NCBI RefSeq assembly: GCF_001488575.1
Contig: NZ_LN831302.1
Location: forward strand, 930,001 to 994,000
Length of the DNA stretch: 64,000 bases
Direction of reading: 5' to 3'
DNA from: Halobacterium hubeiense
Lineage (GTDB): Archaea; Halobacteriota; Halobacteria; Halobacteriales; Halobacteriaceae
Shown: piece after piece, positions 1-64,000 of the stretch
Position numbering within the stretch: the first letter of the stretch is position 1
How the letters are laid out: each line of letters opens with the position of its first letter
Made by a program: the position numbers and the translations under genes
Notes under the pieces: generated by a model
Told to the model about the DNA's origin: nothing
The model's database searches: none
Seen by the model: only the letters and a program-made list of their open reading frames with translations

Positions 1-73
1 CGAGGCCGACGACGTCGACGACCTCGTGGAGTCGGTCGCGGGCGTCGTCGAAGACGCCGTCGCTGAGGCCTGA
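1..73 (+). CDS. C-terminal end of an unidentified protein (partial)
   Basis: Read from base 2, the frame gives 23 acidic residues rich in Asp, Val and Ala and then a TGA at 71-73. The composition fits a haloarchaeal protein tail. Too little remains to name the family. Its position before a nucleoside uptake cluster makes a sugar-phosphate mutase or other salvage enzyme possible, but that is only inference. Confidence 0.55.
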   Translation, partial: EADDVDDLVESVAGVVEDAVAEA

Positions 74-115
74 CAATGCGCCCACGTTTTGCCGCTATCC
101 CCCACAAACGACGGC

Positions 116-121
116 TTTATC
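116..121 (+). promoter_or_regulatory. TATA box of the nucleoside-transporter lipoprotein gene
   Basis: TTTATC lies 30 bases before the ATG at 151. This is the spacing expected for a leaderless haloarchaeal transcript and supports that start over the longer in-frame ATG at 76. Confidence 0.5.
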
Positions 122-150
122 ACCGTACGAATGTCTCCTTTGACGCAAGT

Positions 151-1293
151 ATGTCCAACTTCGACAGGCGGGAGTTCATCAAGGCGACGGCGGGCGCTGG
201 CGCAATCGGTCTCTCGGGACTGGCGGGCTGTACGGGCGGTCCCTCCGGCGGCGACGAGACGGAGACGACCACCGAAGGGTCCAGCGGCACGACCGAGGAC
301 TCCAAGGGGACGACCACGGGGTCGGACACGACGCACGTCGGGATGGTGTACGCGACCGGCGGCCTCGGCGACGGGTCGTTCAACGACCAGGCGCAGTCCG
401 GCATCCAGCAGGCCCGGGAGGACTTCGACCTCGAGTTCAGCGAGTCCCAGCCGGGCGCTGTCTCCGAGTTCGGGAACTACCAGCAGCAGTACGCGGGCTC
501 CTCGAATCCCGACTACGACCTCGTCTCCTGCATCGGCTACCTCCACGCCGACTCGCTGTCGGAGACCGCCGCGAACTACCCCGAGCAGGACTTCCAGATC
601 GTCGACGAAACCGTCGACGCGGACAACGTCGGCAGCTACGTGTTCCGCGAGCACGAGGGCTCGTACCTCGTCGGCGTGCTCGCCGCCCACCTCACGTCGA
701 TGAGCTTCAGCGCTGGCGCCGGCTCCACGAAGCCCGACTCCACGAACGTCGGCTTCGTCGGCGGCCGCGAGAGCGCGCTCATCCAGAAGTTCGAGGCCGG
801 GTTCACCGCGGGCGTCAAGGCGACCAACGACGACATCGACGTGCAGACGTCGTACATCGGCAGCTTCAACGACACGACGGCCGGGCAGGAAGCCGCGCTC
901 TCGATGTACAACTCCGGCAGCGACATCGTCTTCCACGCCGCCGGCAACACCGGCACCGGCGTCTTCCAGGCCGCACAGGACAAGGGCCGCTTCGCAATCG
1001 GCGTCGACCGCGACCAGTCCGTCACGAAGAGCAGCTACGCGGACGTCATCCTCGCGAGCATGGTCAAGCGCGTGGACACCGCCGTCTACAACGCCGCGGA
1101 AGCGAAGGTCAACGGCAACTTCGAGACCGGCACGACGACGACGCTCGGCCTGCAGGACGACGGCGTCGCCTGCGTCTACGGCGACCAGCTCGAATCCGAG
1201 ATTCCCGAGGACGTCAGGACCGCCGTCAGCGACGCCCGCCAGTCGATTATCGACGGCGACACCTCCGTCCCGCAGAACCCCTCCGACGCCTGA
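151..1293 (+). CDS. Bmp-family nucleoside-binding lipoprotein of an ABC transporter
   Basis: Substrate-binding component of an ABC importer, predicted to be anchored outside the membrane. The 380-residue protein starts with a Tat signal (Arg6-Arg7 in DRREFIK) and a lipobox LAGC with Cys27 as lipidation site, then a Thr/Ser/Gly-rich acidic linker (about 30-60) and a Bmp/Med-type periplasmic-binding domain to the end (HVGMVYATGG, DGSFND, DYDLVSCIGY). Bmp proteins such as PnrA and BmpD bind purine or pyrimidine nucleosides. The genes for ATPase, two permeases, cytidine deaminase and uridine phosphorylase follow, so nucleosides are the likely ligand. An in-frame ATG at 76 would place 25 basic residues before the Tat motif and is disfavoured by the TATA position. 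Confidence 0.88.
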   Translation: MSNFDRREFIKATAGAGAIGLSGLAGCTGGPSGGDETETTTEGSSGTTEDSKGTTTGSDTTHVGMVYATGGLGDGSFNDQAQSGIQQAREDFDLEFSESQPGAVSEFGNYQQQYAGSSNPDYDLVSCIGYLHADSLSETAANYPEQDFQIVDETVDADNVGSYVFREHEGSYLVGVLAAHLTSMSFSAGAGSTKPDSTNVGFVGGRESALIQKFEAGFTAGVKATNDDIDVQTSYIGSFNDTTAGQEAALSMYNSGSDIVFHAAGNTGTGVFQAAQDKGRFAIGVDRDQSVTKSSYADVILASMVKRVDTAVYNAAEAKVNGNFETGTTTTLGLQDDGVACVYGDQLESEIPEDVRTAVSDARQSIIDGDTSVPQNPSDA

Positions 1294-1326
1294 CCGCGGC
1301 GCCACCCCCAAATATATTCTGCACGA

Positions 1327-2898
1327 ATGACACAAACGGATACGGCTGTCCGACTCGAAGACATCACGAAACGCTTCCCGGGCGTCGTCGCGAACGACAA
1401 TGTCGACCTGCACGTCGAGCGCGGGTCAGTCCACGCCCTGCTCGGCGAGAACGGTGCGGGGAAGACGACCCTGATGAACGTCCTCTACGGGCTCTACCAG
1501 CCGAACTCCGGGCGCGTCGTCGTCGACGGCGAGCCCCGGGAGTTCGACTCCCCGCGGGACGCCATCGACGCCGGCATCGGGATGATTCACCAGCACTTCA
1601 TGCTCGTGGACACCATGACGGTCGCCGAGAACATCGCGCTCGGCAACGAGCCCCGCAAGTGGGGCGGGCTCGCCGTCGACCGCGAGGCCGCGCGCCGCGA
1701 AGTCGTCGAGCTCAGCGAGCGCTACGGGTTCGACGTCGACCCCGACCAGACCATCGCCGACGTCAGCGTCGGCGTCCAGCAGCGCGTCGAGATTCTGAAG
1801 GCGCTGTACCGCGGCGCGGACGTGCTCATCCTCGACGAGCCGACCGCCGTGCTCACGCCACAGGAGGTCGAGGACCTCTTCGGCGTCCTCGACGAGCTCA
1901 CCGACCAGGGGAAGACGGTCATCTTCATCACGCACAAGCTCGGCGAAGCGATGCACGCCGCCGACGACGTCACCGTCCTCCGGGACGGGGAGAACGTCGG
2001 CACCGTCGACGCCGACGAGACCACCCGCGAAGAGCTCGCGGAGCTGATGGTCGGCCGCGAGGTCGTCCTCGACGTCGAATCGACGCCCCCGGACGTCGGC
2101 GAGACGGTCCTCGACGTGGACTCGCTCTCCGTGCTCGACGACCGCGACGTGCCCGCCGTCACGGACGTCTCCTTCGCCGTCCGCGAGGGTGAAGTGTTCG
2201 GCGTCGCGGGCGTGGACGGCAACGGGCAGGCCGAACTCGTGGAAGCGATTACGGGCCTGCGCGAACCGGAGGCCGGAACCGTCGAGTTCGACGGCCGGGA
2301 CTTCACCGACGCGCCCCGCCGCGAGCGCATCGACGGCGGGATGGCGTACATCCCCGAGGACCGCCAGGAGCGCGGGCTCGTGATGGACTTCGACCTCGTG
2401 GAGAACGGCATCCTCGGCAGCCAGCACGGCGAGCCGTTCGCGGGGAGCGGCACCATCGACTGGGACGCCTCCCGCGAGCACGCCGAGGCCATCGTCGAGG
2501 AGTACGACGTGCGGCCGCCGAACGCGGACAACGACGCCGTCTCGCTGTCCGGCGGCAACCAGCAGAAGTTCATCGTCGGCCGCGAGTTCGAGCGCGACCC
2601 GCGGCTCGTCGTCGCCACGCACCCGACGCGCGGCGTCGACATCGGCTCCCAGGAGTTCATCCACGACCGCCTGCTCGAACTCCGCGACGAGGGCCGGGGC
2701 GTCCTGCTGGTCTCCTCGAAACTCGACGAGGTGCAGGGGCTCTCGGACCGCCTCGCCGTGATGCACGACGGCGACGTGATGGCGGTCGTCGACCCCGACG
2801 ACGTCACCGAGGAGGAACTCGGACTGCTGATGGCCGGCGAGCACCCCGAAGGGTACGAGCCGCGTAGCGAGCGCGACGCCAAGGGGGTGGCGCAGTGA
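1327..2898 (+). CDS. Nucleoside ABC transporter ATPase with two fused ABC domains
   Basis: Cytoplasmic ATPase subunit of 523 residues with two tandem ABC domains, as in sugar/nucleoside importers (RbsA, YufO/NupO type). Domain 1 has a full Walker A (GENGAGKTT, about 40-48), an SVGVQQR signature and Walker B LILDEP. Domain 2 (from about 255) has a degenerate P-loop (GVDGNGQAEL) and signature LSGGNQQK, the usual asymmetry of this family, in which only one site is fully catalytic. It lies 33 bases after the lipoprotein gene, and its stop overlaps the permease GTG by four bases, so the genes form one operon. Confidence 0.92.
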   Translation: MTQTDTAVRLEDITKRFPGVVANDNVDLHVERGSVHALLGENGAGKTTLMNVLYGLYQPNSGRVVVDGEPREFDSPRDAIDAGIGMIHQHFMLVDTMTVAENIALGNEPRKWGGLAVDREAARREVVELSERYGFDVDPDQTIADVSVGVQQRVEILKALYRGADVLILDEPTAVLTPQEVEDLFGVLDELTDQGKTVIFITHKLGEAMHAADDVTVLRDGENVGTVDADETTREELAELMVGREVVLDVESTPPDVGETVLDVDSLSVLDDRDVPAVTDVSFAVREGEVFGVAGVDGNGQAELVEAITGLREPEAGTVEFDGRDFTDAPRRERIDGGMAYIPEDRQERGLVMDFDLVENGILGSQHGEPFAGSGTIDWDASREHAEAIVEEYDVRPPNADNDAVSLSGGNQQKFIVGREFERDPRLVVATHPTRGVDIGSQEFIHDRLLELRDEGRGVLLVSSKLDEVQGLSDRLAVMHDGDVMAVVDPDDVTEEELGLLMAGEHPEGYEPRSERDAKGVAQ

Positions 2899-4181
2899 GC
2901 GCCGCCGACCGCGCCCGCGACCTGCTCGGGCGCCTCGTCCGCGCGTCGGCGTTCGAGCGCTTCCTCATCAGCATCTCCGCGCTCCTGCTGTCGGTGTTCA
3001 TCGGCGCGCTCATCATCCTCGGCGCCGGCCGGATGACCGACTGCTCCAGCGCCGCCTACACCATCGCCGTCCCCGGGAAGTTCGTCACGCAGTTCGTCGG
3101 CGGCAGCTCGGTGTTCGCGATGGGGTTCTGTTACGACCCGTTCGCGGTGTACGACCTGCTGTTCCTCGGCGCGCTCGGGGACGTCCTCAGCAACCCGCTG
3201 AACGGCCAGTTCGCCACGACGCTCGCCGAGACCACGATTCTGATGTTCACGGGCGTCGCGGTCGCGGTGGCGTTCCGCGCGGACATCTTCAACATCGGCG
3301 TGCAGGGCCAGCTCGTCGTCGGCGCGCTCACCACGGGCGTCGTGCTCGCGTACGTCGCGCCGCCGCTGGCCGACCTCGGCGTGCTCGCGACCGTCGTCTT
3401 GCTCCCGCTGGGCCTCCTGCTCGGCGGCGTCGCGGGCGGCGCGTACGCCGCGGTGCCGGGCGCGCTGAAGGCGTACGCGGACGCCAACGAGGTCATCACC
3501 ACCATCATGCTGAACTTCGTCGCGACCTCCGTCGCGCTCTTTCTGGTCTCCCGCGAGAAGTACTTCAAGGACCCCGAGAGCTTCGCGAACCAGACCGTCC
3601 CGCTGCCCGACGTCGCGATGTTCCCCGACTTCCTGTTCAGGCCGCGGGACGACGTCTCCCTGCTCGCGCTCGCGTTCGCCATCGCGGTGCTCGTCGGCAT
3701 CTGGTATCTCCTCCAGCACACGTCGTTCGGCTACGACCTGCGGACGAGCGGCCTCCAGCCGGACGCCGCCGAGTACGGCGGCGTCGACGCCGACCGCACC
3801 ATCGTCTCCAGCATCACGCTGTCGGGCGCGCTCGCCGGCATCGGCGGCGCCGTCTACGTGCTGATGATGTTGGGGAACTTCCAGACCGGCGTCCCGGACT
3901 ACGGCTTCGACGGCATCACCGTCTCCATCCTCGCCGGCAACAACCCGCTCGGCGTCGGGTTCGCCGCGCTGCTGTTCGGCGTGCTCAAGAGCGGGTCCGT
4001 CGTCGTGCAGGTCGGCTCTGACGTGCCGCCGACGCTGGTCGGCGTGCTCCGCGGGCTCATCATCCTGTTCGTCGCGATGCCGGAGTTCTTCCGGATGATC
4101 GGACGGAAGTTCGGCTCGTTCGACCAGCCCGGCGAGCCAGTGGCCGCCGACGGCGCCACCGGAGGTGGGAGCGATGAGTGA
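2895..4181 (+). CDS. Nucleoside ABC transporter permease 1 (YufP/NupP-like)
   Basis: Integral membrane permease of 428 residues in the branched-chain permease superfamily (BPD_transp_2), with about nine hydrophobic segments. The stretch with DIFNIGVQGQLVVGA is typical of nucleoside/sugar permeases. Start is GTG within GTGA, overlapping the ATPase stop and implying translational coupling. A hydrophilic loop near residues 35-80 contains two Cys and is probably extracytoplasmic. It should pair with the next permease as a heterodimer. The C-terminal tail is acidic and Gly-rich, as in halophiles. Confidence 0.88.
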   Translation: MSAADRARDLLGRLVRASAFERFLISISALLLSVFIGALIILGAGRMTDCSSAAYTIAVPGKFVTQFVGGSSVFAMGFCYDPFAVYDLLFLGALGDVLSNPLNGQFATTLAETTILMFTGVAVAVAFRADIFNIGVQGQLVVGALTTGVVLAYVAPPLADLGVLATVVLLPLGLLLGGVAGGAYAAVPGALKAYADANEVITTIMLNFVATSVALFLVSREKYFKDPESFANQTVPLPDVAMFPDFLFRPRDDVSLLALAFAIAVLVGIWYLLQHTSFGYDLRTSGLQPDAAEYGGVDADRTIVSSITLSGALAGIGGAVYVLMMLGNFQTGVPDYGFDGITVSILAGNNPLGVGFAALLFGVLKSGSVVVQVGSDVPPTLVGVLRGLIILFVAMPEFFRMIGRKFGSFDQPGEPVAADGATGGGSDE

Positions 4182-5388
4182 CGGCTCCCGGGTCGCCGGC
4201 ACCGCTCGAAGCGCGGTCGTCGGCGCCTACGACCGGCTGTTCGTCGGCCGGAGCCGCCTCCAGCAGGCGGTCGTCGGCGTCGTCCTGCTCGCCGCGCTCG
4301 GCCTCACCGCCGCCGGCGTGTTCGCGCCGCAGTCCGACGCCGGCCGCCTGTTCGCCGTGCTCACCGCCGACTCCACGCTCGCCGCGACGCTGCGGCTCTC
4401 GGTGCCCATCGCGTTCGCCGCGCTCGGCGGCATCTTCGCCGAGAAGTCCGGCGTCATCAACATCGGCCTCGAAGGCCTGCTCATCATCGCCGCGTTCGTC
4501 GGCATCTGGGCGACCGACGTGACCGGCAACGTCTGGTACGGCCTGCTCGGCGGCGTTCTCGCGAGCACGCTGCTGGCGCTGCTGTTCGCCATCGTCTGCA
4601 TCGAGTTCCGCGCCGACCAGATTATCGCCGGCCTCGCGGTCTGGCTCATCGCGCTCGGCCTCGCGCCGTTCCTCTCGTCGGTCATCTACGGCTCGAAGAA
4701 CACCGTCAGCGTCGATACGTTCCCGACGCTCACCCAGATGGGGATTCCGTTCGTCTCCGAGTTCGTCACGTGGGAACTCGGGTTCGTCGTCGACCTGCCG
4801 GACGTCGGGGTCGACTTCGTGCCGAACGTCATCGACCTCCAGTCGTCGCTCGTCGGGCTGCCGTTCTTCGGCGCGCTGTTCGACGCCAGCCCGCCCGTCT
4901 ACTTGATGCTGCTGGCGGTCGCGCTGTCGTGGTACACGCTCCACCGCACCGCGTTCGGCCGCTGGGTCGAAGCCAGCGGCGAGAACCCGAAGGCGCTGGA
5001 CACGGCGGGCGTGAACGTCCACCGCGTCCGGTACGGCGCCGTGCTGCTGTCGGGCGTGCTCGCGGGCGTCGGCGGCGCCGCGCTCGCGCTCGGCGTCGGC
5101 CAGTTCACGGGCAACGGCCCGACGATGGTCAACGGGAAGGGGTTCATCGCCATCGTCGCGTACCTCTTCGGGAACTACCACCCCGTCGGGGCGCTCGGCT
5201 CCACGATGCTGTTCGCCGGCCTCGACGCCACGCAGCTCACGCTGCAGGCGCGGGACGTCTTCCAAGTGCCCACGGAGCTGGTGCGCACCATCCCGTACAT
5301 CACCGTCATCGTCGTGCTCGCGGTGTTCGGCCGCACGCGCATCCCGTCCGCGGGCGGCGAGCACTACGAGTCCGGCGAGGACGAGTAA
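4174..5388 (+). CDS. Nucleoside ABC transporter permease 2 (YufQ/NupQ-like)
   Basis: Second permease, 404 residues, with the same family signature (KSGVINIGLEGLL) and about ten membrane segments. I chose ATG 4174 because GGAGGTG at 4161-4167 is a good Shine-Dalgarno match seven bases upstream; a GTG at 4165 is in frame but lies inside that site. The start lies 8 bases inside the upstream permease gene, so initiation here is probably reinitiation within a polycistronic message. It completes the importer encoded from 151 on. Confidence 0.88.
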   Translation: MSDGSRVAGTARSAVVGAYDRLFVGRSRLQQAVVGVVLLAALGLTAAGVFAPQSDAGRLFAVLTADSTLAATLRLSVPIAFAALGGIFAEKSGVINIGLEGLLIIAAFVGIWATDVTGNVWYGLLGGVLASTLLALLFAIVCIEFRADQIIAGLAVWLIALGLAPFLSSVIYGSKNTVSVDTFPTLTQMGIPFVSEFVTWELGFVVDLPDVGVDFVPNVIDLQSSLVGLPFFGALFDASPPVYLMLLAVALSWYTLHRTAFGRWVEASGENPKALDTAGVNVHRVRYGAVLLSGVLAGVGGAALALGVGQFTGNGPTMVNGKGFIAIVAYLFGNYHPVGALGSTMLFAGLDATQLTLQARDVFQVPTELVRTIPYITVIVVLAVFGRTRIPSAGGEHYESGEDE

Positions 5389-5432
5389 GCCGAACGCGCG
5401 GTCTTTTTGTCGCGGCTGCTCGAAGGACGCGT

Positions 5433-5828
5433 ATGGATGACGACGAACTGCTGGACGCCGCTCGCGACGCCCTACAGGAAGCCTACGTGCCGTACTCGGA
5501 GTACCCGGTCGGCGCCGCAATCGAGACCGCCGACGGCGAGGTGTACGTCGGGACGAACGTCGAGAACGCGAACTTCTCGAACAGCCTCCACGCCGAGGAG
5601 GTCGCAATCGGCTCCGCGGTCCGCGACGGCCACCGCGAGTTCGCGAAGGTCGTCGTCACCTCCGAAGCCCGGGACGCCGTCACGCCGTGCGGGATGTGCC
5701 GGCAGACGCTCGCGGAGTTCTGCGACGACGACGTGCCCGTGCTCTGTGACACCGGCGACGGCTACAAGCGCTACACCATCGGCGAGCTCATCCCGGACAC
5801 CATCACGCCCGAGATGCTCGGGCACTGA
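5433..5828 (+). CDS. cdd: Cytidine deaminase
   Basis: Hydrolytic deamination of cytidine and deoxycytidine to uridine and deoxyuridine. The 131-residue length fits the small homotetrameric class. Catalytic zinc site: His53-Ala-Glu55 (Glu as proton shuttle) and Cys86-Gly-Met-Cys89 in PCGMCRQ; NVENANF is the nucleoside-binding strand. The first zinc ligand is His, as in the large E. coli-type enzyme, where the small class usually has Cys. It begins 44 bases after the permease gene and overlaps the convergent EamA gene by 26 bases. It feeds uridine to the phosphorylase encoded at 6796. Confidence 0.93.
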   Translation: MDDDELLDAARDALQEAYVPYSEYPVGAAIETADGEVYVGTNVENANFSNSLHAEEVAIGSAVRDGHREFAKVVVTSEARDAVTPCGMCRQTLAEFCDDDVPVLCDTGDGYKRYTIGELIPDTITPEMLGH

Positions 5829-6711
5829 AAAGCGAGCGCAACGCGCGCCGGTTCAACAGGACGAACCCCGCCGCGATGACGACGAAGCCCGCGGCGGTCA
5901 CGGGGCCGATTGCCCGCCCGAGCAACACCCAACTGGAGACCGCGGTGACGACCGGGACGGCGTAGGAGACGAGGTTCGCGCGCACCGGCCCGACCGCGCC
6001 GACGAGTTCGAAGTACGCCGGGTAGGCCAGCGCCGTCGAGGCCACGCCCACGTACGCGATAGCGCCGAGCAGCGACGGCGACGCCGGCAGCGACTGCGGC
6101 TCGCCCAGCAGGAGGCTGGCGGCGTGGACGAGGACGGCGCCGAACGCCAGCCCCCACGCGGTCTCCGCGAGCGAGTCGAGGTCGCTGTCCAGCCGGGCGA
6201 CGACCACGCTCCCGAGCGCGAGGCTCGTCGCGCCCGCCAGCAACAGTAGTTTCCCGGTCGTCCCGGCGGCGAGCGCGCCCGGCGACGGCCGCACGACGAC
6301 GGCGACGCCGGTGAGCCCGACCACGAGGCCGACGACTTCGACGCGGTCGAGGCGCTCGGACGGCGCGAGCGCGGCCGCCAGCCCCGCCGCGATGACGGGG
6401 TTCGTGGAGAACAACACGGATGCGACCCCGCCCGTGGCGTGCTGCTGGCCGGCGAACAGGAACGCGTTCGTCAGCGCTGCGACCGTCGCGCCGCTGACCG
6501 CGGCGGCCGCGACCTCCCGGCGAGTCCGGGGGACGAAGCGGTCGCAGACGACGTACGCCGCCGGGAGCGCGACGACCGCAGCGGTCTCCAGCCGGTACGC
6601 AGCGAACAGCAACGCTGGCAACTCCCGCAGGCCGACGTCGATGGCGACGTACGACCCGCCCCACGCGAGTGCGACCACGCCGAACAGCGCCGCGACTCGA
6701 CTCCGGTTCAC
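5803..6711 (-). CDS. EamA/DMT-superfamily membrane transporter
   Basis: A 302-residue polytopic protein with two repeated EamA-type five-helix halves (about 8-140 and 155-295), in the drug/metabolite transporter superfamily. Such proteins export amino acids, nucleobases or other metabolites, and the substrate cannot be read from the sequence. GTG 6711 is chosen because it falls just before the first helix (SRVAALFGVVALAWGGSYVA). The gene lies convergent between cdd and udp inside the salvage cluster, so export of a pyrimidine-related metabolite is possible but unproven. Confidence 0.82.
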   Translation of the reverse strand: MNRSRVAALFGVVALAWGGSYVAIDVGLRELPALLFAAYRLETAAVVALPAAYVVCDRFVPRTRREVAAAAVSGATVAALTNAFLFAGQQHATGGVASVLFSTNPVIAAGLAAALAPSERLDRVEVVGLVVGLTGVAVVVRPSPGALAAGTTGKLLLLAGATSLALGSVVVARLDSDLDSLAETAWGLAFGAVLVHAASLLLGEPQSLPASPSLLGAIAYVGVASTALAYPAYFELVGAVGPVRANLVSYAVPVVTAVSSWVLLGRAIGPVTAAGFVVIAAGFVLLNRRALRSLFSARASRA

Positions 6712-6795
6712 GGCGGACGAAGGCGTTCGTCGGCGAAGTGCCTTCGCCTCCCGGAACACGAAGACACTTTGCCCGTCGCCGGCCAACTCGGTGCC

Positions 6796-7617
6796 ATGCC
6801 CGGCGACAGCGAGGACCCGAACGACGAGGTCCAGTATCACGTCGAACTCTCCACTGGGGACATCGCGGACGCCGTGTTGCTCCCCGGCAACCCCGAGCGC
6901 CTCGACAAAATCACGCCGCTGTGGGACGACCACGAGGAGGTCGCCCACCACCGCGAGTACCGCACCGCTACCGGCAGCTACGACGGCACGCCCATCTCCG
7001 TGACCTCCACGGGCATCGGGTCGCCCTCGGCCGCCATCGCGGTCGAGGAGCTCGCGCGCATCGGCGTGGACACGTTCATCCGGGTGGGTTCCTGCGGCGC
7101 GCTCCAAGCCGAGATGGAGCCCGGCGACCTCGTCATCACCCGGGGCGCCGTCCGGCAGGAGGGCACCAGCGACGAGTACGTCCGCGAGGACTACCCCGCG
7201 GTCGCGGACAACGAGGTCGTCTCCGCGCTCGTCGCCGCCGCCGAGCGCCTCGGCCACGACTACCACGTCGGCCTCACGATGAGCTCGGACTCCTTCTACG
7301 CGGGACAGGGCCGGCCCGGCTTCGAGGGCTTCGAGGCCGTCGGCAGCGACGACCTCATTCAGGAGCTCAAGGACGCCAACGTCGCGAACGTCGAGATGGA
7401 GGCGTCGGCCATCCTCACGCTCGCGAACGTCTACGGCCTGCGCGCGGGCGCCGTCTGCTCGGTGTTCGCGAACCGCGAGACCGGCGAGTTCCTCACCGAG
7501 GGCGAGTCCAACGCCGCCGAGACCGCGAGCCTCGCGGTCCACCTGCTCGCGAAGATGGACGAGAAGAAAGCCGAGGAAGGCGTCGACCAGTGGCACGCCG
7601 GCATGAGTCTGGAGTAA
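6796..7617 (+). CDS. udp: Uridine phosphorylase
   Basis: Phosphorolysis of uridine to uracil and ribose 1-phosphate. The 273-residue protein has the PNP/UDP phosphorylase fold: LLPGNPERLDKI at the N-terminus, STGIGSPSAAIAVEEL for phosphate binding, RVGSCGALQ, and the ribose-binding region NVEMEAS around residue 200. Start ATG 6796 gives the normal family length; longer in-frame extensions fall in the non-coding space before it. With the importer and cytidine deaminase it makes a complete route from external cytidine or uridine to uracil plus ribose 1-phosphate. Confidence 0.93.
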   Translation: MPGDSEDPNDEVQYHVELSTGDIADAVLLPGNPERLDKITPLWDDHEEVAHHREYRTATGSYDGTPISVTSTGIGSPSAAIAVEELARIGVDTFIRVGSCGALQAEMEPGDLVITRGAVRQEGTSDEYVREDYPAVADNEVVSALVAAAERLGHDYHVGLTMSSDSFYAGQGRPGFEGFEAVGSDDLIQELKDANVANVEMEASAILTLANVYGLRAGAVCSVFANRETGEFLTEGESNAAETASLAVHLLAKMDEKKAEEGVDQWHAGMSLE

Positions 7618-7630
7618 CGCAACAGAGCGT

Positions 7631-8158
7631 TTACGGCGCGTACTCGGGGAGCGCGCGGTCGAGTACGTCCTCGACGAACGCACTCTTCTCGGCTGTGTAC
7701 GCTTCTCGATTCTCCGGATACTCTGCGGCCAACTCGCGCTTCAGCGCGGCGTACGCGGTTGCCACGGCCGAGTGGTCGCGGAGGTAGTCGCGGAACGCGA
7801 CCTGTTCGCGGTGGCAGTCGCTGTCTGATTCGACCAGCGAGAGGTAGTGCGTCCGGCAGTCCGGCGGCCCGCGCGCGAGGAAGACGCGGTCGGGCACGTC
7901 GTCGTTCGGCCGGCGGTCGTAGCCGTTCGCTCCCAATTCGGCGGCCACTGCGTCCGTCTGCCCGTCGCCGACGACGACCAGCACGTCGATGATTGGCTTC
8001 GCGGGAATCCCCGGGACGGCGGTGCTGCCGACGTGCTCGATTGCCTCGACGCGGTCGCCGACGAGCTTGCGCAGTCGCTGTGCTTCCTCGCGGTAGGTCT
8101 CGCGCCACGACGAGTCGTGGGCTTCGAGTGCGACCTCGTTCCGGGAGAGTCCGACCAT
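7631..8158 (-). CDS. GrpB-family (UPF0157) nucleotidyltransferase-like protein
   Basis: A 175-residue protein with the GrpB/UPF0157 signature: HVGSTAVPGIPAKPIIDVLV at about 42-61, then a catalytic-type Asp in a nucleotidyltransferase-like fold, and the conserved RTHYLSLV and FRDYLR segments. Family members resemble minimal nucleotidyltransferases, but their reaction is unknown. The gene is convergent with udp (13 bases between stops) and is followed 7 bases downstream by the small membrane-protein stop region. Function not assigned. Confidence 0.85.
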   Translation of the reverse strand: MVGLSRNEVALEAHDSSWRETYREEAQRLRKLVGDRVEAIEHVGSTAVPGIPAKPIIDVLVVVGDGQTDAVAAELGANGYDRRPNDDVPDRVFLARGPPDCRTHYLSLVESDSDCHREQVAFRDYLRDHSAVATAYAALKRELAAEYPENREAYTAEKSAFVEDVLDRALPEYAP

Positions 8159-8165
8159 CCGACTG

Positions 8166-8321
8166 TCACTCGCCGCCTCTCGCGTCCCCCGAGAGGAAGA
8201 TGCTCTCCTCGCCGGCGTGGAAGCGGTCGAGCGCGCGCATCGTCCCGATGTACGACCCGATGGCGACGACCGTGACGGCGGCGAGGAGGACGAACCCGTA
8301 GTAGACCAGTTGGGCAGCCAT
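8166..8321 (-). CDS. Small single-pass membrane protein (51 aa)
   Basis: ATG at 8321 (complement) opens a 51-residue frame with one hydrophobic helix (about 5-27, YYGFVLLAAVTVVAIGSYIG) and a short polar acidic tail containing DRFHAGEESIF. Composition fits halophile proteins. It lies between the NDH-2-like gene and the GrpB-like gene on the same strand. No family recognised. Confidence 0.6.
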   Translation of the reverse strand: MAAQLVYYGFVLLAAVTVVAIGSYIGTMRALDRFHAGEESIFLSGDARGGE

Positions 8322-8419
8322 ATCTGGACTGAGGCCGGCGTCCGCCTTCAACGTTCGGCGAGACTTCCAGAAGGCCCCGTTGGTAGTCGTCGTTCGGAAA
8401 AACAGCGGAGTTATCGCGG

Positions 8420-9589
8420 TTACAGCGCGTCCCAGGCCTTCATCGCGCGCGACCACGACGTGATCTTCGCGATCCAGCGCGCGGCCGCGGCCTTCTTCAG
8501 CATCTTCGCGGGCGTGCCGTTGAACGTGCGGACGGGCGCGCCGAACCCGTTTATCTGGACGTCGTGGGCGATGGCGGTCTCGCCGATGGACACCAGCGTC
8601 CCCTGGTCGTCGTACGTCCACGTGCGCAGCGGGCGGCCGTCGATGGCCCGCGAGATGTTCTCGGCGGCGACGTCGGCGGCCTGCCACGCGGCCTGCGCGG
8701 TCGGCGGCGCGACCTCGTCGTCGGGCTGGTCGACCAGCGAGCAGTCCCCGACCGCGAACACGCGGTCGTCCTCCGTCTGGAGGTTCGAGCCCGCCTGCAG
8801 GCGGTTGTGTTCGGCGTCGAGGTCGACGTCGGCGAGTTCGCCGGGGCCGGTGACGCCGCCGGTCCACAGGAACACGTCGTAGTCGAGGTCGTCGCGCTCG
8901 TCGAACTCGATGTGGTCCTCGGTGGCCGCCGTAATCGGGTCGTCGGTGAGAATCTCGATGTCGCGCTCCTCGAGGCGGTGGCGGAGCGCGCCCTGAATCT
9001 CGCTGTCGCCCGGCGGGAAGATCTCGGGGAGCGCCTCCACGAGCGTCACGTCGATTGGCGCGTTGTGGCGGTCGCGGAACTCCGCGAGCTCGCCCGCGCT
9101 CTGGATGCCCGAGAGGCCCGCGCCCCCGACGACGACCTGCGCGGGGTCGTCGCGGGTGGCTTCCTTCGCGGCGGCCCTGACGTCCTCGTGGATGGCGAGG
9201 GCGTCGTCGAGGCCCTTCAGCGTGTGGGGGTGTTCGCCCATCCCCTCGATGCCGTAGGTCGCCGTCTCCGACCCGATGCCGACGAGGAGGTAGTCGTAGG
9301 AGAGGTCGTCGCCGTCCGCGAGTTCGACGGTGCGGTCGTCGACGTCGACGTCGACGACTTCGTCGTGGACGAACCGCGTCCCGCGGGACTTGACGTCCTC
9401 GACGGGAATCGTGATCTTGTCCTCGACGCCCGGGTCGCGGATGACGCGGTGGGCCTCGTGGAGGACGAGGTGGTAGTCGGTGTCGGAAACCCAGACGAGT
9501 TCCGCGTCGGGACCGAGTTCGTCTTCGAGCTTCGACACGGCGCCGGCGCCAGCGTACCCGGCACCCAGGACGACGACCTTGGTTGTCAT
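8420..9589 (-). CDS. NDH-2-like FAD-dependent NADH dehydrogenase
   Basis: Predicted flavoprotein oxidoreductase of 389 residues, related to type II NADH:quinone oxidoreductases. An N-terminal FAD-binding Rossmann motif (VVLGAGYAGAGA, about 6-17) is followed by a second dinucleotide motif VVVGGAGLSG near 160 for NAD(P)H, and by the VFAVGDCS FAD-contact motif near 280. The C-terminus has no transmembrane helix, so membrane attachment would be peripheral. It probably passes electrons to menaquinone without proton pumping; a sulfide:quinone reductase-like role is less likely because the paired redox Cys are absent. Confidence 0.85.
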   Translation of the reverse strand: MTTKVVVLGAGYAGAGAVSKLEDELGPDAELVWVSDTDYHLVLHEAHRVIRDPGVEDKITIPVEDVKSRGTRFVHDEVVDVDVDDRTVELADGDDLSYDYLLVGIGSETATYGIEGMGEHPHTLKGLDDALAIHEDVRAAAKEATRDDPAQVVVGGAGLSGIQSAGELAEFRDRHNAPIDVTLVEALPEIFPPGDSEIQGALRHRLEERDIEILTDDPITAATEDHIEFDERDDLDYDVFLWTGGVTGPGELADVDLDAEHNRLQAGSNLQTEDDRVFAVGDCSLVDQPDDEVAPPTAQAAWQAADVAAENISRAIDGRPLRTWTYDDQGTLVSIGETAIAHDVQINGFGAPVRTFNGTPAKMLKKAAAARWIAKITSWSRAMKAWDAL

Positions 9590-9638
9590 ACGGAACTCTG
9601 CGTGACCCGGTGATACAAAGGCTTTGAAACGCCGCGCG

Positions 9639-10172
9639 TCAGTGTTCGGGTTCCTCGGCGGGGGCTTCCATCGAGTCGATCTTCAGGATGAGGATGTTCG
9701 CGGTGTCGTCTTTGCCGTCCAGCGTCCCCTCGATGACGAGCTTCGACAGCGGCGTCGGCCCGACCGTGACGCTGTCGCCCTCGTGGAACTCCCGGATGGA
9801 GCCGCGGAGGTGAATCTCCGCGCGGCACAGCTCGGGGTGGTGGACGCTCGTCAGCCCGACCTCCTCGACGTTCGCGTCCTCGACGACCTCGCCCTCGTGG
9901 CGGACGGGGACCTCGGCGGTCGTGTCCAGCTTCTGGATTTCCAGCGCCTCGTAGGCGTTGACGGTCGGCTTGTAGCCGCCCTTCGGACCGGGGACGCCCT
10001 CGACGAGCTGGAGGGCTTTGAGGCTCTGCATCTGGTTCCGAATCGTGCCCGGGTTGCGGTCGACCTCCTCGGCGATGTCCTCGCCCTTGACGGCCTGCTC
10101 GCGCTCCGTGTAGAGGTCTACGAGCGCTCGCAGTATCGTCTTCTGGCTGGAGGTCAGTTCAATCGATGACAT
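9639..10172 (-). CDS. Winged-helix transcriptional regulator
   Basis: The N-terminal about 75 of 177 residues form a wHTH resembling that of archaeal HTH-CBS and Rrf2-like regulators (LTSSQKTILRAL, GEDIAEEV, PGTIRNQMQSL, PGPKGGYKP wing). No CBS domain follows; the C-terminal half is a beta-rich domain with RAEIHLRGSI and HEGDSVTVGP, which I could not assign. The ATG at 10172 gives a start next to the HTH; an upstream in-frame ATG at 10199 adds nine residues. Target genes are unknown. Confidence 0.75.
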   Translation of the reverse strand: MSSIELTSSQKTILRALVDLYTEREQAVKGEDIAEEVDRNPGTIRNQMQSLKALQLVEGVPGPKGGYKPTVNAYEALEIQKLDTTAEVPVRHEGEVVEDANVEEVGLTSVHHPELCRAEIHLRGSIREFHEGDSVTVGPTPLSKLVIEGTLDGKDDTANILILKIDSMEAPAEEPEH

Positions 10173-10273
10173 ACGATTGGTTTGGCCGGTGTTTTCCATA
10201 AATCCCCCGATGGGGAGCCCGACGGGGACCGGCGAAACGGTAGGTTTTACGGCCCGACCGTCAATCCACGTCT

Positions 10274-11191
10274 ATGGACGGAAACCGCGTTCTCGTCACC
10301 GGTGGCGCGGGGTTCATCGGGTCGAACCTCGCGAACCACCTCGCCGCGGACAACGACGTCGTCGCGCTCGACAACGGCTACCTCGGCACGCCCGAGAATC
10401 TCTCCGACGCCGTCGAGTACGTCGAAGCGGACGTGCTCGACGACGACCTCCCGACCGACGTCGACGTCGTCTACCACCTCGCCGCGCTGTCCAGCCGGCA
10501 GATGCTCGAAGAGAACCCCCGAGAGGGCGCGCGCGTCAACATCGAGGGGTTCGTCAACGTCGTCGAGCAGGCCCACGCCGACGGCTGCGACACCATCGTC
10601 TACGCCTCGACGTCGTCCGCCTACGGCAGCCGCACCGAGCCCAGCCCCGAGGACATGGACTTGGAGGCCGCGACCGGCTACGACGCGTCGATGCTCGGCC
10701 GCGAGCGCTACGCGGAGTACTACAACAACTTCTACGACGACCTCTCGTGCGCTGGGATGCGGTTCTTCTCGGTGTACCAGGGTTACGGCGGCAACGAGGC
10801 ACACAAGGGCGAGTACGCCAACACGATTTCGCAGTTCGCGGACAAGATTGCGAACGGCGAGTCGCCCGTGCTGTGGGGCGACGGCTCCCAGACGCGGGAC
10901 TTCACGCACGTCGACGACATCGTGCGCGGACTCGTGACGACCGCCGAGCACGAACTCACGGGCGTCTACAACCTCGGCACCGGCGAGGCGCACTCGTTCA
11001 ACGAGATGGTCGAGCTCATCAACGACGCGCTCGGCACGGACGTCGAACCGGAGTACGAGCCGATTCCGCTGGAGAACTACGTCCACGACACGTGCGCGGA
11101 CATCTCCAAGATAACGGAGGCGACCGGCTGGGAGCCCCGGATTTCCTTCGAGGAGGGCGTCGAGCGCGTCGTCGAACCGTACCGCGACTAG
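10274..11191 (+). CDS. NAD-dependent nucleotide-sugar epimerase/dehydratase (GalE-like)
   Basis: Extended short-chain dehydrogenase of 305 residues, related to UDP-glucose 4-epimerases. The NAD-binding GxxGxxG motif is present (VTGGAGFIGSN, 8-18), as is the Ser/Thr-rich active-site strand YASTSSAYG (110-118). At the YxxxK position it reads Tyr136-Asp-Ala-Ser-Met140, so the catalytic-type Lys is replaced by Met (codon ATG at 10691-10693). The rest (RFFSVYQGYGG, GDGSQTRDFTHVDDI, YNLGTGEAHS) is intact, so this is not a decayed gene. TTTTAC at 10245-10250, about 25 bases upstream, is a plausible TATA element. Exact substrate unknown; surface glycan or N-glycan sugar synthesis is likely. Confidence 0.85.
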   Translation: MDGNRVLVTGGAGFIGSNLANHLAADNDVVALDNGYLGTPENLSDAVEYVEADVLDDDLPTDVDVVYHLAALSSRQMLEENPREGARVNIEGFVNVVEQAHADGCDTIVYASTSSAYGSRTEPSPEDMDLEAATGYDASMLGRERYAEYYNNFYDDLSCAGMRFFSVYQGYGGNEAHKGEYANTISQFADKIANGESPVLWGDGSQTRDFTHVDDIVRGLVTTAEHELTGVYNLGTGEAHSFNEMVELINDALGTDVEPEYEPIPLENYVHDTCADISKITEATGWEPRISFEEGVERVVEPYRD

Positions 11192-11539
11192 CTACCGGCT
11201 GACGAGGGTTCGCTCGACGAGCTTCGTCGCGACCACCGAGGACGCGACCAGCGTCCCGCCGAGGAAGAGCCCGACTGCCAGCGCCGACGCCGCGAACGGC
11301 ACGACGTTCCGCGGGAAGTACGCGTACACCCACGCCGCAACGAGCGCGTAGCACGCCAGCGGCGCGAGCGACGCCACCGCTTCCGCGGGCCGGAGTCGCT
11401 TCAAGTCGCCGTACGTGCGGTCGTGCCACGGATTCCCGGTCAGCGGCAGCCACGCCAGCCAGCCCACCAGCCGGAACGCGAGGTATCGGAGTTGGCGTCG
11501 CTTGGCGGGCACGCCCGCTACGTCGAGCGATTCTGACAT
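11192..11539 (-). CDS. Small membrane protein (115 aa), unknown function
   Basis: A basic N-terminus (about 1-45) contains WLAWLPLTGNPWHDRTYGDL and precedes two hydrophobic helices (about 55-75 and 80-105). Its stop lies directly next to the stop of the convergent epimerase gene. No family recognised. Composition is like that of its neighbours, so it is a resident gene. Confidence 0.65.
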   Translation of the reverse strand: MSESLDVAGVPAKRRQLRYLAFRLVGWLAWLPLTGNPWHDRTYGDLKRLRPAEAVASLAPLACYALVAAWVYAYFPRNVVPFAASALAVGLFLGGTLVASSVVATKLVERTLVSR

Positions 11540-11596
11540 AAACGCTTCGCCGGCGCAGAACGGGACCCACTAAAGGCCGATGTGCGTACCACATGT

Positions 11597-12502
11597 ATGG
11601 CCAAGACCGTCCACGTCATCGGCGCACCGATGGACTACGGCTCGGACCGACGCGGCGTCGACATGGGGCCGTCGGCGATTCGCTACGCCGACCTCGCCGC
11701 ACAGCTGGACGCCGCGGGCGTCGACGCCGTCGACACCGGCGACCTGCTCGTGCCGCGCGCGGAGGAGCGCGACCCCGATGGCGCCAACGCGAAGTTCCTC
11801 GACGAAATCGAGGACGTCTCCCTCCGGCTCGCCGCCGAAGTCGCGGACACGCTCGCCGAGGGCGCGTTCCCGCTCGTGCTCGGCGGCGACCACGCGGTCG
11901 CCATCGGGTCGCTGGCGGGGAGCGCGCGCGACGCCGAAATCGGCGCGCTCTGGCTGGACGCCCACGGCGACTTCAACACGCCCGCCACCTCCCCGAGCGG
12001 GAACGTCCACGGGATGCCGCTGGCGGCGGCGCTGGGCCGCGGCGAGTTCGCGGACACCGAGTGGGCGAACGCCACCGGCCTCCGCGAGGAGAACGTCGCG
12101 CTCGTCGGCCTGCGGAACCTCGACCCCTCCGAGCGCGAAGCCATCCGGGAGAGCGAGATGACCGCGTTCACGATGAGCGACATCGACGAGCGCGGCGTCA
12201 CCAGCGTCGTTGACGAGGCCCTGGACATCGTGACTGCGGGCACCGACGGCGTCCACGTCTCGCTGGACGTCGACTGGCTCGACCCGGACGAAGCCCCGGG
12301 CGTCGGGACGCCCGTGCGCGGCGGCGCGACCTACCGGGAGGCGCACGCGGCGCTGGAAGCGATTGCGCAGCGGGACGCGGAAGAAGAGTTCCTCCGCTCG
12401 CTGGAAGTCGTGGAAGTGAACCCGATTCTGGACGAGTCGAACCGGACCGCGGACATCGCCGCGGAGCTGGCCGCGAGCGCGCTCGGCAAGCGAATCCTCT
12501 GA
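11597..12502 (+). CDS. rocF: Arginase (ureohydrolase family)
   Basis: Predicted Mn-dependent hydrolysis of L-arginine to ornithine and urea. All metal-binding motifs of the ureohydrolase family are present in 301 residues: GGDHA with His99, DAHGDFN with Asp121, His123 and Asp125, and SLDVDWLDP with Asp224 and Asp226. GVGTPV and EVNPILDESNRTA at the C-terminus fit arginase better than agmatinase, which usually ends this motif with a different loop. ATG 11597 is preferred over an in-frame ATG five codons upstream because the family sequence begins at KTVHVIGAP. Agmatinase or formiminoglutamase activity cannot be excluded. Confidence 0.85.
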   Translation: MAKTVHVIGAPMDYGSDRRGVDMGPSAIRYADLAAQLDAAGVDAVDTGDLLVPRAEERDPDGANAKFLDEIEDVSLRLAAEVADTLAEGAFPLVLGGDHAVAIGSLAGSARDAEIGALWLDAHGDFNTPATSPSGNVHGMPLAAALGRGEFADTEWANATGLREENVALVGLRNLDPSEREAIRESEMTAFTMSDIDERGVTSVVDEALDIVTAGTDGVHVSLDVDWLDPDEAPGVGTPVRGGATYREAHAALEAIAQRDAEEEFLRSLEVVEVNPILDESNRTADIAAELAASALGKRIL

Positions 12503-12503
12503 C

Positions 12504-12665
12504 TCAGAGCGCGGTGGTCGCGACGGCGTACACGAGCCCCGCGCCCGCCGCCGCGAGCGCGGCGTGCCCGAGCGCGCCGAACACGACCGCGGCGCCGGCG
12601 AGTATTCGGTCGAGTGGTTTCAGTTCCTGTCCGAAGACCTCCCGTTCGCGTTCGGCGACAGCCAT
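12504..12665 (-). CDS. Small membrane protein (53 aa), easily missed
   Basis: The complement of 12504-12665 encodes a 53-residue protein from ATG to TGA: a charged head (MAVAEREREVFGQELKPLD) and one or two Ala/Gly-rich hydrophobic segments (about 20-53). The charged start and hydrophobic end are typical of the many short haloarchaeal membrane proteins. It is convergent with the arginase gene and its stop begins one base after that gene ends. The 115 bases between it and gyrA hold no further frame that I can support. Confidence 0.65.
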   Translation of the reverse strand: MAVAEREREVFGQELKPLDRILAGAAVVFGALGHAALAAAGAGLVYAVATTAL

Positions 12666-12780
12666 CGTCGTTCACCCACTTGGGGATACGACGGGCGGGG
12701 GGACAATCCCCCGGGGCGGTTCCTACGCAGTCGCAACCGCTCCCACTCGGTGGGAATCCGCGGAAAAAGTTACCCGGCGG

Positions 12781-15273
12781 CTACTCCTCGCTCGCCTCGT
12801 CCTCGTCGCTCTCGCTGGGCCGGTAGACGGAGACGGCGGCGACCTCGTCGCCGTCCTCGACGTCCATCACTTTCACGCCCTTCGTGTTCCGGCCGACCGT
12901 CGACACCTCGTCGACGGGGAGCCGGATAATCTGGCCGGCCTCGCTCATCGCGACGAGGTTGTCGTCGTCGCTGACCGTGTCCAGCGAGACGACACTGCCG
13001 TTGCGCTCGCCGGTCTTGATGTCCACGAGTCCCTTGCCGTTCCGTGACTGCTTGCGGTACTCCGACAGCGGCGTGCGCTTCCCGTAGCCGTACTCGGTGA
13101 CGGTCAGGAGGGTGCGCTCGTCGTCGGGTTCGACCGGCGCGAGGCCGGCGACCTTGTCGTCGCCTTCGAGGTCCATCCCGCGGACGCCGCGGGCGTTGCG
13201 GCCCATCGCGCGGACGTCCGTCTCGTCGAACCGAATCGCCATCCCGTGCTCGCTGCCGAGCACGACGTCGTGGCTGCCGTCCGTGACCTCGACGTCTGCG
13301 AGCTCGTCGCCGTCTTCGAGGCTGATGGCGATGATGCCGGTCGAGCGGATGTTCTCGAACTCGCCGACGGTCGTGCGCTTCACGTAGCCGTGGCGGGTCG
13401 CCATCGTGAGGTACTCGTCGTCGCTCTCGAAGTCGAGGTCGTCGGCGGTGACGACCGCGGAAATCTCCTCGCCGTCGTCGAGGTCGAGGATGTTCACGGC
13501 GGAGGTGCCCCGCGCCGTGCGGGACATCTCCGGCACCTGGTGGACCTTCAGCCGGTAGACCTGCCCCTGGTTCGTGAAGCAGAGCAGGTAGTCGTGCGTG
13601 GACGCGGTGAACACCGCGGAGACGCGGTCCTCGTCCTTGAGGTCCGTGCCGATGATGCCCTTCCCGCCGCGGTGCTGGGCGTCGAAGGTGTCCGCGGGCA
13701 CGCGCTTGATGTAGTCGCTCTCGGAGAGCACGACCACGACGTCCTCCTCGGGGATGAGGTCCTCGTCGGTGACCGTGCCCGTGTCCTCGATGAAGGACGT
13801 GCGGCGCTCGTCGGCGTACTCCTCCTTGATGTCGCGGAGCTCCTCCTTGATGACAGAGAGGAGTTCCTCCTCGCTGCCGAGAATCTCCTCAAGGCGCTCG
13901 ATGCGGTCGGTGACCTCCTCGTACTCGGACTCGATTTCCGCGGCCTCCATCGACGTGAGGCTGCCGAGCTGCATCCGGACGATGTGGTCGGCCTGCGCCT
14001 GCGTGAATCCGAAGTCGTCCTTGAGCGCCTCTTTGGCGTCGTCGCGGTCCTCGGCGTTCTGGATGGTCTCGACCACGTCGTCGGCCTGCTCTAAGGCCTT
14101 GAGACGACCTTCGAGGATGTGCGCGCGGTCCTCGGCTTCCGCGAGGTCGTGCTCGCTGCGCCGCCGCACCACTTCCTTGCGGTGGGCGACGTACTCTTCG
14201 AGCATCTCCTTGAGCGTGAGGACCTTCGGCTGGCCGTCCACGAGCGCGAGGTTGATGACGCCGAACGTGCGTTCGAGATGCGACTCCAGCAGGTGGTTCT
14301 CCACGACGTCCGTGTTCGCGTTCCGCTTGAGTTCGACGACGATGCGGATGCCGTTCCGGTCGGACTCGTCGCGGAGGTCGCGCACCCCGTCGAGGTCGCC
14401 GTCGCGCACGTCATCGGCGATGCGCTCGACGAGCTTCGACTTGTTCTGCTGGTAGGGGAGTTCCGTGATGACGATGCTGTCGCTGGAGTCGCCCTCCTCG
14501 ACGTGGTACTCGGCGCGCACCCGGACGCGCCCCCGTCCCGTCTGGTAGGCCTGCTTGACGTCCGAGCGCCCGACGATGTTCCCCGCGGTCGGGAAGTCCG
14601 GCCCCTTCACGTAGTCCATCAAATCGACGACCGTGCAGTCGGGGTTGTCGATGAGGTGGACAGTCGCGTCGATGACCTCGCCGAGGTTGTGCGGCGGGAC
14701 GTTCGTCGACATCCCCACCGCGATGCCCGACGACCCGTTCACGAGCAGGTTCGGGAACGCCGACGGAAGCACCTCGGGCTCGGTCAGGCGGTCGTCGTAG
14801 TTCGACTGGAAGTCGACCGTGTCCTTCTCGATGTCCGTCAGCAGCTCCTCCGCGATGGACGCCATGCGGGCCTCCGTGTACCGCATCGCGGCCGCGGGGT
14901 CGCCGTCCACGCTGCCGAAGTTGCCCTGGCCGTCCACGAGCGGGTACCGCATCGAGAAGTCCTGTGCCATCCGCACGAGCGCGTCGTAGATGGCGGAGTC
15001 GCCGTGCGGGTGGTAGTCGCCCATCGTGTCTCCGACGATGTTCGAGGACTTCCGGTGGCTGGAACCGCTGGAGACGCCCGCCTCGTGCATCGCGTAGAGA
15101 ATGCGGCGGTGGACGGGCTTGAGGCCGTCCCGGACGTCCGGAAGCGCCCGGCCCGCGATGACGCTCATCGCGTAGTCGATGTACGACTGCTCCATCTCCT
15201 CGTCCACGCGGACGTTCTTCACGCGGTCCGCGACCTCGTCGGGTGCGTCTGGGTCTGGTGCGTCCGAACTCAT
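12781..15273 (-). CDS. gyrA: DNA gyrase subunit A
   Basis: Breakage-reunion subunit of the type IIA topoisomerase that introduces negative supercoils. The 830 residues include the N-terminal core motif [20 protein letters not shown], the catalytic Tyr in MRYTEARMA, a coiled-coil and tower region, and a C-terminal beta-pinwheel carrying a GyrA-box-like QHRGGKG near residue 535, so true supercoiling activity is expected. The start lies one base after the gyrB stop, so the subunits are co-expressed. Archaeal gyrase was acquired from bacteria and is fixed in haloarchaea. Confidence 0.98.
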
Positions 15274-15274
15274 G

Positions 15275-17358
<2,084 letters not shown>

Positions 17359-19761
17359 ATGACGTCCTTCCAGTCGACGCTCGGCGAGGAGGAGGGCATC
17401 GCGGAGGAGCTCGCCGCGAGCCAGCGCGAGATCTCCATCGCCGAGTTCTTCGAGAAGAACAAGCACATGCTCGGCTTCGACAGCGGAGCCCGAGGGCTGG
17501 TCACGGCCGTCAAGGAGGCCGTGGACAACGCCCTCGACGCCACCGAGGAGGCCGGCATCCTCCCGGACATCTACGTCGAAATCGAGGAGGGCCGCGACTA
17601 CTACACCCTCGTCGTCGAGGACAACGGGCCGGGCATCACCAAAGAACAGATCCCGAAAATCTTCGGGAAGCTCCTGTACGGCTCGCGGTTCCACGCCCGC
17701 GAGCAGTCCCGCGGCCAGCAGGGCATCGGCATCTCCGCGGCCGTCCTGTACTCCCAATTGACCTCGGGGAAGCCGGTGCGCATCGAGAGCCGCACGCAGG
17801 ATTCGGGCGTGTCGAACTACTACGAGCTCATCATCGACACGGACACCAACGAGCCCGAAATCAGCGTGGAGAAGGAGCTCTCCGCGGCGGAGAGCGACCT
17901 CCGCGGCACGCACGGCACGCGCATCGAGATGGACCTCGAAGCGAACATGCGCGCCCGCGGCCAGCTCCACGACTACGTCAAGCACACCGCGGTCGTCAAC
18001 CCCCACGCGCGCATCGAACTGCAGGAGCCGAAGGGCGAAATCAAGGCCGAGCGCGCCGAAGACGCCGGTCTCCCCGAGGAGACCGAGGAGATTCGCCCCC
18101 ACCCCCACGGGGTCGAACTCGGGACGCTCATCAAGATGCTCGGCGATACGGATTCGCACTCCGTCTCGGGGTTCCTCCAGTCGGAGTTCACGCGCGTCGG
18201 GAAGAAGACCGCCGACGGCATCGTGGACGCGTTCCGCGACCGCCACTACGGCCGCGAGCTGCGGTGGCGGCCGCCCGGAATCGATTCGGAGACGGACCTC
18301 GAAGCCGCCGTGGTGGACGCCGTCTCGAACAAGGGCGCCGACGACACCGCGGCGTTCGCCGAGCGCGTCGCCGACGCCGTCGAGGACGCGGAGCGCGTCG
18401 CGTACTCGGAACTCGAAGCACTGGTCGCCGACGCCGCCGCGGAGTCCGAGGCGGCCTCGGGCAAGACGTTCGGCGACACCGTGCAGGAGCACGTCGTCGA
18501 CGCGGTGTGGGACGCGCTCACCGAGGACCGCGCGGCCGACATCTTCGTCGCGGTGGACGCCGCGACGACCGTCCAGAAAGACGACGCGACGGTGCGCGGG
18601 CTCGCCGAGCGCATCGCCGACAAGTTCGGTAGCGACACGCCCCGCGACCGCGTGACCCGCGCCGAACTCGCCGAGTTCGTCCACCGCGCCGCGGAGATGA
18701 CCGAGGAAGTCGAGGACGCGACCGTCGGCGACACCGCCCGCGAGAACGTCGTCGAGGAACTCTGGTCGGACATGGCGACGGTCCCCGACGACCTGCCGAA
18801 GACCAAGGACGTGGCGGGCGACCGCGACACCGCCAGCAAACTGCTGGACGCGATGGCGAGCGTAGACGTGATGGCGCCGCCGACCTCCTGCCTGTCGCCC
18901 ATCAAGGCCGACCTCGTGGAAGCGGGCCTCCGCAAGGAGTTCGACGCCGAGTTCTACTCCGCGGCCACCCGCGACGCCGAAGTCCACGGCGGCGACCCGT
19001 TCATCGTGGAGGCCGGCATCGCGTACGGCGGCGAACTCGAAGACCAGGGCGGCGTCGACCTGCTGCGGTTCGCGAACCGCGTGCCGCTGGTCTACCAGCG
19101 CGGCGCCTGTGCGACCACGAACGTCGTCAAGGACATCGGCTGGCGGAACTACAACCTCGACCAGCCCGGCGGCAGCGGCCTCCCGCAGGGTCCCGCCGTC
19201 ATCATGGTCCACGTCGCCTCGACGAACGTGCCGTTCACCAGCGAATCCAAGGACGCCGTCGCGTCCGTCGAGGAAATCGAGGACGAAATCGAGCTGGCGG
19301 TCCGGGAGGCCGCCCGCGACCTCAAGTCGTTCCTCAACAAGCGCCAGTCGATGCGCAAGCGCCAGCAGAAGCAGAACGTCATCATGGACATCCTCCCCAC
19401 GATGGCCGAGAAGGTCTCGGACATGACCGACAACGAGCCCCTCGACGTCGAGGACTCGCTGGCGCGCATCATGAACAACGTCCTCGTCGAGCGCGACCTC
19501 GACGGTGACGAGGTGACCCTGCGCGTCGAGAACCACGGCGACACCGCCGCGGACGTCGACGTCACCGACATCGTCACCGCCGAACCCGCCGACCCCACCG
19601 ACGGCAACGTCGTGGAGATGGACGGCGAGTGGTTCGTGAAGTGGTCGCCGTCGGTCTCCGGCGGCGACACCGCGGAACTGACGTACAGCGTGGACGACGA
19701 CGCGGAGTTCGACCTCTCCGTGCAGGGCGTCGAGGACGCCCGCCTCACCATCAACCAATGA
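17359..19761 (+). CDS. top6B: DNA topoisomerase VI subunit B
   Basis: ATPase subunit of the type IIB topoisomerase, which relaxes and decatenates DNA. The GHKL/Bergerat fold is clear: [25 protein letters not shown] and [17 protein letters not shown]. The transducer begins near PPTSCLSPI. At 800 residues it is much longer than the Sulfolobus subunit (about 530): an acidic, helical, Ala-rich insertion spans roughly residues 315-475 in the H2TH region, and an Ig-like beta domain forms the last about 100 residues. ATG 17359 is the first codon consistent with the family N-terminus. Overlaps top6A by ATGA. Confidence 0.97.
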
Positions 19762-20867
19762 GCGACGCAAACACCCCAGACACGCCGAAGGGCGACGACG
19801 CCCGCGACCAGCTCGTCGAGCTGGCCGAACAGTTCTACGACCAGTTCGCGGACGGGTCGGTCCCGAAGATGACCCTGCCCACGCGCTCGAAGTCCAACAT
19901 CGAGTACGACGACGACTCCGACGTGTGGGTGTACGGCGACCGCACGAGCACGCGCTCGGCGAACTCCGTGCGGGGCGCGCGCAAGCTGTTGAAGTCCATC
20001 TACACCATCGACTTCCTCGCCCAGCAACTCGACGAGGACCGCTCTTCGACGCTGCGTGAGTTGTACTACCTCTCGGAGTCCTGGGACGAGGAGGAAGCCC
20101 AGTTCAACGACCAGAGCGAGTCCGACAAGCTCGTCGAGGACCTCGAAATCGTCTCCGGCGTGAAGCGCGAGGACTTCCACATGCGCCCCGAGGAGTCCGG
20201 CGCGAAGGTGATGGGGCCGCTGCGCATCCGCGAGCAGACCAACCGCGGCGACCGCGAGATTCACTGCCAGGACGACGTCGGGCAGGGCGGCTACCAGATT
20301 CCGAACAACCCCGACACCATCGAGTTCCTGGACTGCGACGCGGAGTTCGTGATGTGCGTGGAGACCGGCGGGATGCGCGACCGCCTCGTCGAGAACGGCT
20401 TCGACGACGAGTACGACTGTCTCGTCGTCCACCTCGGCGGCCAGCCGGCGCGCGCGACCCGCCGCCTGACCAAGCGCCTCCACGACGAACTCGGCCTCCC
20501 CATCACCGTGTTCACTGACGGCGACCCGTGGTCGTACCGCATCTTCGGCTCCGTCTCCTACGGCTCCATCAAGTCCGCACACCTCTCGGAGTATCTCGCC
20601 ACCCCCGAAGCGCAGTTCGTGGGCATCCGCCCGCAGGACATCGTCGACTACGACCTGCCGACGGACCCGCTCTCGGATTCGGACGTGAACGCCCTCGAAT
20701 CCGAGCTGGAGGACCCGCGCTTCCAGAGCGACTTCTGGACCGAACAGATAGAGCTCCAGCTCGACATCGACAAGAAGGCCGAACAGCAGGCGCTGGCCTC
20801 CCGCGGCCTCGATTTCGTCACGGACACCTACCTGCCCGAGCGCCTCGACGAGATGAATGTAATTTAG
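19758..20867 (+). CDS. top6A: DNA topoisomerase VI subunit A
   Basis: DNA-cleaving subunit, homologous to Spo11, 369 residues. The catalytic Tyr lies in [11 protein letters not shown] (Tyr103/104), and the TOPRIM domain supplies the metal-binding Glu in [11 protein letters not shown] and the DGDPW motif. Start ATG lies in the ATGA overlap with top6B. The final codons (atgaatgtaattt then tag) already have the A+T-rich composition of the following islet, so the junction with foreign DNA falls at or just inside the 3' end of this gene. Confidence 0.97.
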
Positions 20868-22280
20868 TCTATTAAATGGGACAACGAGATTTCGTTGCAC
20901 CGTTTCTGCTAATCATTTCAAGCCTGGCTGGATTAGCCGATTATCTGCTTCCCATCGTTTTTGTTTGGAGGCCTGAAATCTCTCCAGTTGTTCAGACCTT
21001 TCTTTTTGCCTTGGCAGTAGCAGAGTATGCACCTGATTTTACAAGACAAGGAAACTACTGGGTATATCAGTTAGGGAAGATTTTATCTGCAGTTGCGATT
21101 TTTGGGTTGGTGACTTTTCATACTATACTTGTGCCTTTTTTAATTTCAATTATATACTTCCTGATTTCACTGAACAAAAGCCCGATACCAACCTCTGCTA
21201 AAGCAATAGTCAGATTCCTTGCCTATGTCCTATTAACTTCTTTCTTAGTTGGCGTCGGAGACGTTTTTTCTCCGGTTTTCGAAATATTACTGTTTATCGC
21301 TGGTATGTCGATATTGTTTAAATACTTCCCTGTGAAAAAGCCCAAAACTTCACTCGATAGTCAGATGGTTCGCGCTATTGGTGATATTATATACACGCCC
21401 TTTCTGACGGTGCTCTCTGCAGTGCTCCTTGCTACTATTTTCATTTCCCTCTCTTATAGCCAGGAATTTTTCACAATGTTAGTAGTGGCATTTCTCCCGA
21501 ACTTCCTAGCTCTTTTCGTTGGCTCACCTGTTGCTGCAGTGTCTGCGGTCGCAAATATTCTATTCCTATTTATCATCTCTTTCTACTTCGCTTATCTATT
21601 GGTGGGCGTTTCGGAGATCTGGATTCCAGAGCGGTCATTAGAGGGCAATATCCCAGGACTCTACGGGACGGCTATCATTCCAATATTTGGATATATATTC
21701 ACTCGGTTACCACACCACAATACGGGCGTGGTTTCCGCCAATTATAGTATATTTGGAGTTTTGGCTTCACTCCTTGGAATAATCCTTTTGCTGGTCTACT
21801 CTTCCGCTATATTCCCTCCAATCAATCGGAAATTCTCTTATACTATGCACTTCACTGTCCCCAGCGATGATCTAGTAAGTGGTAAAAAACACTTGACCAT
21901 CTCGTTGTTTACGATGTTTTTATACATATCGTATCTGGTCAGAGATGATGTACTTCTCATGGTGTACTTTGCTTGGTTATTGTGGTTCCCAGTTTTATGG
22001 GTTCGAAATAGCGGGGTGGCTGGCAGAACCTTCTGGGTCTTAGTGATGGTCTTGCTCGATATCCTGTTTATCCAATCTGGCCAAGGGGGTGTTGCTGATC
22101 ATATAATGCTGGGTGGTGTGGTCATACGAAATGTTGGGATTCTTGGAATAGTCTGCCAAATAATAGAAGAATATCAGACTGATTGAACCATCTGAAATCG
22201 CTTCTAACTACAGCCCATATTAGCGATGGTGCGAGAGAAGTATACAGTGTATTGACAAGATAGGCGTCATCTAAGCACCG
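20868..22280. other. Low-G+C islet inserted between top6A and a NagD-like gene
   Basis: Base composition changes abruptly just after top6A and returns at the stop of the next minus-strand gene. A counted 60-base stretch (21061-21120) has only 23 G or C, against clearly G+C-rich flanks. Codons rare in haloarchaea (TTA, ATA, AGA) are common. It holds one gene (20876-22186) and a 94-base A+T-rich tail (22187-22280) in which I see no gene. No transposase, integrase, tRNA or clear terminal repeat was found. Confidence 0.85.
20876..22186 (+). CDS. Unrecognised polytopic membrane protein (436 aa) of foreign composition
   Basis: I recognise no family. The protein is highly hydrophobic, with about 12-14 candidate membrane segments (for example 8-30, 66-98 as a pair, 109-128, 132-150, 171-193, 197-218, 222-245, 290-310, 337-376, 384-400, 410-430). 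Loops are short and not acidic, unlike typical halophile proteins. Polar spots include GLADYLLP, LPHHNTGVVSANYS (278-291) and the cytosolic-looking KKPKTSLDSQMVR (154-166). ATG 20876 lies 8 bases after the top6A stop without room for a normal promoter, so it may be read through from top6BA. A complete undamaged frame in foreign DNA implies selection after transfer. Transporter, flippase-like or immunity roles are all open. Confidence 0.8.
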   Translation: MGQRDFVAPFLLIISSLAGLADYLLPIVFVWRPEISPVVQTFLFALAVAEYAPDFTRQGNYWVYQLGKILSAVAIFGLVTFHTILVPFLISIIYFLISLNKSPIPTSAKAIVRFLAYVLLTSFLVGVGDVFSPVFEILLFIAGMSILFKYFPVKKPKTSLDSQMVRAIGDIIYTPFLTVLSAVLLATIFISLSYSQEFFTMLVVAFLPNFLALFVGSPVAAVSAVANILFLFIISFYFAYLLVGVSEIWIPERSLEGNIPGLYGTAIIPIFGYIFTRLPHHNTGVVSANYSIFGVLASLLGIILLLVYSSAIFPPINRKFSYTMHFTVPSDDLVSGKKHLTISLFTMFLYISYLVRDDVLLMVYFAWLLWFPVLWVRNSGVAGRTFWVLVMVLLDILFIQSGQGGVADHIMLGGVVIRNVGILGIVCQIIEEYQTD

Positions 22281-23066
22281 CTATTCTCCGGCCAGCAGGC
22301 CCGGGACGTCCGAAAGCGAGTCCAGCACGTAGTCCGGCTCGACGTCGCTGTCCGCGAGGTCCGCGTCGGTGCTGACGCCCGTGCGAACTAGGACCGTGGT
22401 CATCCCCGTCCGCTCGCCCATCGAGACGTCCGTGTCGAGGCGGTCGCCGACGAGCACGCACTCGTCGGTCGGGACGCCGAGGCGGTCGGCGGCGAGGCGC
22501 GCGGTCGTCGCCGACGGCTTCCCCAGCACCGCGTCGGGCTCGCGTTCGGTGACGCCCGCGACCGCGCGGATGATGGCTCCCGACCCCGGCGAGCGACCGT
22601 CTTCTGTGGGAATCGTGGCGTCGCGGTCCGTGCCGACGAACGCCGTCTCGTCGTCGAGCGCGTCGATGGCGGCCTGCAGGTCGCGGTAGTGGAACTCCCG
22701 GTGGTAGCCCGCGACGACCACTTCTGCGGTCTCGGGGTCGTCGGTCAGCGCCACGCCGGCGTCCCGCAGTTGGTCCACGATGGAGGCTTCCGCAATCGGG
22801 AACGCGGGTTCGCCGGCGTGGTTCTCGCGAAGGTACGCGACCGTCGCGTCCGTGGACGTGAGCACGTCCTCGGCGGCCGCGTCGATGCCCAGCTCGCGCA
22901 GCCGCGCGGCGTACTCGCGGGGCGCAACGGTGGGGTTGTTCGTCAGGAAGAGCACGCGGTCGAGGCGCTCCCGGAGCGCCGTGACTGCGTCGGCCGCGCC
23001 CGGCAGCAGCGTCTCGCCGCGGAGGACGGTACCGTCGAGGTCCACGACGGCGCCACGAACGTTCAT
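22281..23066 (-). CDS. HAD-superfamily sugar-phosphate phosphatase, NagD-like
   Basis: A 261-residue HAD hydrolase with the catalytic pair Asp9-Leu-Asp11 (VVDLDGT), motif II Thr in FLTNNP, motif III Lys in LGKPSATT and motif IV VGDRLDTDVSMGE. The large C2 cap between motifs II and III (about 75-175) places it with NagD, AraL and 4-nitrophenylphosphatases, which act on sugar phosphates, phosphoglycolate or nucleotides. The substrate cannot be read from sequence. Its stop marks the right edge of the low-G+C islet. Confidence 0.88.
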   Translation of the reverse strand: MNVRGAVVDLDGTVLRGETLLPGAADAVTALRERLDRVLFLTNNPTVAPREYAARLRELGIDAAAEDVLTSTDATVAYLRENHAGEPAFPIAEASIVDQLRDAGVALTDDPETAEVVVAGYHREFHYRDLQAAIDALDDETAFVGTDRDATIPTEDGRSPGSGAIIRAVAGVTEREPDAVLGKPSATTARLAADRLGVPTDECVLVGDRLDTDVSMGERTGMTTVLVRTGVSTDADLADSDVEPDYVLDSLSDVPGLLAGE

Positions 23067-23105
23067 ACCACTCCTTGCGTGGCTGGCGTGTTCAACGCTC
23101 CGCCG

Positions 23106-24773
23106 TCAGCCCTGCTGCTCGGCGAGGCGTTCGACGCGCTCGATGGTGTCGGCGTCCTCCGGGGGTTTGTCCTCACGGACGGTGACGAATCGCGGGAACC
23201 GGAGCGCGTACCCCGACTCGTAGGTCGGCGACGTCTGAATCTCCTCGTAGCCGACCTCGAAGACGACGGCGGGTTCGAGGTCCACTTCCTGTCCGTCCTC
23301 CGAGCGGATGTGTGGCTCCAGGAGGTCCGTGAGGTCCGCGAGTTCCTCGTCGGTGATGCCGGTGGCGACCTTCCCGATGGTCGCGTACTCGCCGGTTTCC
23401 TCGTCGCGCGCGGAGAGCACGAACGTCCCGAGGAACGACGCGCGCCGGCCCTCGCCCCACTCCGCGCCCGTCACGACCAAATCGAGCGTCTCCACGTCGG
23501 GCTTGCGCTTCAGCCAGTGCTTCCCGCGGTCACCGGGCGTGTACGCCGCGTCGGGGTCTTTCAGCATGATGCCCTCGTGGCCGGCTTCGAGGGCGCGCTC
23601 CTCGAAGGCCGCAATCTCGTCGGCGTCGTCCGTGACCAGAATCTCCGAGACTGCGGAGTCGTCGTCGACGACGTCGCGGAGGCGCTCGTGACGCTTCCGG
23701 AACGGTTCGTCCAGCAAGTCCTCACCGTGGGCGTGCAGACAGTCGAAGGCGTTCAGTTCGACGCGAATCTCGTCGCGCATCTCGGCGACGTCGTGCTTGC
23801 GCCGGAAGCGCTTGAGAATCTCTTGGAACGGCAGCGGGCTCCCGTCGTCGTCGACCGCGACCACCTCGCCGTCCAAAATTACGGGCGCGTCGACGTGCTC
23901 CTCGACGAACTCCACGAGTTCGGGGAGCGCGTCCGTGACGTCCTCCATGTTCCGCGAGTACAGCGACACCTCGTCGCCGTCCCAGTGGACCTGGACGCGC
24001 GCGCCGTCGAACTTCGTCTCCACGGCGGCCTCCTCCCACTCGTCGAGGGCGTCGGTGACCGTGCCGGCCTGCGCGAGCATCGCCTGCACGGGCCGCCCGA
24101 CTTCCAGGTGTAGCTCGTCGAGGCCGTCCTCGCCCTCGTCGCGGGCGGTCACGGCCACGAGCCCGTAGTCGTTCGAGACTTGGAGCGCGCGCTCGGCAGC
24201 CTCGACGGGCACGTCGAACGCTTCCGCGATGGCGTCCCGGACCGCGCCCTCGCCGACGCCGATGCGCATCTCCCCGAGCACGAGCCGCGCGAGGTATCGT
24301 GCTTCCTCGCCCGAGCAGTCGTTGAACAGCCCGAAGAGGAGGGTGACTTTCTCGTCCTGGCTGCCGTCGCCCTCCGCGGCCGCCAGCGCAGTCAAGTCCT
24401 CGTACACCTCGGCGACGGTCAGGTCGTCGTCGCCGCTGTCCGCCGCGAACGCGCCCAGTCCCGCCTGTCCGCCGAGGTCGAGGTTCGCAGCGACCTCGCC
24501 GATGTCACCCGTCTCGGCGAGCCGGTCCTCGACGTCCTCGACGGTGACGTTCGTGGACGCCGCGCGCGCCAGCGCCTCGTAGCAGAGCCGCGGCCCGATG
24601 TCGAGTTTCGTCTCCGAGTGCGCCGGGAACACCCGCCCCTGGACGAACCGCGCGACCACCGCGAGGTCGTCGCCGGCCTCGCCGAACAGGGCCGCGACCT
24701 TCGCGACGACGTCGAGGTCCGCGTCCGTCGCCTCCACGTCGGCGGCGTGCGCGGCGAACGAACCGAATTCCAT
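23106..24773 (-). CDS. lig: ATP-dependent DNA ligase
   Basis: Seals nicks in duplex DNA during replication and repair. The 555-residue protein has the archaeal layout: N-terminal helical DNA-binding domain (about 1-200), nucleotidyltransferase domain with motif I KFDGAR (AMP-accepting Lys254), VILDGEVVAVD (motif III region), GHEGIMLK (IV) and WLKRKP (V), and a C-terminal OB domain. ATG 24773 lies 27 bases downstream of a TTTTAA element (complement of 24800-24805), supporting a leaderless start over an in-frame ATG 18 codons upstream. Confidence 0.96.
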   Translation of the reverse strand: MEFGSFAAHAADVEATDADLDVVAKVAALFGEAGDDLAVVARFVQGRVFPAHSETKLDIGPRLCYEALARAASTNVTVEDVEDRLAETGDIGEVAANLDLGGQAGLGAFAADSGDDDLTVAEVYEDLTALAAAEGDGSQDEKVTLLFGLFNDCSGEEARYLARLVLGEMRIGVGEGAVRDAIAEAFDVPVEAAERALQVSNDYGLVAVTARDEGEDGLDELHLEVGRPVQAMLAQAGTVTDALDEWEEAAVETKFDGARVQVHWDGDEVSLYSRNMEDVTDALPELVEFVEEHVDAPVILDGEVVAVDDDGSPLPFQEILKRFRRKHDVAEMRDEIRVELNAFDCLHAHGEDLLDEPFRKRHERLRDVVDDDSAVSEILVTDDADEIAAFEERALEAGHEGIMLKDPDAAYTPGDRGKHWLKRKPDVETLDLVVTGAEWGEGRRASFLGTFVLSARDEETGEYATIGKVATGITDEELADLTDLLEPHIRSEDGQEVDLEPAVVFEVGYEEIQTSPTYESGYALRFPRFVTVREDKPPEDADTIERVERLAEQQG

Positions 24774-24796
24774 TACCGTCCGGTAGCCAGTTCCCG

Positions 24797-24845
24797 CAGT
24801 TAAAACGCGCGAACCGCGCTCACCCACCCACCGCGCTTATTAGGC
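24797..24845. promoter_or_regulatory. Back-to-back TATA elements for the ligase and GCS-like genes
   Basis: The complement of 24800-24805 (TTTTAA) is 27 bases from the ligase ATG, and CTTATTA at 24836-24842 is about 26 bases before the ATG at 24868. The two divergent leaderless promoters are separated by roughly 30 bases, so their pre-initiation complexes could compete. Confidence 0.5.
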
Positions 24846-24867
24846 GCGGGGCGAGAAACCCCACGCC

Positions 24868-26397
24868 ATGACAGGCCCGGACCTCGTGGAGCGAGTGCGC
24901 GACACCCTGAACGTGGACGCCGAGGCGTTCCAACAGCAGGTCCGCGAGGACGCCGAGGTCGTGAAAGCCGAAATCGCCGCCGGCACGTTCGACAACCCGC
25001 AGGCAATCGTCGGCCTGGAGTACGAGTTCTACGCGGTCAACGACGAGGGCTCGCTGGCGCGCGTCCCCCGTCGCGTCTTGGAGTTCGTCGGCTTCGAGAA
25101 GGAGCTGGGCCTCCACAACGCGGAGATGACGACCAGCCCGCAGCCGCTGAACGAGCACGGGCTGCGCGCCCAGGAGATGGAAGTGCGGGCGAACCTCGAC
25201 GCCGCCGAGGGGCCGATGGACGCGGAGGGCCTGCACCTCGTCAGCGACGGTATGTGGACGATACCGCCGGAGGGCGAGACCGCCCGCGACTACCTCACGG
25301 ACAGCGTCTCCCGTGACGGCGTCGAAATCGCGACGAACATGTCGGCGTCCGCGCGCTACCACGCGATGGCCAACACCGACCAGCCCGCGGGGATGCGACT
25401 GGACGCCCCGCACGTCTCCCTGGAGGCGGACACGGTGATGCCGGAGGCGCTCATCACGTCCGTCCAGCCCCACTACCAGGTCCCGCAGGCGGTGGACCTC
25501 CCCACCTACTTCCGGTACGCGCTGCGGTTCGCGGCGCCGCTTTTGGCGCTGTGCGTGAACTCGCCGCTGTTCCCGCCGGACCTCTACGACGACGACGCCA
25601 CGCCCGAGGAGATTCTCGTGGACGGCTGGCAGGAGTCCCGCATCGACGTGTTCGAGACCGTGCTGAACGTCCCTGGCGAACAGCAGAAGGTCCGGTTCCC
25701 CGACGACTTCGAGAGCGTCGAGGACGCCGTCGACCGCGTCGCCGCGGACAACACCATCGTCCCGATGCCCGTCTCGGAGGGCGGGCGCTTCGACGACGAG
25801 TTCGCGCACTGGCGGCGCAAGCACGGCACGTTCTGGCGGTGGGTGCGCCCGGTGTTCGGCGGCTCCTCGAAGGAGAACGCCAACGCCCGCATCGAGTTCC
25901 GCCCCATCGCCGGCCAGCCGACCGTCCGGGACACCATCGCGGTGCAGGCGGCGTTCGCGGGACTGCTGGAGAACCTCCCGCGGACCGAACATCCCCTCTA
26001 CGACCTCGACTGGGAGACGGCCCGCGAGAGCTTCTACGACGCCGCGCGCAACGGCCTCGGTGCGGACCTCGCGTGGATTACCAGCGACGGCGACCGCACG
26101 GACGACACCGCGGACATCTACGCGGACCTCTTCGAGCAGGCGGAAGCGGGCCTGCGGCGGCGCGGCCTCTCGAACGAGCAGGCCGCGAAGTACCTGTGGC
26201 CGCTGCGCCAGCGCGCCCGCCACGAGACCACGCCCGCGTCGTGGAAGCGCGAGCGCGTGCGCAGCGCGCTCTACGAGGGCAACTCCTTCGAGAACGCCGT
26301 CTACGCGATGCAGTGCGAGTACTTCGAGAAGCAACGCGAGACGCTGCTGGACGGGAGCTTCGCGGACTGGCTCGGCCGGGGCGACAACCTCGACTGA
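24868..26397 (+). CDS. Glutamate--cysteine ligase family protein (GCS2-like)
   Basis: A 509-residue member of the carboxylate-amine/glutamate-cysteine ligase superfamily: GLEYEFYAV (about 48-56) resembles the metal-binding Glu motif, followed by HNAEMTTSPQPL, NMSASARYHAM and ARIEFRPIAGQPTVRDTIA near 345. Haloarchaea make gamma-glutamylcysteine as their main low-molecular thiol using a shorter (about 360 residue) GshA. This longer protein may be a second ligase or may join Glu to another amine, so I do not assign gshA. The reaction is inferred from the fold only. Confidence 0.7.
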   Translation: MTGPDLVERVRDTLNVDAEAFQQQVREDAEVVKAEIAAGTFDNPQAIVGLEYEFYAVNDEGSLARVPRRVLEFVGFEKELGLHNAEMTTSPQPLNEHGLRAQEMEVRANLDAAEGPMDAEGLHLVSDGMWTIPPEGETARDYLTDSVSRDGVEIATNMSASARYHAMANTDQPAGMRLDAPHVSLEADTVMPEALITSVQPHYQVPQAVDLPTYFRYALRFAAPLLALCVNSPLFPPDLYDDDATPEEILVDGWQESRIDVFETVLNVPGEQQKVRFPDDFESVEDAVDRVAADNTIVPMPVSEGGRFDDEFAHWRRKHGTFWRWVRPVFGGSSKENANARIEFRPIAGQPTVRDTIAVQAAFAGLLENLPRTEHPLYDLDWETARESFYDAARNGLGADLAWITSDGDRTDDTADIYADLFEQAEAGLRRRGLSNEQAAKYLWPLRQRARHETTPASWKRERVRSALYEGNSFENAVYAMQCEYFEKQRETLLDGSFADWLGRGDNLD

Positions 26398-26459
26398 CCG
26401 CGGACGCGCCGCTGGCGAGCGTGAGAAAAACGGAGGAGAGGGAGACGAAGCGGCGGCCG

Positions 26460-27191
26460 TTACAGGACGTCGTCGACGTCCTTGTGGCCGATGATTTCGA
26501 CGTTCTCGCGCGTGATCTTCGTGACGTGGATGCCGTTGCCGGAGGCGGTGTCGCGCTCGCTGGCGGAGTCGATGGCCTGTGCGGCCACCTGGACGGCCTC
26601 GTCGGTGGTGAGGTCGTCGGTGAACTCCTGTTCGAGGACACCGAGCGCGTACGGCATACCCGAGCCCTGCGCGGTGTAGGTGTCCGAGAGCGAGCTGCCC
26701 GACGGGTCGAGGCTGAAGACGTGGCCGCCCTCGTCGTCGACGCCGCCCAGAATCGGGACGACGCGGAAGAACGGGCCGCCGCGGAGGAGGTTCGACGCCA
26801 TCGTCGCGAGCGCGTTGATGGACATGTACTCGCCGCGGCGGGCCTCGTAGAGGTTCGCTTCCGCGCGCAGCGACCGGATGAAGCTCTGGGCGCCGCCGAC
26901 GGAGCCGGACATCGACAGCGCCGCGTTGGGCTGAATCTCCTCGACCTTCTGGACGTCCTTGTTGGAGACGACGCGGCCGCCGAGGCTCGCGCGCATGTCG
27001 GAGGCCATCACGACGCCGTCCTCGGTGGTGAGGCCGACGATGGTGGTGCCGGTCTTGTTGACGTACTCGTCGTCAGCGCCCGAGTTGCCGTTGTCGGGAA
27101 GGGAGCCGACTTCCGGCTCGTAGGGGTTCTGGGTGCCGCCGAACCGCGCCTGGTTCCGGGCGAACTCCGAGCCCTCGTTGCTGTTGAACAT
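26460..27191 (-). CDS. psmB: Proteasome subunit beta (threonine protease)
   Basis: Catalytic beta subunit of the 20S proteasome. The 243-residue precursor has a propeptide of 48 residues ending KTG and the N-terminal nucleophile Thr49 (TTIVGL), exposed by autocleavage; the mature domain has the expected Asp (SDMRAS), Lys (near GGRVVSNKDVQK) and SGS-type strand MSGSVGGAQ. ATAAAACC at 27218-27225 (complement GGTTTTAT) lies 27-34 bases upstream of the ATG as TATA box. It works with alpha rings encoded elsewhere. Confidence 0.96.
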   Translation of the reverse strand: MFNSNEGSEFARNQARFGGTQNPYEPEVGSLPDNGNSGADDEYVNKTGTTIVGLTTEDGVVMASDMRASLGGRVVSNKDVQKVEEIQPNAALSMSGSVGGAQSFIRSLRAEANLYEARRGEYMSINALATMASNLLRGGPFFRVVPILGGVDDEGGHVFSLDPSGSSLSDTYTAQGSGMPYALGVLEQEFTDDLTTDEAVQVAAQAIDSASERDTASGNGIHVTKITRENVEIIGHKDVDDVL

Positions 27192-27287
27192 TACCAGACG
27201 TTACCAGTCCGGGACGGATAAAACCATCTCTTCCGGGGATTCGCGACGCGGGAGAATCAGGTGGTAGCGGCCGTCTCCGCCGGATGT

Positions 27288-27461
27288 TCAGTTCGCGGCG
27301 CGGGCCTTGTACGCCTGCTCGGTGCGCTCGACGAGGCGGCGCACCGGGAGCGTGACGCCGGCGCGGCGAGCGAGCACGGCGACGGGCAGCAACGCGATGC
27401 CAACGGCGAGGGCGGACTGGTACAGCGTGAACAGCGCGAGTCGGGTGGCGCGGTCGAGCAT
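27288..27461 (-). CDS. Small membrane protein (57 aa)
   Basis: Starts at ATG 27461 with one hydrophobic helix (about 8-30, LALFTLYQSALAVGIALLPVAVL) and a basic tail with RRLVERTEQAYKARAA. A strong TATA box lies 29 bases upstream, which argues for a real leaderless gene. Function unknown. Confidence 0.68.
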   Translation of the reverse strand: MLDRATRLALFTLYQSALAVGIALLPVAVLARRAGVTLPVRRLVERTEQAYKARAAN

Positions 27462-27489
27462 CGGGATGGTAGCCGCCAAGGCGTATCCG

Positions 27490-27497
27490 TATAAATA
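27490..27497 (-). promoter_or_regulatory. TATA box of the 57-residue membrane-protein gene
   Basis: The complement reads TATTTATA, 29 bases from the start codon at 27461. The 252-base space from 27462 to 27713 otherwise shows no gene that I can support. Confidence 0.55.
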
Positions 27498-27713
27498 CTT
27501 TCCGGACGGGAAGACGGCCGTGACCCGCCGCTGTCTTGCGATTATCTGCTCGGGGAGTTCGACCGGGACACAGCCCCGCCGCAGTCGCCGCGAATCGTAA
27601 CCGCGCCGTTGCTGGTGCGACACCACTCGATAAGTTATGCCGACGTTTCCCGTCACGTCCGCTCGGGGAGGCCAAACCACAAAGCACGACATTCCGCGCC
27701 CCGTTGGACGAGT

Positions 27714-28091
27714 ATGAGCAACTACGTCGTTGCGATGGAAGCCGCGTGGCTGGTCCGTGACGTCGAGAACTCCGACGACGCCATCGGCGTCGCCGTGAGC
27801 GAAGCCGGCAAACGACTGAACGACCAAGACCTCGACTACGTCGAAGTCGAGGCCGGCGTCACCACCTGCCCCGCGTGTGGCGAACCGCTCGACGCCGCGT
27901 TCCTCGCGGCGAACACCGCGCTCGTCGGGCTCGTCCTCGAACTCACCGTCTTCAACGCGGACAGCGTCGAGCACGCCGAACGCATCGCCAAGAGCGAGGT
28001 CGGCGGCGCGCTCCGCGACGTCCCCCTCGAAGTCATCGAGGTCGTCGAGGAGGGTGGCGAGGAAGGCGAGGCCGAGCGCGACGACGAGTAA
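27714..28091 (+). CDS. DUF555-family (UPF0212) conserved archaeal protein
   Basis: A 125-residue protein matching the archaeal UPF0212/DUF555 family by its N-terminus (SNYVVAMEAAWLVRDVE), the central TTCPACGEPLDAAFLAANTALVGL with one CxxC (Cys52, Cys55), and the ALRDVPLEVIEV end. A single CxxC could bind zinc only as a dimer. The last about 15 residues are an acidic tail. Function unknown. Start ATG 27714 matches the family N-terminus. Confidence 0.85.
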   Translation: MSNYVVAMEAAWLVRDVENSDDAIGVAVSEAGKRLNDQDLDYVEVEAGVTTCPACGEPLDAAFLAANTALVGLVLELTVFNADSVEHAERIAKSEVGGALRDVPLEVIEVVEEGGEEGEAERDDE

Positions 28092-28132
28092 CCTCCCGAA
28101 CCTTTATCAATAACTGTCGGTTATTCGGAGGC

Positions 28133-28672
28133 ATGCGTTTGCCGACGCCGAAGGACCTGCGCGAACGGCGCACCTCCCTGGAGCTCACGCAGAGCGAACT
28201 CGCCGAGCGCGCGGGCGTCTCACAGCCGCTCATCGCCCGCATCGAGGGCGGCGACGTCGACCCCCGGCTCTCGACGCTGCGCCGCATCGTCGAGGCGCTC
28301 GACGAGGCCGAGGGCGACGTCGTCCGCGCGAAGACCCTAATGCACGAGGACGTCATCAGCGTCGCGCCCGACGACGCCGTCAGCGACGCCGTCCAGAAGA
28401 TGCAGGACGCCGGCTACTCCCAGCTCCCGGTCATCACGAACGGCGTCCCCGTCGGCTCCATCAGCGACAGCGACGTCGTTCACGCCGGCGAGGACGTCGG
28501 CGACCACCCCGTCCGGGACGTGATGAGCGAGAGCTTCCCGACCGTCTCCGAGGACGCCACGCTCGAAGAGATTTCGAGCCTGCTGGACCACTACAAGGCC
28601 GTGATGGTCACCCACGACGGCGAGACGGTCGGCATCATCACGCAGGCCGACGTGGCGGCGCGTCTCAGCTAG
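28133..28672 (+). CDS. HTH-CBS regulator (XRE-type HTH plus two CBS domains)
   Basis: A 179-residue cytoplasmic protein: XRE/Cro-type helix-turn-helix at about 8-58 (LTQSELAERAGVSQPLIARIEGG), then two CBS repeats (about 65-118 and 125-178; TLMHEDVISVAPDDAV, VRDVMSESFPTV). CBS pairs bind adenine nucleotides, so this may couple DNA binding to energy state; related archaeal proteins are common, with unknown targets. TTTATC at 28102-28107 lies 26 bases before the ATG. The stop overlaps the convergent purM stop by four bases. Confidence 0.87.
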   Translation: MRLPTPKDLRERRTSLELTQSELAERAGVSQPLIARIEGGDVDPRLSTLRRIVEALDEAEGDVVRAKTLMHEDVISVAPDDAVSDAVQKMQDAGYSQLPVITNGVPVGSISDSDVVHAGEDVGDHPVRDVMSESFPTVSEDATLEEISSLLDHYKAVMVTHDGETVGIITQADVAARLS

Positions 28673-29655
28673 AGTTCGAGCCCGCGAATCTCGACGCTCG
28701 ACTCCTCGCTCTCCGCGACTTCGCCGATTCTCTCGCCGTCAGTCGCTTCGACGAGCGCGTCGGCGTCCGCCGGGTGGACGGCGGCGACGAACCCGGTGCC
28801 CATATTGAACGTGCGGTGCATCTCCTCGTCGCTGACGTTGCCCGCGTCCTGCACGAAGTCGAAGACGTCCTGTGCCGGGAGGGGGTCCGTGACCTCGTAG
28901 CGGAACGCGCCCATGCGTTCGAGGTTCGTCCAGCCGCCTCCGGTGACGTGGGCCGCGGCGTGTACGTCGTATTCGTGTAGCGCATTGAGCAGGTAGGTGT
29001 AGATGCGGGTGGGCTCCAGTAGCGCCTCGCCCACGGTGTCGTAGCCGTCGCCGGGGAACGGCTCGTCGAAGCCGCCGGCGCGGTCGGCGGCCTCCCGCGC
29101 GAGCGTGAGGCCGTTCGAGTGGATGCCCGACGACGCGAATCCGACGAGCACGTCCCCAGCCTGTGCCTCCCCAGCGAGCAAGTCGTTGTCGGTCGCGATG
29201 CCGGCGACCGTGCCCGCGAGGTCGAAGTCGTTGACGACCTCCGGCATCACCGCCGTCTCGCCCCCGACGAGCGCGACGCCCGCCTCCTCGGCGCCCGCCG
29301 CCAGTCCTTCTCCCAACTCCGCAGCGCGCGCCTCGTCGGGCACGTCCACCGCGAGGTAGTCCACGAACGCCGCGGGCTCGACGCCCGCCGCCACGAGGTC
29401 GTTGACGTTCATCGCGATGCAGTCGATGCCGACTGTGGAGTAGTCCTCCATCGCGACCGCCACGAGCAGTTTCGTGCCGACGCCGTCGGTCGCGAGCGCG
29501 AGGTACTGGTCGCCGAGGTCCACCAGGCCCGCGTACTCGGTGGTGTCCCCGACCTCGGAGACGGCGCCGACCAGCGCCGCGGTCGCCGCCTCGCTGTCCT
29601 CGATGTCCACGCCCGCCTCGGCGTACGTGAGTTCGTCGTCGCTCCCGTCGCTCAT
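28669..29655 (-). CDS. purM: Phosphoribosylformylglycinamidine cyclo-ligase (AIR synthetase)
   Basis: Fifth step of purine synthesis: ATP-dependent ring closure of FGAM to AIR. The 328 residues match PurM, with YAEAGVDI at the N-terminus, GVGTKLLVA, the INDLVA-type segment MNVNDLVAAGVEPAAFVDY, GGETAVMPEV and GFASSGIHSNG, then HVTGGGWTNLERM in the C-terminal domain. PurL, the preceding enzyme, is encoded at 41728, so the purine genes are scattered, as usual in haloarchaea. Confidence 0.96.
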   Translation of the reverse strand: MSDGSDDELTYAEAGVDIEDSEAATAALVGAVSEVGDTTEYAGLVDLGDQYLALATDGVGTKLLVAVAMEDYSTVGIDCIAMNVNDLVAAGVEPAAFVDYLAVDVPDEARAAELGEGLAAGAEEAGVALVGGETAVMPEVVNDFDLAGTVAGIATDNDLLAGEAQAGDVLVGFASSGIHSNGLTLAREAADRAGGFDEPFPGDGYDTVGEALLEPTRIYTYLLNALHEYDVHAAAHVTGGGWTNLERMGAFRYEVTDPLPAQDVFDFVQDAGNVSDEEMHRTFNMGTGFVAAVHPADADALVEATDGERIGEVAESEESSVEIRGLEL

Positions 29656-29708
29656 ACACGAGCGTGCGCATGTCGGGGCGAAAAGCGTGCCGGTCTATGC
29701 GCGGACGA

Positions 29709-30302
29709 CTATATTACGAAGAGGAACAGCAGCGCCGGCCCGATGGTGACCACGGCGGCAGCCGCGTACGCGGGCTTGCTCCACTCCAGCACCGTCGCGC
29801 CGTCCAGCGGCCCGAACGGAATCATGTTGAACCCCGCCAGCAGCACGTTGATGAACAGGCCGCGCCAGCCGACGTTCGGCGCGACCGTCAGCATCACGCC
29901 CAGCGAGAGAACGGCGAGCGCGACGTTCGTCAGCGGGCCCGCGAGCGCGATGAGGCCGTGCTCGCGGGGCGTGATGCGGCCGCGGTGGTGGACCGCGCCG
30001 GGCGCCGCGAACAGGAACCCCGCGAGGCCGCCCGCGACGGCGAGCGCCAGCATCCCGAAGTCCGCGCGGAACTCCGCGTGCTGGCCGAACTTGACGGCGA
30101 CCACTTTGTGCGCGAGTTCGTGCAGGAGGAACGCGACGCCCACGGTCGCGAGGCTCAGCGCGAACTCCTCGAGGAACGCCGCGCTCGCCAGCACCTCGGT
30201 GAGATTCGTCGCGGAGACGGGGACGTACAGCAGGCTGAACGCCAGCCCGAGCGCCAGCCACGCCACGAGGAGGTCCCGGAGTTCGCGGCCGCTGAAGTTC
30301 AC
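29709..30302 (-). CDS. Site-2-protease-like membrane metalloprotease (M50 family)
   Basis: A 197-residue intramembrane zinc protease with about five helices. The zinc motif HELAH (His61, Glu62, His65) sits at the end of a helix, and the third ligand is Asp167 in GPLDGATV. It lacks the PDZ domain of RseP. The start is GTG 30302 in a GTGA overlap with the preceding TraB-family gene, so translation is probably coupled. The substrate is unknown; regulated release of a membrane-bound factor is the usual role. Confidence 0.88.
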   Translation of the reverse strand: MNFSGRELRDLLVAWLALGLAFSLLYVPVSATNLTEVLASAAFLEEFALSLATVGVAFLLHELAHKVVAVKFGQHAEFRADFGMLALAVAGGLAGFLFAAPGAVHHRGRITPREHGLIALAGPLTNVALAVLSLGVMLTVAPNVGWRGLFINVLLAGFNMIPFGPLDGATVLEWSKPAYAAAAVVTIGPALLFLFVI

Positions 30303-31807
30303 TGTACCAGCCTCCAGATGGCGTCCGCGCTGTTCTGTGCGCCCCGCACCATCGCGTCGCTGACCGCGCCGAGGCTGTCGAAGGGACCGCCGATGAGCGG
30401 CAACACGACGAACGGGAAGAGGACGCTGGCGACGATGCTCCCGATGTTCGTCATCGCGACCACCGCGATGAGCCGGAACAGCGGCACGTCTATCATCTGC
30501 TGAAGGAGGTCACGAATCGGCGTCTCTTGGTCGTCCATGAGCTCGTTCAGCGTGCCGATGTCGGCGACGCGCACCGAGAGGTAGCGCAGTTCGACGTAGC
30601 CCGCGAACCAGCCGGGCGCGAGCAGCGGGTTGATGCTCGTGAGCCACGCGACTGCGCCGCCGACGCCCGCGCTCGTCCAGTGCGCGCCCGCGAGCTTCGC
30701 CGCGCCCAGCGAGATTATCCCGTTGAACAGAAACCACGCGCCGAACACCTGCAGGAGGACGGTGTTTCCCACCCCCGCCATCACCAGCAGGCCGAAGAAC
30801 GCGAGGAAGCCGACCGTAATCAGCAGGCCGAAAACGCGTGCGACCGAGACCCGCTTCTTGCGGGTGCCGGTCAGCGACTCCATCGGCGGCAGTTCCTCGG
30901 GGTGGTCGAGGTAGCGTTCGACGCCCTCGCGGTGGCCCGCGCCCAGCACCGCGACGACGTGTTTGCCCTGCGAACGCAACGCGACGAGGTTGTGCGCGAT
31001 GTAGGCGTCGCGCTCGTCGATGAGCGCTTCCGCGCCCGCGGGGCTGAACCGCCGGAACTCCTCCATCATCGCCGACACCACGTCCGCGTCCGTCAAATCG
31101 TCCATCGTGAACTCCTCGACGTCCTCCTCGGGGGCGGCGCGCGCGAACAGCACGACGAACACCGCGCCGAACACGAGCGCGCCGGCGCCCGCGAACAGCA
31201 CGGCCTCCGCAAGCCCCGAGAGCACGACCAGTGCCGTCTCCACGACGCCAATCGTCGCGGGCGGCGGCGGCAGCAGGAACGGCCCGGCGACGAACTCCGC
31301 GACGACGCCGAGGAGGAAGCCGACGAACGCGCCGACGCCCATCCCGAGCGTGCGGCTGTCCGTGACCCCCAACGCGAGTTCGCCGACCAGCCGGAGCTTC
31401 TCGACGGCGGTCATGCGCGCCCAGAAGCGCTGAATCGTCACCTGGATGTCGCGGTCGACGAGCGCGACGTCCGCGCCGATGCGCTCGGCGGCGTCGATGC
31501 CCGCCTTCATGTCCGCGCCCGGCTCGATGCCGAACTTGTCGCCGAGGCGCTGCTGGACGTACGACAGCAGCCAGTACGCCAGGAACTGGAACGCCATGCT
31601 CCCCTTCAGGAGGTCGCTGGCGTCGAGGTCCTCGGGCGCGTCGCCCTGCATCTGCCGGTAGCGTCCCTCGTCGAGTTCGACGGCGACCGTGTCCGGGTTC
31701 TCCTCCTCGACGACCCGCTCGACCTCCTCGACGCTGTCCGCGGAGACGTGGGCGGTCCCGACGACCCGAACGGAGCCCTCCCGGGTCGCCGCGGATTCCT
31801 CGCTCAT
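30299..31807 (-). CDS. TraB/TIKI-family membrane protein
   Basis: A 502-residue protein: an N-terminal TraB domain with GTAHVS (Gly17 to His20), conserved acidic residues (VAVELDEGRY), and a second GxxH motif GAGHREGV near residue 300, followed by several membrane helices (about 165-240 and 325-500). TraB/PrgY proteins limit pheromone activity in enterococci, and the related TIKI proteins are metal-dependent proteases, so peptidase activity is plausible. ATG 31807 excludes a basic 40-residue extension that lacks halophile composition. Confidence 0.85.
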   Translation of the reverse strand: MSEESAATREGSVRVVGTAHVSADSVEEVERVVEEENPDTVAVELDEGRYRQMQGDAPEDLDASDLLKGSMAFQFLAYWLLSYVQQRLGDKFGIEPGADMKAGIDAAERIGADVALVDRDIQVTIQRFWARMTAVEKLRLVGELALGVTDSRTLGMGVGAFVGFLLGVVAEFVAGPFLLPPPPATIGVVETALVVLSGLAEAVLFAGAGALVFGAVFVVLFARAAPEEDVEEFTMDDLTDADVVSAMMEEFRRFSPAGAEALIDERDAYIAHNLVALRSQGKHVVAVLGAGHREGVERYLDHPEELPPMESLTGTRKKRVSVARVFGLLITVGFLAFFGLLVMAGVGNTVLLQVFGAWFLFNGIISLGAAKLAGAHWTSAGVGGAVAWLTSINPLLAPGWFAGYVELRYLSVRVADIGTLNELMDDQETPIRDLLQQMIDVPLFRLIAVVAMTNIGSIVASVLFPFVVLPLIGGPFDSLGAVSDAMVRGAQNSADAIWRLVQ

Positions 31808-31925
31808 TGCGTGGACGTTAGGCGTGGCGGCCTTACGCTTGTCGGAAAGGCGACGTGCCGGGCGCTGTCCCGGGGTTCGTCCCCACTCGGAAGGCTTCAA
31901 GCCGCTCGGCGCAGAACCACGACCC

Positions 31926-32381
31926 ATGACCGAATCCGCACGCCTGATGGACTCCTACACGGAGATGACCGAGTTGCTGTTGCCCAACGATACGAACAAC
32001 CTCGGCCGCGCGCTCGGTGGCGCGGTCCTGCACTGGATGGACATCTGCGCGGCCATCGCGTCGATGCGGTTCTCCGGCCGGCAGTGCGTCACCGCCTCCA
32101 TGGACCACGTCGACTTCATCGCGCCCATCGAGATGGGCGAGGTCGCGGTCGTGGAGGCGTTCGTCTTCGACGTCGGGCAGTCCAGCATCGACGTGAAAGT
32201 CGAGGTGCGCGCCGAGGACCCCGTGGAGGGCACCGAGCGCAAGACCACGACGTCCTTCTTCACGTTCGTCGCGCTCGACGACGACGGCACGCCGACGGCG
32301 GTGCCGCGGCTGGCCTGCGAGACGGAGGCTGAGGAGGCGCTCCGGCAGGACGCCCTCGACGCCCACGCCGAACAGCGGTAG
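31926..32381 (+). CDS. Hotdog-fold acyl-CoA thioesterase
   Basis: A 151-residue thioesterase of the YciA/BACH-type hotdog group. The N-terminal LLLPNDTNNLGRALGGAVLHWMD holds the catalytic Asn/Asp and the helix that cradles the CoA; VTASMDHVDFIAPIEMGE is the central strand. It probably hydrolyses medium or long acyl-CoA. The start matches the family N-terminus. It is convergent with the histidine-kinase gene, their stops touching. Confidence 0.87.
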   Translation: MTESARLMDSYTEMTELLLPNDTNNLGRALGGAVLHWMDICAAIASMRFSGRQCVTASMDHVDFIAPIEMGEVAVVEAFVFDVGQSSIDVKVEVRAEDPVEGTERKTTTSFFTFVALDDDGTPTAVPRLACETEAEEALRQDALDAHAEQR

Positions 32382-34058
32382 CTAGTCGAGCCGCGGCACG
32401 TCGAGCGTGACGACGGTACCCGTGGGCTCGTTGTCCGCGAACGTCACGCGGCCGCCCGCGATGTCCGTCCCCCAGTGAATCAGCCACAGGCCGAGCCCGC
32501 TGGCGTGGTGCAGCGGCGTCTCCGTCCCGCTCTCGAGGGCGGCGTACTCGCTGGCGTGGACGCCGGGACCGTCGTCCGCGACGCGAAGCTCCACGCGGTC
32601 GTCGGTGGCTTCGACCTCGACCTCGACGTGCGGGTCGTCGCTCGTGTTGTGCTCGGCGGCGTTCTCCAGGACGTTCCAGACGACGGGGCCGAGCGTCGCC
32701 GGCACGGTGCAGTTCGCGGGATATTCCGAGACGCCGACGGTCACCGCCGGGTACGCGGTGCGGAGTCGCTGGACGCGCCCGTCGAGCAGTTCGTGGAGGC
32801 TCACGGGCACTCGCGGCCCCTCCTCGCGTTCGAGCAGGTCGACGATGACGCGGGCCTTCTCACCGAGCGCCGCGATTCTGGTCGCGCGCTGCTCGACGAT
32901 GCCCACGGCCTCGCGCTCCTCGTCGGTGTCCGGGGACAGCTGGCCCGCGTACCCGAGAATCATCTGGGTGTCGGTGCGGACGTTGTGCCGGAACGCGCGG
33001 TTCAGCACTTCGAGGCGCTGCTTCTGTCGGAGGTACCGGCTGACGTCGTGGAACGTGACGACGCGCCCGATGAGCCGCTCGCGGACGTCCCGCACCGGCG
33101 TTATCGACACGTCGAACGGCGTCTCGTCGCCGTCCACGTCGATGGCGACGTGTTCGGGGCGGCAGTCGGCGTCCAGCGGCCCCAGCGACGGCAGCATCGA
33201 CGCCACCGGCTCGCCGATTGCGTCGCGGCGGGCGCGACCCAGCAGCGCTTGCGCGCTCTCGTTGGCGTCCACGACGTAGCCGTGACTGTCCACGACGATT
33301 GCGGCGTCGTCCATCCGGTCGAAGACGAGCCGGCGCGCCCGCCAGTTCGGCGCGGGGCTGGCGTCGAACAGCTGGAACCGCGTGACGGCGCCGAGAAACG
33401 CCACGCCCGTGACGGCGAACGCAATCGGCGTCGGGTCGAACTCCGGGAGCGGGAGCACGCCCGCGACCGAGAGGATGTTCGTCACCCACGGCGTCAGCGA
33501 CCCGAACAGGAGGGCGGCGCTCTGCCCGCGGAACAGCACCGCGTTGCTCCGAATCAGCCCCAGCAGCGGGACGAACCCGAGCGCGCCGAGGACGTACGTG
33601 TACGCCGCGACCACCCAGTACCACGGGCCGCCCGTGCGTTCGAGCAACACGAGGTCGCCGTAGGAGACCACCGTCGTCGAGCGATACAGCAGGTCGTGGG
33701 CGTTGCTGGTCGCCGCCAACACCACGGTCACCGCGGGGACGACCGCGAGGACGGCGACCACCTGCGGGCGGACGTACTCGTCGCGGCCCGTGTACGCGAG
33801 CGCGAACAGCAGCCACGCGACGGGGATGACGACGACGCCGACCCACTGGACGTCCGACCAGAGTATCTTCCGGGCGACCGTCGAGGCCTGCAGTTCGAAC
33901 ACGAGGAACGCCGCCCACCAGACGACCCCGGCGAGCATGAGGACGATCGCGGACGCACCGGGCTCCGGGCGCTCCCGCCACGCCAACAACGCGGCCGCGA
34001 AACTGGCCGCGATGCTGACCAGTAGCACGGCCGTCAGGCCGTCGACGAGGGTGACCAC
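32382..34058 (-). CDS. Membrane-bound PAS histidine kinase with 7TM sensor
   Basis: Sensor histidine kinase of about 558 residues. Seven helices in the first about 225 residues resemble the HisKA_7TM sensor; a PAS domain follows (about 240-340, VVDSHGYVVDANESAQALLG), then an H-box FRHNVRTD with phosphoacceptor His358, and an ATPase with N-box VLENAAEHN, G-box VADDGPGV and GLGLWL. GTG 34058 is chosen because a TTTTACA element at complement 34086-34092 suits a leaderless start near there; GTG 34082, eight codons longer, is possible. No response regulator gene is adjacent. Ligand unknown. Confidence 0.85.
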   Translation of the reverse strand: MVTLVDGLTAVLLVSIAASFAAALLAWRERPEPGASAIVLMLAGVVWWAAFLVFELQASTVARKILWSDVQWVGVVVIPVAWLLFALAYTGRDEYVRPQVVAVLAVVPAVTVVLAATSNAHDLLYRSTTVVSYGDLVLLERTGGPWYWVVAAYTYVLGALGFVPLLGLIRSNAVLFRGQSAALLFGSLTPWVTNILSVAGVLPLPEFDPTPIAFAVTGVAFLGAVTRFQLFDASPAPNWRARRLVFDRMDDAAIVVDSHGYVVDANESAQALLGRARRDAIGEPVASMLPSLGPLDADCRPEHVAIDVDGDETPFDVSITPVRDVRERLIGRVVTFHDVSRYLRQKQRLEVLNRAFRHNVRTDTQMILGYAGQLSPDTDEEREAVGIVEQRATRIAALGEKARVIVDLLEREEGPRVPVSLHELLDGRVQRLRTAYPAVTVGVSEYPANCTVPATLGPVVWNVLENAAEHNTSDDPHVEVEVEATDDRVELRVADDGPGVHASEYAALESGTETPLHHASGLGLWLIHWGTDIAGGRVTFADNEPTGTVVTLDVPRLD

Positions 34059-34134
34059 AGTTTGTTCGGACTGGTCCCGCACTTGTAAAAGGAGTGCCGG
34101 TCAGCGAAGGTTGCCGTGCGGGACCGCGAGCGGG

Positions 34135-35070
34135 CTACGCGAGCGCGACCACCGAGAGCGCCGCCCCGGCGACGACGTACTCGAGTTCGGGCGCGACAGT
34201 CAGCCACGCGCGGTCGGCGTACCGCGCCAGCACGCTCGTGACGGCCAGCGAGTACGCGAGCCCCGCGCCGAGCGCGAGCGCGACCGCTACCGAGAGGTAG
34301 CCGGCGGCGACGGCGTACGCGAACACCGCGGCGGTGGCCACGTCGACCGCGTAGAGGACGTACCGCGTTCCTCGGAGGCCGACCACGACGGGGAGCGTGC
34401 GGACGCCCGCGTCCGCGTCGCCCGCGCGGTCGCTGACGTTCGGGAGTTCGGCGTCGACGAACGACCGGAGGAAGAAGTACGCGAACACGACCACGACGGT
34501 GGGGGTCACGCCGCGGTCGGCGAACGCCAGCGGCAGGAACGTCAGCGACACCGACCAGGCCAGCGCGACGACGGCGGTGTTGACGACGAGGATGTCTTTC
34601 AGCCGGCGCAGGCCCGCGCCGAGCCGCGGCAGCCAGTCGCTCGCGTACAGCACCCAGAACGCGCCCGGGAGCAGCGCCAGCGCCAGCGCCAGCGGCCCGC
34701 CGAGCATCGCCAGCGAGACCGCGAGGCCGTACGCGACCGCAGCGGCGACGTACAGCGCGTTCTCGTGGCGGCGCACGAACGCGACCTGCCCGGGCTTGTC
34801 GCGGGCGTCGTCGTCGGCGTCGGCGATGCGGTCGTTGGCGTAGACGGCGAACGTGAGCAGGCCGACCACCGCGGGCGCGGGGCTCGGCGGCAGCGACAGC
34901 ACGACCATCGCGATGCCGACCTCGACGACCGTGACAACCGAGAGGTACGCCGAACTGTACAGCAGGACCGTCCAGAGTTGTTTCGCGCCCGCGAGGAGGC
35001 GAGCGAGCTGTGCGGGGAACCGCGTCGAGTCGCCGGGGTGAACCGCCCGGCGGTCTTGTTTCCGTACCAT
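34135..35070 (-). CDS. UbiA-superfamily prenyltransferase
   Basis: A 311-residue integral membrane protein with about nine helices. The two Asp-rich Mg-pyrophosphate motifs are YANDRIADADDDARDKP (NDxxDxxxD) and ELPNVSDRAGDADAG. The superfamily transfers prenyl groups to quinone, carotenoid, glycerol or chlorophyll acceptors; the acceptor here cannot be assigned. ATG 35070 puts the start just before a polar N-terminus; GTG 35121 in the same frame would add 17 residues and lies about 30 bases below an A+T-rich element, so it is a real alternative. Confidence 0.83.
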   Translation of the reverse strand: MVRKQDRRAVHPGDSTRFPAQLARLLAGAKQLWTVLLYSSAYLSVVTVVEVGIAMVVLSLPPSPAPAVVGLLTFAVYANDRIADADDDARDKPGQVAFVRRHENALYVAAAVAYGLAVSLAMLGGPLALALALLPGAFWVLYASDWLPRLGAGLRRLKDILVVNTAVVALAWSVSLTFLPLAFADRGVTPTVVVVFAYFFLRSFVDAELPNVSDRAGDADAGVRTLPVVVGLRGTRYVLYAVDVATAAVFAYAVAAGYLSVAVALALGAGLAYSLAVTSVLARYADRAWLTVAPELEYVVAGAALSVVALA

Positions 35071-35260
35071 TGTAGCCGTCAGTCCGACGGCGATCGCCGC
35101 CGGTCTGACGTCGCAGACCACTCACCTACACCGGGTTAGTATTATGTTCATTTTATCACTTATCAAGTGAGAAAATACACCTGCCCCACAGGCTTATCCG
35201 CGTAGTCGGCGTCCGTTCACGCGTGACGATGACAGTATACGAACAAGAGCGAGGCGGACA

Positions 35261-35566
35261 ATGACCGAGCACGCCAAGAAGCTGCTGCGGAACATCGACG
35301 AGACGGCCGTGACCGTCCTCGACCTCGCGGACCGCGAGCGCGCCAAAGAGCGGGCCGGCTCCCAGCGCAGCGCCTACGAGAAGGGCCTGAACGAGGTCGA
35401 GCGCATCGCCGGGAAGCCGCAGGCCCGCGACCTCGCGGAGTGGATTCAGGACCAGATTCGCCAACGGGAGACGTACCCCTCCGCGCGCGAAGTCCGCAAC
35501 CACGGCGCCCAAATCTGCCGGACGAGCGGCCACGAGATATCGACGAACGACTGGCTGGGCGCCTGA
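35261..35566 (+). CDS. Conserved-type haloarchaeal protein of unknown function (101 aa)
   Basis: Soluble, charged, mostly helical 101-residue protein with no membrane segment. The ERAKERAGSQRSAYEKGLNEVERIAGKPQAR stretch has a DNA/RNA-binding look by charge but matches no family I know. The halophile-like composition and the clean ATG at 35261 support a real gene. It shares the 139-190-base divergent region 35071-35260 with the UbiA-family gene. Confidence 0.65.
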   Translation: MTEHAKKLLRNIDETAVTVLDLADRERAKERAGSQRSAYEKGLNEVERIAGKPQARDLAEWIQDQIRQRETYPSAREVRNHGAQICRTSGHEISTNDWLGA

Positions 35567-35614
35567 CCGGCGGCGACGCGCAGGCTTTTCCCCGGCGACC
35601 CCCTACCGCCGGCC

Positions 35615-36064
35615 ATGGCTCTCGACGCGCCCGCACCCGACCCGCCCGAGCTAGACGGCGACCCCGACGAGTACGACGACGTCACCGTTCAGGGAACCGA
35701 CTACCACCGCGACGACCTCCAGGAGTTCCTCGAAGACGGCGCGTGGGAGGAAGCCTTCGAGACGTGGGCGACCGAAACAGACCTCTCCCGGGAGGCGTTC
35801 GACATCGCCGTGGACCTCGGGATGTTCGACCGCTTCGACTTCTTCTGGGATGACTTCGCGGACCGCGTGGGCTACCACGCCCCCGGCCTCCCGGAGACGT
35901 GGCGCGAGCGCGACATCCACCCCGAGCTGAACTCCTGGGAGACCGTCTCCGCCATCAACGCGTCGCTGGCGGAACTCGGCGCGGAAGCCTCGCGGCTGCT
36001 CAAAGACGAGTACGTCGACTGGGAGGCCGAGTACGACGCGCCCGACGACCTGCCGGACTTCTAA
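35615..36064 (+). CDS. Acidic soluble protein of unknown function (149 aa)
   Basis: A strongly acidic 149-residue protein, rich in Asp, Glu and aromatic residues, with EAFDIAVDLGMFDRFDFFWDDFADRVGYHAPGLP in the centre. It follows the 101-residue gene by 48 bases on the same strand and may be cotranscribed. No family recognised. A T-run follows its stop. Confidence 0.68.
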   Translation: MALDAPAPDPPELDGDPDEYDDVTVQGTDYHRDDLQEFLEDGAWEEAFETWATETDLSREAFDIAVDLGMFDRFDFFWDDFADRVGYHAPGLPETWRERDIHPELNSWETVSAINASLAELGAEASRLLKDEYVDWEAEYDAPDDLPDF

Positions 36065-36070
36065 ACGCAC

Positions 36071-36076
36071 TTTTTT
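36071..36076 (+). terminator. T-run terminator after the 149-residue protein gene
   Basis: Six T residues begin seven bases after the stop at 36064. Short T-runs of this kind end transcription in archaea without needing a hairpin, although two hairpins follow. Confidence 0.45.
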
Positions 36077-36082
36077 CGCTGC

Positions 36083-36157
36083 GGGCGCGCTCCGCGCGCC
36101 CTCGGCAAAATCTCCACCAAAATCGCGCCTGCTCCCTTCGCGCGCCGACGGCGCGCG
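36083..36157. repeat. Two GC-rich hairpins in a convergent intergenic space
   Basis: Two perfect inverted repeats have the same build: an 8-base stem at 36083-36090/36094-36101 and another at 36139-36146/36150-36157, each with a 3-base loop. They lie between the convergent 149-residue-protein and gatA genes. They may stabilise 3' ends, block readthrough or be members of a dispersed palindromic repeat. Confidence 0.6.
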
Positions 36158-36232
36158 GCGGTCCGCGGGCGCGACCGCTCGCTGCGCTCGCGGAGAATTC
36201 GTAGTACTCTGGGACCGCAGTTAGAGGGGAAA

Positions 36233-37504
36233 CTACTCCTCGACCGCAGCGGCGGCGTTGATAATCGTCTCCTCGCCGAACGCCGGGCCGACGAGCTGGA
36301 GGCCGACCGGGAGGCCGTCGGCGTCGCCCGCGGGCACCGAGATGGCGGGGAGGTTCGCGAGGTTCACGGGCGTCGTGTTGGCGTCCGCGAGGTACATCTT
36401 CAGGGGGTCGTCGAGGCTCTCGCCCAGCTCGGGCGGGAGAATCGGCATCGTCGGGGACGCCAGCACGTCCACGTCCTCGAACGCCTCGTCGAAGTCCTGT
36501 TTCACCCACGCGCGGGCCTCCTGCGCCTGCTTGTAGTACTTGTCGTGGTAGCCCGCGGAGAGCGCGTACGTCCCGAGGAGGATGCGGCGCTTGACCTCGT
36601 CGCCGAACCCCTCCGAGCGCGCTTCCGAGAAGGACTCGTTCCAGTTGCCGTCGTAGCCCCCGGAGTTGCCGTACCGCACGCCGTCGAAGCGCGCGAGGTT
36701 CGACGAGGCCTCCGACATCGCGATGACGTAGTACGCCGCGACCGCGTACTCGACGGAGGGGAGGCTGACTTCCTCGACGGTCGCGCCCTGCTCGCGGAGG
36801 TCCTCGATTGCCGCGTCGAACGTCTCCACCACGGCGTCCTCTGCGCCCTCCACGAGTTCCGTGGGGACGCCAATCGTCAGGCCCTCGACGTCGCCGTCGG
36901 CGGCGCTCGCGAAGTCCGTGTCCGCGCCCTCCTCGCGAGTGGTGCCGTCGTTCTCGTCGGGACCCGCGACGACGTCCAGCAGCGCCGCGGCGTCCTCGAC
37001 GGTCGGCGCGATCGGGCCGATCTGTTCGAGGCTGTTCGCGTACGCGACCAGCCCGTACCGGGAGACGAGGCCGTACGTCGGCTTGATGCCGACGACGCCG
37101 CAGAACGCGGCGGGACACCGAATCGAACCACCAGTATCCGTGCCGAGCGCGAGGTCCGCGTCGCCGGCCGCGACGACCGCCGCGCTCCCACCGGAGGAGC
37201 CACCCGGCACGCGGTCCTCGTCCACCGGATTCTTCGTCGCGCCGAAGTACGACGTCTCCGTGGTCGTCCCCATCCCGAACTCGTCCATGTTCGTCTTCCC
37301 GGGGATGGTCGCGCCCGCGTCCTTGAGGCGCTCGACGACCGTGGCGTCGTAGGGTGGGACGTACTCTTCGAGCATCTTCGACCCGCAGGTCGTGCGGACG
37401 CCCTCCGTGGAGATGTTGTCCTTGACGGCCACGGTCTTCCCCGCCAGCGGGCCGTCCGCTTCGCCCTCGATTTCCTCGTCGGTGATGTACGCGTTCAGGC
37501 TCAT
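36233..37504 (-). CDS. gatA: Glu-tRNA(Gln) amidotransferase subunit A
   Basis: Amidase subunit that frees ammonia from glutamine to convert Glu-tRNA(Gln) to Gln-tRNA(Gln). The 423 residues carry the amidase-signature triad: Lys in VAVKDNI, Ser in GGSSGGSAA and Ser in GTDTGGSIRCPA. Archaeal GatCAB also handles Asp-tRNA(Asn). The start ATG lies in TGATG, overlapping the gatC stop by one base. gatB is not in the window. Confidence 0.95.
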   Translation of the reverse strand: MSLNAYITDEEIEGEADGPLAGKTVAVKDNISTEGVRTTCGSKMLEEYVPPYDATVVERLKDAGATIPGKTNMDEFGMGTTTETSYFGATKNPVDEDRVPGGSSGGSAAVVAAGDADLALGTDTGGSIRCPAAFCGVVGIKPTYGLVSRYGLVAYANSLEQIGPIAPTVEDAAALLDVVAGPDENDGTTREEGADTDFASAADGDVEGLTIGVPTELVEGAEDAVVETFDAAIEDLREQGATVEEVSLPSVEYAVAAYYVIAMSEASSNLARFDGVRYGNSGGYDGNWNESFSEARSEGFGDEVKRRILLGTYALSAGYHDKYYKQAQEARAWVKQDFDEAFEDVDVLASPTMPILPPELGESLDDPLKMYLADANTTPVNLANLPAISVPAGDADGLPVGLQLVGPAFGEETIINAAAAVEE

Positions 37505-37779
37505 CACGACACCTTCGGGCCCTTGAAGCGCCCGTCCTCGCTGTCGTCGGCGTTCCGCAGGGCCTCCTCCTGACTGAGGCTCTCCTCGACCTCGTCGCTG
37601 CGCATCACGTTCACGAGGTCGGGTTCGGCCTCGACTTCGGGCACCTCTTCGAGCGCTTCGAAGTGTTCGAGGATGTCGCCGAACTGGTCGGCGAACTGCG
37701 CGCGCTCCTCGTCGTCGAGGTCCACGCGCGCGAGGTCCGCGACGTGCTCGACCTCGTCGGCGTCCACAGAATCGCTCAT
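37504..37779 (-). CDS. gatC: Glu-tRNA(Gln) amidotransferase subunit C
   Basis: A 91-residue chaperone-like subunit that clamps GatA to GatB. It shows the GatC pattern VEHVADLARVDLDDEERAQFADQFGDILEHFEAL and a C-terminal extended tail with NVMRSDEV. ATG 37779 is chosen because the longer frame (to 37887) adds residues outside the family and the upstream space holds the tfb promoter region. It forms one operon with gatA. Confidence 0.93.
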   Translation of the reverse strand: MSDSVDADEVEHVADLARVDLDDEERAQFADQFGDILEHFEALEEVPEVEAEPDLVNVMRSDEVEESLSQEEALRNADDSEDGRFKGPKVS

Positions 37780-37932
37780 GTCTCCGGAGTCGCGCGTGGC
37801 GTCGGTAAGCGTTTCGATGCCCCACGACTCACACCCGTATGCGAGTTTCTGCCACAGTCCTTTAGTGCGGTCGGCCCCTCCCTCCACACGTATCCGACGT
37901 TCTCAGGACCACAGAACCCGCCCACAGCCCCC

Positions 37933-38916
37933 ATGAGTGACAACACGCGAACCCGCGAAACGCGCGAAGACGCCGAGAGCGAGAGCGAAGACGAGCGCGA
38001 AGACGCGGACGCCGACCTCCAGTGCCCGGAGTGCGGCGGTCGCCTCACCGTCGACGAGGAGCGCGGGGAGACCGTCTGCGAGGACTGCGGTCTCGTGGTC
38101 GAGGAGGACAGCATCGACCGCGGCCCCGAGTGGCGCGCGTTCGGCAGCGAGGAGAACGACCAGAAGAGCCGCGTCGGTGCCCCCACCACGAATCTGATGC
38201 ACGACAAGGGGCTGTCGACGAACATCGGCTGGCAGGACAAGGACGCCTACGGCAACACCCTCTCCGGCCGGCAGCGACAGAAGATGCAGCGCCTCCGCAA
38301 GTGGAACGAGCGCTTCCGCACGCGAACCTCGAAGGAGCGCAATCTGAAGCAGGCGCTCGGCGAAATCGAGCGGATGGCCTCCGCGCTCGGCCTCCCGAAG
38401 AACGTCCGGGAGACTGCGTCCGTGATTTACCGCCGCGCGCTCGATGAGGACCTCCTCCCCGGCCGCTCCATCGAGGGCGTCGCCACCAGCGCGCTGTACG
38501 CGGCCGCCCGGCAGGCCGGCACCCCGCGGAGTCTCGACGAGGTGGCGAACGTCAGCCGCGTCGAGCGCGACGAAATCGCGCGCACCTACCGGTACGTCGC
38601 CCGCGAGCTCGGCCTCGAAGTCGCGCCGACCGACCCGGCCAGCTACGTCCCGCGGTTCTGCTCGGACCTCGGGCTCTCCGACGAGGTCGAGCGCCGCGCC
38701 CGCGACCTCCTAGAGAGCGCCGAGGACGCCGGCCTCTACTCCGGGAAGTCGCCGGTCGGCCTCGCGGCCGCCGCGGTGTACGCCGCCAGCCTCCTCGTGG
38801 ACGAGCGCATCACGCAGAGCCAGGTCAGCGACATCGCGAACGTCAGCGAGGTCACCATCCGCAACCGCTACCACGAGATTCTGGAAGCCGGCGGCGAGAC
38901 GAACGTCGAGGCGTGA
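37933..38916 (+). CDS. tfb: Transcription initiation factor TFB
   Basis: Archaeal TFIIB homologue that binds TBP-TATA and recruits RNA polymerase. The 327-residue protein has an acidic N-terminus, a zinc ribbon (Cys31, Cys34, Cys49, Cys52), a B-finger/linker around WRAFGSEENDQKSRVGAP, and two cyclin-like repeats (about 125-215 and 220-310) ending in the HTH that contacts the BRE (ITQSQVSDIANVSEVTIRNRY). Haloarchaea carry several TFBs, so the number of this paralogue cannot be given. Confidence 0.96.
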   Translation: MSDNTRTRETREDAESESEDEREDADADLQCPECGGRLTVDEERGETVCEDCGLVVEEDSIDRGPEWRAFGSEENDQKSRVGAPTTNLMHDKGLSTNIGWQDKDAYGNTLSGRQRQKMQRLRKWNERFRTRTSKERNLKQALGEIERMASALGLPKNVRETASVIYRRALDEDLLPGRSIEGVATSALYAAARQAGTPRSLDEVANVSRVERDEIARTYRYVARELGLEVAPTDPASYVPRFCSDLGLSDEVERRARDLLESAEDAGLYSGKSPVGLAAAAVYAASLLVDERITQSQVSDIANVSEVTIRNRYHEILEAGGETNVEA

Positions 38917-38935
38917 CCGACGCCTCCCGGGGCCG

Positions 38936-39139
38936 CTACTCCACGTCGTAGCCCAGTTCGCGGACCGTCGACTCGATTTCCTCCGTCGATATCAGCGCCT
39001 CGCCGTGCCGGACCTCCACGAGCCCGGTCTCCGGGTCGAACGCCGCCAACTGGACGCCCTCCCGCTCGTGGAGTGCGTCCTCGATGGTCTCGCCGTCGGC
39101 GTCCTTCGACACCGTGAACTCCGCGCGGCTATTCGACAC
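38936..39139 (-). CDS. HMA-like small protein lacking metal-binding cysteines
   Basis: A 67-residue protein from GTG 39139 with the beta-alpha-beta-beta-alpha pattern of heavy-metal-associated domains: FTVSKDADGETIEDALHE, AAFDPETGLVEVRH, STEEIESTVRELGYDVE. The GMxCxxC loop is absent and the protein contains no Cys at all. It may be a copper-chaperone-derived domain repurposed for protein contact. This rests on pattern resemblance only. Confidence 0.6.
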   Translation of the reverse strand: MSNSRAEFTVSKDADGETIEDALHEREGVQLAAFDPETGLVEVRHGEALISTEEIESTVRELGYDVE

Positions 39140-39311
39140 GGGCCGTCACCCCGCGTCCGCCCGTCGCCAGTCGGTCTGAGTGATTGGACACACGCGGACA
39201 GTCGGCGACGGCCCGAATACGCGTTCTGTCGGAGTAGTTACCGACTAGTGTCGGCGGCCTCCCGCGACCGAGACCCGAACCGATTTGAGCGCGTCGCACC
39301 TCCTCGCCCGC

Positions 39312-39782
39312 ATGGAGACGACCCGCCACTTCACGGCGACCGTCTACGTCGTCAACGACGGCGCCACCGCGCTCCACGAGCACGACCGCCTCGGCCTCAC
39401 GATTCCGCCGGGCGGCCACGTGGACCGCGACGAACTCCCGCACGAAGCGGGCAAACGCGAAGTCGAGGAGGAGACCAGCTTGGAGCCGACGCTGCTCGGC
39501 GAGGCACCCGAGGTTCCCGCGCCCGACGGCTTCGCGCTGCCGTCGCCGCGCTACCAGCTCTGTTACGACATCAACGTCCACGAGGACGGCACGGTCGGCC
39601 ACCAGCACATCGACCACGTCTACTTCGCGACCGTGCCCTCCCGAGACATCGACCCCGCGGACGGCGAAGCCGGCCCGGAGGCGTGGGCGTGGTACGACCC
39701 CGACGACCTCCGCGACAGCGACCTCGACGCCGACACCGTTCAAATCGCGCTGGAGGCCATCGAGGCCGCCAGCGAGGCGTAG
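39312..39782 (+). CDS. NUDIX hydrolase
   Basis: A 156-residue pyrophosphohydrolase of the NUDIX superfamily. The NUDIX box begins at Gly35 (GGHVDRDELPHEAGKREVEEE), matching Gx5Ex7REx2EE, with Thr where Gly usually follows. The N-terminus HFTATVYVVNDGATALHEH and the WAWYDPDDLRD end match ADP-ribose or nucleotide hydrolases broadly; the substrate cannot be named. ATG 39312 gives the family N-terminus. Confidence 0.87.
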   Translation: METTRHFTATVYVVNDGATALHEHDRLGLTIPPGGHVDRDELPHEAGKREVEEETSLEPTLLGEAPEVPAPDGFALPSPRYQLCYDINVHEDGTVGHQHIDHVYFATVPSRDIDPADGEAGPEAWAWYDPDDLRDSDLDADTVQIALEAIEAASEA

Positions 39783-40910
39783 TCAGTCCAGCCGGCTCAC
39801 GGGTTCGCTCCGCTCCCCGCTCGCACTGTCTGTGGACTCCCTTCGGTCGTCCACACGGCTCTGGACGTACTTCGTGACGTGGTCGTCCATCCGGCGCTTG
39901 AATCCGGCCTGCCGGGCGAGCCGGTCGACCTCGCGCGCGACGAGACTGCCGTACTGGACGGCCTTCTTCTCGCGGGCGCAGACCGCGTCCGGGAGTCGCT
40001 CGCGGGCCGCCTCCCGGAGCGCGCGCTTCCGCGTCTCCCCGGCGACCAGCCACTCCTCGGGGAGTTCCAGCGCGGCGCGCACCACGTCGTCGTGGAGCAG
40101 CGGCGTCACGGGCTCGACGCCCGCCGCGCGAATCGCTCGCGTGTCCCGCTCTAGCTGTTCGGGCAGCGTCTCTAGGACTTCGCGGCGCGCGCCCCGAATC
40201 GTGTCCGCGTCCGTCCGCGGGTCGTCGGGCGCGGCCGCGACCTTCGCGTAGCCGCCGAACAGTTCGTCCGCGCCCTGCCCGAGCGCGAGCCGCGAGAAGC
40301 CGTCGCTGGCGACTCGCTCGGCGACGAGGTAGAGGGGGAGCGCAATCTGGACGTCCATCGCGTTCGTGCGGCCGATGGCGCGCGCCACCTCGGGGACCGC
40401 GGCCTCGATGTCGTCCAGCGTCACCTCGTGGACGCGCAGGTCGTCGGCGCGCCCCATCGCGGCCGCGGACTCCCGGGCTGCTTCGATGTCCGCGCAGCCC
40501 TCGTAGCCGACGACGTACAGCGGCGCGTCCAGTTCCGCGGCGACGAGCGCGGAGTCCACGCCGCCGGAGAACGCCACCGCGAGGTCGTCGCTCGGCACGT
40601 CGAGCGCCTCGTCGAGCGCGCCCCGGACGCTCCTCACCGGGTCGTCGTGGCTCGCGGGCGGGTCCGGGAGTCGCCACGCGCGCCGCGTCTCGCCGTCCTC
40701 GCGGACGTGGCCCGCGGGCAGCAGCGTCGGGTCCGCGAGGTCGTCGGGGTCGCGGCTCCACGCGTCGCCGTCGTAGTAACAGCGGTCGCGCCCCAGCACG
40801 TCGCGGACGAGCCGGCCGTCCGGCAGTTCGCCCGCGAAGCCGTACGTGCCCGGGAGCGGGTCGCTCTCGTCGAGCGCGCGGCGGACGGTCGCGGCGAGCG
40901 CGTCGTCCAT
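39783..40910 (-). CDS. Asparagine-synthetase-like protein with a truncated glutaminase domain
   Basis: A 375-residue PP-loop ATPase: FSGGVDS (114-120) for ATP, then the asparagine synthetase core (LGQGADELFGGY near 215). The first about 80 residues correspond only to the end of a class II glutaminase domain (LVRDVLG...CYYDG); the N-terminal nucleophile Cys is missing. Ammonia-dependent amidation or another adenylation is likely. The last 20 residues (ending GERSEPVSRLD) come from a palindromic DNA stretch. It starts three bases after the PHP gene stop, so both form an operon. Confidence 0.85.
   Translation of the reverse strand: MDDALAATVRRALDESDPLPGTYGFAGELPDGRLVRDVLGRDRCYYDGDAWSRDPDDLADPTLLPAGHVREDGETRRAWRLPDPPASHDDPVRSVRGALDEALDVPSDDLAVAFSGGVDSALVAAELDAPLYVVGYEGCADIEAARESAAAMGRADDLRVHEVTLDDIEAAVPEVARAIGRTNAMDVQIALPLYLVAERVASDGFSRLALGQGADELFGGYAKVAAAPDDPRTDADTIRGARREVLETLPEQLERDTRAIRAAGVEPVTPLLHDDVVRAALELPEEWLVAGETRKRALREAARERLPDAVCAREKKAVQYGSLVAREVDRLARQAGFKRRMDDHVTKYVQSRVDDRRESTDSASGERSEPVSRLD
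39831..39855. repeat. Inverted repeat within the 3' end of the asparagine-synthetase-like gene
   Basis: TGTGGAC at 39831-39837 pairs with GTCCACA at 39849-39855 around an 11-base loop. It codes for the odd Arg/Ser/Asp-rich tail of the protein and looks like a mobile or structural palindrome captured by the reading frame. Confidence 0.55.
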
Positions 40911-40913
40911 CCC

Positions 40914-41597
40914 TCAGAAGAACTCCGCGAGGCGGTTCTTCACGCGGCGCTTCGCACCGCCGGCGGCCTGCCGGAAGCTGATGTGCCACGGCGTGCGCTT
41001 GCCCTCGACGCTCGTCCGCCCGTCGCGGATGGCGTCGAGGATGGCCTCCAGCGAGCGCTCGTCGGCGCCGACGCGCGTCACCGCCTGCCCCACCATCTCC
41101 GCGATGTGGGCGTCGCTGCCCGCGGTCATCGGGCGGTTGTGGCTGCGCGCGAACCGCTCGGCTTTGCGGTTCGCGCGGCCCGTGAGCAGCCGCGAGTTGT
41201 ACACCTCGATGGCGTCCGCGGAGGCGAGCGTCGCCGTGGAGACGTTCGGCGCGACGCCGCTGCGCGAGGACTGGAACGGGTGGGGGACGATGGCGATGCC
41301 GCCGCGGTCGCGAATCGCGTCGAGCGTGTCCACGAACGGCTCGCCCGACGGCACCGCCTCCTCGACGCCGATGGCGAGGACGTGGCCGTCGGCGCTGGTC
41401 ACCTCCATCCCCGGGATGCCGACGAGCCCGTACTCCTCGGCGAGGTCGGCGGCCCGCAGGCTCGCGTCGATTTCGTCGTGGTCGGTGACAGCGAGCGCGT
41501 CGAGCCCCACCGCCCGCGCCTGCTCTAAGAGCATCTCGACGGGGTCGCGGCCGTCGTAGGAGAGCTCGGAGTGCGCGTGGAGTTCGACGGAAAGCAC
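40914..41597 (-). CDS. PHP-domain metal-dependent phosphoesterase
   Basis: A 227-residue PHP protein with the four motif blocks: HAHSELS (His7, His9), TDHDEIDA, PHPFQSSR and SDAHIAEM. Stand-alone PHP proteins such as YciV/RNase AM hydrolyse 3'-phosphoadenosine 5'-phosphate or 5' ends of short RNA. Start is GTG 41597, one base after GGAGG, unusually close. It is operonic with the asparagine-synthetase-like gene. Confidence 0.88.
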   Translation of the reverse strand: MLSVELHAHSELSYDGRDPVEMLLEQARAVGLDALAVTDHDEIDASLRAADLAEEYGLVGIPGMEVTSADGHVLAIGVEEAVPSGEPFVDTLDAIRDRGGIAIVPHPFQSSRSGVAPNVSTATLASADAIEVYNSRLLTGRANRKAERFARSHNRPMTAGSDAHIAEMVGQAVTRVGADERSLEAILDAIRDGRTSVEGKRTPWHISFRQAAGGAKRRVKNRLAEFF

Positions 41598-41683
41598 GCC
41601 TCCAGATTACGCGGGGGTGGGCAAAAGCGCCCCGGTCCGGAAACGTCGGGCGGGAGCTCCGACCGAGACTGTTCACGTCTGTG

Positions 41684-41690
41684 CATATAG
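41684..41690 (+). promoter_or_regulatory. TATA box for purL
   Basis: CATATAG lies about 38 bases before the ATG at 41728, giving a leader of roughly 10-15 bases. AAGGTGA at 41721-41727 is a weak Shine-Dalgarno match right before the start. Confidence 0.45.
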
Positions 41691-41727
41691 AAACGACTAA
41701 ACGCTCGCAGAAGGACCACGAAGGTGA

Positions 41728-43854
41728 ATGCCACTCGCCGACTCGGACCGACGCCTCGTCGAAGCAGAACTGGGACGGGACCCGACGCGGGCGGAGGCCG
41801 CGCTGTTCGAGAACCTCTGGAGCGAGCACTGCGCGTACCGCTCCTCCCGGCCGCTTTTGTCCGCGTTCACCACCGACAGCGACGACGTGGTCGTCGGGCC
41901 GGGCGACGACGCCGCCGTGGTGTCGGTCCCCGGCACGGACCAGCTCGTGACGTTCGGCGTCGAGAGCCACAACCACCCCTCCTACGTGGACCCCTACGAT
42001 GGCGCCGCGACGGGCGTCGGCGGCATCGTCCGCGACACGCTCTCGATGGGCGCGTACCCCGTCGCGCTCGCGGACGCGCTGTACTTCGGCGGCTTCGACC
42101 GGGACCACTCTCGGTACCTCCTCGACGGCGTCGTGGAGGGCATCAGCGACTACGGGAACGCCATCGGCGTCCCTACCGTCACGGGGAGCACGCAGTTCCA
42201 CGACGGCTACGAAGGGAACCCGCTCGTGAACGTCGCGTGCGTCGGCCTCGTCACCGAGGACCGGCTCGTGACGGCGGCCGCCAACGAGCCCGGGAACAAG
42301 CTCGTGCTCGTCGGGAACGCGACCGGCCGCGACGGCCTCGGCGGCGCGAGCTTCGCCAGCGAGGACCTCGCGGAGGACGCCGAGACGGAGGACCGGCCCG
42401 CGGTGCAGGTCGGCGACCCGTACACGGAGAAACTGCTCGTGGAGGCCAACGAGGCGCTCGTCGACGAGGACCTCGTGATGGCAGCCCGCGACCTCGGCGC
42501 GGCGGGGCTGGGCGGCGCGTCCTCTGAGATGGTCGCGCAGGGCGGCCTCGGCGCGCGCATCGACCTGGGGGCGGTCCACCAGCGCGAGCCGAATATGAAC
42601 GCGCTCGAAATTCTGCTCGCGGAGTCCCAGGAGCGGATGTGCTACGAGGTCCGCCCCGAGGACGTCGAGCGCGTGCGGGAAATCGCGGAGCGCTTCGACC
42701 TCGGCTGCTCGGTCATCGGCGAAGTGACGGACGGGAACTACGTCTGTGAATTTGAAGGGGAAACAGTCGTCGATGCCCCCGCGGAGTTCCTCGCGGACGG
42801 CGCGCCGATGAACGACCTCGAACGCGAGGAGCCCAGCGAGCCGGAGACGGACCTGCCGGACGTCTCCGTTGGCAAGGCGTTCGACGCGGTGCTGTCGAGC
42901 CCGAACACTGCGAGCAAGCGCTGGGTGTACCGCCAGTACGACCACGAGGTCGGCAACCGGACGCTCCGGCGGCCCGGCGAGGACGCCGCCGCGCTGACGC
43001 TCCCGGCCGCCGACGCGCTGACGCTCCCGGCCGCCGACGGCGAGGTGGCGCTGGCGTTCTCCGCTGGCGCGAACCCGAACTGGACCGACGCGTCGCCGTA
43101 CCGCGGCGCGTACGCGACCGCCGTGGAGAACGCGACGAACCTCGCGGCCGTCGGCGCGGAGCCGCTCGCGGCGGTGGACTGCCTGAACGGCGGCAATCCC
43201 GAGAAGCCCGACGTCTACGGCGGGTTCGCGGCGGCCGTGGACGGGCTCGCGGACGGCTGTCGCGCGGTGGACGCGCCGGTCGTCGGCGGGAACGTCAGCC
43301 TCTACAACGACTCCGCCGCGGGGCCGGTGCCGCCGACGCCGACGCTCGCGATGCTCGGCGTCCGGCAGGGCTACGACGCGCCCGGGATGGCCACCGTGGG
43401 CGACGGCGACCTCGTGCTCGTCGGCGGCCACGACGAGACGCTCGGCGGGAGCGAGTACCTCGCGCAGTTCGACGGGAGGGCGCCGTTCCCCGACGTGGCC
43501 GACGACGGCGTCGCGGCGGTCCGCGCGGCGGCGACCCACGACGCGACGCTCGCCGTCCACGACGTCAGCGACGGCGGGCTCGCGGTCACGCTCGCCGAGA
43601 TGGTCGGCGAGGACGCGGGCGTCGCGGTAGACGTGCCGAGCGTCGGCGCGCTGTTCTCGGAGGCGCCGGGGCGCGCGGTCGTGGAGACCACGGACGCCAC
43701 GGCGCTCCGCGACGCGGTGGACGCGCCGGTCGTCGACCTCGGCGAGGCGACCGGCGACGGCGCGCTGTCCGTCGCTGTGGCTGGCGAAGTCGTGGACTAC
43801 GGCTTCGAAGAAATCGTGGACGCGCGCCGCGTCCTCGAACGCGAACTGGACTAG
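41728..43854 (+). CDS. purL: Phosphoribosylformylglycinamidine synthase subunit PurL
   Basis: Synthetase subunit for the fourth purine step (FGAR to FGAM), used with PurQ and PurS encoded elsewhere. The 708-residue small-type PurL has [23 protein letters not shown] (catalytic His region), [10 protein letters not shown], and duplicated ATP domains ending GGNVSLYND and [11 protein letters not shown]. Residues 422-437 contain an exact 8-residue repeat (ALTLPAAD twice) caused by a 24-base DNA duplication. It lies in the linker between the two halves and keeps the frame. AIR synthetase is at 28669. Confidence 0.96.
42991..43038 (+). repeat. Perfect 24-bp tandem duplication inside purL
   Basis: Bases 42991-43014 and 43015-43038 are identical without mismatch. 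The duplication is in frame and adds eight residues. The absence of any silent difference implies that it is recent, or an assembly artefact. Confidence 0.95.
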
Positions 43855-43991
43855 AGGAACGCCGGCACGAGGTACGCCACCGCGAGGCCGACCAGCAGAA
43901 CGAGGAAGCCGGTGCCGACCTGTCCCGTGGAGAACTCCTGCATCGGTGCGGTGACGCGGCCCGAGTCGTCGTGAGCGTGGTCGTCTGTCAT
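43851..43991 (-). CDS. Small membrane protein (46 aa), easily missed
   Basis: The complement of 43851-43991 encodes a 46-residue protein: a polar head ([26 protein letters not shown]) and one helix (about 28-44) near the C-terminus. The acidic head fits halophiles. Its stop overlaps the purL stop by four bases. No function known. Confidence 0.68.
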
Positions 43992-44036
43992 GCGCGGCGA
44001 TTGGGTGGGGGCCTACTTGGCAGTACCGAACCCGCG

Positions 44037-44471
44037 TCAGTCCACGTGGCGGACGATGTGGACGTCGTAGCGGTCGTCCGCGGAGACGTTCTGTCCGACC
44101 GACGTGATGCCCCCGACCATCCGGCCGGCGTTGTCGCTGCCGATGAACACGACGGTCGCGTCGCGTTCGACGGCGAGTTCGCGGACCTCGCGGCTCACGC
44201 GGCCGCGGGGCGCGTACTTGTCCACCACCCGATACGCGAACTCGACGCCCGGGTCAGCGTCGGCCACGCGCTCGGTGAGATTCTGTGCGACCTGTTCGAC
44301 GCTGAACGACTCGCTGCCCCCCAGCCAGCCGCGCTCGCGCGCCGTCTCGGTGTCCCGGGGAATCGCGGTGACCGCGACGACAGACTCGTCGGTCGCTCCC
44401 GAGAACGCGACCGCGCGGCCGAGCGCGGCCCGCGAGAGCGGCGAGTCGTCGAACGCGACGACGTACGTCAT
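44037..44471 (-). CDS. Universal stress protein (UspA family)
   Basis: A 144-residue UspA fold: YVVAFDDSPLSRAAL start, the DAT-VVFIGS strand, and a GRMVGGITSVGQNVSA segment that resembles the ATP-binding G-2x-G-9x-G(S/T) motif only loosely. It may bind ATP. The shorter distance from hisF (74 bases between starts) makes this a divergent pair. Confidence 0.83.
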   Translation of the reverse strand: MTYVVAFDDSPLSRAALGRAVAFSGATDESVVAVTAIPRDTETARERGWLGGSESFSVEQVAQNLTERVADADPGVEFAYRVVDKYAPRGRVSREVRELAVERDATVVFIGSDNAGRMVGGITSVGQNVSADDRYDVHIVRHVD

Positions 44472-44545
44472 GACGTATCCCTCACGGCCGGTCGTTGGAT
44501 GCCGGAGACGAAACCACTATCGGAGGCTCCCGCGAACTGCGAACT

Positions 44546-45355
44546 ATGCTGACCAAGCGCGTCATCCCGTGCGTCGACGTCGACTTAGACGACGACGGGA
44601 ACGCCGCCGTCTACACGGGCGTGAACTTCGAGGACCTCGAGTACACGGGCGACCCCGTGGAGATGGCGAAACGGTACAACGAAGCGGGCGCCGACGAGTT
44701 CGTCTTCCTCGACATCACCGCGAGCGCGGAGGGCCGCGCGACGATGCTGGAGACCGTCGAGCGCGTCGCCGACGAGGTGTTCATCCCGCTGACCGTCGGC
44801 GGCGGCATCCGCGAGAAGGCCGACATCAAGGAGACGCTGCGCGCGGGCGCCGACAAGGTTTCCATCAACACGGGCGCGCTCGAACGCCCCGAGCTCATCA
44901 CGGAGGGCGCGAAGGCGTTCGGCAACCAGTGCATCGTCATCAGCGTGGACGCGCGCCGGCGCTACGACGAACAGGGCGAGCACTACGAGCAGGTCGATGG
45001 CGAGTCCTGCTGGTTCGAGGCGACCGTGAAGGGCGGCCGCGAGGGGACCGGCCGCGACGTCGTCGAGTGGGCGCGCGAGGCGGAGGAGCGCGGCGCTGGC
45101 GAGCTGTTCGTGAACTCCATCGACGCCGACGGCACGAAGGACGGCTACGACCTGCCGCTGACGGGGGCGGTCTGCGACGCCGTCTCGACGCCAGTCATCG
45201 CCTCCTCGGGCTGCGGGTCGCCACAGGACATGGTGGACGCCTTCGACGCGGGCGCGGACGCCGCGCTCGCGGCCTCGATTTTTCACTACGGGGAGTACAG
45301 CATCGAGGAGACCAAGCAGTACCTCGACGACCACGGCGTCCCGGTCCGCCGCTGA
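44546..45355 (+). CDS. hisF: Imidazole glycerol phosphate synthase cyclase subunit
   Basis: Histidine synthesis and AICAR release, working with HisH. The 269-residue TIM barrel has [10 protein letters not shown] with catalytic Asp near 11, phosphate loops GGGIRE and the SGCGSP segment, and catalytic Asp in [16 protein letters not shown] 44546 starts at the family N-terminus MLTKRVIPC; a longer in-frame start at 44495 is unlikely. It is the only histidine gene here, as in other haloarchaea with scattered his genes. Confidence 0.95.
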
Positions 45356-45454
45356 CGGCGTAACGCGCCCATCTACGGTTTCTCGGCAACGCTTGCGCTC
45401 GCCGCTCGTTGATGCTGCGAATGATTTATCACCGAAGTACAACACATTGAGGAC

Positions 45455-45859
45455 ATGTCTCACTCTGGCGCACCCGGGTCGGGGGACCCGGGAACGGCCC
45501 AGTGCTCGGCCGACGGACCGCTCGACCCGGGGCGTTCGGCGGTGGAAGCCGTCGAATGCGACTCCGCGCGGTTCGTGAACCTCTCGCACACCAGTGGGGG
45601 AGTACAGCCGACGTACCTCGTGTTGACCGACAGCGACGCCGACGCCACGCAGCTGTCGCTCACGGACGTGCTGTCGATGCCGGAGATACAGAACGCGGTC
45701 GCGTACTTCGGCGCGGACACCGAGAGCGTCCGCGTCCGCACGCAGTCCGGGCGCCGCGTCGCCCTCGAAGAACACGTCGAAGCGCTCGCCGAGCGCAGCC
45801 CGGACCCGGCCTTCGAGTTCGGCGGGCGGCGCTTCGAGCTGTCGGTCGTCCTCGGTTAA
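45455..45859 (+). CDS. Unrecognised soluble protein (134 aa)
   Basis: The first about 35 residues are low-complexity (Gly, Ser, Pro, Asp) and the rest is a compact alpha/beta-like region with [19 protein letters not shown] and RFELSVVLG. No family recognised. ATTTATC at 45423-45429 lies about 26 bases before the ATG, a good TATA box. Its stop overlaps the rpoL stop by three bases. Confidence 0.68.
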
Positions 45860-46140
45860 GCCGCCGCCTCGAACGCGTCCGCGAAGTCGCGGAGCTCGTC
45901 GCCCATCCGCTCGGCCGCCGACTGCAGCGCGTCGAGGGGGTCGGTGCCGTCCTCGGTCTTGATGGTGAGCACCGGCTCGGTCTGCCCGCCGGACTGCTCG
46001 GGGTTCATGTCGTACGAGGCCGCGGCGACGCCCTCGGTCTCGAGGAGCGAGCCCTTCAGCCCGTTCATGAACGTGTGGTCCTCCCCGGCAATCTCGATAG
46101 TGAGTTCCGCGTCTCCCTTCTCGATAACCCGCAGGTCCAT
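45856..46140 (-). CDS. rpoL: DNA-directed RNA polymerase subunit L (Rpo11)
   Basis: A 94-residue homologue of eukaryotic RPB11, partner of Rpo3 in polymerase assembly. Family markers: [26 protein letters not shown] and the C-terminal amphipathic helix. ATG 46140 gives the normal N-terminus MDLRVIEKG; the longer frame to 46224 lies in the divergent promoter region with the rhomboid gene. Confidence 0.95.
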
Positions 46141-46232
46141 GCGCGTAGGTTCGCTCGTGGCGCGTTTCAACGTTTCGAAGCGACGGCTCGCGGGCGGACT
46201 GTTTATGCCGCCGGGGCCAGCCACGTAGAGGT

Positions 46233-48002
46233 ATGAACGTCTCGCCGGTGGTCGTCGTCGCCGCGACCACGCTGGCCCTCCTCGCGGTGACCGCCGCGGT
46301 GCCGCGGTTCCGTCGGTTCTCGTCGCTCGCGCGCGCCGCGCCCGTCGCCGTGCTCGTCGGTATCGCCGCCGCGGCGGCGCTGGGAACGCTCGACGCCTGG
46401 ACGGCCGCCGCGTACGCGGCCGTCGTCACCTTCGTCGCGACCGGCATCGCCGTGCTGTCGGTCGGCGAAGGCCGTGCCGCCGTCCGCCGCGTTCGCGGTC
46501 GGCTCCTGTTCGGGATTCCGTGGGGGACGCTTCTGGTCGTCGCCGGCGTCGCCGCGTTCTACCTGGTCGTGCAGTTCGGCGCCGCGGGCTCGCCGCTGGT
46601 CGTGCCGTTCGTCTCGTGGTCGTACTTCTACCCGCTGGGCATCGTCACGTCGGCGTTCGCGCACGCCAGCCTCGGCCACGTCACGGGGAACCTCGTCGCG
46701 ACCGTCGCGCTCGCGCCGCTGGCGGAGTACGCGTTCTCCCACTACCCGACCGAGCGCGGCCAGTCCTCGTTCGGGTCGCTTCGCACGAACCCCCACGTCC
46801 GCGCGCTCGTCGTCTTCCCGGGGGTCGTCCTCGCGGTCGGCCTGCTGACCGGCGTGTTCTCGTGGGGCGCGACCATCGGCTTCTCCGGCGTCGTCTACGC
46901 GTTCGCCGGCTTCGCGCTCGTGCGCTTCCCGCTGGCGACCGTGCTCGCGGTGTCGGTCCGCGAGGTGCTGTCGCTGCTGTGGACGGTCGTCCACGACCCC
47001 ATCACGTACGCCTCCGCGTCGTCGTCGTTCTCGACGCCGTGGTGGGCGGGCGTCTCCGTGCAGGGCCACATGTTCGGGTTCCTCGTCGGCGCCGTGCTCG
47101 CCGCCGCGCTCGTCGTCCGCCGCGAGAACCGGCCGTCGGCGGCCCGCATCTGGTTCGGCGCGGTCGTGCTCGCGGCGTCGATGTCGCTGTGGGCGGTGTG
47201 GTGGTACGGCGCCGCCGACGAGTACGTGCTGTTCCGCGCGCTCGGCGTGCTGCTGGTCGCCGCGCTCGCCATCGTCCTCACCGCGGCCGTGCGCGCCGAC
47301 GCGACCACGCTGGTCCGCGACGTGTCCACGCGGAAGGTCGCGTTCCTCGTGTTGCTGTTGCCCGTCGTGACGATGTCGATGGTCGCCGTGCCGGTGAACC
47401 TCACCACCGTCGCGGACGCCGACCTCCCCGGCGACCCCGTGGAGGTCCGCGGCTACGAGGTGACTTACGCCGAGGACGTCACCAACGAGCGCGTCGCGGG
47501 CGTGGACCTCCCGTACTTCTCGCAGGCGACGAACGTCACCGCCAGCGGCGTCATCGTCGCCAGCCCCGAGCGCGAGGTCTGGACCGAGGAGGTGAGCGCG
47601 AGCAGACTCGGCTTCTACGGCGACCAGTCAGTCACGGTCGGCGGCGTCGGCTGGAAGGAGTCCGTCGGCGTCCACCGCCGCGGCTGGGTGCCCGCGGGCG
47701 CCAGCGCCGTCTACAACGTCTACGTCACGCCGCCCGAGGGCGAGACGCGCCACGTCTACAGCTCCGGGAACGCCACGGCCGCGCCCGTCGTCGCCGGCCG
47801 ACAGGTGCGCGTGACGTCGTCGAGCGGCGGCTTCGACCTCGACGTGTTGCGCAACGAGACAGTCGTGGACTCGACGGGGATTCCCGGTCGGAACGAGACC
47901 GCGGACGCGGGCGGCCTGACGTTCGTGCGGAACGGCAGCCGGGTGTTCGCCGAGTACGGGAACACCACCGTCAGCATCGCCAGCCCGGAGACCTACGAGT
48001 AG
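46233..48002 (+). CDS. Rhomboid-family intramembrane serine protease with large C-terminal domain
   Basis: A 589-residue protein. The rhomboid core has the helix-2 motif [10 protein letters not shown] (His144, His149, Asn153), the catalytic Ser218 in GFSG and the catalytic His279 in QGHMFG. About nine to ten helices span residues 1-375. The last about 200 residues are soluble, beta-rich and Thr/Val-rich, with several N-x-S/T sequons, so they probably face outside. Haloarchaeal RhoII has been tied to glycosylated surface-layer processing, but orthology is not shown here. Confidence 0.86.
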
Positions 48003-48613
48003 CCCGCCCACTCGATGCGGAAGACTTCGACGTCCAGCGCTTCGCGCTCGCTGGTGTGGAACTCGAACTGCCGTTCGACGTCGAACTCGGCGGCGAACGC
48101 GTGCGTGACTTCGCCGCCCTCGTCGGCGGCGAACGACTCCACGAACGACTTGCTGCCGGCGTTGTGCACGGAGTAGGAGACGCCCGCGACTTCGGCGGTC
48201 GCGGCGAGGAACGCGCGGTCGGCGTGCTCGCTGCCGCGCTGCGCGCCGAACGGCGGATTCATCACGACCGTATCTACCTCCGCCAGCGGCGGCCGCGTCG
48301 CGTCCCCGAGCAGCCAATCGACGCCGACCGGTGGTTCGACGCGCGGTTCGTTCTCGCGGGCGACAGCGAGCGCGGCCGGGTCGCGCTCGACCGCGAGGAC
48401 GCGCTCGGGCTCGCGGGTGGCGGCGCCGAGCGCGAGCATCCCGGTGCCGGTGCCGAGGTCCGCGACGGTGCGGCCGGCGATGTCGCCGTGGAGGTCCGCG
48501 AGGTGGAGGAGGTGGGCGGCGAGGGCCGCGGGCGTCGGGTACTGTTCGAGCGCGGCGCTCGGGTCGCGGAACCCTTCGACCGCCGAGAGGCGCCGTTCGA
48601 GCGCGCGCTTCAT
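47993..48613 (-). CDS. METTL5-like class I methyltransferase
   Basis: A 206-residue SAM-dependent methyltransferase of the COG2263 group. SAM loop DLGTGTGMLALGA (52-64), acidic VERDP, and catalytic motif NPPFG (119-123) typical of N6-adenine methylation. The QYPTPAALAAHLLHLA N-terminus is characteristic. The eukaryotic counterpart METTL5 modifies 18S rRNA A1832, so an rRNA adenine is a reasonable but untested target. It overlaps the rhomboid 3' end by 10 bases, tail to tail. Confidence 0.88.
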   Translation of the reverse strand: MKRALERRLSAVEGFRDPSAALEQYPTPAALAAHLLHLADLHGDIAGRTVADLGTGTGMLALGAATREPERVLAVERDPAALAVARENEPRVEPPVGVDWLLGDATRPPLAEVDTVVMNPPFGAQRGSEHADRAFLAATAEVAGVSYSVHNAGSKSFVESFAADEGGEVTHAFAAEFDVERQFEFHTSEREALDVEVFRIEWAGYS

Positions 48614-48667
48614 GCCCGGGCCGAGGGCTCCGGGGGCGAAGAAAGCTCCGTCACGAAAGAGAGAACG

Positions 48668-49054
48668 TCAGTTCAGCGAGAGGCCGTCGACATCGACGAC
48701 GAGACCGTCGCGGCGCGCGCGCTCGGCGACCGCGGAGAGCGCGGGGCGGACCTTCTCGGGGGCGGCGGCCTCCCGGACGTCGACGGTGAGGCGGTTCGCG
48801 CCGAGGAACGCGGCGTTCTCGACGAGCTCGCGGAGGCGGTCGGCCTCGCGCTGGGTGGCAAGCGAGCAGTCCTCGTCGAAGGCGGCGTCGGCGGCGACCT
48901 CGGCGGGGACGTAGCCCTCGTCGGCGAGGTCGTCGGCGAGCGCGCGGAGGTCCTCGCGGGACGCGTCTGCGATGGTGTCCGCGTCGACGGTGACGGGAGT
49001 GGAGTCGGTGGGGCGACAGCCCTCGGTGGGGCTGGTTCGGCGTGACGTGCTCAT
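48668..49054 (-). CDS. Unrecognised soluble protein (128 aa)
   Basis: A 128-residue acidic helical protein with VDADTIADASREDLRALADDLADEGYVPAEVAADAAF. ATG 49054 is chosen because ATGTATGTGTGAG and an A+T-rich TTTTTGTATTT stretch (complement of 49077-49087) lie about 25 bases upstream. No family recognised. Confidence 0.68.
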   Translation of the reverse strand: MSTSRRTSPTEGCRPTDSTPVTVDADTIADASREDLRALADDLADEGYVPAEVAADAAFDEDCSLATQREADRLRELVENAAFLGANRLTVDVREAAAPEKVRPALSAVAERARRDGLVVDVDGLSLN

Positions 49055-49166
49055 CTTGCTCACACATACATGGGGGAAATACAAAAAGCTTTGCTAATGT
49101 CCAGTAGTAATTTCTCGGCTGGGGGCGACCCCGTCGTTATTTGCTGAGACGGCCCGATGTGGGCCC

Positions 49167-51386
49167 ATGGCCGCCGGGACGACCGCGACGGGCGGGTCGA
49201 TACGCGTCCTCCACGTGGACGACGACGCGTTCGGCGACCTCGCCAGCACGTACCTCGAACGCGTCAACGCGCGCCTCGACGTCACGACGGTGACCAGCAC
49301 GACGGACGCGCTCGACCGCCTCGCCGCGCGGGACTACGACTGCGTGGTCTCCGACTACGACATGCCCGAGCAGAACGGCATCGAGTTCCTCGAAGCCGTC
49401 CGCGAAGACAATCCCGACCTCCCGTTCGTCCTCTTCACCGGGAAGGGCAGCGAGGAGGTCGCCAGCGACGCGATTTCCGCCGGCGTCACCGACTACCTCC
49501 AGAAGGAGACCGGCACCGAGCAGTACGCGGTGCTCGCGAACCGCGTGGAGAACGCCGTCGAGAAACGCCGCTCGGAGCGCGCCCTCGACGAGCGGAACCG
49601 CCGCCTCGAAACACTCATCAGCAACCTCCCCGGGATGGTGTACCGGTGTCGGAACGAACCCGACTGGCCGATGGAGTACGTTGGCGGCGAGTGCGAGCAG
49701 CTCACGGGCTACGCGGCGGCCACGCTCGAAGCCGGCGACGTGGTCTGGGGCGAGGAAATCATCCACCCCGACGACCGCGAGGCGACGTGGGACGCGGTGC
49801 AGGACGCCCTCGACGCGGGCGAGCACTTCGAGGTCACGTACCGCATCCGGACGCGGTGTGGCAACCGCAAGCACGTCTGGGAGCGCGGCCGCGGCATCTA
49901 CGACGCCGACGGCGACCTGCGGGGCATCGAGGGGTTCATCACGGACATCACCCAGCAGCGCGAGCGCCAGCACCGCCTCGAACGCAACACCGAGCGCCTC
50001 GAAGCCCTCTTCGAGAACTCCCCGGACATGGTGAACATCCACGACGCCGACGGCGTCATCGTCGACGCTAACGAGCGCATCTGCGAGGAACTCGGCTACG
50101 CGCACGACGAACTCGTCGGGAAGACCGTCTGGGACGTGGACGCGACGACCGACCGCGACTCGGTACTCCAGATGGAGTCCGCGATGGAGCGCGGCGACGT
50201 CCGCCGCTTCGAGGCCGAGTTCGAGCGCGCGGACGGCTCGACGTTCCCGGTCGAAGTCCACCTCGCGAAGCTGGCGGTCGCCGGCGAGCACCAGTTCCTC
50301 GCCATCAGCCGCGACGTCAGCGAGCGCGAGGCCCGCGAGGCCGAGCTCCGCCGGCTGAAACGCCAGTACGAGACCGTCTTCGAGAACGCGCAGGACGGCC
50401 TGTTCCTGCTGGAGGTCGTCGAGGACGGCGACGACGCCGAGTTCGTCTACCGCCAGCTCAACCCCGCCCACGAGGCGATGAGCGGGCTCTCCGCGGAAGA
50501 CATAATCGGGAAGACCGGCCGGGAGGCCTTCGACGGCGGCCTCGGCGAGCAGACCACGTCGTACCACCGCGAGTGCTACGAGCGCCGCGAGCCCGTCCAG
50601 TTCGAGGAGGTCTTCGAGTTCCCCGCCGGCGACATCGTCGTCTCCGGCACCGTCTCGCCGGTCGTCGTCGACGGCGAGGTCACGCACCTCGTCGGCGTCA
50701 CCCGGGACGTCACGGAGTTCAAGGAGCGCGAGCGCGCGCTCCGCCGCGAGCGCGACCGCTTAGAGGAGTTCGCGGACATCCTCAGCCACGACCTCCGTAA
50801 CCCCCTGAACGTCGCGGAGGGGAACCTCGAACTCGTCCGCGAGCGCCGCGACAGCGACCGCCTCCAGACGGTCGCGGACGCCCACGATCGGATGCGCACG
50901 CTCATCGACGACGTCCTCGCGCTCGCGCGGCACGGCCGGACCGCGACCGACCTCGACGACGTGCGGCTGGACGCCGCCGCCGAACGCGCGTGGGCGACCG
51001 TGGAGACGGAGACGGCGACGCTCGTCGCGGACTCGGGGCTGACGGTGCGCGCCGACGAAGGCCGCCTCGCCCAGCTACTGGAGAACCTCTTCCGGAACTC
51101 GGTCGAACACGCCGCCGAGAACCCGCCGGAGGACTGCGTGACGGTCCGCGTCGGCGACCTCGCGGACGGGTCGGGGTTCTACGTCGAGGACGACGGCCGC
51201 GGCATCCCGGACGGCGACCGCGAGCGCGTCTTCGAGTACGCCTACTCGACGACCGACGACGGCACCGGGCTCGGCCTCAGCATCGTCGCGGAACTCGTCG
51301 ACGCCCACGGCTGGAGCGTCGAAGTGACCGACGGCGAGGCGGGCGGCACGCGATTCGATATTACGGGCGTCGAAACCGCAGAATAG
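49167..51386 (+). CDS. Soluble response-receiver/PAS histidine kinase
   Basis: A 739-residue hybrid kinase without membrane helices. Order: receiver domain (about 11-130; phosphoacceptor Asp63 in VSDYDMP, Lys in LQKET), three PAS domains (about 145-265, 270-385, 390-510), phosphoacceptor His541 in LSHDLRNPLN, and HATPase with FRNSVEHA, DDGRGIPDGD and GTGLGLSI. This build is common in haloarchaea, where such kinases sense redox, light or oxygen through PAS. Start ATG 49167, with TTATTT at 49137-49142 as the probable TATA box. Partner regulator unknown. Confidence 0.9.
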   Translation: MAAGTTATGGSIRVLHVDDDAFGDLASTYLERVNARLDVTTVTSTTDALDRLAARDYDCVVSDYDMPEQNGIEFLEAVREDNPDLPFVLFTGKGSEEVASDAISAGVTDYLQKETGTEQYAVLANRVENAVEKRRSERALDERNRRLETLISNLPGMVYRCRNEPDWPMEYVGGECEQLTGYAAATLEAGDVVWGEEIIHPDDREATWDAVQDALDAGEHFEVTYRIRTRCGNRKHVWERGRGIYDADGDLRGIEGFITDITQQRERQHRLERNTERLEALFENSPDMVNIHDADGVIVDANERICEELGYAHDELVGKTVWDVDATTDRDSVLQMESAMERGDVRRFEAEFERADGSTFPVEVHLAKLAVAGEHQFLAISRDVSEREAREAELRRLKRQYETVFENAQDGLFLLEVVEDGDDAEFVYRQLNPAHEAMSGLSAEDIIGKTGREAFDGGLGEQTTSYHRECYERREPVQFEEVFEFPAGDIVVSGTVSPVVVDGEVTHLVGVTRDVTEFKERERALRRERDRLEEFADILSHDLRNPLNVAEGNLELVRERRDSDRLQTVADAHDRMRTLIDDVLALARHGRTATDLDDVRLDAAAERAWATVETETATLVADSGLTVRADEGRLAQLLENLFRNSVEHAAENPPEDCVTVRVGDLADGSGFYVEDDGRGIPDGDRERVFEYAYSTTDDGTGLGLSIVAELVDAHGWSVEVTDGEAGGTRFDITGVETAE

Positions 51387-51388
51387 CG

Positions 51389-52426
51389 CTACCAGGTGCC
51401 GTGGAACGTGTCGAACGAGAGCTCGTCGAGGGGCTTGTTGCCCACCGCAATCTCGTACTCGCCGGGGGTCAGCATCGGCTTGTGGAACTGCGGGCCGTCG
51501 TCGGTCGTTATGCGCGGACAGCCCGTGTTCACGAACGCGTCCATGTCGAAGTTCCGGAGGCGGTCCGGCGTCACCTCGTCCATCGTGATGAGGTAGGCGT
51601 TGTCGTTGTTCTCCACGATCTCGTTGGCCTGGTCCCAGCGCCCCTGCCCGATTTTCGTGCAGAAGATGACGCCCCACTTCTCGGCGTCCATCGCCTTGTG
51701 GACGGTGGCGTAGCGCTGCTTGAGGAACTTCTCGGTGTCCGCGACTGAGACGGAGTTGTTCACGGGGTCGGCGATGACGACCTTCTTCTCGGGGTGCTCC
51801 ATCGCGAGCCCGAGCGGGTGGAACTTCCCGCCGCCGACGTACAGCACCTGGTCGGCGTCGATGTCCGCGCTCGCGTAGTTACAGCCCAGCACCTGCCCCT
51901 CGTGAGTGAGGCGGTCGTCGCCTTTCCGCGTGTGGACCTCGAAGCCGCGCTCGGTCAGCCACTCTTTCATCTCCGGGAAGAGGTTCATGTGCTGGGCGGT
52001 CGTGACGAGCCCGACGTCCCCGACCTCCAGCTTCTCGAGGGACTGCTCCATGATGGGCTCGACGTCGACGTTCGAGAACAGCGGCACGTAGATGATCTTC
52101 TCGGACTCCTTCATCGGGGAGTGCCCGAAGTGGACGAAGACGTCCGTCCGCCGCATCATGTACGTGTCGAGGTCGCAGGCGCCGTAACACGGCTGCCCCG
52201 AAATCAGCACGCGCGTGTCGTCGGGGAGGAGCTTCCGGAGGTCGTCGGCGACCCCGGGTGCGCTGCGCTTCAGTCCCTCGGGGAACTGCAGGCCGACCTT
52301 CTCCGCGTCGCGCTCCTCGACCGCCTCCACGATGCGGTCGAGTTCGTAGTCCCACGTCCGGTCGTGTTTCAGGGAGAGTCCGGTGTTCCGGAGGTCTCCC
52401 GCCGAACGCGTCTCTTCGTGACTCAT
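51389..52426 (-). CDS. dph2: 2-(3-amino-3-carboxypropyl)histidine synthase (diphthamide)
   Basis: First step of diphthamide formation on aEF2: radical SAM-like transfer of an aminocarboxypropyl group by a [4Fe-4S] enzyme. The 345-residue protein has the Dph2 pattern GLQFPEGLKRSAPGVAD and three cluster ligands: Cys in CYGACD (Cys84), in LGCNYAS, and in NTGCPRI. ATG 52426 gives the family N-terminus; the longer ATG 52447 is less likely. The stop is two bases beyond the kinase stop. Confidence 0.94.
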   Translation of the reverse strand: MSHEETRSAGDLRNTGLSLKHDRTWDYELDRIVEAVEERDAEKVGLQFPEGLKRSAPGVADDLRKLLPDDTRVLISGQPCYGACDLDTYMMRRTDVFVHFGHSPMKESEKIIYVPLFSNVDVEPIMEQSLEKLEVGDVGLVTTAQHMNLFPEMKEWLTERGFEVHTRKGDDRLTHEGQVLGCNYASADIDADQVLYVGGGKFHPLGLAMEHPEKKVVIADPVNNSVSVADTEKFLKQRYATVHKAMDAEKWGVIFCTKIGQGRWDQANEIVENNDNAYLITMDEVTPDRLRNFDMDAFVNTGCPRITTDDGPQFHKPMLTPGEYEIAVGNKPLDELSFDTFHGTW

Positions 52427-52557
52427 TACAGCGGCGTACGGAGTCACGCCGTTTAACGTCGGCGTTTCCCCCCGCTACCGCCACGACACCAGACGGAGCG
52501 AGACGCCCGAAAATCCTTGTTGTGGACTCTCATGGAGGAGTGTTGATGCCATCACTG

Positions 52558-52563
52558 TTTTAT
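52558..52563 (+). promoter_or_regulatory. TATA box for the PotABCD-like operon
   Basis: TTTTAT lies 25 bases before the ATG at 52588, implying a leaderless transcript. An in-frame ATG at 52546 overlaps this element and is unlikely to be the true start. Confidence 0.55.
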
Positions 52564-52587
52564 GTCGCACTTCGTTTGAGCCCGGGT

Positions 52588-53712
52588 ATGTCAGGCAACG
52601 GCCTGGACAACACGGGCGAGAATCGAGACACTAGACACAGCTCTGCGAGCCGCCGAGCGTTCCTCGGTGCGGCCGGGACCGCCGGTGCGAGCGCGCTCGC
52701 GGGCTGCACAGGGATGCTCGGCGATAGCGGCGGACCGCAGACGCTCCGCGTTACAGTCTGGAGCGGCAACTACGTCGAGCGCTTCGAGGAAGCCATCCGT
52801 CCCATCTTCGAGTCCCGGTTCGACGCCGAGCTCGAGTTGGTCTCCGGGTGGAACTCGCTGCTCGCGAAGATCAAGTCAGCGCCCGCCGACGACCCGCCGT
52901 TCGACGTGACGGTCGCATGCGAACCCATCTACTACAACGGCCGGTCGCAGGACCTCTTCGAGGAGCTCCGGTACGAGGACCACATCCCGAACATCGACAA
53001 CGTCATTCAGCACTACAAGGACATCCGTCCGTACTCCCACGGCGCCCCCGTCGACGGCGCGCCGCTGAGCATCCTCTACAACACGGACCTCGAGGAGCCC
53101 GTGGAGACCTGGAGTGACTTCACCAGCTTCGTCGTCCAGCAATCTAACGGCGTCGGCGTCGACTCCGGGTTCTGGATCTATCCGCTGCTGGCCGCCGGCG
53201 TCGGCACGGACGCCGCACCCGGCGCACAGGAACTCTACGAAGAACAGCACCACGACGCGCTCATGGACACCATCGAAGCGTGGCCCATCGAGGGGTGGGC
53301 GTCCTCCGGGACGGACGTCTGGCAGCAGTTCCAGAACGGCATCGTCGACGCCGCACAGTGGTACTTCGACCAGGTCTACTACGACATGGAGGACCACCCG
53401 AACGTCGAGTTCGCGATGCCCGAGCAGAACGCCGGCTGGATGAACAACTGGGCGGTCGTCCGCGGCACGGACAAGCGCCAGCTCGGCGAGGAGTTCATCA
53501 ACATGCTCCTCGACCCCGAAGTTCAGAGCAAGTGGGCCGAAGACCACCCGCTGTTCTTCACCACGTCGGGGATGTCCTACCCCGACGACCTCGCGCAGTA
53601 CCTCCCGACCACCGCCGAGGAGGCCGAGCAGTGGTCGATTCCGCAGTGGGAGGAAGTCGCGCCCTACTCCGAGCAGTTCTCGAACAAGTTCAAGCAGATG
53701 AAAAACCAGTAA
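52588..53712 (+). CDS. ABC transporter substrate-binding lipoprotein (PotD-like)
   Basis: A 374-residue extracytoplasmic solute-binding protein of type II (PotD/PotF-like). Tat signal Arg22-Arg23 (ASRRAFLG) and lipobox ALAGC with Cys40. The VTVWSGNYVERFEEAIRPIFESRFDAELELV start and WIYPLLAAGVGT segment resemble spermidine/putrescine or iron-binding ESR. First gene of a four-gene operon with ATPase and two permeases; ligand not fixed by sequence, but polyamines or a related small amine are likely. Confidence 0.88.
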   Translation: MSGNGLDNTGENRDTRHSSASRRAFLGAAGTAGASALAGCTGMLGDSGGPQTLRVTVWSGNYVERFEEAIRPIFESRFDAELELVSGWNSLLAKIKSAPADDPPFDVTVACEPIYYNGRSQDLFEELRYEDHIPNIDNVIQHYKDIRPYSHGAPVDGAPLSILYNTDLEEPVETWSDFTSFVVQQSNGVGVDSGFWIYPLLAAGVGTDAAPGAQELYEEQHHDALMDTIEAWPIEGWASSGTDVWQQFQNGIVDAAQWYFDQVYYDMEDHPNVEFAMPEQNAGWMNNWAVVRGTDKRQLGEEFINMLLDPEVQSKWAEDHPLFFTTSGMSYPDDLAQYLPTTAEEAEQWSIPQWEEVAPYSEQFSNKFKQMKNQ

Positions 53713-53716
53713 GCCG

Positions 53717-54847
53717 ATGGCTTCCGTCACACTCGCCGACCTGACCAAGGAGTACGGCGACCTGACTGCCGTGGACGGCCTCGACCTCGACGTAGACGAC
53801 GGCGAGCTACTGTGCCTGCTCGGGCCGTCAGGCTGCGGGAAGTCCACGACCCTGCGGATGCTCGGCGGCCTCGAGACGCCGACCGACGGCGACGTCTACA
53901 TCGGCGACGACCGCGTCACCGACGAGCCGCCGTACGAGCGGGACACCTCGATGGTGTTCCAGTCGTGGGCGCTGTTCCCGCACAAGAGCGTCATCGAGAA
54001 CGTCGCGTTCGGCTTGAAGATGGACGGCGTCGGCGAGGCCGCACGCCGCGAGCGCGCCCGCGACGTCCTCGACGTCGTCGAGATGGGGGAGTTCGCGGAC
54101 GCCGACCCCGAGGACCTCTCCGGCGGTCAGAAGCAGCGCGTCGCGCTCGCGCGGTCGCTGGCCATCGAACCGGACGTCCTCCTGCTCGACGAGCCGCTGT
54201 CGAACCTCGACAAGCGGCTGCGCGAGCAGATGCAGCTCGAGCTCCGCAACATCCACGACGAGGTCGAGACGACGTTCGTCCACGTTACCCACGACCAGAA
54301 CGAGGCGTTCACGCTCGCGGACAGCATCGCCATCATGAACGACGGCGACGTCGAACAGGTCGGCGAGCCGCGGGAGGTCTACGACGACCCCGTGAGCCTG
54401 TTCGTCGAGGAGTTCCTCGGCGACACGAACCTCGTGGACGCGCGCGTCGAGTCCGAAATCGACGGCGGCGTCGTCGCAGCCACCGAATTCGACGAGTCCA
54501 TCGAGGTACCGACGGCGGGCGGCGACGTCGCCGCCGGCGACCCGCTGACCATCTCGTTCCGACCGGAGGAACTCGACGTCTCCCGGGCCGCCGCCGACGG
54601 CGGGCAGTCCGCCGCGGTCGCGTCCGAGGACGTGACGACCTCCCTCGAGGGTACCATCACGGACGTCCTCTACCGCGGTTCGTCGGTCCGGTTCTACGTC
54701 GAAATCGGGGAGACGAGCGTCTTCTTCGAGCAGAGCGTCGGGGACCAGTCGGACTTCGAGGTCGGCGAACCGGTCGTCGTCTCGTGGGACCCCGCGGACT
54801 TGCTCGTCTTCTCGGCGGGTGAACGCGTCGGGCGAGGTGGGTCGTGA
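53717..54847 (+). CDS. ABC transporter ATPase, PotA-like
   Basis: A 376-residue ATPase with Walker A GPSGCGKST (36-44), Q-loop MVFQSWALFPHKS, signature LSGGQKQRVALAR, Walker B LLLDEPLSNLD and H-loop VTHDQNEA. A C-terminal TOBE region (about 240-370) is typical of PotA/UgpC-type importers. It follows the lipoprotein gene by four bases and overlaps the next permease gene by one base. Confidence 0.93.
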   Translation: MASVTLADLTKEYGDLTAVDGLDLDVDDGELLCLLGPSGCGKSTTLRMLGGLETPTDGDVYIGDDRVTDEPPYERDTSMVFQSWALFPHKSVIENVAFGLKMDGVGEAARRERARDVLDVVEMGEFADADPEDLSGGQKQRVALARSLAIEPDVLLLDEPLSNLDKRLREQMQLELRNIHDEVETTFVHVTHDQNEAFTLADSIAIMNDGDVEQVGEPREVYDDPVSLFVEEFLGDTNLVDARVESEIDGGVVAATEFDESIEVPTAGGDVAAGDPLTISFRPEELDVSRAAADGGQSAAVASEDVTTSLEGTITDVLYRGSSVRFYVEIGETSVFFEQSVGDQSDFEVGEPVVVSWDPADLLVFSAGERVGRGGS

Positions 54848-55755
54848 TGGGGGCGCTGGCCGACGAGTCGATGTTCGCGTGGTTCGGCGAACGCATCAAG
54901 CGCAGGGACTCCACGTCGGTGTTCCTGCTCGCGCCGCTCGCGGCATTCGAGCTGGTGTTCTTCGTCGTGCCCTTCCTCATCCTCGTGCGGATGAGCTTCA
55001 ACGCCCAGCCGGAGACGGGGTTCTACGAGACCGGGTGGACGCTCGCCGCGTACGGCGACATCCTCGCGTCGGACCTCTACCAGCAGATGATACTGTTCTC
55101 GTTCAAGCTCGGCGTCATCGCGACGGTCGTCGCGGTGGCGCTCGCGTTGTTCTACGCGTACGCCGCCTACCGCGCGGACGGCTTGACGAAGTCGATTCTG
55201 CTGTTCTCGATTATCCTCCCGCTGCTGACGACGCTGGTCGTGAAGACGTACGCGTGGCGGCCGCTGCTCGCGCCGAACGGCGTCCTCAACGACTTGCTGC
55301 TCTCGGCGGGACTCATCGGGAGCCGAATCCAGTTCGCGCCGTCGCTGTTCGGCACCGTCGTCGGCCAAGTGTACATCGTCTTCCCGTACGCCGTCCTCGC
55401 AATCTACAGCGTGCTGTCGACGCTGGACTGGGACGTCGTCGAAGCCGCACGGGACCTCGGCGCGTCCCGGCCGCGGTCGTTCGCCGAGGTCGTCCTCCCC
55501 GAGGTACTCCCCGGGGTCGCGGTCGCGACGGTCGTCTCGTTCGCGTGGAGCGTCGGCGCGTACGCGGCGCCCTCCCAGCTCGGGACGGGCTCGCAGACGA
55601 CGTTCGCCATGGAAATCGGGAACCTCATGCTCACGAACTTCAACTGGCCGGTCGGCGCGGCGTTCGCCCTCCTGATGCTGGCCGCGATGCTCGCGTCGTC
55701 GCTCGCGGTGATTCGCCTGCTCACCGGCTCTATCGGGGGTGTCCAGGATGTCTGA
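54847..55755 (+). CDS. ABC transporter permease, PotB-like
   Basis: A 302-residue permease with six helices and the EAA loop (EAARDLGASRPRSFAEVVLPEVLPG) that contacts the ATPase. ATG 54847 lies within TGATG; GTG 54844 in the same frame, in a GTGA overlap, is an alternative. An N-terminal hydrophilic stretch (about 1-25) precedes the first helix. It overlaps the next permease by eight bases. Confidence 0.92.
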   Translation: MGALADESMFAWFGERIKRRDSTSVFLLAPLAAFELVFFVVPFLILVRMSFNAQPETGFYETGWTLAAYGDILASDLYQQMILFSFKLGVIATVVAVALALFYAYAAYRADGLTKSILLFSIILPLLTTLVVKTYAWRPLLAPNGVLNDLLLSAGLIGSRIQFAPSLFGTVVGQVYIVFPYAVLAIYSVLSTLDWDVVEAARDLGASRPRSFAEVVLPEVLPGVAVATVVSFAWSVGAYAAPSQLGTGSQTTFAMEIGNLMLTNFNWPVGAAFALLMLAAMLASSLAVIRLLTGSIGGVQDV

Positions 55756-56560
55756 GGCTGTCTCCCGCGAGCGGGTCGAGGACGTCCTGTTCCGCGCGGG
55801 CTACTGGCTCGTGCTCGCCGTGCTCATGCTCCCCATCGTCGTCGTCTTCGTGACGTCGTTCCAGCAGTCGTCGTACCTGACGTTCCCGCCGAGCGGCTTC
55901 ACGCTCGAGTGGTACGCGACGTTCCTCGGAAGTGAGGAGTGGCTGAGCGCGGTTCGGGACAGCGTCCTCATCGGCGTCGGTTCGTCCCTGCTCGCCACCG
56001 TCCTCGGCGTCACCGGGTCGCTGGCCGTCCAGCGGTCGGACTCGTGGGCGTCCCGCGTCCTCCCGCCGATCGTCCTGCTGCCGCTGCTCATCCCGCCGGT
56101 CGTACTCGGGCTCACCCTCCTCATCTACTTCAACCGCATCGGGCTCACGAACAGCTACGTCAACATCGTCGTCGCGCACGCCCTCTGGGCGACGCCGCTC
56201 GTGTTCTTCATCATGCAGTCGGTGTTCGCGCGCTTCGACTGGAATCTCCGGGACGCCGGCATGGACCTCGGCGCGCGACCCGGCCGCGTCTTCTACCACG
56301 TCACCCTGCCGAACGTCCGCAGCGGCGTCGTCATCTCGACGGTCGTGGCGTTCATCGTCAGCCTCCAGGAGTTCATCATGGCGCTGTTCCTGAAGTCCTT
56401 CGAGGTCCAGACCGTCCCCGTGCTCGCGTGGACCTCCCTCCAGTCCTCGCTCACGCCGATGGTCAGCGTCGTCTCCGCGTTCCTCGTGCTCGCGTCCATC
56501 GTCGGCGTGTTGCTCTCGGCGGCCGTGATGAACCTCGAGTGGCTGGCCGAACAGCTGTAG
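55748..56560 (+). CDS. ABC transporter permease, PotC-like
   Basis: Second permease, 270 residues and six helices, with the EAA-type loop DAGMDLGARPGRVFYHVTLPNVRSG. Last gene of the transporter operon. ATG 55748 lies eight bases inside the previous gene, and translation is probably coupled. Together with the three preceding genes it gives a complete importer. Confidence 0.92.
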   Translation: MSEAVSRERVEDVLFRAGYWLVLAVLMLPIVVVFVTSFQQSSYLTFPPSGFTLEWYATFLGSEEWLSAVRDSVLIGVGSSLLATVLGVTGSLAVQRSDSWASRVLPPIVLLPLLIPPVVLGLTLLIYFNRIGLTNSYVNIVVAHALWATPLVFFIMQSVFARFDWNLRDAGMDLGARPGRVFYHVTLPNVRSGVVISTVVAFIVSLQEFIMALFLKSFEVQTVPVLAWTSLQSSLTPMVSVVSAFLVLASIVGVLLSAAVMNLEWLAEQL

Positions 56561-56610
56561 CCGCCCCCGCTTCCGGCAGCTTCAAACCGCCCGAACCCGA
56601 ACCCCGAGAC

Positions 56611-57009
56611 ATGAGCGTCGACTCCGACTCCGCGGCCACGACCGGCACCGCGAACGCCGACGACATCGCGCGCCAGCTCGGCGAAGCCATCGAGCAGTCC
56701 CCCGAGTACCAGCGCTACGAGGAGACGAAGGCCGCCGTCGAGGAAAGCGAGGAAGTACAGGAGCGCATCAGCGAGTTCGAGGACCTCCGCCAGGAGTTCA
56801 TGCTCGCGCGTCAGACCGGCGACGCCACCCAGGAGGACGCCAAGAAGGTCGAGGACGCCCAGAAGCGCCTCCACGACCACCCGGTGATGGCCGAGCACCT
56901 CGACGCGCAGGACGAACTGGAAGCCAAGTTCGAGTTCCTCAACGACCTCATCTCGGAGCCGCTGGACGTCGACTTCGTCGGCGAGTCCGGCGCGTGCTGT
57001 CAGGACTGA
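56611..57009 (+). CDS. YlbF/YmcA-like family protein
   Basis: A 132-residue helical protein with the YlbF-family core (about 15-120; ADDIARQLGEAIEQSPEYQRYEETKAAVE, then LNDLISEPLDVDF). In Bacillus, YlbF, YmcA and YaaT form a complex with iron-sulfur clusters that modulates RNA processing. Two adjacent Cys (GACCQD) sit at the very C-terminus. In archaea the role is unknown. It follows the transporter operon by 50 bases on the same strand. Confidence 0.75.
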   Translation: MSVDSDSAATTGTANADDIARQLGEAIEQSPEYQRYEETKAAVEESEEVQERISEFEDLRQEFMLARQTGDATQEDAKKVEDAQKRLHDHPVMAEHLDAQDELEAKFEFLNDLISEPLDVDFVGESGACCQD

Positions 57010-57065
57010 CTGTTTCTGCGACCGAACCCCGAACGCTTAGGGGGCGACGCGAGTGACTCGCCAGT

Positions 57066-57908
57066 ATGGTCCACTCCGATTGGGGCGACTGGCTGCCGAC
57101 GGCAATCGAGGCGGCGAACCCCGACGGCGTCGCGGTCTGGTATCTGGGTTGCAACGGCTTCGTGCTGAAGGGCGAGGACGGGACGACGCTGTTCATCGAC
57201 CCCTACCTCGGGACGGGTGACCCGCCGCGCACGATTCGGATGATTCCGGTGCCGTTCGACCCGCGGGACGTCACCGAGGCCGACGCCGTGCTCGCCACCC
57301 ACGAGCACGTCGACCACGTCCACGGCCCGAGTCAGGCGCCGATTCTCGCGGAGACGGGCGCGCAGTTCTACGCGCCCGACGACTCCGTGGCGGTCGCGCG
57401 CGGCGAGGAGGCGTGGGACGACAACTACGCCGTGGACACCGCCCAGTACAACGAAATCGAGGAAGGGGACAGCTTCGAGGTCGGCGAGTTCACGGTCCAC
57501 GTCGAACCCGCCCACGACCCCGACGCCACCCATCCCGTCTCGTACGTCGTCGAGCACGACGCTGGCACGATTTTCCACGGCGGCGACACCAAGCCCAGCG
57601 ACGAGTTCGCGCGCGTCGGCAGCGAATACGACATCGACCTCGGTATCATGGCGTTCGGCACGGTCGGCAACGTCCCGGACAAGGAGACCCGGGAGCCGAA
57701 GCGCACGCGCTGGTACAACGACGAGAACCAGATTGTGGAGGCCGCCAGCGACCTGCAGGTCGACCGCCTGCTGCCCTCCCACTGGGACATGTGGAAGGGC
57801 CTGACGGCGGACCCGAAAGTCCTCCACCACCACGCCAAGAGCTTCACGCACCCGCGCCGGCTGGAGGTCGTGGAAATCGGCGACCGCGTGGACGTGACAG
57901 GCGAGTAA
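57066..57908 (+). CDS. Metallo-beta-lactamase-fold hydrolase (UlaG-like)
   Basis: A 280-residue hydrolase with metal motif THEHVDH (His79, His81, Asp83, His84), a further GGDTKPSD Asp and a final His in PSHWDMW. The layout matches the UlaG lactonase-like branch, including the AVWYLGCNGFVLKGEDGTTLFIDPYLG start. Substrate unknown; a sugar-acid phosphate lactone or related compound is possible. ATG 57066 fits. Confidence 0.85.
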   Translation: MVHSDWGDWLPTAIEAANPDGVAVWYLGCNGFVLKGEDGTTLFIDPYLGTGDPPRTIRMIPVPFDPRDVTEADAVLATHEHVDHVHGPSQAPILAETGAQFYAPDDSVAVARGEEAWDDNYAVDTAQYNEIEEGDSFEVGEFTVHVEPAHDPDATHPVSYVVEHDAGTIFHGGDTKPSDEFARVGSEYDIDLGIMAFGTVGNVPDKETREPKRTRWYNDENQIVEAASDLQVDRLLPSHWDMWKGLTADPKVLHHHAKSFTHPRRLEVVEIGDRVDVTGE

Positions 57909-57989
57909 CTGGCGCCGAGAGTCGGCGGGTAATTTAAGTCCTCGTCCGCGTACGTGGTGGTATGCACGACCAACCCGCCGGTGGTTCCG

Positions 57990-59348
57990 ATGAGTGACGA
58001 GACCGTCGTCGAGACCGACGGCGTCACCGTCAGCAAGTTCTTCAACGCCGAGGACTTCCCCGTCCCCGCGGTCGCCTTCGACGTCGACTCCTCCCGCGAC
58101 GACGCGGTCACGCTCCGCATCGTCGACGAGATTCCCGACGAGTTCGGCATCGACCAGATCGGGTTCCACCCCGAGTACGGGAGCGAGCACTGGACGGCCA
58201 GCGGCGACGGCGTCGTCCGCTTCGAGCGCGAAATCGAGCCCGGCGAGTCGTTCACCACGGTGTACGGCGTGCGAATGGAGGAGGGGCAGGACGAGACGCC
58301 GTTCCTCTCCGCGCCGACCATCGAACTGGACGGCGAGGACATCGACGAGGTCGTCCCGCCGGAGTCAACGTCGGTCGTCCGCGAGCTCGCGGGCGGCGAG
58401 CGCGAGACGGTCCCCGGGCTCGAAGACGACGACGCCGAGGAAGCCGGGCTGGAAGCCGACATCGAGGGCAGCATCGAGTCCCTCGAAGAGGAAGACGCCG
58501 AAATCCTCGAAGGCGACGTCGACCTCGGCGGCGACGAGGACGAAGACCTCGACGCCGAGCCCGACGAGGAGGAGTCCGTCGAGGCCGACGAGTCGTTCGA
58601 GGCGGAGCCGCCGACCGAGCCGGAGGCCGAGGGGTACGGCGCCGACCAGCCCGAGCCGCCCGCCGGTGACGAGGAAGTCGAGGAGCCCGAGGCCGAAGGC
58701 TTCGGCGAGGAGGAAACCGAGGACGCGGCAGCGGCGGAAGCCGAGCCCGCGCCCGAGTCGGTCGGCTTCGACGCCGGCGACCTCGTCGGCACGCTCGCGG
58801 AGGCCATCCGCAACGACGAGGTCAGCGACGACGACCTCGCGACCCTGCAGGACGCCTTCGGCGGCGTCCCCAACAGCACGCAGGTCGAAATCGAGCACCT
58901 CCAGAGCCGCGTCTCCGAGCTTGAGGCGTACACGGACGCCCTAGAGGAGTTCCTCGACGAGGAGGGCACGGCCCAGCAGCTCGTCAGCGACGTCGAGGAC
59001 GAGGTGTCTTCGCTGTCCGCGGCGCTGGACGACCTCGACGACGAGCTCGGTGAGGTCGAAGCGAGCGTCGAGGACGCCGCGGGCGACCGCGAGCAGCTCC
59101 GCGATCGCGTCGCGGACGTCGAAGCGGAGGTCGAGGCCGTCGACGACCTCCACGAGGACGTTCAGCGCCTCCGCGGGGACGTCGATGCCATCGACGAGCG
59201 CCTCGAGGACACCGAGGACGCCGTCATGGACGTCGAGGAGCTGGAGGACGACCTCGAGGACGTCGCGGAGGACCTCGACGACGTCGAGGCGCACGTCGAG
59301 GAAATCGAGGAGTGGCGCGACCAGCTCTCGGACGTCTTCGGCACGTAA
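57990..59348 (+). CDS. Acidic protein with long C-terminal coiled coil
   Basis: A 452-residue protein in three parts: a folded N-terminal domain (about 1-130, DGVTVSKFFNAEDFPVPAVAFDV), an extremely acidic low-complexity linker (about 130-260), and a coiled coil of about 160 residues (290-450) with regular leucine/valine heptads such as LDDLDDELGEVEASVED. No signal or membrane helix. ATG 57990 follows a GGTGGTT stretch and leaves no long leader. It may be a structural or scaffold protein, with chromosome- or surface-related roles possible. No family recognised. Confidence 0.75.
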   Translation: MSDETVVETDGVTVSKFFNAEDFPVPAVAFDVDSSRDDAVTLRIVDEIPDEFGIDQIGFHPEYGSEHWTASGDGVVRFEREIEPGESFTTVYGVRMEEGQDETPFLSAPTIELDGEDIDEVVPPESTSVVRELAGGERETVPGLEDDDAEEAGLEADIEGSIESLEEEDAEILEGDVDLGGDEDEDLDAEPDEEESVEADESFEAEPPTEPEAEGYGADQPEPPAGDEEVEEPEAEGFGEEETEDAAAAEAEPAPESVGFDAGDLVGTLAEAIRNDEVSDDDLATLQDAFGGVPNSTQVEIEHLQSRVSELEAYTDALEEFLDEEGTAQQLVSDVEDEVSSLSAALDDLDDELGEVEASVEDAAGDREQLRDRVADVEAEVEAVDDLHEDVQRLRGDVDAIDERLEDTEDAVMDVEELEDDLEDVAEDLDDVEAHVEEIEEWRDQLSDVFGT

Positions 59349-59414
59349 CGCCACCAGCCGCCCCAGCCCGGGGAATCACAACCGTTTTCGGCGCTCGCCG
59401 GCTTTCTTCTCGTA

Positions 59415-60323
59415 ATGACTGCGCCGGTGCGCGTCGCCGTTCCGCGGAAGGGACGGCCCCTGGAAGCCGTACTCGACAGATTCGCCGCTCGCGCCGACGC
59501 GACTTCGGTCGCCGACGACGTCGTCTCGACGCTGCGCTACGAGAAGGCCGTCACGAAAGACGAGCAGACGGCCGACCGCGGCGTCTACGACCGCCTCGCC
59601 GCGTACAGCGAGCCCGCCGAGCCCCGCGAGCCGGACTTCACGCTGCTGCGGGACGCCCGCGCGGGCAAGCCCCGGCGCGTCGTCTTCGACTCGCTGACCC
59701 TCGACGTCGAGGGGACGCCCGTCCAGCTGGTGGGCCGCGAGGAGCCGTTCCGCGCGCTCCGCACCCACGAGTTCGCGCTCGGGTTCGACAGCGCCGACCT
59801 CGTCCTCGAAGAGGTCGTCCAGCTGGAGCCCGAGCCGCTCTCGACCATCGCGGACCTCAACGACCGCATCGACCCCCACGACACGGACGTCCGCGTCGTC
59901 TCGGGGCTCGGCGACACCGTCTACCACACGCTGCTGGCGACGCCCGCGGCCATGCAGTCCGTCGGCGCCGAGGAGCTGGACCGCGCGTTCCTCGCGGCCT
60001 ACGAGGGCGACGTCTGCATCAGCCCGCGCTACGAACGCCTCGTCCGCGCCGTCCTCGGCACGGACGCCACGGAGGGCGTGGAGTTCGTCTACCCCGACGC
60101 GGGCCGCGAGGAGGAGGCCGCCATCGCGGACGTCGGCGTCGGCGTCTACCTCACGGTCACGGGCTCGACGGCCCGCGAGCACGGCCTCGAAGTCGGCGAG
60201 CGGCTGTTCCCCAGCGAGACGGTGCTGATGGAGAACCAGTCCGAGGCCGGCGGCGAGGACGTGCAGGCGGTCAAGCGCGCACTCGCCGCGGACGCCGACG
60301 AGACCGCGATTCCCCCGCAGTAA
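59415..60323 (+). CDS. HisG-like protein of unknown function
   Basis: A 302-residue protein whose N-terminus RVAVPRKGRPLEAVLDRF resembles ATP phosphoribosyltransferase HisG, but later HisG motifs are not clear. The rest has YEKAVTKDEQTADRGVYDRLAAY and GDTVYHTLLATPAAMQ. It may be a divergent periplasmic-binding-fold protein. The gene lies 66 bases after the coiled-coil gene on the same strand. I give no symbol. Confidence 0.72.
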   Translation: MTAPVRVAVPRKGRPLEAVLDRFAARADATSVADDVVSTLRYEKAVTKDEQTADRGVYDRLAAYSEPAEPREPDFTLLRDARAGKPRRVVFDSLTLDVEGTPVQLVGREEPFRALRTHEFALGFDSADLVLEEVVQLEPEPLSTIADLNDRIDPHDTDVRVVSGLGDTVYHTLLATPAAMQSVGAEELDRAFLAAYEGDVCISPRYERLVRAVLGTDATEGVEFVYPDAGREEEAAIADVGVGVYLTVTGSTAREHGLEVGERLFPSETVLMENQSEAGGEDVQAVKRALAADADETAIPPQ

Positions 60324-60333
60324 CCGCGACTGC

Positions 60334-61158
60334 TCAGTTCTCGCTGTCGGCCGCGTAGTCCGCGAGATCGCCGCGTTCGAGTTCGGTCGCCGCCTCGCGG
60401 CGCGTCTCGAAGGCCTCGATTGCCCACTCGCGGACGCGCTCGTCGGTCGTCTCCACGAGCGCGACCGGCGCGCCCTCCTCGGATTCGACCCCGAAGAAGA
60501 CGACGTCCTCGGTGATGCCGACGGGGAACGGGATGTCGCCGTCGTAGGCGTAGACGTCGACGCTGTCGGCGTCGAGGAGCCCGGCGACCTGCTCGCGGCG
60601 CTCCGGGTCGCTGGCCAGCCACGCGAGGAGGTCCGTCGAGCACACCGACGCGAAGTGGTGGTCGCCGTGTTCGGCGGCTTCCTCGTGGGCGTCGAGCGCG
60701 CCCGGGCTGCGGCCGGACGCCAGCGACCGCACGCGCGTGGCGCCGCGCTTCAGTTCGACCACGCGCTGCATCGGCGCGGTCGGGTCCGCGCTCGTCGGCG
60801 TGGTGACGTCGGCGTCCGCGAGCCGCGACAGCTCGAAGCCGAGTTCGTCGGTGGGAATCTTCTCGAGGACGTCCCGAATCTCCCACGCCGCGGCCGCGGT
60901 GTCCAGCAGGGACGCGAACTCGCCGGCGAGCAGGTCGCCGTACGTCGTCGCGCGGTACTCGCCGCCGTCGCGCTCGACGAGGCCGTGGCTCTCCAGGTCG
61001 CGGAGCGCGCGGTCGACCGTCGAGCGGGAGACGTCGGTCGCGGCGACCAGCGCGCGCTTATCCCGCGGGCGCTCGCGGACGGCGTCGAGAAACTCGTAGC
61101 GCTCCTGTAGGGTTTCGACGGCCGCCTCGGCGAGGCCGCTGCCAGTCTGTCGGTTCAT
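60334..61158 (-). CDS. TrmB-like transcriptional regulator
   Basis: A 274-residue regulator: N-terminal wHTH (about 15-75, KRALVAATDVSRSTVDRALRDLESHGLVERDGGEY) and a C-terminal effector-like domain (about 130-270) with VYAYDGDIPFPVGITEDVVFFGV, resembling haloarchaeal wHTH regulators with a phospholipase D-like or TrmB-type sensor. ATG 61158 lies 26 bases from AATAAA on the complement, giving a leaderless start. Targets may include the divergent MFS gene. Confidence 0.8.
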   Translation of the reverse strand: MNRQTGSGLAEAAVETLQERYEFLDAVRERPRDKRALVAATDVSRSTVDRALRDLESHGLVERDGGEYRATTYGDLLAGEFASLLDTAAAAWEIRDVLEKIPTDELGFELSRLADADVTTPTSADPTAPMQRVVELKRGATRVRSLASGRSPGALDAHEEAAEHGDHHFASVCSTDLLAWLASDPERREQVAGLLDADSVDVYAYDGDIPFPVGITEDVVFFGVESEEGAPVALVETTDERVREWAIEAFETRREAATELERGDLADYAADSEN

Positions 61159-61183
61159 GGGTCCTCGCGCGCACTGCACCTTC

Positions 61184-61199
61184 AATAAAGTTAGTACTA
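61184..61199 (-). promoter_or_regulatory. TATA box and adjoining palindrome of the TrmB-like regulator
   Basis: The complement of 61184-61189 reads TTTATT, 26 bases from the start codon. The perfect 8-base palindrome TAGTACTA at 61192-61199 lies directly upstream, over the BRE position, where a bound dimer would block TFB. This suggests autoregulation. Confidence 0.45.
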
Positions 61200-61533
61200 C
61201 TGACACTATCTCTGCTGGCGGGGAAACGATTATGTAGTGTGAGGCAGCCCGTGAGCGGCTGGTTCGATGGGTGACCTGAACTACCCGCGGCGGGACGAGT
61301 CGAACGCGGCCGCGGGCCGAGCCGGTCGAGTCCGGAATCTACGGGGGTCGGACCCGACAGTGCGGGACGCGTACCGACACCCGAGGCCGCGACGCCGCCC
61401 ACGGGCGCCCGAGAGCCGCCCTGTCGGTCCTCGTCGGGAGTGGAGGAGCCCGAACATAGCCCGAGACGGAGTGCCGACGGCGCGGGGACTCGTCCACAGT
61501 ATTTTGCCGGTCACCGTCGAACGCCGCACACGA
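61200..61533. other. Long non-coding space before the MFS transporter gene
   Basis: The largest gap in the window, 375 bases between divergent starts 61158 and 61534. An ATG at 61267 opens a frame in phase with the MFS gene, but its 89 residues are Arg/Pro-rich and unlike halophile proteins, so I regard it as non-coding. AGTATTTT at 61498-61505 lies about 28 bases before ATG 61534 and is the likely TATA box. I see no RNA gene. Confidence 0.6.
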
Positions 61534-62832
61534 ATGCCCGGCGACCGCTCCGTGGACCCGCGCGCGCCCTTCCGGCAGCTGCTGTCGATGGAGCGGGACG
61601 TGCTCGTGCTCTCCGCGGCGATGTTCGCGTTCAGCCTCGGCTTCCAGATGACCAGCCGGTACGTGCCGCGCTACATGAGCGTGCTCGGCGCGGGCGCCGG
61701 TGTCATCGGGCTCTACGGCAGCCTCGGCAACCTCGTCAGCGCCGTCTACCCGTACCCGGGCGGCGCGGTCTCCGACCGCCTCGGCTCGCGGCGGGCGCTC
61801 ACGGCGTTCGGCCTCGTCTCCGCGCTCGGGTTCCTGTTCTGGCTGCTCGCGCCGCGGCTCGACGTCCTCCGCGTCGGCCCGCTCGCGGTGCCGCCGTGGG
61901 CGTGGATTTTCGTCGGCCTGTTCCTCACGCAGGCGTGGAAGTCCTTCGGCCTCGGCGCGACGTTCGCGGTCGTCAAACAGAGCGTCCCGAGCGACGAGCT
62001 CGCCGCCGGCTTCGCCAGCACGGAGACGTTCCGCCGCGTCGGCTTCCTCGTCGGCCCGCTGCTCGCGTCGGTGCTCATCGCGTCCGCCGGCGACTTCACG
62101 CTCGGCTTCCAGTGGGTGCTGGCCGCGGCTGTCGCGTTCGCCGTCGCCGGCACCGCAGTCCAGCACGTCTACTACGACCCCGCGGGCGACAGCATCGGCG
62201 ACGAGTTCGAGGGCGTCCGGCAGGTCCTCGACGACCTCCGCGGGCTCCCCGCGGAACTCCGGCCGCTGCTCGTCGCGGACGTGCTCGTGCGGTTCGCCAA
62301 CGGGATGGCGTACGTGTTCTTCGTCATCGTCGTCACGGAGTTCCTCGGCGTCGGCTTCACGGGCTTCGGCGTCTCCCTGAGCCCGGACGCGTTCTTCGGC
62401 GTGCTGCTCGCCGTCGAGATGCTGGTCGCCCTGCTGTCGATGCTGCCGGTCTCCCGGCTGGCCGAGCGCGTCGGCCTCAAGCCCGTCATCGCGGTCGGGT
62501 TCGCGGTCTACGCGGCGTTCCCCGTCCTGCTCGTCAACGCGCCCGCCGACCAGTGGGCGCTCGTCGCGCTGTTCGCGTTCTCCGGGCTGCGGTTCGCGGG
62601 TCTCCCCGCGCACAAGGCGATGATTGTCGGGCCGGCGGAGAAAGAGGCGGGCGGCCGCGTCACCGGGACGTACTACCTCGTGCGGAACGCGGTCGGCATC
62701 CCGAGTACGGCCGTCGGCGGCGCAATCTATGCGTTCTCGCCGACGCTGTCGTTCACGCTCGCGACCGTCGTCGGCCTGCTCGGCACGGGCTACTACCTCG
62801 CGTTCGGCCGCGAGTTCGCCGCGTACGCCTAG
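61534..62832 (+). CDS. Major facilitator superfamily transporter
   Basis: A 432-residue MFS protein with 12 predicted helices. The loop 2-3 signature is GGAVSDRLGSRRAL. It resembles YfmI/YdhP-like drug or metabolite exporters broadly; no substrate-specific residues can be named. The 62829-62832 overlap with the convergent lipoprotein gene is four bases. Regulation by the divergent TrmB-like regulator is possible. Confidence 0.88.
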   Translation: MPGDRSVDPRAPFRQLLSMERDVLVLSAAMFAFSLGFQMTSRYVPRYMSVLGAGAGVIGLYGSLGNLVSAVYPYPGGAVSDRLGSRRALTAFGLVSALGFLFWLLAPRLDVLRVGPLAVPPWAWIFVGLFLTQAWKSFGLGATFAVVKQSVPSDELAAGFASTETFRRVGFLVGPLLASVLIASAGDFTLGFQWVLAAAVAFAVAGTAVQHVYYDPAGDSIGDEFEGVRQVLDDLRGLPAELRPLLVADVLVRFANGMAYVFFVIVVTEFLGVGFTGFGVSLSPDAFFGVLLAVEMLVALLSMLPVSRLAERVGLKPVIAVGFAVYAAFPVLLVNAPADQWALVALFAFSGLRFAGLPAHKAMIVGPAEKEAGGRVTGTYYLVRNAVGIPSTAVGGAIYAFSPTLSFTLATVVGLLGTGYYLAFGREFAAYA

Positions 62833-63896
62833 AGCGTCAGCGTCACCGACTCGGTGTCGAGGAACGCGGTCTCGTAGCCCTCGTGGCGGCCCACTTGCGG
62901 CGGCTGGCGCACCGACAGCGTGAGCTCGTCCCCCGATTCGACGCTCGGCACCGCGGCGCTGAGGTGGAGGCCGAGGTCCGGGCTGAGCGTGCGCGACAGC
63001 GTGTCGTCGTACAGCGTCTCGCCGTCCCGAACCAGTGTCGCGTCCAGCGCCATCGAGGAGAGCTCGTAGCCGTTGTACCGGGTGCGCGCCGACACCGCGA
63101 GGTACGCCTGCTCGGGCTCGCCGACGCGCTCGGCGGACGCGAGGTCGGTCACGACGTAGTAGGCGTCGTCGATGGCCGCGGTGCCCCGGACGGTCCCTGG
63201 GAGGTCGTCGGGCGCGGGCGCAATCGACTTCGGGTAGCTGGTGTCTCGGGGCGCGAGTGCGCCCGGCTCGCCGGCTTCCTCGATTGGCGTGGCGCCGACT
63301 CGGGCGCGCGTCTCCTCCGTGAACTCCACGGTCATCTCGGCACTCTCGACGCTCTCGAAGCGCCCCTCGAAGGCGCCGGTCTTGCGCCCGGCGACGGCGC
63401 CGATGGAGACGGTCGCGTCGTACGTGCCGTCGCCGTCGAGCGCGAAGTTGTCGCCGTAGTGCGAGCCCATCGGCTGAGAGAGCATCGGGTACAGCACTTC
63501 CTGCTGGAGGAACTCGCCGCGTTCCAGCTCCACGGAGACGGCCGCGGCCGGCACCACGGTGTCGGTCTCGTCGTCCCAGACGACCGCCATCAGGTGGATG
63601 TCGTCCTCGGCGGTCTTCTCGGTCTTCGAGACGTCACGGTTGACCAGCGTCCAGAACGTGTGCGGCACCGTGAACAGCAGGGCGACCGTGTAGTCGCCGA
63701 CGGTCGTCGTCCCCTGCATCGCCATCTGCTCCTCGAAGGACTGGACGTAGACCCCGTCGGGCTTCTCGGCGGTCGTCGCTGCGGTGGTCGTCGCGGGCGG
63801 TTCTGTCGTGGCGTCGTCGGTGGTGTCGCTCACGCAGCCGGCGAGGAGGGCGGAGGAGGCGAGCGACCCGAGCGCGAGGAACCGTCGGCGGCGCAT
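62829..63896 (-). CDS. Tat lipoprotein with P19-like iron-transport domain
   Basis: A 355-residue surface lipoprotein. Tat-type Arg cluster (MRRRRFLALG) and lipobox LLAGC with Cys21, then a Thr-rich spacer. The first half (about 45-190: MAVVWDDETD, YPMLSQPMGSHYGDNFAL, GTYDATVSIG) resembles the Tp34/P19 periplasmic metal-binding family, in which Met and His residues coordinate copper and iron. The second half is a beta-rich region without clear match. Iron or copper uptake is inferred. Confidence 0.72.
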   Translation of the reverse strand: MRRRRFLALGSLASSALLAGCVSDTTDDATTEPPATTTAATTAEKPDGVYVQSFEEQMAMQGTTTVGDYTVALLFTVPHTFWTLVNRDVSKTEKTAEDDIHLMAVVWDDETDTVVPAAAVSVELERGEFLQQEVLYPMLSQPMGSHYGDNFALDGDGTYDATVSIGAVAGRKTGAFEGRFESVESAEMTVEFTEETRARVGATPIEEAGEPGALAPRDTSYPKSIAPAPDDLPGTVRGTAAIDDAYYVVTDLASAERVGEPEQAYLAVSARTRYNGYELSSMALDATLVRDGETLYDDTLSRTLSPDLGLHLSAAVPSVESGDELTLSVRQPPQVGRHEGYETAFLDTESVTLTL

Positions 63897-63975
63897 ACCG
63901 CAGCCCGCGTTCGGCTGGACAATAGGCTTCCCGGTGTCCAGAAGCGTTAACCTCGCGTCCCGGGTAGGCGCCGGT

Positions 63976-64000
63976 ATGCGACGCGCCGCCCTCGCCGCCC
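63976..64000 (+). CDS. Start of an unidentified gene (partial, cut by window end)
   Basis: ATG at 63976 opens a frame reading MRRAALAA, consistent with a signal or membrane segment. It is divergent from the P19-like lipoprotein gene with 79 bases between starts. Nothing more can be said. Confidence 0.4.

Follow-up and report, generated by a model that had tools for sequence, protein, structure and literature searches.

The question that this locus raises is how a short, G+C-poor stretch of DNA came to stand directly behind top6A, the gene for topoisomerase VI subunit A, in an otherwise G+C-rich region of a Halobacterium genome, and what it brought along. Across the window, by which we mean the whole 64-kb stretch of DNA that was analysed, G+C was 0.39-0.42 at 21001-22000 and 0.62-0.77 in every counting interval lying outside 20501-22500, so that an islet of ~42% G+C stands against a mean of ~69%. 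Codon usage told the same story. The open reading frame at 20876-22186 showed G+C of 0.48/0.35/0.42 at its three codon positions, while the third position reached 0.93-0.94 in top6A and top6B. The description in an earlier note of a foreign, G+C-poor islet in a uniformly G+C-rich window was thus borne out, and its borders, given there as 20868-22280, were moved to 20856 and about 22262. As delimited by composition, junctions and absence in relatives, the foreign insert measures 1407 bp (20856-22262, the right border being uncertain by up to 9 bp). On its left lies top6A (19758-20867, plus strand), identified by tblastn and by alignment to 12 congeneric genomes, whose final 12 nt (20856-20867) are insert-derived. 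On its right lies a nagD-like HAD phosphatase gene (22281-23066, minus strand), recognised by tblastn to congeneric loci, where its place beside top6A is conserved in the genus. Between these two neighbours a single gene is found, coding for a 436-residue membrane protein. Rfam gave no match in the islet, and the RNA fold of the 3′ spacer was not special (z -0.7).

We compared the end of top6A with its counterparts in relatives. Native genes there end in ...GACGAGATGGGCGTCATCTA(A/G) or close variants; their 3′ ends read ...GACGAGATGGGCGTC, then ATC, CTG or CTC and then the stop codon, with small variations. The present gene ends in ...GACGAGATG followed by AATGTAATTTAG, and the latter stands in place of GGCGTCATCTA(A/G) with the terminal x-V-I-stop retained. 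Upstream of these last 12 nt, top6A shares 93-95% identity with the four relatives nearest to it; within them 5-6 positions mismatch those relatives, where the rest of the gene differs at 5.5-6.8% (binomial P 2e-5 to 7e-4). The left junction (20847-20867, plus strand) is attL-like, consisting of native GACGAGATG and then insert-derived AATGTAATTTAG, which restores x-V-I-stop. Judged by the relatives' endings, this comparison showed that the final 12 nt of top6A, its three last sense codons and the stop, gave way to a version brought by the insert.

The original ending was then sought with a weight matrix built from 57 native top6A endings, the window excluded, and run over both strands of the 64 kb. 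The first-ranking site, at 26.1 bits, was GACAAGATAGGCGTCATCTAA at 22254-22274, the real end of top6A scoring 20.5 and the best unrelated site 12.9. Two native tails share 19 of its 21 positions, whereas shuffles of the surrounding 100 bp gave at most 15/21 against any tail, and an exact GGCGTCATCTAR occurs only once in the window, at this same right junction. By matrix and shuffles alike, 22254-22274 (plus strand) forms an attR-like junction whose native part is 22263-22274, and the matches to native tails showed the original top6A end to have been displaced 1407 bp downstream, to the right edge of the islet. Since mismatches jump in the last 12 nt of the gene and a native-like ending lies at 22254-22274, it follows that the insert carries a substitute top6A ending. 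M-N-V-I is a natural top6A ending in another haloarchaeon (L077), and as x-V-I-stop was also kept, the incoming sequence seems to imitate its target. The earlier note had placed the left junction in the last codons of top6A and suspected that the natural 3′ end was replaced; both points held, with foreign sequence starting at 20856. It had also seen no clear repeats and left the mode of entry unexplained; neither point held. Compared directly, the two endings have little sequence in common, and the repeat becomes visible only with relatives at hand; once both are recognised, one rebuilt and one displaced, they point to a site-specific insertion, and a puzzling islet is explained by a readable insertion scar.

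We consider it reasonably probable that the islet represents a small mobile element in integrated form, devoid of an integrase of its own, which was placed at top6A by a site-specific recombinase. A top6A ending is found at both edges of the islet, the 3′ end of top6A is restored, and the site is without the insert in all 12 congeners. A second insert between top6A endings in another family (L151, described below) and the published thaumarchaeal precedents also speak for this reading. The recombinase would most likely have been a tyrosine integrase using the 3′ end of top6A as attB, with strand exchange in or beside the short block common to both junctions (GAC.AGAT, or GACRAGATR). The integrase may have been lost by deletion from a larger element or supplied in trans, which would make the islet a relic or a non-autonomous cassette. 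An empty site would then keep GGCGTCATCTAA next to nagD and would read GACGAGATGGGCGTCATCTAA directly before the nagD-side GCACCG, and the circular junction of the free element would read GACAAGAT(G/A)AATGTAATTTAG. Integrase sites usually share an identical core of 13 bp or more. No longer identical core was found at the two junctions here, where the flank-to-flank repeat was not above shuffles. The insert held no integrase or integrase fragment, its sole sizeable reading frame being that of the membrane protein, which has no Phage_integrase match. Furthermore, in 116 other genomes no autonomous element with the same target was seen at a distance of up to 12 kb from top6A, the reconstructed attP was found neither in IMG/VR nor elsewhere in the own genome, and searches of plasmids and phages for the top6A ending returned only top6A itself or noise. 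The genome holds several Phage_integrase genes above cut-off that could act on the islet in trans, and nothing was found that links them to the top6A site. The nearest of them (C1:998746-999315) lies ~46 kb from the islet, ~4.7 kb past the right end of the window. Since an integrase of its own and a longer identical core were both looked for and neither was found, the islet looks like, and probably arose like, an element integrated at a gene 3′ end, without being a proven member of that class.

The same junctions could have been left by transposition, if a transposase-less, MITE-like unit was moved by a transposase in trans and GACGAGATG and GACAAGATA, which agree at 7 of 9 positions, represent an 8-9 bp target-site duplication. 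Two positions of the non-coding right copy would then have mutated, and x-V-I-stop would be a product of chance kept by selection on top6A. We regard this as unlikely, though deserving of attention: the shared block of 8-9 bp is as long as many target-site duplications are and is followed at once by native sequence, but there are no terminal inverted repeats (the best inverted match of the ends, 6 bp, was equalled in 236 of 300 shuffles), no transposase was found in the insert, which is single copy in the genome, and a random sequence is estimated to give x-V-I-stop about once in several thousand. Illegitimate or homology-assisted recombination, with no dedicated recombinase, would have joined the top6A end of a low-G+C relative, together with the gene behind it, within the last codons of the resident top6A. 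The left junction does resemble a foreign top6A end, and duplicated or rearranged top6A ends occur nearby in four other genomes described below (L151, L079, L098 and L135); a native ending at the right edge is, however, not what simple replacement would leave, and no genome draw contained a donor with the cargo gene behind top6A. On this balance such a recombination appears quite improbable.

The interval entered by the insert is itself unsettled within the genus. That the same gene might occur in most Halobacterium species had been named beforehand as evidence against a foreign islet; its protein was absent from 12/12 other genomes of the genus, all of which have top6A. Seven congeners (L007-L010, L014, L015 and L019) carry an MFS transporter gene after top6A (MFS_1 at 1.8e-30), which in L007-L010 and L019, where the locus reaches far enough, sits between top6A and nagD; in L011, nagD follows top6A after ~230 bp. 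From these arrangements the top6A-nagD interval is variable in the genus. In the present genome the MFS gene is missing as well as the islet present; several others of the genus also lack the gene at this place, and no close copy exists elsewhere in this genome (best match 28% identity). The idea that the islet frame is a diverged form of this native transporter gene, with which it shares position, orientation, a similar length (436 vs about 394 aa) and a polytopic character, is scarcely credible, as it resembles nothing in the congeneric genomes that carry the MFS gene, lacks the MFS profile match that the relatives' gene gives at 1.8e-30, differs in composition and has a displaced top6A end to its right.

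To see the locus on a wider scale, we read ~12 kb of 3′ flank of top6A in the 116 other genomes. In L151 (G326), which belongs to another family, a low-G+C insert of 3.06 kb occupies 0-3060 after the top6A stop and lies between copies of the top6A ending; the displaced ending scores 31 bits at +3041, and this right copy is longer and rearranged. The insert encodes a HAD-like hydrolase and an HTH-like protein, both below Pfam cut-off, and a DUF7509 protein. It also holds a fragment of a GTPase gene, of which a full copy stands further on. In L041 (G001) a tract of at least 12 kb, low in G+C and plasmid-like, starts right after the top6A stop. A Phage_integrase gene and a resolvase-like gene lie there directly after top6A, and no displaced top6A ending was detected in about 52 kb. 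No integrase related to that of L041 was found near top6A in the other flanks, in a search from one seed by which divergent integrases could be missed. Taken together, these flanks suggest that the 3′ end of top6A is a variable locus; L151 and L041 do not prove a dedicated integrase. Separately, five genomes (L079, L098, L156, L135 and L053) repeat the last 21-39 nt of top6A 44-53 bp downstream, within ~130 bp, in most cases separated by coding sequence copied from upstream in inverted orientation, and in L135 the repeat is present twice, as a tandem of about 65 bp. These repeats are possibly the result of slippage, a terminator or the scars of old insertions.

We then turned to the cargo. The gene (20876-22186, plus strand) starts 8 nt past the top6A stop and is intact, with 436 codons from ATG to TGA. 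Its product is strongly hydrophobic (GRAVY 1.03), with ~9-12 candidate membrane segments, and its loops are neutral rather than acidic (22 K+R, 22 D+E, pI 7.0). Reading frame, hydropathy and charge counts therefore agree with the intact polytopic protein lacking acidic loops that was first described here, and the statement that it belongs to no known family withstood profile HMM searches of Pfam, NCBIfam, PHROGs and PADLOC. Pfam gave no family at E up to 1, MFS and Phage_integrase included; NCBIfam and PDB gave no significant match, PADLOC nothing significant (best E 0.04), and PHROGs a best value of 0.2. A match to a housekeeping family, likewise named beforehand as counter-evidence, was looked for in these searches and none was found. 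Homologues were absent from plasmids and phages (tblastn), IMG/VR and GTDB contigs (searched twice), and from overlapping genome draws at the level of family (26), class (391), order (392) and phylum (375). Weak matches in L003, L004, L005 and L171 were rejected as homologues, being short, interrupted by stops or placed over unrelated genes; those scans that used peptide patterns are able to detect close relatives only. AlphaFold2 without an alignment returned a pLDDT of 48 for the whole protein and 60 for residues 1-195, so that the model was not good enough to be used in a fold search. No function can be inferred for this orphan from the present data; conflict, exclusion and transport are mere guesses drawn from other orphan membrane proteins of archaea, and likely only in the broad sense that archaeal 'dark matter' genes are enriched in membrane proteins (PMC4158269).

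With the frame starting 8 nt after the top6A stop and G+C-rich coding DNA lying before the insert, there is little chance that an archaeal TATA element lies at the usual distance. The simple inference is then read-through from top6BA, and to judge from this arrangement the cargo gene is probably transcribed together with top6BA. A cargo without a promoter could be expressed if inserted right behind a housekeeping gene whose ending is rebuilt. It is a long shot that one gene makes up the whole of an integrative cassette here, which an integrase belonging to another element and recognising the haloarchaeal top6A terminus mobilises in trans, and that the cargo founds a new membrane-protein family; the cargo as it stands is one further orphan membrane protein. 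The locus suggests top6A, which was present in all 391 haloarchaeal genomes searched, as a target of integration, and an integrase for this conserved site, if found, would provide haloarchaeal genetics with a landing site on the chromosome. Our literature search met with no report of a topoisomerase VI gene as an integrase attachment site in haloarchaea, an absence that is not proof.

Among known systems, casposons resemble the islet in their target, the 3′ end of a gene for a universal protein, in their case EF-2 in Thaumarchaeota (PMC6563490), but the Cas1, polymerase and terminal inverted repeats of casposons have no counterpart in the islet. MITEs and other non-autonomous transposons are likewise small, lack a recombinase gene and are flanked by a short repeat; unlike them, the islet is without terminal inverted repeats, occurs as a single copy, carries an intact 1.3-kb cargo and has rebuilt the ending of its target. 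Archaeal 'dark matter' islands are comparable in that they consist of rare orphan genes which evolve fast and among which membrane proteins and mobile elements are enriched (PMC4158269); the islet differs in being one gene with readable junctions and not a multi-gene island. Integration into archaeal protein genes has been reviewed (PMC8371274), and 14 of 68 thaumarchaeal elements target the 3′ ends of protein genes (PMC6563490). Exchange of a gene's last codons and stop for insert DNA, the old end being moved away, is a documented result of site-specific integration into such genes in archaea: at a Zn-finger gene, NitEve-E2 of Nitrososphaera evergladensis replaced eight nucleotides, the stop among them, and its att measures 13 bp (PMC6563490). 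Elements of this type and the islet have in common the protein-gene 3′ end, the element-derived last codons and stop, the short flanking repeat and the empty site in relatives (PMC6563490). The islet differs from them in targeting top6A, in being only 1.4 kb with one gene and in having no integrase inside; compared with NitEve-E2, its common block is shorter than the 13-bp att and its substitute ending mimics the native one. The kind of element that the islet resembles is a known one, integrated at the 3′ end of a gene, and what is notable here is the lack of an integrase, the small size and the choice of top6A as target.
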